Shown here one piece after another: positions 1 through 64,000 of a DNA stretch of 64,000 nucleotides (within the stretch, counting starts at the first letter, position 1; the number at the start of each line of letters is the position of its first letter). The DNA is from Ianthella basta (Eukaryota; Porifera; Demospongiae; Verongiida; Ianthellidae), in assembly GCA_964019415.1 (NCBI GenBank), contig OZ025878.1, positions 3,972,512 through 4,036,511 on the forward strand, in the 5' to 3' direction. The translations under genes were made by a program, and so were the position numbers. Under the pieces are notes generated by a model. It had not been told where the DNA came from, searched no databases, and saw nothing but the letters and a program-made list of their open reading frames with translations.

Positions 1-49
1 AGCATGCCTTGAAATTCAAGCAAGAGGTTTCTGGGAAGTTGGTCCGAGG

Positions 50-277
50 TTGCTTTTGGATGTCAGGATCTCAATCCTGACACACCCTCCAACCACACCT
101 GCACCTCTGCCGCCTGGTGGTGCTAGCCCACTCACAGACACCTTCATGAAGCACCTGGCCTCCATTGAACTTGCAGAGAAGAGGGATGTGGCATACTGCA
201 CCATCAATGGCTGGCTGCCTTCCAGACTCACCTTCAGCCTTCTCAGATCATGTGTGATGTGCATTCAGGGCTCATGA
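50..277 (+). pseudogene. Retroelement-like coding remnant
   Basis: An open frame of about 75 codons with a peptide-like C-terminal half (WLPSRLTFSLLRSC followed by MCIQGS). This resembles, from memory, the conserved tail of retroelement polyproteins common in sponge and cnidarian genomes. There is no intron structure or partner domain, and the sequence to its left is not open over a useful length. It is more likely a transposon fragment than an exon of gene A, because it shows no Calx-beta signature and no phase-1 splice pair. Confidence 0.25.
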
Positions 278-1240
278 TCCAGAGCTGGCCATGTATTCCA
301 TTACAGCACACCAGACAATGCCGTCATGGAGTCCCAACTCCAGCTTGACTAAGAACTACAATCCATGACAACAGTACAAGAAGTATCCCATGAAAATTTA
401 ATCCAATTTACTCTTCTATTACTTGAACTGTCTTTTAAGTTGCACTTCGAAGTAATGCGACAATTACTGCTAATATAAACTACTGTTTCCCTGCAAAATC
501 TGAACATAACAACACTGTAGTTTGCAAGCCAAGTAAGAGGCCTATGCAATGATATTTGTTTACAATCAACAGCCATATGCAGTATTTGGAGAAATAACTA
601 TCTGCAATTGTTAAATTCCAATCATTATGTTAGATGCACAAGATGTCCTTTTTCTGAATAATCTCAGGACATTCATAAAGGCTCCCTCTCTACAACATTC
701 CAAGCAACCCTGCAAATGTTATGCCAACTAGGCTAAAAGGAGAGGTTACTCTTTCCAATTAGTCCACCATTAGAATTGGTGTTTATTGAAGACCTTGGCC
801 TGAAGATTTGCTAAGAACCAGGTGTCCCATGTAGTTCATCTATCTCTGCTTCAGTATTCTGGTTCTTAAACACCTTGCATGATCAATAATGTGATTGTTA
901 AGTTGGATGGTTAAATTTGGTCTGCTTCAGCTGTTTCTTGCTCAGCAGGTGGATGACACCTACCTTCAAGTTTGCATGGAGTACTCTTTGATGACAAATA
1001 CTTATTGAAGAAGTGTGGCAGGGCTGGCCTCATATATAGAGTTTTCTTCAGGACAGTGTAAGGGATCTGGTCCAGTAGATTGGAAGTGGATAATGACTTT
1101 TATGTCACAATAACATTCCTAGTGCTGCTTCTACGATTTCACAGGTAACAATTGCTGGTGGGGGAGCTTCCAGCATCCATGACAATGTGATGTAAATGAG
1201 TGCAGCCTTGGTATGTAGGAGTTAGTGAAGTAGGACTCAG
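278..1240. other. Unannotated upstream region
   Basis: AT-rich sequence with only short shadow frames. I looked for the missing N-terminal half of the first Calx-beta domain of gene A (a phase-1 exon with an F-x-P...Y.V.E start) and found none. Gene A therefore probably starts to the left of the window. Confidence 0.4.
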
Positions 1241-1296
1241 CTTCCCGCTTACTGAAGGGTACGTTTGCTTGCAGTAAGCCACTGCGAGGCAATAGA

Positions 1297-1850
1297 TTGA
1301 AATGGTAATCACTGAATATTACGTCAAACCCACCAACTACACGAGTATTGGTGTCACAGTTAGTAGGTTGGCCGGGCACGAAGCCCTTTTGGTTGGCAAC
1401 CAGTGATTGCGTCCCTCAGTCATTCAACAAAGATGGAAGATCCATAGACAGCTGTTTCTCCCTGATTGGAGCTCATCAGTGTGGCATACTGATAGTTGAG
1501 GGTGGATGACTGGCTGCTTCTGTATCCACCACAAGTTAAACATTTGTGGTGGATACAGTAACTTGTGCTTTCAACGCCCTGTTGAAACTATAAGTGTTTA
1601 ACTTGTGGTGGATACCCTCAACCATCAGTACGCCACACTGATGAGCCCCAATCTGAGCTAAAAAGCTGTATGTGGCTCTTCCATCTTTATTGGATGACTG
1701 AGGGACGCGATCACTGGTTACCAATCAATAGGGCTTCATGCCCCCCAACCAACTGTGACACCAGGAGTGCATAATTATGCGCTCATGGTGACACCAATAC
1801 TATTGGTGTCACCATGTTGGTGGGTTTGGAGTAATATCCAGTGATTACCG
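1297..1850. repeat. Large foldback (inverted-repeat) element
   Basis: The segment from about 1297 to 1545 is the approximate reverse complement of about 1560 to 1850. Matched landmarks are GGTAATCACTG (left) with CAGTGATTACC (right), AAACCCACCAAC with GTTGGTGGGTTT, and CATCAGTGTGGC with GCCACACTGATG. The centre holds a short palindrome around CCACCACAAGTT. No transposase frame is seen, so this looks non-autonomous. A half copy of the same family lies at about 52355-52600 inside gene B's long intron. Confidence 0.75.
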
Positions 1851-1856
1851 TTTCCT

Positions 1857-2458
1857 GCTTGCTGCATTAATTGGTTTTATTGCAGTGAAACTCTCATCAA
1901 TGATTTTCTTGGAAAGACATCTGGAGGTAGTGGTAGCACTCTCACTCTGCTAGCTCTTGCTCATGCTGCCTACAGCATGCTTAACTGTCACAAACAGCTT
2001 GCTGTGTTTCTGTCTCTCCCTCCCTAACTCTCCTCTTCTTTCACCCTCTCCTTCTTCCTCACTCTCTATCTGTGCGTGTGCATGTGTATGTATGGCTGTG
2101 TGTGGTATGTACATATGTGAGAGAGTGACACAACTGTACATGTACAAGTCATGTACATATGTGTATGTGTTTAAGCAGCATCATGAGAACATGCAAGCTG
2201 TGTATGTGGTTTCGGTACTTTTTGCATGTTGTACAGTTGTGTGTGTGATTGGTACAATTGTTAGTCTTCAGGCATCATCTTGAAATGAGTGCACTAGTGT
2301 TCATTGTACGCATAATTACCTAACATTGAATACGGAGCAGCAAATGAAAGGCACATGAAGTTTGAGTTGGGCAGCAGCTTAATGAGATGTTCAACTTACA
2401 CTACTCATTTGACACAAAATATTTTATTGGTAGCTGTATTTTGGTGTCTTCCCTGTAG
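1857..2458. other. Low-complexity intron or intergenic stretch
   Basis: Pyrimidine-rich followed by (TG)-rich sequence; the frames here are composition artefacts of Cys/Val and Leu/Ser runs. The right end, CCCTGTAG at 2451-2458, is the acceptor of the first recognised exon of gene A. Confidence 0.4.
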
Positions 2459-2683
2459 CTGACGAGGGTTCCGATTGGAGCATAACAAATGGAACAACAC
2501 TACGCTTCACTGAGTCTGAAGAAGAGAGATCACGATCTACCGTCCCAATTTTTGTTCAAATTATAAATGACACAATGGCTGAAACCAGAGAGTCTCTCAT
2601 TTGTATCCTATTGGCTACTGGAGTTGATGAGGTACAAGCAGTGGAGCCGAATCAAGTGACAATAACCATACAGGATGATGATG
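2459..2683 (+). CDS. Gene A exon: Calx-beta domain 1, C-terminal half
   Basis: 75 codons, phase 1 at both ends, acceptor CCCTGTAG and donor GTTAGC. It carries the Calx-beta C-half signature: a D-W start, F..SEEE, V.I.D....E..E.F/L.C.L, and a terminal QDDDG calcium-ligand motif. The N-half exon that must precede it is not found in the window, which is the main evidence that the gene is open on the left. Confidence 0.8.
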
Positions 2684-5600
2684 GTTAGCATACATAACTC
2701 ACATAAGGGGCATAGGGAATGAAGGGTTTCTGAGGGTTTCAGGAAACCCTGTCAAAATAATGGTAGCTAGCAATAACTATAAAGAAGTAGAAGAAGTAAG
2801 TGCTGCAAGCTGATCTAGTGGTTGAGTCAGTGTTGTTGCTGGCCATTTATGTTGCTGGTACACTAAAGAAGGTAGTTTTCACTCATCTTTGTAGTACATT
2901 CTTTCTCCCAAGATTTTAGCTTTGAATGTTAACCTTGAGTTATGCAGCCATTCTAGTGGTGTAGTACAACAGCACCACGCCTTTAATTAAAGTAAGCAAT
3001 CCCCCATAGAAACCCCTAGCTATGCCCTAGCTCATAAACTGCACACAAGGCACCAGAATTGAGCTCAAAACTTAAATAGCCAAATCATGCAATGTGATGT
3101 GTTTAGCTCATGCATGACTGTAGCATTGTAATCCATACAACTGAATACCATGATAACACTACACAGGTAATCCATCATAGGGGGATTAGGTATATACAAA
3201 TGTAAGCATATTCATGCTTATGATCATGTGATGTACAGTAGGTCAACATTCATTGGTGATCCATCTTTCTTGCACTTCCTTTGCTAGAGTTAGAGGTAAA
3301 ATGGGCAAAAAAGAAGTACATCTACAATGAGAATGATGGATCAGCTACAGTAGAGCTTGTGACAACATCTGAGTTTGAATTCAGTGTCAACATAGTTGGG
3401 ATTCCGGGAACAATTACTGAAGGCATACCTGGTGTATTAGAATTGTCTACAATGATGATAGAGAAAAGGATGGGCGGCTTCACCAACATCACAGTGGTCA
3501 ACTTCGAGGGCCAGGTATATGGAGTTGGCGAAGTTACTCGTAAGTTTTCCTGCTGCATGTGCATGTGATGAAAAGTTAAGTTAAAATTACTCAGACAATA
3601 TAACAGTAGTTTGGCTATTGTAAACATTATACTTTAGTTTGTGTATTACTAGCAATATATGGCAAGTGGCAATATGGGCCACTTGCAATAAATCAATGAC
3701 TGTAATATTTTGAAGATATAATTTGGCTGTCTCTACTACCACTAGGATTCATAAGTGGATCTGATATCAGAATGGTGAGAAGAGAATTCCCGTTCAACGA
3801 TATGCAAAAATCATCTAAGGGTAACTTTAGTATTGTAAATGATGGTATCTGTGAATATGACGAATTGGTAATGGCAACTTTTGAATTTGGAGCTGAAGTA
3901 GAAAACACTTTCAATGCAAGACAAGGAGATCCAAATGTGACTTACATTGTGATCAAGGATGATGACAGTGAGTTACGTAGTTATACTCTTAATTGATTTT
4001 TCTCTTGTACAGTGTTAAGAAAAATTCAGCTTAAGAGACTCAAGCATACTGTACATCTGAGTATAACACAGGTTTATCCAGGGCATTTCAGCAGACAGAA
4101 CATCTTCAGATACCACTCTTCAGTGGATAGCTTTGTAGCTTAGCTCACAGATTTGGTGGAAGCTCTGCTATAAAATGCATTGAATTTGCTTTGGATTTGT
4201 AATTTGGAGTCCCTTCCTTGGACCTCTAGCTGCTATTCCATTCAGAGCTCATATCACATCAATCACTGCACACAGTTGGTTAATCTGGATCAGTATTTAA
4301 GAAAGTCCTGTCATTTTGCAGCATTTGCTAGCCTTCCATGTTACATATATGACTTTCCCTTTATAGGTGTTACTATAGGATTTCCATACGAAACAAGTAC
4401 AGTAGCAGAGAGTGCAGGCTCTGTTGATATTCACTTGAGAATTGATGGCAGATTTTTTGTCCCTATTACTGCAACAGTGACATGTGTGTCAGACAATGCA
4501 ACTAGTGAGTTCTTGTGTGCACTCTTTAACAAAGCTAATGCTGTTCATTATGCTTGTTTCGCTTTTGTATCCTTCACTTACAGTGGGCATGGATTTCATC
4601 AATACAACAGCCACTGTCACTTTTCCAGTTGCTGCAGCTGCTAATTTAGCACAATCTCCAACTAACTCAACTCCAATCACAATTAAAATCAACAATGATA
4701 GTGTTCCTGAAGAGGAAGAATGTTTCACTTGCTCAATTACAAACTACACAACACCATGCAATGTGCGTTTGGGCAGCATTACCAAGACCAAGATTTGCAT
4801 TCCAGACGATGATGTTCAAGGTGCAAAGTTAACACTCAACAATATCTATTCCGTGCAGTAATATATTCTGCAGCAGATATTCCACAGGGTGTTAACAGCA
4901 ATTTTGTAACAAGGGTGTGAATTCATATGTAAACCATGCATACTGACTTTACTTACCTTGAATTATGTTGAGGCTTATATTGCTTACAGTACATTGTACT
5001 CAATTGTGTGCTTTACCTTCACTGTAGTGAGATTTGACCCTGACCTGTATAATGCCAAAGAGGGAGTAGATGATCATGTCACAATCACATTGGTAGCTTT
5101 GCAAGATCATGAGTATGCTTTCAATGTCACGGTCATTTCAAAAGCTGGTACAGCTGCACGTAAGTTGCCATGTGGGCCATGCCAGATTCTGAGATTGCCT
5201 TGTGCATCTAGTTTGTGCAGAATCTACACATTCTTTACATTTTGTTATTAAACAATTTGTCTATCATCAATTAAATAATATTTACAAACACTTGCTTTCA
5301 TACTTGCTCCTGAATTAGGGGTTTCTTTGCATAGGCCACAGGTTTATACAGTTCAAGTAGCAAACATATGGGTGAACAGTATAAATTATAACAGTATAAT
5401 AATACAATATAATGCAATGTATTGGCATTTGGGATGCCTTGAAGATCAAATTTTGACACAATCTGAGAAACACCACCTATCTAGTGGGAGGAGACTGCAG
5501 TGAGCATCCAAGACAGAAGCCCCAATAAGCTGTTGTTGTAGGAGGTAATCCAACCTGGTTGCTCCGGACCCCCACCCTCCCCCCAAAAGGAATGGGGTGC

Positions 5601-8600
5601 TGGAGCTGCCAGGATGTTGTATGATGGCCTTGAAGGGCAAAGAGGGCAGGGTCAACCAGAAATGTTCATCACTTCTAGTTACATGGCTTTGATGACCCAA
5701 ATTTCAGTGACAATGAATGATGCGGGATGCACGGCTATACGGCTATATGATGCGTTAATTCAAAGTTTTATCTGCAATACCTTACATACAACTGGTCAGG
5801 CCAACTAACTGAGCAACTTTCATTTGGCAAGTCCAACTAGAAAAGGAACCAATATGTTGTACAACTTTAGCATCACTTTGCTGTTTTTGTCTTGCCAGCA
5901 TGATGCCTTTGTACAAAGACCAGACACTCTCAAACTGAATGTATGATTGAACCTCTGCTATTCTGGTTTTGGAGACTTGATCTTCAAGCCACCACCAGCT
6001 CCAGGCCATTGCGAAATAAAATAGTCTTTGCGTACATGGTGACAACCTCTAGGCTGCTAGTGCAGTATTTTGGGTTTCTGCACTATTAACCAATCACATT
6101 TTTGACCTTGATATACAGTACTTGTTTCATAAGGTTTAATAACTTTCTCTACTTTCTTCATAATTCTGTACTTATAATGAATACTCATTCATTGTCTGAA
6201 TATGTGATGTTACACAAATTATACATAGTGAGACAATAGTGCAATAGGAAAAAATTGAACTTAAGGCAAGAAATGCAGTACTTCCACAGCATATTCACAT
6301 TGAGCTAGTTCCCTCTTTCCATCTGCCTTCAGTTGGTGAGGACTACAGTGGTGAGACTTTCAATGTGCTCTTCCCAGCTGGGGTCAACATCGCCAGCTTC
6401 AATGTAACCATCTTGGATGATAGAATTGCTGAATGTCCTGAGGAGTTCTTCCTGGATCTGAAGATCCCACCAGCAGCTCAACTCATGGGTGTTGCCAGGG
6501 TGAAACCTTACACTGCTACAGTGAACATTACAGATGAGGACGGTGATTGCTCCTCCATGCACTGTGTTGTGCTTCATACAGTGAAGACAGTATGCAGTAC
6601 TTATTTGTGAGCCATTCTTCTACATTATTACCTGAAACAGGCCTCATGCACAGTTTGCAGCATTGTATGTTAAATTCATTTGTATACTAAGCATCATTCA
6701 TGTCTATCTTCTCCATCCAGTCATCACAGTCAGTTTCAGTCCTCAAAATTACACTGTTCCTGAGGGCACTCCAGCTGAACTCATGATTGTATCAGATGAG
6801 CAATCTGTGAAGAACATCACAGTCACAGTGACTACCATGGACATCTCAGCAGAATGTAATTGATATAGAGTGTTACCCCAACTGCTGAATTAGTATACAA
6901 ATGACTGTTGCTTTTCTATTTGTACAGCCCCTGGTGACTACATGAGTGTCATCACTGATGTCACTATTGTAGCTGGTCAAAGGATGGGCAACAGGCCAGT
7001 GTCAGTGCCAACCAACCAGGACACTATTAAGGAGAATAGTGAACACTTTAAAGCTATTCTCAGCCTCCCAGAGAGACCTAGTAATGTGGTGGTTGGGGTG
7101 GACACTGCATTTGTGACCATTATAGATGGAACAGGTGAGCATAGTATTATATGGTGCTGTGACAACTTCCCCACACATTATTGCCTTCAATCATGCACAT
7201 GTGCAGGTTTTCTGTAGCAATCACTCATGCTTTCACTTGTATGTATAACTGTATGGTTACTGAGTGAGAGCTGCACTGAGGTTGCAAAGTTGCAGTTTTA
7301 CAGTAGCATGAAGCTGACTCCTAGCTGTTCCATTGAACTGACTCCTGGTGGTGACACTTTTGGCACCCTTCTTTGCTCTGGCACACAAAGCAAGTGCTTC
7401 CAATGCCAGTGTTTCTGACTCAAAGCAATTTTAATGTGTAAATATTCTCCCAAAGACATGTGTAAGTAGCTAGCTAGCTGCATAACTACCTTATATAATA
7501 AGGTTCAACACTTAGCTAGCCTTCGGTCCACAACATGTAATATGCTCTACAAAGGCTTGCATTGGTTACAACTAAGGGTCGAACGAATACTCTATATTAA
7601 GTTCGACTATTCGTGCTTCCACCGGAAGTGATTACTAAATATGGCCGTCTTCTGTGGAGTGATTACCGTAAATGGGAGGAGCAAGTCGAATGAAGAGCAG
7701 ATAGGGCGAATTTGGCCTAACATAAAGCATTTTTCTGCAGTTTCTGCGTAATCCATATAAGATAAGAGGTGTTTTGTTCCGTAGATATCGACTGATTCAG
7801 GAGCAAAGCGAGTTTCATGTGGTTGGGGGCCATTTTTTGACGTCATTAAGCGTCATCAATATTCAAGCGAATAAAATTATCCTTCGAATATTAGGCTATC
7901 GAACGAATATTCGAATATTCGGTTATTCGTTCGACCCTTAGTTAAAACACGGTTGTTTATATGGCTACACATAAACGAAGTATGCAATTTACTGTACCAT
8001 CCACGAATCACCTTCGACCTCCATGAATAACCTTCTGCAAGGTCATCTTGTAGCACTTGCCATACGCATGAAGACTAAACCTTCCTTCTTCCTACACACA
8101 AATCGGAACAAGGTGGTTTTGAAATTTGTCAATTATCAAGAACTCTACATGGCATACAAACAAGGCTAACCTGCATTCTGTAGAGAACTTGCTTCAGTAC
8201 CCTGCATAGTAAACGGAGCTGGCTCCTGCTGCTTGTGGGTTGCTTGCTGGTTCTCTACTGCAGAAAGTTGCTGACTGCTTCTAAGAGATCTCAGCATGAC
8301 CGAATCTCTGGATTTCTTGGCTAGTCTGTTGGTTCGCATATCTTCCGGCATCTTCTAACTGCAGTGGTAGCTGGTTACAAAAAGCATGACAACAAACCAT
8401 AGATATGCTGAGGAAAATATAGATATGCTGAAGAAACCATAGATTTTCTGAACGTAATTGGCACATTCACACAGGTCATGCATTCTTTGTGTTTGCATTG
8501 CCTCCTCAGTTCCAGTGAGATTCAACCCAGACATCTACTTTGTGACAGAAGGAGTGGACACCCATGCTATCATCACCTTGGAAGCTCTTGTAAACCATAC

Positions 8601-11600
8601 GTTTGACTTCACTGTCACGGTGATCACACGAGATGGAAGTGCTGCACGTAAGTATACAAGGGTGTCACACATGACATCATGCATTGTTACTCACACTGTG
8701 CAACTATAGGTGAATAATCGAAGAAAATCATTGCAAAATGTAATAATATACCTTGTAAGTGATATCAGTATACATGATAGCACAGATACTGGATGGTAGA
8801 CTATCTGTTGTTCCATTGAGCTGCAGCCAACTCTGATCCTAATGTATTCTCCACAGGTGTCTCCGACTATCTGGGTGAAGTGTACACGGTCTTGTTTCGT
8901 GCCAACGAAAACACAGTCAATTTTCAAGTGCCCATTGTGAATGATGAAGTGGGCGAGTGTCCTGAGGATTTCTTCCTGGATCTGGTGGTACCAGCTGCAG
9001 CTGCTGCTATGGGTGTCATCAAGGGGATACCTGACAATGCTACAGTCAACATTGCAGATGAGGATGGTGAGTGCCATCCCACTGCCCTTATTCCGGTAGC
9101 TTGCTATTCCAAACTACCTGCTTGTACTGTACATGGGTCAAAGAGTAGGCTAGTACCAATGTTAATCCACACTCATCTCACATTGACCAATTAGCTTGCA
9201 ACCTCTGGTTTCACTCTGGCATTTATACCAAAGCAGCACTCATTCATTTCCACTGCCAAGCCCACAGGAGGTCTGCTACAAGGACAGAATGAAACATTGT
9301 CAGTAGTGTGTTCTGCAGTCTGTGGATCCCAAGATCTTTGAAAGCAGTCTAAAATCAGCCAAGGATACTGTACAATTCATATATTCCTTGCAGTACTCTG
9401 CCGTCACATAAGATTCCATATTCAGCCAAAGGATAGACTCTGATATCCTTCTTCATGCATGACACCATAAATGTACCTGCACACTTGGTGCCGTGTTCTC
9501 TCTACGTTTGTCACTCCAATAATTCGTCACTTGAGAAAAACCTGTCCAAACGCATTGTAATTGCTGACAAAATTTCTGGCTTTCTAATATTCGTCATATT
9601 ACTCTAATTACTCCCCCCTCCTCCCCCCCCCAAATTTGTCAGATGCGGACGCTACAGAGAATGCTCAGAGAACTCCCAAATTTCACTTGCCTGACCCACA
9701 TTGATGAACATGTGTTAATAGAGTGATACTCATAAAAAGTCTAATGAAAGAATCTTCTGCGAGATACAGCTCTGCTACACAGACAGACTTTGTGAATTGG
9801 CCACGCTTGATGCTCTCCTTCTGTTTGCTAGGCTCATTATCATCTTTCTTCATATTTTGCCATGTATCCAAGGAACGTACAGTGCTTCTAGAAGAATTTA
9901 AAGTAATAGTATGGTAGTAGCTTGCCTAACTGTTCTCCCCTGCGAGATACAGCCCCAAATATAACAGAAGTCAAACGATCTTTTGGCCAATAACGACACG
10001 GACAGAGACTAGCAAATTATGACAATACCAGTTAGGGTAGATTTTTAGCCAGCATACTCCTCCTCCAGGTGCAAGGTATCATGTACATTGTCATTCAGAA
10101 TGTTTTGTATTTCAAAGAGCAGTTAGCAAAGCATTTTGACAGTTTAGGTAGGATTGCTTTCACTGGATGACTGGTTGGTCTGGAAACTTCAAGCTCTTGT
10201 AAAACCAACAGCCTATTGCATTTTGAGTATCTTTCAGGCTATCAGCAATGCTGCATCCCCAACTATCTGAACTATTTAACACACATAGAAAATTACTAGC
10301 AAGTAGTTTGAGTTCAGGGGCACCCCAGCGCCCCACGAGTTTTTTAACTCATTATACTTGCTAGTTACAACATCATGTATCCTTTCATCTCTATCTTCTT
10401 CATCCAGCTGTGACAGTTAGTTTCAGTCCACAGAACTACACTGTCCCTGAGAGCAGTCCAGCTGAACTCATGATTGTCCTGGACAAACAATCGGCAAAGG
10501 ACATTACTTGCAATGTGACTACCATGGATATCACGGCTCAATGTAGGTGAAAATGGTAGAACTATTGCATTGCCTATATGTGACTTCCTTTCACAACCTT
10601 TGACTATTACAGCTCCCATTGACTACATTGGTGGTGCCTATCCAATCACAATTCAAGCTGGTATTGTGAAGGCCATCCTCCCAGTGCCAACCAACAGTGA
10701 TATTATTTGTGAAGATGATGAGTACTTCAAAGCTACCATCACCTGTGACCCGACTCCAATTGATATTGAAATTGGGCCAGATGCTTTTGTTACCATCACT
10801 GATGCAACTGGTAAGTGCACAGTAATACATACCTTCACATACCTGGCACATTGTGCAACTTACAAAGCAACTTGCCAGTATGATTCATTTAGCACACTCA
10901 GCCTCGGCTCAAAACATTTAGTTGACTCCCCTTTCACTGTCCACTTCTTGAGATCAGTTACAGCAGTTTCCAGAATGCAATGAGGCATTTATGCTTATGC
11001 ATCTATACTCCATATCATCTTACCATGGACACTCATTCTCATAGCACCCTAGTTGTTTAATGGCAAGTGCGTAATACTAGTGTTTCACAGCAAAATGTTA
11101 TCTCTTGATCTGTACAATCTTCACACAGTTCCTGTACAGTTCAACCCAACTGTATACACTGTAACAGAGGGTAATGGTATTGTCACTGTCACTATGGAGG
11201 CCTTGAGGGACCATGATTTTGAATTTGTGGTCAACGTGAGCACCACTGATGGAACAGCCAAAAGTGAGGAAATCAATTTATCTGGCATCTTCTACATATT
11301 GTGATTTCATTTATGAATGATGTACTCCTACTGTATGCCAGGTGGATCTGATTATGGTGGTCCTCAAATGATCACAGTGACATTCCCAGCTAGAGACAAC
11401 AGTGTTGATTTCACTATTCCCATTGTCAACAACGAAATTGCCGAGTGTCCAGAGAACTTCTCCTTGCAACTGGTGATCCCCCAGAGTGCTGCTGACTTGG
11501 GTGTTGTTACAAAGTCTGATGATACTGCACTCGTGAACATCAGGGATGATGATGGTAATGTAACGAAGTGTTACTTGGTTGGTACTTAGAGCCACACTTT

Positions 11601-14600
11601 TCCACAATGGCTGCCTTTGTTTGCCACAGCTGATACGTACATATCAACTGTGTGAGAGTATGAAAATGTCAATGTGCTAACCCCACATATAGTTAACATA
11701 ATTATAAGAGAGGTTGGTCGGTGTCTCCAGGGAACATTGGGAGAGCACATGTCACATGCACACCTCCTCCAGAGGGTGGCGGTGGCAGTACAGAGAGGGA
11801 ACGCAGCGGCAGTGTTGGGGTCGGTTGCCCTTATTGACGATTAACTGTTGCATGCAATCTTGATTGATAGTGTAGGGTTGTTGTATCCTTGCAATTAATT
11901 ATATTACGTAAGTGCATGATTTCTCTTCTGATTTAGTTACAAGATTACTGATTAACACTGTTATGTTAATGTTATAATTATTATAACATGTACATATAGT
12001 TTTATGACAATACAGTGCAGTTGTTTCTTACGTCAGACAGGTGGTATATGTTAATTCTTATTCTTCAGAGCAACTTTGAATTACTTGCATTATGGCCCCT
12101 GCTCTCTTTTCTTTCATTCAGTTGTGACCATCAGTTTCAGTCCTCAGAACTACACTGTCCCTGAAGGCACTCCAGCTGAAATCATGATTGTCCTGGACAG
12201 AGAATCTGTGAAGGAAATTACATGCACTATGACTACCATGGACGGCACGGCTGAATGTGAGTTGAAGGTGCTTCGGTGTAACAGAAATAATGCCCGTATG
12301 ATTTTCTTTCACACCTTTTGACCATTGCAGCATCCAATGACTACATTGGTGGCACATTTCAAGTCACTTTCCCAGTAGGTGTGATGAAGGTCACTCAGCA
12401 TGTGGAAATCAATACAGATACTTTTTGCGAGACTGATGAGTACTTCAAGGCAACCCTCAGCTGTGATCCAACACTTGTTGCTACAGCAATTGGTCCAGAT
12501 GCTTTTGTTACTATCACTGACGCAACTGGTAAGAGCACAGTAATGAAGGGTACTTTTGTTAGCCAAAGAAGGCAAGGAGGAATAACAAGGAAGTATGGAC
12601 TTTTGTAGAAGGACACAAACTAATAAGTACTGTAATGTTGGGAATATGATGTTCTGCATGAATGAACTGCCTCTAATACTATTGACTGGAAGGTTGTAAG
12701 TGAAGCTAACCATGGGCCGGCGCCAATGCCAGTTAGCATTACCAAGGGCCATAACTAATGCAATGTTAAAGCAACAGCTGCTATCATAGCAAATGATCAC
12801 CATCAACTCTCGTTAAGATCCCAGTACTCCTATACATAGGGTGTAAAATTGGTTGCTCTCACCATCAAGGCCTCTGCTAGCTACGTACCATCAAAACTAC
12901 ATAGTGTATGGTCCAAAGCGCATGGAAAATGTAGCAGCAGTAGAAAATACTGTAAATAATTATGTATCAATTCAGCACAATTTACACTTGTGAACAAGTA
13001 AAATTCAAAGGAGTAGAAAATATGTAACTTTGCAGAATTCACATATAATGCAAAATCAGCACTCCTGATCATGTATAAAATGAAAGCTTGAATTACATAC
13101 CTTAGACATGCTAGTGATTAATAAGAATAGTACTGACTATGCATTTATTATTATATGACATTGTGTTGCTTGATCCGCTTTACACTGCTATATTTCTTCC
13201 TATAGTCCCAGTGCAGTTCAACCCCACTGTGTACACAGTAACTGAGAGAGATGACAATGTTGCCACGGTCATGTTGGAGGCCCTGAGAAATCATGATTTT
13301 GACTTCATGGTCAATGTGAGCACAATTGATGGAACAGCCAAAAGTGAGAAAAATCAAAATCTGGTATCCCTAACACATTATGGTAATATTTATAAATATG
13401 CTCTCCGGCTATCTGCTAGGGGAATCTGACTATGACATCCCTGAAATGATCACAGTGATGTTCCCAGCTGGACAGAACAATGTTGCTTTCAATATTTCCA
13501 TTGTTGACAATGAAATTACCGAGTGTCCAGAGAACTTCACTTTGCAACTGGTCATCCCCAAGAGTGCTGCTGATTTGGGTGTTGTTACAAAATCAGATGA
13601 CACTGCAGTTGTCAACATCATGGATGATGATGGTAAGAAATGCATACAGTGTATTGTGTGGCTAGTGTGTGCTTGTGCATGTGTGTGCATTAGATTTCCC
13701 TATGTAATTACTGAGAAATTCCCCAGTTACTAACTGTTTATGTATTTCCTAAGGCGTTGGGAGTAAGAGGAAGCGTTGAGAGAATTAACCCTACCCTAAG
13801 TGCAATAGCTAGCTCTAACCTAAGTGCAAGAGTGACATTATGGATTCCAAAATGGTTAGTCATGTCACCTTGCATCCTATACCGTCACTGCACTATCTAA
13901 GAGAAAGGGTGAAGATCCTATAGTTTGATTTTTAGTGAACTCCTGCATCAGGTTTCTATCAACCAATACCAAATGCATTAGACTTCATCACAGCAATCTA
14001 TTGAACATCTAGCGTGCTGCTTGGCCTCCTTTGGAAGAACGAAGAGAATTATGCACATGTGCCCACAGAGTTTCATGGAGACTTTCCATGAGGCAATTTG
14101 TACTGTTTAATTGCTCACTTTGCAGACAAGATATTACTTGCTTGAATGGTGGTCATTCATGAGTTATATATATATACAACGATGATATTTGGAGGAATGT
14201 GCATGCTTGTTTGCAGCTGTATACGTATGAGAATATACAATACATGTCTGACACAGACATGTACATTCTCTAGCAATTGCCTTATATTTAGTTAATACTA
14301 CACATTACATACTGTACATGAGAAAAATGACATTTGTAGACATGTAAAAGTCTTCACTAGATATCCAATGAAATTCATGGTGATAGTGAGCACAGGACAG
14401 TGCATCTGTGGATTCTTCTATTATGCATATGCAAACACCTTGCAAGCCTTGATAGTCACTTTGTCTCAATGAACCCTGAAAATCTATGCATCTCAATGAA
14501 ACATAGATTCAGCACTAGTTCTGACCATGAACTGTGTGACACTACAATAGTTCTGTTTGCATTGTCTTTAGTGCACAAAGATAACTTTGCATATACAAAG

Positions 14601-17600
14601 CATGCATTGTATCAGTTACCATTCTCTTTCATTTCTTTTTAACATAGAGCTTCTCATCTCATTTGATCCAACTGGGTACCAGGTAAAGGAGAATGAAGGG
14701 CCAGTCAACATAACAATCAGAGCTTCCAGGCTGGCAGAGTTTGCCTACATTATCTCTCTAAGCACGCATGATGGATCTGCTATTGGTTAGTGCAACCAGA
14801 GCTCATAGTGTTTCAAAAGCAGAATGTAATTTGAAATTGCACAACTCCATTGATTGCACTTACTACATGTATATACAACATTGCACTAGAAGCACCTTCT
14901 AGTCAATCTACCCTATACAGCATCTGTTCCCTGATTATTTGTAGTCCTGTTCACTATATATAGGCCAGCGGTTCCTTATATAAGTCGCTCTAATCGTCAT
15001 CATATGCACTGCCATAATTATATAACTATACCATGTGTCCTGTTGCATCAATGTACATAGCTATGTGTGTACCTCCTACAAATGCTGAGAGTGTTCATTT
15101 AGTAGCCAGGTGATGTATTTGTGTACAGCTGTACTGTATAGTCTCTTTAAAATATGATATGTTTCTATTCCTCACTTGCAGCCAATACTGATTATGTACC
15201 AGGACCCTTTGAAGTAGAATTTCTCCCTGGAACAACCCATGTAACCCAGCCAATAAGTATTGTGGATGACAATATTCTGGAAAACATAGGAGACAACAAT
15301 GTGTATAATGGTCTAGAGCATTTTCTTTGTAGAATGGACATTACTGAAGACTTATTGCAAAAGGGCGTGATGGTTGAGACCACTGAAGCACGTGTAAATA
15401 TCACGGACAATGATGGTATGAATGTTGGCACAGGGCATTCAGTCTTGTATGTTCCTTATATAGAGATTTATAGCAATTATGCAATACAACATAAGGTGCA
15501 GTAGGGACATCCTTGTGCCAAGATGAAGTGCTGGTAGAGATTAGTAAACATTCATGATCATGATTAGGGTTCATCATTCGGATCTGAGCTTCTATCAACT
15601 ATAGAATGTCAACATCACAGCATGCTGTCCAACATGGTTGATGTATACAGCATCTCAATCTCATTTTGTCATCGTGCCATGCAGTTAGACTAGATAAAAT
15701 CTGCCAGACTAGGACTATTTTTCTTATATACAGCAATGGCTAATATTCACTATTTGACTAATATTCACTATTTGACTTACCCTCACAGTGGTGGTATTCT
15801 TTGAGAGGGAGGCATATGAAACCGATGAGAGTGTCGATCCAGATAGCATATCTATAGTGGTTCTAGCACAAGGTGATCTCTCGTCTCCATTCACCATCCC
15901 ATTGGAAGCAACTGGTGGGACTGCCACAAGTAAGTCATTATGTATATATATGCCAATTTGCACCTTATTTACAACCATGAACTTCAGATACTCATGCAAT
16001 CAGTGTTGCAGTTCCTCTGCAAGTTTTGCAGTGTTGAAGACATCATTCTGCACTAATAATATGCATACTATAATGCTCTATTGCTCCAGCACTGTTCAAT
16101 TCATCCATCATTGTACATACTATTTGCTATTACAGTCATTTATTTTTTGCATTATGCCAGGAGACCTTGACTACAGACCACTTCCTGACAATGTGATGTT
16201 TGCATCTTCAGTTACATCTATGTCATTCCCATTTGGACCTATCTGCGATCAACAAAGGAACGAAGGATTAGAAACTGCTATACTGGCAATCTCTGTGCAA
16301 CAAGCAGATCAAGATCATATAACTCTTGGTGCCCTAAGCAGCACTACTGTAACTATCAATGGTAAGAAACAAACAAACAAAGCATCTTTTTTGTAGTTAA
16401 TGAAACCTGTTTAAGCTGGTCACTGTTTAAGACAGCCACCTCTTTAAAGAGCCAGCCTCCCTGGCCCCAAATAGCACTAAAGCATTGCAATCTACCACTT
16501 ATAAGTAGCCACCTCATGATCTAGGTCAATTAGAACTGGCCCACAGGCAGCTGTCTTCACTGTAATACTTTTACAAGCCTTTGTATGCATAACAGCCCTA
16601 TGAGAATTCAATAGCTGACTTTCTCCAACTATGCAATAATTAGTATTACTCAATTATGCAGTCATCATGTCTTCTTATCTCTTTCTAACAACACAGACAC
16701 CTGCCCAGGTACACCAGTTATACGTGTCAATGACACTGTAATAGCTGATCCTGTCTTCACAGTTCCCATTAGCACACAAAATTTCTTTAACAGTACTGAA
16801 GGATTCCCAATGTGCTACGATGTTCATGGGAGGAATGACACATACTTCAATTTTGTGTCTGACAACTGTGCCTCGGTGAATGCCTACTATGCCCTTGCTG
16901 ATGATCCCAAAGTTGGCAACGTGATTAGGGAGATTGGTATTGTAGCAACAGACAACGACAATGACTGTCACTATATGAGAGTTGCAGTTGTTAACAATGG
17001 GAGCTGTGTTGCAATGCTTGATGGACAGGTACCACAGTCTGGTAGATACAACAGCAGTGGCATTACATTTAACCACAAGAATGGTTTTGTGAGGATTTCA
17101 GTTCCAAACTGTGCACCACAGACAAATCTTGAGCTTGTGATGTGGATTAACTGCAAGAAACTTGTTTTGGGACACCGTTCTAGAGTTGAGCAGCCCCTGA
17201 TCAAGTTTGTCATCTGCCGTGGCCTAAGTCACAGACCCCAAGCCCATGGACTGATTGGTGAGCTACTCCTCAGTGTGAGTATAGTACTTGTACAGGGTGA
17301 AATATTTACATAGCTGATTGTAGCAGAGATCAATTCCATACACTCCCATTGCAATGGCAGTCTGCACAATTGCTTATTTCATTCATAGTACATATCTGCA
17401 TCCTCACTATAGGTCAGTTCTGGGGTGTGCCCTTCACAGTGGAGCCATGGACGACTGCAGACTACTATAACCTGACCATGTGCCCCGAGAATGGTCCTAA
17501 ACGCTCCTTTATTGCCCATCTGGGTCACTCTACCTGGTCATTGAAGCATGCCTTTGCCATGCCTGACAGCAAATGCCTTTACGTGGGGAACAGCCAGGGT

Positions 17601-17723
17601 GGACGTGATCCTTTGTCCGTTGATTCCACCATTGAAGGAGACTGGCCAGACTACATTACCACTGGCCTGTATGACATAAAGTGGAAGTACAACCGGTACA
17701 CTGAGGATACCTGTCCCCCTTAA
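2459..17723 (+). CDS. Gene A: multi-Calx-beta aggregation-factor-like protein, 5' partial
   Basis: Twenty-five exons can be read with GT..AG borders, and every junction is phase 1. Exons: 2459-2683, 3288-3539, 3746-3967, 4367-4504, 4584-4820, 5028-5159, 6333-6542, 6721-6855, 6928-7134, 8510-8647, 8857-9066, 10408-10542, 10613-10810, 11129-11263, 11342-11554, 12122-12256, 12331-12528, 13206-13343, 13420-13632, 14648-14785, 15182-15415, 15789-15929, 16161-16361, 16697-17257, 17413-17723. They sum to 5057 nt, which is 2 nt of a split codon plus 1684 codons and a TAA stop. The product has a C-half plus eleven complete Calx-beta domains, many N-x-S/T sites, and a C-terminal domain of about 290 residues resembling both the sponge Wreath domain and the inter-alpha-trypsin inhibitor heavy-chain C-terminus. 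By family knowledge it would be a secreted, calcium-binding adhesion proteoglycan core. The start codon and signal peptide are not visible. Gene B converges on it from the other strand. Confidence 0.82.
2684..3287. other. Gene A intron, 604 bp
   Basis: AT-rich, with no second exon or clear mobile element recognised. It ends in a pyrimidine-rich CTTCCTTTGCTAG acceptor. Confidence 0.5.
3288..3967 (+). CDS. Gene A: divergent Calx-beta domain 2 (exons 3288-3539 and 3746-3967)
   Basis: Both exons are phase 1 at each end (84 and 74 codons). The first exon is nearly twice the usual N-half length (44-47 codons elsewhere). It begins normally (VKWAKKKYIYNEND, then a beta-strand pattern) but continues with a Gly/Pro/Thr-rich segment (IPGTITEGIPG). 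The second has NDGICEYDELVMATFEF and ends in DDD. This is the least typical of the complete domains; it may have a loop insertion or have lost the strict fold. Confidence 0.65.
4367..4820 (+). CDS. Gene A: Calx-beta domain 3 (exons 4367-4504 and 4584-4820)
   Basis: The N half has 46 codons with GFPYETSTVAES.GSVDI and a V.ITATVTC strand. The C half has 79 codons with NNDSVPEEEECFTC and a terminal DDD. The C half ends with GATGATGTTCAAG before donor GTGCAA rather than the usual GATGATG before GT, so the calcium-ligand end carries extra residues (DDDVQG). The intron between the halves is only 79 bp. Confidence 0.75.
5028..6542 (+). CDS. Gene A: Calx-beta domain 4, type X (exons 5028-5159 and 6333-6542)
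   Basis: N half 44 codons (VRFDPDLYNAKEGVD..., V.ITLVALQDHEYAF). C half 70 codons with VLFPAGVN, a VTILDD strand, AECPEEFFLDL and the terminal DEDG. Its closest relatives are domains 6, 8 and 10. The two halves are separated by a 1.17-kb intron that holds unrecognised sequence. Confidence 0.85.
5160..6332. other. Gene A intron within Calx-beta domain 4
   Basis: 1173 bp. The middle part (about 5440-6050) is less AT-rich than its surroundings and has longer open frames on the minus strand, one at 5446-5700 and one at 5782-6045. I recognise no protein family in them. This may be old mobile DNA inserted into the intron. Confidence 0.35.
6721..7134 (+). CDS. Gene A: Calx-beta domain 5, type Y (exons 6721-6855 and 6928-7134)
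   Basis: N half 45 codons, starting VITVSFSPQNYTVPEGTPAE with an ITVTVTTMD strand. C half 69 codons with DYMS, a Q.G...V.VPTNQD segment, NSEHFKAIL and a terminal IDGTG. The type-Y end is DxTG instead of D(D/E)DG, so a calcium-ligand acid is replaced by Thr; this is shared by domains 5, 7 and 9. The halves are 72 bp apart. Confidence 0.85.
7300..8351 (-). mobile_element. Unnamed mobile element, copy 1 (in gene A intron)
   Basis: A frame at 8166-8351 on the minus strand begins MPEDMRTNRLAKKSRDS and continues with a basic (M/L)R.LR..QQLS pattern. The frame at 59597-59872 on the plus strand begins in the same way (TKKSRHSEMMRALR..RQLS). Both copies also contain GGAGYCAGCTC-type repeats and a shared downstream block with TGCTTCCRATGCCAGTG, here at about 7390-7420. 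Order and orientation agree between the copies, so they are two insertions of one element on opposite strands. Copy 1 is interrupted by a smaller inverted-repeat element at 7569-7943. Element class unknown. Confidence 0.6.
7569..7943. repeat. Small terminal-inverted-repeat element (MITE)
   Basis: It starts AACTAAGGGTCGAACGAATA (7569-7588) and ends with the reverse complement (about 7924-7943). Near the right end it is rich in ATTCG/CGAAT palindromes. At about 375 bp without a transposase frame, it is a non-autonomous DNA transposon, perhaps hAT-like from the GGGTCGAACGAAT terminus. It lies inside another mobile element. Confidence 0.65.
8510..9066 (+). CDS. Gene A: Calx-beta domain 6, type X (exons 8510-8647 and 8857-9066)
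   Basis: N half 46 codons (PVRFNPDIYFVTEGVDTHA). C half 70 codons with NTVNFQVPIVNDEVGECPED, FFLDL and the terminal DEDG. Closely related to domain 4, supporting duplication of an X-Y pair. Confidence 0.87.
9067..10407. other. Gene A intron, 1.34 kb
   Basis: No exon recognised. It contains a C-rich run near 9605-9635 and the words GCGAGATACAGC at about 9759 and 9940, suggesting old repeated DNA, but no coding family is visible. Confidence 0.35.
10408..10810 (+). CDS. Gene A: Calx-beta domain 7, type Y (exons 10408-10542 and 10613-10810)
   Basis: N half 45 codons (VTVSFSPQNYTVPESSPAE, then TCNVTTMD). C half 66 codons with DYIGG, VPTNSD, EDDEYFKATI and a terminal TDATG. The ending is the Thr variant of the type-Y domains. 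Confidence 0.87.
11129..11554 (+). CDS. Gene A: Calx-beta domain 8, type X (exons 11129-11263 and 11342-11554)
   Basis: N half 45 codons (VPVQFNPTVYTVTEGNG). C half 71 codons with DYGGPQMITVTFPA, NNEIAECPENF and the terminal DDDG. Very close to domain 10, so these two come from the most recent duplication. Confidence 0.88.
11555..12121. other. Gene A intron, 567 bp
   Basis: It contains a short GC-rich patch at about 11705-11830 (GGTGGCGGTGGCAG, then CGCAGCGGCAG) unlike the AT-rich rest of the introns. It has no open exon-like frame with matching phase-1 splice sites. Confidence 0.35.
12122..12528 (+). CDS. Gene A: Calx-beta domain 9, type Y (exons 12122-12256 and 12331-12528)
   Basis: N half 45 codons (VTISFSPQNYTVPEGTPAE). 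C half 66 codons with DYIGGTFQVTFPVG, CETDEYFKATL and a terminal TDATG. Nearly the same as domain 7, with the same 74- to 75-bp-scale inner intron. Confidence 0.87.
12529..13205. other. Gene A intron, 677 bp
   Basis: No exon or mobile element recognised. The right edge is a CTTCCTATAG acceptor. Confidence 0.4.
13206..13632 (+). CDS. Gene A: Calx-beta domain 10, type X (exons 13206-13343 and 13420-13632)
   Basis: N half 46 codons (PVQFNPTVYTVTERDDNVA). C half 71 codons with DYDIPEMITVMFPAGQN, TECPENF and the terminal DDDG. It is the last member of the alternating X-Y series. Confidence 0.88.
13633..14647. other. Gene A intron, 1.0 kb
   Basis: AT-rich sequence with only short frames. Nothing recognised apart from simple TATATA runs near 14166. 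Confidence 0.4.
14648..15415 (+). CDS. Gene A: Calx-beta domain 11 (exons 14648-14785 and 15182-15415)
   Basis: N half 46 codons (LISFDPTGYQVKENEGPVN). C half 78 codons with DYVPGPFEVEFLPG, a VTQPISIVDDN strand and a terminal DNDG. The acidic turn region is longer than in the X and Y types (a Gly-Asp-Asn-Asn insertion before GLEHFLC). Confidence 0.85.
15789..16361 (+). CDS. Gene A: Calx-beta domain 12 (exons 15789-15929 and 16161-16361)
   Basis: N half 47 codons (VVFFEREAYETDESVDPDS). C half 67 codons with DLDYRPLPDN, FPFGPICDQQRNEGLETA and the end TVTING, which lacks the acidic calcium-ligand triplet of the earlier domains. The last Calx-beta unit before the C-terminal domain may therefore not bind calcium in the usual way. 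Confidence 0.8.
16399..16566. repeat. Tc1/mariner-like MITE (family with CAGTGAAACCTGTCTAAGA ends)
   Basis: Begins (A)ATGAAACCTGTTTAAG and ends CAGCTGTCTTCACTGTAA, a decayed terminal inverted repeat. The interior shares GCCAGCCTCC, CACTAAAGCA, TGCAATCTAC and GAACTGGCCCACAGGCAGCTGTCTT with better copies at 35150-35330, 38569-38748, 43255-43434 and 43947-44126. The TA-flanked CAGTGAAACCTGT terminus suggests a Tc1/mariner or pogo-type non-autonomous element. It sits in the last intron before the C-terminal domain of gene A. Confidence 0.65.
16697..17723 (+). CDS. Gene A: C-terminal Wreath-like / ITIH-C-like domain (exons 16697-17257 and 17413-17723)
   Basis: The exons hold 187 codons and 103 codons including the TAA stop. 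Features in order: Asp-Pro at 16747-16752 within NDTVIADPVFTVPI; MCYDVHG; FVSDNCASVN; IREIGIVATDN; LDGQ; a VRISVPNC strand; LVMWINC; IKFVICRG; then HGLIGQFWGVPF across the splice; CLYVGNSQGG; and IEGDWPDYITTGLYD near the end. This order matches the C-terminal region of inter-alpha-trypsin inhibitor heavy chains (DPHF, LCFNI, VNGQ, GxLGI, HGLLGQFF, CWFxHNNGxGLIDG, TDYIVP.LF), recalled from memory. In sponge aggregation factors the same position is the Wreath domain. Its predicted job is ring formation and possibly glycan attachment. Confidence 0.78.
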
Positions 17724-18410
17724 CAAAGCAGTTGTTTCTTGTATGGTATACATAGGTATAGTTTAGGACTTTCTGAAATAGTACAAAAACCTATACCACA
17801 CTTTAGTGGGTATAATGCCCTACAGTAGCTGTATTTCTGTAACATAGGCTTTAATATAACTGATGTTGGTACATATAAAGGCATTAGAGAGTAGACCAGC
17901 AATGCAGAATACTGCTGCAATGAGTTTTGTATGTCAACTCTAACAAAGTTTAGTTTTGTAGGACATAATCAACTATTGTGTGTGCAGTAATATGATTTGG
18001 AGTGACAAAATCTGAGTGAGCTACTATACAACACACGCTCATAGCTGCATAATGATAGCATTAAGTATAAGGTATGTATAAACACCGTTAGCCAAGCTCT
18101 CCTCAAAGTGCACAACCACATTATCCATATAAAGGCTGCTGGATGTATTCATACGTACATCTGTGTGCATCTTGCTGCTATCTCAGGTGGCATGGTATCG
18201 CCTGTCGTCTTAATCTACACAATGCTAATAGCTTCGGATTGGTGGTAGCACTTGGAGGGTTAAGAAATGGAAGAGTTATCCTGCACAGACCAATTTAGAA
18301 AAGGGTCCATTTCCTTGATGGTTGCATGCTGGGTATCTCATCATATAAATATAGCTTGTGGATAAGACTATTACTGTGCATCATACACGTGTACCCTTTG
18401 CAATTGGTTA

Positions 18411-18412
<2 letters not shown>
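17724..18412. other. 3' flank of gene A
   Basis: Follows the TAA stop of gene A. No canonical AATAAA is obvious in the first few hundred bases; a short imperfect hairpin (GGTATAG near 17755 with CTATACC near 17792) lies in the presumed 3' UTR. No other gene recognised. Confidence 0.35.
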
Positions 18413-20449
<2,037 letters not shown>

Positions 20450-20450
<1 letters not shown>

Positions 20451-20585
20451 GGCTGAAGTGAGGGCTTCTCAGCTGGCTCAGGCATCAGAAAGGGTTGGTT
20501 CTCTAATACCAGCTTCACAACAGGGTTGAAAACCTTGCCGACATTTCGACCAGATGCTCTGGTCTTCTTCAGGGCGAAGATAATA
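20450..20585. repeat. Dispersed repeat with ribozyme-like hairpin
   Basis: GTGAGGGCTTCTCAGCTGG at about 20459 recurs at about 22397. The right part, read on the minus strand, is CCTGAAGAAGACCAGAGC, ATCTGGTCGAAATGTC: a GACCAG/CTGGTC stem between CTGAAGA and GAAA. The same pattern is in the foldback at 51358-51556. Confidence 0.6.
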
Positions 20586-20899
20586 ATATAAATAATAATA
20601 TATATAGATAATACAAAAATACAGTTAGCATGACATACTAAAAGGAGTATTCACTACCAAACATTAAATTTATTTTTGTGTATGTTTAGGTAATTCCTAT
20701 GGTGATGGGTAGTTTTAGAAGTATGAAACTAACAGTGGTGAAATTCTGAATAGGAGCTACTGCTTTTCAATACATAATTATACATCAAATAGGTATTATT
20801 AGCACACTTGAGAAATTATCCAGGGTAAGCCTCTCTGTCTCAAATCAATAAGCGATTAACCACACCTTTCACGTTGCTCATTGTGTAAGAGAGCACAGT

Positions 20900-21420
20900 T
20901 TGTGCAAGTGGAAAAGGAGGAGCTTTTTGAGTAAGACAATCACAACTTGCAGCACAACCTCCACATCGTTCGCCAACTTACTCACTAAAATGGAATCACT
21001 GTTGCATCTGTCTTCTATCTAGTCAACCCCGCTCTGGTTTTCCAATTTGGGAGACCATTCTTTGCGCTGGCTCATCGATTGCAACGGAGCAAGTGTGGCA
21101 CAGCTCGGGGGATCCCCCGAGGACTGTTATGACGTCAACAAAATGGAGGGCGATTAACAACTGATGAACAGTGATTGAAATGCAATTAGCGTGTGCTATA
21201 CTCACCCAACTGGTTCGGCACGATTGTAAACGTTCTTGTACTCAATTCGTATTGAGACGATCAAGGTAAGATATCTTTAGTTTTACCCTAGTGGTACAGG
21301 TGCCCGCAGGTCTGCTGGATTTGGACTGTGTCCCGGACGCATTTCAACGTAGCTGTGTTACGTCACCGCACGTACACTGAGACATGAAGGTTTAGCGACT
21401 TGATGTGGTAAGTACTGAGT
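20900..21420 (+). promoter_or_regulatory. CpG-rich patch with splice-donor-like sites
   Basis: Richer in CpG than its surroundings (for example ACATCGTTCGCC, GCTCGGGGGATCCCCCGAG, GTCCCGGACGCATTTCAACGTAG). Two strong donor-like words face right: GATCAAGGTAAGATAT near 21265 and GATGTGGTAAGTACT near 21405. These could be first exons of an unrecognised or non-coding transcript, or the 5' part of a mobile element. No protein is evident. Confidence 0.25.
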
Positions 21421-21851
21421 CAGGACCAGGTGTATGCATTGTCTTATGTTACAACTGCATGAGTTAGGCAACATAAGATCTGTTCTTTAATTATGGTGCA
21501 TTGTCACTATTGAGGGGTACTGCAGTACTGAGACTAATGGAATACAAATACCTAACAAGTGCACTATAGACGTTTACTTAGTTTGGCATATTCATAGGTT
21601 TACCGTTAGTGTGTGTTCACCTATTGGAGCAATCCATTTAACACTCTTTGCAACTTCAGCCAGTAGTCACCCTAATCACTAAGTATCACAAATGTCATCT
21701 CTTGCTTTCAATTGTTGTGGCATTGAGCCCTTCAACCTAGTGTGGTGTGCATTCATTCCATGTAGTACTACATGCATGGTGGGTGGTGGTCTCAATCAGT
21801 GGTGCGCTTGGAGACAACGATTGCTGGTAGGTTGTTTCTGTAGTGTTAAGA

Positions 21852-21987
<136 letters not shown>

Positions 21988-22395
21988 GCAGGTGTATGTG
22001 TTTGTATGTGTATACAAGCGTGCATGTGTCTGTATGCATAATTTCAGAAAGGCTGACTGTCTGTTAGCAGTGAAACTGTGGCGTTTCTCACAATGCTCTA
22101 GCGTTTGCTATACATAGAATGTGCTATTTCAGTTTTCATTCCATCAAAGTTACAAAGAAGCTTCGAAATGGCTTTCATATACCTAGGCATTTTACTTATG
22201 TCCTCAATGTACTTGCATACTGTTGGCAGTGTTGTGCCTAATAGCTAATCAGCGAGCCTAGCACTCTCTTGTAGCTTCCTTTCAACATGTGGTTTGTGGA
22301 ACTTTGTTGATGAGACAGCTCATGCACCAGCTGGCAGTCACGCTGTAATCAGTAATTGAGTTTGGTTGCTTATTGAGTGTGTCTGTTCAGATGAA

Positions 22396-22530
22396 GTGAG
22401 GGCTTCTCAGCTGGTGCAGGCATGAGAAAGGGGTTGGTTCTCCAAATACCAGTTTGATGCAACATAGTTTGAAACTGTGCCAGATTTGAATACGCTTTGG
22501 ATCAAGCTGGTATTTGGAGAACTACCCCCT
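22396..22530. repeat. Dispersed repeat with internal inverted repeat
   Basis: Shares GTGAGGGCTTCTCAGCTGG with the repeat at 20459. Here CCAAATACCAGTTTGAT is followed about 60 bp later by its near reverse complement ATCAAGCTGGTATTTGG. Confidence 0.6.
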
Positions 22531-23927
22531 TTTTCATCTGTTCAGACATTTTGGTAACCTGTGGCTGTGGCCACTCCATAAGTATATTGTGACTTGCATT
22601 TGTTTTACTCAAGCTTCTGCATAATGCAGCAGGTCTGTGGTGGGAGTTAAGGAGTATTTATAACTGGTATAGTGTGTTCATTGGTATAATCATGTGTTTG
22701 CTGGATATATTGGTATGTAAAATGGAGATTGTTGTGGATAATGATTATTGTTGCATGAGAGGCACACTGTGTCAGCAGCAGTGTCTAGGCATGCAAGTGA
22801 TGTAAATGTTTCTTTTGCAGTTGCATGGTTGGTGGTGAGGGCTCAGGATTTATATGTACGTATTTGTGCGTGTGTGTCTGTGGTACTTAGCCTCCATTCT
22901 ATACCTCATGCCCCAATGCCAATCCCTTCGTTCACTCATCTCTGTTGCTGTAGGTCTTTGTTGCACCGGTACCTTTTAACCACCGTTGCTAAATGTGATT
23001 AGTGCACATGAGACTGATTAGCAGATCAGCTACTGCACTATGGTTCCCTTATGATGTATGTGGGTTCTTGAACAACATTGTGTTCATGTTGTTTGGGGTA
23101 GTATGCACAAGGTTTCAGCCTCTGACTGACATTCATTGCTCCATTGATTTTGGAGGTAAGGTTTATCACCATACCATATTAGCGCACAGCTGTAGATTCT
23201 GTCCATTATAGTAGAGGTCTATTGAATTCATACTGCATAAATTCCGAACACAGTGTAAGGCAGTCCTAATGATGGAATTAATTACGTAGATGCCATTACA
23301 GTAGCTGTGCCTATTGATGCATCTCTTTACATATGGTATCAAGGAGGAGCATATGGGTTGGGAGCATAAGGAAAAAGAATATGATCATGATTTGCTTAAT
23401 CGTCCATATATCAATCCATGACCTTATCCTCCTCCTTGCTATTATATGGAGATTTGCAGGAAGTTCGATACAATGCCCTTTCACTTTGGACAAGCCTCTC
23501 AGCTGGACCTACCTGTTCTATCACTCAAAGAAAGCTCATACCTCTTTCCAATCTCTCTATTCACTAGAACCATTCACCTACTTTAGCTATACACACTGCT
23601 AGACTTTCCCTATTCCAGACTGTCTTGATCACGACTCTACTGGCTGTTGATTGCTTGCACTTGCACATGCTGAAGAACACCATCAACAGCTATTCCTCAA
23701 CCACAGTTTTAGGCACACTGTGATACAAAGTGTCCTGCTGGAGCCCACCTTCTTGAGAGGAGTTCCTGCTAGCTGAAATCAGGCTGTATACCATTTAATA
23801 TCTAAATCTGCAAAGTTACCAGAGATGCTGGTAGCTACATACGTAGCTAGCTAGCTATAATGACTCTTTTTGTTCCACCTAGCTAAATGTTGCTAGATTA
23901 AAAGATAATTGCTGCGTAGAAATGGTT
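22531..23927. other. Intergenic, no gene recognised
   Basis: Several frames of 60-89 codons (for example 22748-23002 and 23333-23602), but without recognisable domains, conserved codon pattern or splice-compatible neighbours. Confidence 0.35.
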
Positions 23928-24202
23928 GAGAAGGAAAGGATAATAAGCATAAGCACAGCAAGGCCCAATGGAAGAAGCTACGTCTGAAGACCTTAAAGGC
24001 AACCTGTCGAAACAAGTCACGATCGGCGGCGTTACTGTCCGTAGACCTTTGAAATGACTTTGGGCTGCAAAGAAAGTGGCGCCGCTGGGAATCGAACCCA
24101 GGACATCTGGCTTTAGCTGCAGACAGGTTGCCTTTAAGGTCTTCGGACGTAGCCCCTTCCATCAGGCCTTGCTGTGCTTATGCTTATTATCCTTTCCTTC
24201 TC
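23928..24202. repeat. Foldback element with tRNA-like 3' half
   Basis: The left arm 23928-24008 and right arm 24122-24202 are inverted copies of about 81 bp with few mismatches (GAGAAGGAAAGGATAATAAG with CTTATTATCCTTTCCTTCTC). Between and next to the arms, read on the minus strand, is TCCTGGGTTCGATTCCCAG followed by CGGCGCCA. This is a perfect tRNA T-arm (CTGGG/CCCAG) and polymerase III B box, ending like an acceptor stem. No matching 5' tRNA half is seen, so this is a tRNA-derived fragment or SINE head captured in an inverted-repeat element. Confidence 0.7.
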
Positions 24203-28240
<4,038 letters not shown>

Positions 28241-28565
28241 GCTACTTATATCTACTCTGGCCTATAACCATACGTGGTGTCACTTGGGTGCACACAGTCT
28301 GAACCTGCTGAACATCTGCACTCATGCTCCATAGTACCCCCCACTGCCTCTGCGTGTGCCATATACAGCAATGTCATGCACACTTTTGGACACATGTGAT
28401 TAATGAATCATCTCTCTCAACTGATCAACATCTACAACAATAATACTGCACTGATGCTATGCTAGTGTCTGCTATAAATGAATAGGTCCTATTGTACTGT
28501 TTCTAGTTCTGCTAACACAACTCAGGTTTAGTATTATGATCAGTTGCATTAATGTGATCCAGGTA

Positions 28566-54316
<25,751 letters not shown>

Positions 54317-54380
54317 CTTGTCTGTTACTGCCTTCGTACTAGCTACTAGAGCTACTACGATGCCGCTCTCACTCGCATTC

Positions 54381-54390
54381 CTCTTTTATA
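54381..54390 (-). promoter_or_regulatory. TATA box of gene B
   Basis: TATAAAAGAG on the minus strand, ending 65 bp upstream of the ATG. With initiation about 30 bp downstream, the 5' UTR would be about 35-40 nt. Confidence 0.65.
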
Positions 54391-56399
54391 CTCGTTCAGC
54401 TCTTGTGCGTCATATTTTAGCTGTACCAAAATTCTGCCCAGTGACGTAAGCAGTGATGTGCCCGCTGACCAATCAATGCTGAGGTCACTACTCCCATCAG
54501 TAACCGACTCGTAGACTTGTATCCAAAGCACATCTGCTGTCGCAGAGTAAGGAATACACTTCCCTTACCTTTTGTGTGCATTTCCACATCATTATTTTCA
54601 TTGATTTATGGTATTGGCAAAATAATTATTGTAACAGATAAGGTTGTGTGCTCCATTGCCTGAGATTTCCCTACTAACAGTTCGAAGTGCCTGGGTGGCA
54701 GTCAGGCACATGGTCCACTGAGTAACTGGTTCACATTCAGTTGGACTCGTTGTTGCATGGTGTTGTTGTTGTGTTGTTTCTGTCCAGTTGGAGAGAGGGA
54801 GACTATACACATTCATCCACCATTAAATCTGTCCATTGCAGATCTTGAACTCGTAGTGAACCCCAACCCAAGTGCTCACTGTCAGAAAATGTTTCCTGTC
54901 GGCATAGTCTATGCTGTCAGTAGTGTGCATCTTTACTTTGCCCTGCCTATATCCATAACATAGGTTAACTATCGTACCTTGACAGTCATATTCATCAGTA
55001 GCTTAGTCTACTTACGACAGATCCTATCTTCTTACACTTCCCATTTGACACAACTTACACCCACCCACCACCCCCTAGGATACCCACCCCCACACTATGC
55101 TAAACATCCTGTAGTGCCACCCCTGTCCTACATCCACACACTTCAATCTATCCTCACACAATTCCCCATCCCATACCCCACCTTCCTCACTTATACCCCC
55201 CATACCCACTCCTTATGCACTATAGCCTCACACCAATTATTCTACCCTTTACTATCACCCGTCAGAGAAGCCAACAAGGTAACATGGGAAAGTAACCTTA
55301 CCAGAGCAGTTGGGTGTGAGTGCATAATCAAATAACCTCTCTCAGGGGCACACAAGCCAGACCAGTAGCCTGCAGACCATCTACCATATTTATCTTACAC
55401 ACACATCAAAGTATGCAAGTGGGAGACAGAGGAATTGTTTTGCCTTTCAAGTTCACTTAGCTATTGTTGGTGCATGCTTGCACAATGTACTATTGTGACA
55501 TGTTGATTGATTGGGACTAAATGCTTTCACTGACAATGGCAAAGAACTGTTAAGACAGCATAGAAGTTATTATAGAATATTATATTACCCGCTAATTGTG
55601 CTTTCCATGTCAAATACAGGCTGGTTCTGCAGTGTTCTCTTCACTGTGATACCATTGAGTGACGACAGCGCAACTTGACAGGGATACTTCTGCATTCTGG
55701 TGTTAACAGCAGTACAATCTGTGCCAGTACTGATCATTCTACTTGGACACTTAAACATGTCCCCACTATCTCAGGCAGGTGTCTCTAAGTAGGGAATAGT
55801 CAAGGTGGTCATTCAAGAGGACTATAAGACTTGCATTGTCAATAGTGGCCTGCTCACCACAACTTGGACATACGCATATACACCCATGCTTAGGCCTATA
55901 ATTTTAGCCTAAGGTATTTATATTATCCATATTGGTTAAATCATGTGGGAATTTGGTCAGCAGATAAACAATTAATATAAGATGCCTGCTGCTGTAGTTT
56001 CAGACAGCTAAATTTACAGTATATAACATCGTCCTGCACAAAATGGGAGATTATTTAAAGTGCACAAGCAAAGATTGTGGTTCAACTGGCTAATTATGAC
56101 TACAGAAATATCTGAATTGATGCACCTGGTTTCACTTGTTGCTGCTGCTCTTCCTTTCCTTGCTTCTGACATTGTCATGTGCACAATACCAAACTTTCAA
56201 TTATACTTTTGCTACACTGTCGCCAGTTGGCTGTTAACACTCAGTATGATATCCCATCCATATTTGACGTGTGAGATTCTTAACATATTTTATTTATTGT
56301 TAATGCTTTGATATATTTTGTACTTGCATACAAATTGACTCAATGTCATATGTTGGAAAATTGGCTTAAATAGTTTGATAGAGGCACACAGCTGCTTTG

Positions 56400-56700
56400 G
56401 TAGATTCAAACAGGAAGTGAATGAGCGATACTGCAACTTCAAAAAGGCAGTTACAGGCTGTTTTGACCCAAGAGTCTTTGTAAACTACTTAAAGAGTGAA
56501 GACTGTAGAGAGTGACTGGTATAAATAAAGAACAGATGACAACTGGTAACAAGTATTGAGGTAGAAAACTGATTGAATAAAATGAGGCACAAAGGGGAGA
56601 CACTGAAGCATTCACTAATCTGCAAAACTACTTTTTCTATAGCTCTTTTTGAAGCTGCAGTATTGCTACTTCATGTACTTCCTGTTCGAATTGTCTATTT
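56400..56700. repeat. Foldback element, about 300 bp
   Basis: The left part at about 56405-56450 (TTCAAACAGGAAGTGAATGA, then TACTGCAACTTCAAAAA) is the near reverse complement of about 56645-56700 (TTTTTGAAGCTGCAGTA, then ACTTCCTGTTCGAA). Inside the left arm is a decayed GACCCAAGAGTCTTTG hairpin like that at 27880. Confidence 0.65.
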
Positions 56701-58354
56701 AGTTGGCCTCAATAATTCTAGGTTACAAGTCTACATTTTCCAATAACAATTGTGACCTGTGCAGGAGTTCGTTCACCACAGGGATATTTTACACGTACAC
56801 AACATAAAGGGCCTTGTACCCTATCTCACCTAGGCAAACACCTGTATGTAACACACATAAACAGCAAGGTTCGTTAGAAGTTAATAATAAATATTATAAC
56901 AGTTTATAGCAGATTACATGTGTTGTTTGCCTACATACACCATACATCTGGCTGAAATTACATGTTACATTCCAAATGGGGTCTGGGAACGACTACCACA
57001 CCCAAAGCTCTCATTTTCACGAGATTTCACTTTTGTGAATCAGTTGTTTTCATTTTTTCAGGCATATACATATCAATTATGAATCAGGTACACATGTGCA
57101 CTGCCTGTGATACAATACATACATGAGAGGACCTTTCATGAATCAGTCACTTCTTCATATTTCTTGACTGTACTCAGACATGAGTACGTGGCAAGAATAT
57201 GGCTAGCTGGCAAGGCACTATTGACATGATTGTATGCCTCAGTTCAGCTAAGTCTCACGCAGCCCACACACCCTTCTTGCCTCCATTTTTCCTATCTACC
57301 TGTAGATGAGGGTCTCCTCAAGAGCAATGCTGGTGCAAGAACTAGGATGCATCAAGTCATATATCAGAGAATACGGTAGCACTATACTATCTTCACTCTG
57401 AGAGTCTGAAATCCACTCTTATTTGGAACAATCTCTGTAGAGATTCTTTGTTTTCTGCTCTTGATGATTCATTTTGCCAACTCATGGAAAACAGTCTAGG
57501 AGGAACAATGCAGATAGAAAGAAGGTTGCAGTGAATGGGGAGAAACTGTAGGCTTTGAAACAATGAGATTTTGCCATCAGGACTCTGCACTCTAACTGCT
57601 TAGAACAGAATTAAACAGGCACACCAAAGAAGACAGCACCAATAGTACTGGTACTCTGACGAGTTATGTTTAATTGCAACATTGGCATGGTTCTGCTTTG
57701 GGCCTAAGGAAATAAACAACAAATTGTGTACACAGTATCTATGACACACTGTAGAATAAAGTACTGTAGTCTAATATGAACTTTAGTGATGTTTAGAAAT
57801 TTTCACACAGAGGTGATTTCACGTGTATCCACAATAATTTATCATAGCACCTTCCGTTTACAAGAAAACACCTGAAACAATAATTATTTTGAAAATGTTG
57901 CTTTTTACAATTCACACTTTATCCAAAGTGGACATTTGAACTGTAGTAATATTGTAGCCATGTTGACAGGCAGTAAGATCTGTTGGTCTTTGGAGCTACT
58001 GTACTTTACTGAAGATTTGTCATGTTACCATGGCAACTGGGTGATATCTGAAGATCTAGTGATAAATGTTATATCTCACACTTGGATTGGCATAAAATGT
58101 AATAATCATGTAGTATGTTAGGGAGGTCTATTCCCAAATATTTAACATATCTATATAATTATCATAAAAATGTGAACCAAATACTTGCACATTACCATTG
58201 TAAATGGGGTCTTAATTCTTGGCTGCACAGTGATTGTAGGTAGATTATACACACTTCATCTTTCATTCCCAAGATGGATGCATGAAATGATTATTAAGAA
58301 CTAATATTCAGGGTATGGTGTCATACAACCTTCCAAAATGCAGGTTTCCACTGG
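56701..58354. other. Intergenic, nothing recognised
   Basis: AT-rich DNA with only short frames on both strands. Confidence 0.4.
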
Positions 58355-58683
58355 AATATCTACTCTGGCCTATAACCATACATGGTGTCCACTTGGGTGC
58401 ACACAGTCTGAACCTGCTGAACATCTGCACTCATGCTCCATAGTGCCCCACTTCCTCTGCATGCAGTGTGCCAGCACCATACAGCAATGTCATGCACACC
58501 TTTGGACACACGCGATTAATGAATCATCTCTCTCAACTGATCGACATCTACCACAGCAATACTGCACTGATGCTATGCTAGTGTCTGCTATAAATGGATA
58601 GGTCCTATATTGTACTGTTTCTAGTTCTGCTAACACAACTCAGGTTTAGTATTATGATCTGTTGCATTCATGTGATCCAGGTA

Positions 58684-60959
58684 TCAATTGCACTGGGAGG
58701 TAAACATCTCGTACTTGTAATCCGGGTCAAAGAGGCCGCTCACAATGTATTCATCGTAGGTTCCTTGAATAACTGGGTCAGACAGGGAGGTAACTTCGTA
58801 CAGCAGCCCACCCTGGGAGTTACCAGAATACAGACACATCTGACTTTTCAGGTCCCAAGTGCGGGGAGACTTCCAAGCAAAGAACCTCCTTGTGCTGCCA
58901 TCTGAAGCACTGACAGTGACAGCATAGTGTCTTGGATTAGGAGGAATCTTGTCCTCTGCTGTCACAGTGTACCTCTCCGCCTCCACTTCGACATTCCAAA
59001 ACTGCCCTATACCATTGCAGGAATAAAGACAAATGGCATAAGGCACTCTATGAACAGTATCAGTTGCCACAATATTATGTGTAAGTTCTAATTTCACGAG
59101 ATTATATGTATCTTATTATAATGGAGCTAGGCCGATTTTTTGTCTGCACTAATCTCGGGAACCGTGCGTAGGGTTAGCAGCTAACGCGGTCTGAATGTCG
59201 AAGCGCTATCCGGAGGGTGTCTTCGGCTGGGTTTGTCTGCGAAAGCTTGCGAAATGAAGGTTTTGCGCCAACTCGCCATACGTTACTATGGGACGCCATT
59301 TTTGTTTTACGGAGGAAAGCGAAGTAGATTACGGAATTCGAAGCTAATTCCTTTGTTACACAACTCCTCCTGGGAAGATGGTGCGACGGCTTCTTTGCTA
59401 TAGTTTTAGCACAATGTAGAAGGCTGTGGGTGATATAAGCTATATAGCGGAAAGCGCCGTCTTACGCGAGTGAAAGCGGCTCGATGGCGAAAGGATGGGC
59501 TCAAGTTATGCGGTTACAGGGTTGCGCAATAATCTCATGACGTCATCGTAATGCGTTGCTTCCCACAAAGCAATTTGCAACCGTTGCAGTGCGCATATGC
59601 CGAACATTAAGGGCAACACCGAACTAACCAAGAAGTCAAGGCATTCAGAGATGATGAGAGCTCTTAGGAACCAACGACAACTGTCAGAACTCCAAGACCA
59701 TCACTCAACCTTCACTCACAGGAGTCAGCTCCAGGGGAAAAGCAAGAGCCAGCTAAAGGGGAGCCAGCTCAAAGGACCAACCAGGAGTCAACTCATGACA
59801 ACCAAGAATCAGCTCAAAGGGGCCATCATGAGTCAGTTTTGTTTAATTTGGAGGGCAATACAGGACACTTGACCTTGCAGAAGGTGATTCATGGTGGAAG
59901 AGGAGTCAGCTGCATGCAACTCTCTATAGCTAACTGCAACTGCAGCATCTATAGCTATCACTCAGTAGCCAGGTTTGGAAGTGCTTTGCATCAGAAGCAC
60001 TGGCATCGGAAGCACCTGCGTTGGGCGCTGGAGCAGAGGAGGGCGCCGAAGGCACCCTTCTCTGCTAGTAATCATAATAATAGTACATTGGACAACATTT
60101 CCACAATGTGTAGCCATTATTCAGAGGTACAGCTATACATTGCAACTTGCATAAAATGTGATGTGACACAAGCAGCCATTTGTCCCACAGACTTAAAGTC
60201 TTGTACAAACCACAGAGGCAAACAGTAACTTACCAAATACAGAATGGCAAGAAATTTGGTTGGAATTCATTTTGGTGGATTGCTCGATTTTATGGCATTT
60301 GGCGGATTTCACTTTGGCAGTTGGGCAAGCCACATATTTGATATCATGTAAGAACTGGTAGTTTGAAATATTGGTGAATTGCTCTCATTATCACAAATCC
60401 ACCGGATTAAGTTTCCCACATGAGCAATGATGCATGTCATCATTTCTCAGACACATGCTAACAATACACTTACCAATAAGACCATGGGAAGTTGGACGCA
60501 GACTGAATCCTCTGGCAACAACAAACTTGATCATTGCCTGTTCTCTGCGGACTTCACAAATTACCCACATGACCAAATCAGTGTTTTCACAGTTTGGAAC
60601 AGCAATTCGGACTCTGTTTGTGCGACGTGTCACACTAACACCATTTTGATTGTACACTGTCACAACTTGTCCTCCTACCCTTGCAGTACACCCTTCCCGA
60701 TCTACTTCAATCTGCTGACACGTTCCATTGTTGTCCTCTGCAAGAACACCTATCTTGCTGATGAAGTTACCATTGGATGGGATGATCATTGGAGAATACA
60801 GAGCATTAACAGAGACGCAGGTGTCTGAAATTAGGTTGAAATTTTGGTTGGGGCTTCCAAGGACTTCGTAGCACAGAGATAATTTACTTCCATCTTCATC
60901 AATAATCACTGGCACTTCATACAGTGGGTCTCCAATGATGGTGTCATTGCACCTGAGTG
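58684..60959 (-). CDS. Gene B': duplicate of gene B's C-terminal domain (exons 60959-60474 and 59006-58684)
   Basis: The exons hold 162 and 107 codons plus the TGA stop. They are open throughout and carry the same motifs as gene B: GDPLYEVPV with Asp-Pro at 60930-60925, HGLIGQFWNVEV, and YDEYIVSGLFD. About ten residues differ from gene B over about 265. The acceptor of the first exon is at a slightly different place (LRCND instead of TTIRCND). No EGF or Calx-beta exon is found between 60960 and 64000. It is therefore either the end of a gene that starts outside the window or a duplicated gene end without its own start. Intact frames favour recent duplication or continued use. Confidence 0.65.
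59107..60070 (+). mobile_element. Unnamed mobile element, copy 2 (in gene B' intron)
   Basis: Compared with the empty intron at 29000 in gene B, about 0.96 kb is inserted here, between TATATGTA on the left and TAATCATA on the right, possibly at a TA. The insertion holds a plus-strand frame 59597-59872 (MPNIKGNTELTKKSRHSEMM, then GGAGTCAGCTC-type Gln/Leu/Lys repeats). It also holds a CpG-rich upstream part and a tail with TGGCATCGGAAGCACC, all shared with copy 1 at 7300-8351. No transposase domain recognised. Confidence 0.65.
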
Positions 60960-61295
60960 CTGGAATTGGAGAAATGTAAAGGGACAGAAAAAAGTAACTG
61001 ACTGCTGCAGTGGAATGAGCAATCTGTCAAATTTAGGGATAGATTTCATATCAACTACTATCAAGCATTGATGATACGCTATGACTGCATGCAGCTCAGC
61101 ATTTCATCCACTCTGCTGTACATATCTATTAGCACCAACTATTGTAAGCATACACATCACAATGACTCGCTGGTGGCTTTCTATGTATGGGTTCAAATTG
61201 GAAGGACAAGCTTAGAAGGTCAAGTTGTTAATTAATGTGCAGAGTGGCAATGCAGCCACAGGGCATATCAGTGATATAATTTCCTTGTAGCTTCA

Positions 61296-62511
61296 TGGGC
61301 CCAAGTGTCTAGCTAGCTAATCCCCCATATAGCTACTAGGAAATTAGGAATGCAGAGTGAACTCCACAGAAATGTGGTTTATTATGGTGTTGAGTTACTG
61401 TTGCTTGTTTCTATGCTTTTTCTGCTGGCCAATCCTAAATGCCTTTTAATTTAAAAGGAATTTTATACACTAGTTTGTACCATTTTTGCATATCCAAAGG
61501 ACTATGACTACATCAGATTAATACTTGCACTGACTAATACCCTTTCCTTAAATTAGATGAAGATTGTGCAGAACAGTGAGCACAATTAAGTCACTCTAGA
61601 TGAACCGGCTGCCGTGTTACCATAACGGTATATCAGACATCACACTCGTGACACCTATTTAGGAATGTACCTAATAAAAATGGCTACTCCTATCTTAATG
61701 TATTAGTGCGCTTCAGCGAAACTAGCCAAAACCATGGCGAAGAAGAACAATTGAAGGCCATGGAGAAGCTTTTATCAAAGAGTTAAGGACCACAATGTAT
61801 TCAAAGTCAACCTGGAGTACATGTAAGAAGAAAGCGTCGCATGTCGCTGTTACCCCATTTTGTCTTTTCATATTCTTATTCTTTATCCAACTGAATGTTT
61901 GCACACTCCTAGTGCAAGACACAGGACATCCTTGGACTTGAGTCACGTACCAGGACTCGTATACGAACCTGAAAGGTGAAGATCTGAGTGCCGGTGGCAA
62001 TCCAATTCATACAGCATTGGAGCGAGCGCGAAGTTTGTTGCCACCCATGTATTAAACATACCCAAATGACGCCATTTTGTTGCGTGTTACTTTAACAGAC
62101 GTCACCTTCGTGACATCTGGATACAGTGCGAGTATTAATCTAATGTAGATATAGTCCTTTGAATATGCAAAAAGTGTACAAACTAGTGTATAAAAAATCC
62201 TATAGAATTAAACGAGGTTTAGGAATGGCTGACAGAAAAGGCATAGAAACAAGCAAGAGTAACACAACACCTGATGAACCACATTTCTGTGAAGTTCGCT
62301 TTGCATTACTAATTTTCTTGTAGCTACATGGGACTATATAGATGCTGAACATTTGGGCCCATGTAGCTGTACAAGGAAATTAAGAATGCATAGTGAACTT
62401 CACAGAAATGTGGTTCATCAGGGTGTTGTGTTACTCTTGCTTGTTTATATGCTTTTTCTGCCAGCCATTCCTAAATCCCTTTTAATTGTAAAAGAATTTT
62501 TATGCACTAGT
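61296..62511. repeat. Composite foldback repeats, 61.3-62.5 kb
   Basis: The block at about 61340-61510 is the near reverse complement of about 62150-62330 (TTTTATACACTAGTTTGTAC with GTACAAACTAGTGTATAAAA). A second inverted pair, 62182-62335 with 62355-62511, is centred near 62345 (CACATTTCTGTGAAGTTC with GAACTTCACAGAAATGTG). A partial third copy is at about 63225-63330 and a fragment at 49405-49470. This is a multi-copy inverted-repeat family; no transposase seen. Confidence 0.7.
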
Positions 62512-63640
62512 TACCATTACAAGTTGTGCCCAAGCGCTTCCCCACTAATCGGAGCAAGAGTAACCCATTTCTGTACGTCTCTCCCGTGCGTGATGCTCTA
62601 AGGCATGGTGAGCAGCCTCTGAGAAAGTTCAGTGGCAAACCATTGCCAGACACAGGCTCAGTTCCTCACAATTACAAGACACTCATTAAAAATTTGTAGT
62701 TCACACCTCACTGCCTGCTAATTACTAGCATCTATTTTATTTACATTCAATTTTAGTCACCACTGTCGCATCATTAGCTGTCACATCATCAGCTATCACC
62801 CTCACACTTTAACCACTACACACTCTGTAAGCCATTACCACTGAAGAAGGCAGTCTTCTACCTACATACCAGCCAGCTCATCTATATAGGATAGCATGAG
62901 TGTGCTCTATGTGCTGCACAATCTTCTAAGTCAGGGTACTAGTCAGTGCAAGTAATAGCTAATCTGATGTAGCCACGGTCAATAATGCTGTAGAGGCTTA
63001 TAGCTGCATTGATAATCCACAAGTATCTAAAGTCTCAAGTACTAAAGTCCACCAAGTGTAAGTAGCCACCTCTCACCTCACTCATCTTGTGAGTGGTTGA
63101 CAACAACCTCCTGGTTGAAATGTCCTGCATTTGTTATGTCCACAGTTGTGTCCTGCTTAAAAATTTGTTACCAGTGGAGAAGCCAACTTTTTAAAATTTA
63201 AATAGATTCCTAATTGCCTTGCAGCTACATTGACCCAAATGAGTATGATTAGCGAGTTCCCTGTAGCTGCAAGGAAATTAGTAATGCAGAGTGAGCTGCA
63301 CAGAAATGTGGTTTATCGTACTTCTGAGTTAAGGTTTCTTGTGTCTAGGCATTATAGAAGGCATGAGTTGCAAGAAGTTGTCACACTAACAATTTGTTCT
63401 GGTTCAACACCCATCCACCTTGCATTGGTTTCTGTCATGGCTCTTCGCCCATACCTTCAACTGGTAAAGCAGTAGCTACTTAATGTTAGTGCGCTTCCTC
63501 TTGGCCATCGCTACTACAGCAGGGACTCCAATCAGTCACCATAACAATGTGCTGCATTTAATTGGTATCTATTGAACATATCATACCCTTCAGATGTCAA
63601 AGAATTCCCGTGTGTGACTTCCTGATCATGACCCGACATC
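62512..63640. other. No gene recognised, right flank
   Basis: AT-rich DNA with only short frames and part of the foldback family at 63225-63330. Confidence 0.4.
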
Positions 63641-63699
63641 AATTTGGTCCCGGCCTTTAGTCCAACCCAGCCTCTATTATAAAATCACTGCTTTGAATG

Positions 63700-63736
63700 A
63701 TCCCCAGCCCCACTTCCACAAAGTGGGGCTGGGGAT
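63700..63736. repeat. Perfect 16-bp hairpin
   Basis: ATCCCCAGCCCCACTT, a 5-nt spacer CCACA, then AAGTGGGGCTGGGGAT. It sits in a patch with repeated CCCAGC/CTTCTATT words (63640-63790), probably the centre of a small inverted-repeat element. Confidence 0.75.
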
Positions 63737-64000
63737 GACTGAGGCTACTCTGACCCCCAGCTCTTCTATTCGAACCCCAGTTTATACTTGAGCCTGGCTT
63801 CTATACAGACCAATACGATATATACACTAAAATTGGAAGTCTGCGTCACAGTAATCTGGGAAGTGACCTAAGGTGGTTGGCACCTTCAGCGCTAGACGAA
63901 ATGAGTCAACATAGACACTTCTGTACCTATGGAGTTTACACTGAGAGGTTACAGAATGCTCCCAACTGAAGAGGCAGTTTTTAATGGTTAATGCTCAAAT

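Follow-up and report, generated by a model that had tools for sequence, protein, structure and literature searches.

Wreath domains of sponge aggregation-factor-type genes as probable distant homologues of the ITIH C-terminal pro-domain with a potentially cleavable Asp-Pro site

Sponge aggregation factors are split into an arm protein and a ring protein. The C-terminal domain studied here we take to be the Wreath domain of these factors, in whose description the names MAFp3 and MAFp4 are also used. Grice et al. 2017 reportedly presented a clustered gene family encoding a Calx-beta arm followed by a C-terminal Wreath domain, and are said to have described this domain as sponge-specific. Literature searches on the Wreath domain, on MAFp3 with MAFp4, and on sponge aggregation factor, Wreath and Calx-beta found no papers, Grice et al. 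2017 lying outside the search; aggregation factor, Calx-beta and sponge are named together in PMC10815962 and PMC11229196. For inter-alpha-inhibitor, passages of PMC4661386 state that each heavy chain (ITIH) is ester-linked to chondroitin sulfate through its C-terminal Asp, and a section of PMC7170535 gives the length of the pro-domains removed from ITIH1 and ITIH2 as 239 and 244 residues, respectively. In ITIH3, ITIH5 and ITIH6, the GDPH motif lies in a predicted domain of VWD-like topology, according to excerpts of Yeshaya et al. 2024 (PMC10880436), which also report that in FCGBP substitution of Asp by Ala or Asn prevents cleavage and substitution of His by Asn inhibits it. An earlier note on the DNA analysed here had proposed that Wreath is homologous to the ITIH C-terminal domain, and that its Asp-Pro undergoes ITIH-like cleavage and glycan attachment.

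The window, a stretch of 64,000 nucleotides from Ianthella basta, contains the Wreath genes A, B and B′. Translation and splice sites define the Wreath part of gene A on the forward strand as exon 1 (16697-17257, from Asp-Pro to HGLIG) and exon 2 (17413-17723, from QFWG to the stop codon TAA), with the junction between HGLIG and QFW. On the reverse strand, gene B has exon 1 at 29875-29378 and exon 2 at 28888-28566, up to the stop, and gene B′ has exon 1 at about 60959-60474, its 5′ end placed by an AG acceptor. Since tblastn located the second exon of B′ at 59007-58687 (96% identity to B), this gene possesses both exons across a longer intron, and a version of B′ devoid of exon 2 was ruled out. 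Its Wreath intron (59007-60474) exceeds that of B by approximately 1 kb, and the similarity of both introns ends, by eye, near 60070, which suggests an insertion. The translations confirmed an ordered ITIH-like motif series in all three genes, as had been claimed: DP-x-Y/F, LCYEV or MCYDV, SVN, IGV/IGI, HGLIGQFW, CLYxGNxQGG and I-x-G-x3-(D/E)YI-x3-L(F/Y). The Asp-Pro, likewise attributed beforehand to each gene, was verified by codons, namely GAT CCT at 16747-16752 on the forward strand in A (IADPVF), and GAC CCA on the reverse strand at 29834-29829 in B and at 60930-60925 in B′ (IGDPLY in both). The window also carries a partial remnant of a gene-A-like Wreath exon 2 on the forward strand (55714-55809; tblastn E 4.3e-5, 52% over 33 residues) and, by eye, reverse-transcriptase-like open frames on both strands at 48737-50725.

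Upstream exons assigned to gene A from the list of open reading frames occupy 2434-16393 of the forward strand within presumed gene limits, and several of them are, by eye, Calx-beta-like repeats with DDDG or DEDG end; one, at 6335-6541 (C11:3978846-3979052), was matched by Pfam Calx-beta in a genome search scoring 150 of 969 candidates. The succession of Calx-beta-like exons and then Wreath around gene A fits a demosponge aggregation-factor cluster. One contig, C11, carries at approximately 0.8-8.1 Mb the majority of the Wreath matches listed, together with many of the top-scoring Calx-beta ones, in a large dispersed aggregation-factor cluster. Throughout the 209-Mb genome at least 36 matches were obtained with gene B exon 1 as a query (in a separate tblastn comparison this exon found gene A at E 6.8e-37 with 40% identity), and a three-copy profile applied to the loci gave at least 26 copies with both Wreath exons, which were joined at HG-x-x-G followed by Q-[FYL]-[WR], with the break as in A and B and splice sites inspected within the window. 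No relatives of Wreath were found in viral or prokaryote genome collections.

The profile of 18 Wreath copies, aligned by hhalign with a profile of ITIH1-3 (letters reconstructed rather than database-derived; 3/3 recognised by Pfam, the first with E 6.9e-70), gave a significant match of 98.5% (E 2.7e-15) over 226 columns, in which the Asp-Pro of Wreath was placed on that of ITIH1-3. Its score of 106.3 was approached neither by 200 column permutations (at most 24.0) nor by the reversed profile (15.6, 0.2%), and the match was kept after masking of HGLLGQF (96.5%), of the D-P region (98.2%) or of both (95.1%), falling to 67.7% once the C-terminal motif was masked as well. The Wreath HMM found the reconstructed ITIH1-3 with E-values of 1.4e-13, 2.1e-10 and 6.2e-10, the best of 3000 shuffled decoys having 0.061; with the ITIH1-3 HMM as a query, 14 of 18 Wreath copies surpassed the best decoy (0.032), the exceptions being gene A (E 0.2), L013, L040 and L041. 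The Pfam family ITI_HC_C (PF06668) matched the same number of scanned copies, 14/18 (E up to 10, best E 2e-5), and four other families matched one copy each. In nine ITI_HC_C matches with positions examined, the start in the protein exceeded that in the profile by 47-56, which corresponds to one register. For gene B this family was the sole Pfam match up to E 10 (E 0.033). The number of residues following Asp is 258 in B and 272 in A, compared with the 239 and 244 of the ITIH1 and ITIH2 pro-domains. These data support the proposed homology, and at the level of the family Wreath may be regarded with high confidence as a distant homologue of the ITIH C-terminal pro-domain.

The similarity is less pronounced when copies are taken one by one. 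The match to PF06668 suggested by the earlier note is recurrent, but none of the 14 matches attained the 27 bits of the Pfam cut-off (24.7 at best, for L001, and 14.2 for B), so by Pfam's rule Wreath is not a member of ITI_HC_C, nor is it an ITIH heavy chain. When the whole genome was searched with ITI_HC_C, the sole match was to a Wreath copy (E 1.29), and an archaeal control yielded one chance match. Gene A alone had no Pfam match up to E 10; because it is unrecognisable on its own, its link to ITIH runs through the family, via the gene B exon 1 match. The divergent copies L040/L041 taken alone did not match the ITIH profile, and ITIH4 letters from a PDB alignment gave no significant match to the Wreath profile, the best stretch lying in the expected register. 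Neither gene B nor the 18-copy profile retrieved anything relevant from PDB by sequence, and NCBIfam gave weak unrelated matches for the 18 copies, glycl_HYPD in two (best E 0.0096) and each of two further families in a single copy.

Structural predictions add the fold to this picture. The AlphaFold model of gene B exon 1, built with three window sequences, consists mostly of strands (mean pLDDT 60, pTM 0.62), and its first 17 matches in PDB are all RGMB-complex, VWF, MUC2 or MUC5AC chains, with E 4.9e-3 to 3.5e-2, probability 0.99-1.00 and query TM-score 0.43-0.52; at rank 18 the probability falls to 0.60. The RGMB-complex chains are presumably RGMB, judging by the titles of the entries and the lengths of the chains, and RGM has a VWD-like domain. 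For the exon-1 model of gene A (mean pLDDT 53, pTM 0.55), ranks 1-5 were RGMB-complex or MUC2 chains, followed by a mixture including unrelated low-probability chains, and neither exon-1 model had a PDB match at E 0.001 or better. A viral fold library offered nothing useful, its one match at probability 1.00 being a Hokovirus protein with E 5.3e-3 but rmsd 14. At the N-terminus of the models, pLDDT is below 50 for 39 or 49 residues, Asp-Pro among them; as this segment is of low confidence, the place of Asp-Pro in the beta1-beta2 turn is deduced from the profile alignment. By sequence, no Pfam VWD match was obtained in the 18 Wreath copies, and against a VWD profile of this sponge (19 of 21 domains extracted, two with stops being left out) Wreath scored 19.6, 60 permutations reaching 19.4, and ITIH scored 20.4, 60 permutations reaching 25.8. 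These sequence comparisons were negative. One reconstructed ITIH row touches Pfam VWD at E 0.15; that row apart, the VWD link relies on predicted folds. The exon-1 models are VWD-like, in agreement with the topology reported for the ITIH domain in the excerpts of PMC10880436, and the predictions are best read as placing both Wreath and the ITIH pro-domain among VWD-fold beta-sandwiches.

The conservation of the Asp-Pro was followed in 32 copies with a readable N-terminal part; L001, which coincides in location with L022, and the L031/L043 fragment were omitted from this tally, to which frame-broken L026 contributes its N-terminal piece only. The dipeptide is present in 22 of them, as GDPL (13), ADPV (3), GDPV (2), GDPM (2), SDPL (1) and IDPL (1), including copies just 37% identical to gene B, and the remaining ten have GGPL (2), QSTV (2), QSTF (2), GKPK (1), GKPQ (1), QSNV (1) or TQCR (1). 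In a tree built from 26 copies plus ITIH1-3, four changes are needed to account for the label without D-P, and D-P is retained by the earliest branches (L001, L018, and L013 with L024/L028), so that it is best regarded as ancestral and lost several (about four) times; ITIH joins this tree on a long branch, with a program warning of long branches meeting. Asp-Pro is thus probably ancestral to the sponge family and, from the alignment of profiles, likely positionally homologous to that of ITIH. The assumption that it is an ITIH-like processing site stands as far as the position is concerned; the processing itself fares worse, as His follows Pro in none of the 22 D-P copies, its place being taken by L, V or M, Asp is missing in 10/32, and among 190 columns ranked by conservation Asp takes only the 44th place and Pro the 27th. 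Considered against the FCGBP mutants, the absent His means that cleavage without it is possible, but would be unusual, and self-cleavage at the Wreath Asp-Pro bond in vivo appears, by analogy, rather doubtful.

Canonical VWD domains of the same sponge provide a reference for this position, since GDPH is visible in 38 of 42 examined out of 64 matches (30/30 and 8/12). The four without it, L074-L077, are weak matches on C11, of which L077 stops short of the site and L074 is located just upstream of Wreath L006 on the same strand. Three Wreath copies devoid of Asp-Pro (QSTV/QSNV) lie within approximately 2.5 kb after a canonical GDPH VWD exon on the same strand, forming the pairs L057/L029 (C16:3932255-3937268), L059/L025 and L056/L027. 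An EGF-like exon, recognised by eye between VWD and Wreath in the third pair, suggests VWD-EGF-Wreath proteins with the GDPH upstream.

With a probability of roughly 0.82, we consider Wreath to be a VWD-fold homologue of the ITIH C-terminal pro-domain whose Asp-Pro is equivalent, ancestral and a possible breakpoint between arm and ring. On this reading, the Asp-Pro is situated at the start of Wreath, at the position of the cleavage site in ITIH heavy chains and in VWD domains of the GDPH type; Wreath would act as a C-terminal assembly module linking the Calx-beta arm to the remaining particle, and the Asp-Pro bond could be opened between the arm and ring chains, the part matching the ITIH pro-domain being presumably retained here as the ring protein. 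Convergence, i.e., a beta-sandwich and short motifs held in common without shared ancestry, could be argued from the failure of both Wreath and ITIH to match the sponge VWD profile, from the unrecognisable gene A and from the Pfam cut-off left unreached by every copy; the collinear full-length profile match that persists with the best motifs masked and the ITI_HC_C matches in 14 of 18 copies make it highly improbable. A far more serious competitor, to which we would give even odds, accepts the homology and the VWD fold and regards Asp-Pro as an uncut structural remnant, with arm and ring separated by a protease elsewhere. It accounts for the lack of His in all 22 D-P copies, for the replacement of Asp by G, K, S or Q in ten others, and for four losses on the tree in a sponge whose canonical VWD domains mostly retain GDPH; it is less at ease with the persistence of Asp-Pro in copies of 37% identity and with an N-x-S/T sequon which, in the 14-residue stretch that closes with the Asp position, tracks D-P (20/22 versus 1/10 of the others), possibly through shared ancestry. 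The Fisher p of 1.8e-5 for this association is not a true probability, because related copies are non-independent and some upstream letters are possibly intron.

The fullest transfer of the ITIH scheme adds to Asp-Pro self-cleavage an ester bond joining an acidic glycan to the Asp that cleavage would leave at the C-terminus of the arm. Positional homology of the Asp-Pro and the ester-linked heavy chains described above favour it, and the CHGN family, which has a role in chondroitin synthesis, is represented in the genome by 29 matches with E no greater than 1 (4.8e-109 for the best). Excerpts of PMC7828597 concerning other sponges mention about 20 large glycans per aggregation-factor particle, and these same excerpts characterise the glycans as unlike glycosaminoglycans and resistant to glycosaminoglycan enzymes, which counts against the scheme. 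So do the missing His, the absence from the genome of any Link module over the cut-off (one sub-threshold match, E 0.635) and the distribution of VIT, none of whose 31 genomic matches lies within 600 kb of the listed Wreath matches. ITIH-like processing in its entirety is hence improbable; an Asp-to-glycan ester linkage in Wreath proteins is unlikely to the same degree, ordinary N-glycans near the Asp-Pro being a simpler source of sugar. Only a slim chance is left for the variant in which precursors would cut themselves at the Wreath Asp-Pro independently of His, thereby parting arm and ring, and the activated Asp of each arm would be captured by one large acidic glycan; if true, coupling of protein to glycan through an ester would be older than the split between sponges and other animals.

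Returning to Wreath as a VWD-fold homologue of the ITIH pro-domain, this reading supplies Wreath with a probable fold and with a relative among vertebrates and narrows the splitting of aggregation factors into arm and ring to one testable bond, for which copies that naturally have Gly, Lys or Ser instead of Asp are ready controls. Should the bond be cleaved without His, requirements of VWD-type Asp-Pro autocleavage would need revision.

Among described systems, the ITIH pro-domain (PF06668 with the preceding DPHF segment) resembles Wreath in being collinear, of similar length and in carrying Asp-Pro at its start, and its reconstructed letters share with Wreath LCY/F, VN, IG, HGLxGQF, I-x-G-x3-Y and a C-terminal Cys motif with N and G. 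They differ in the His after Pro (DPHF), which Wreath lacks, in the Pfam ITI_HC_C cut-off, below which Wreath scores unlike ITIH, and in the upstream parts, VIT and vWA in ITIH and Calx-beta-like repeats in gene A. GDPH VWD domains of FCGBP, MUC2 and SUSD2 are like Wreath in predicted fold and in the site at the domain start, whereas a match at the level of sequence is absent: D-P is followed by L, V or M in Wreath and by His in GDPH VWD, and HGLIGQFWN in Wreath stands where sponge VWD copies have GLCGN- or GLLGN-type motifs. The Wreath of sponge aggregation factors, as reportedly described by Grice et al. 2017, has the same layout of Calx-beta arm and C-terminal domain in a clustered family; relative to that description, the link of Wreath to ITIH and VWD is an addition, of which an earlier publication is possible.
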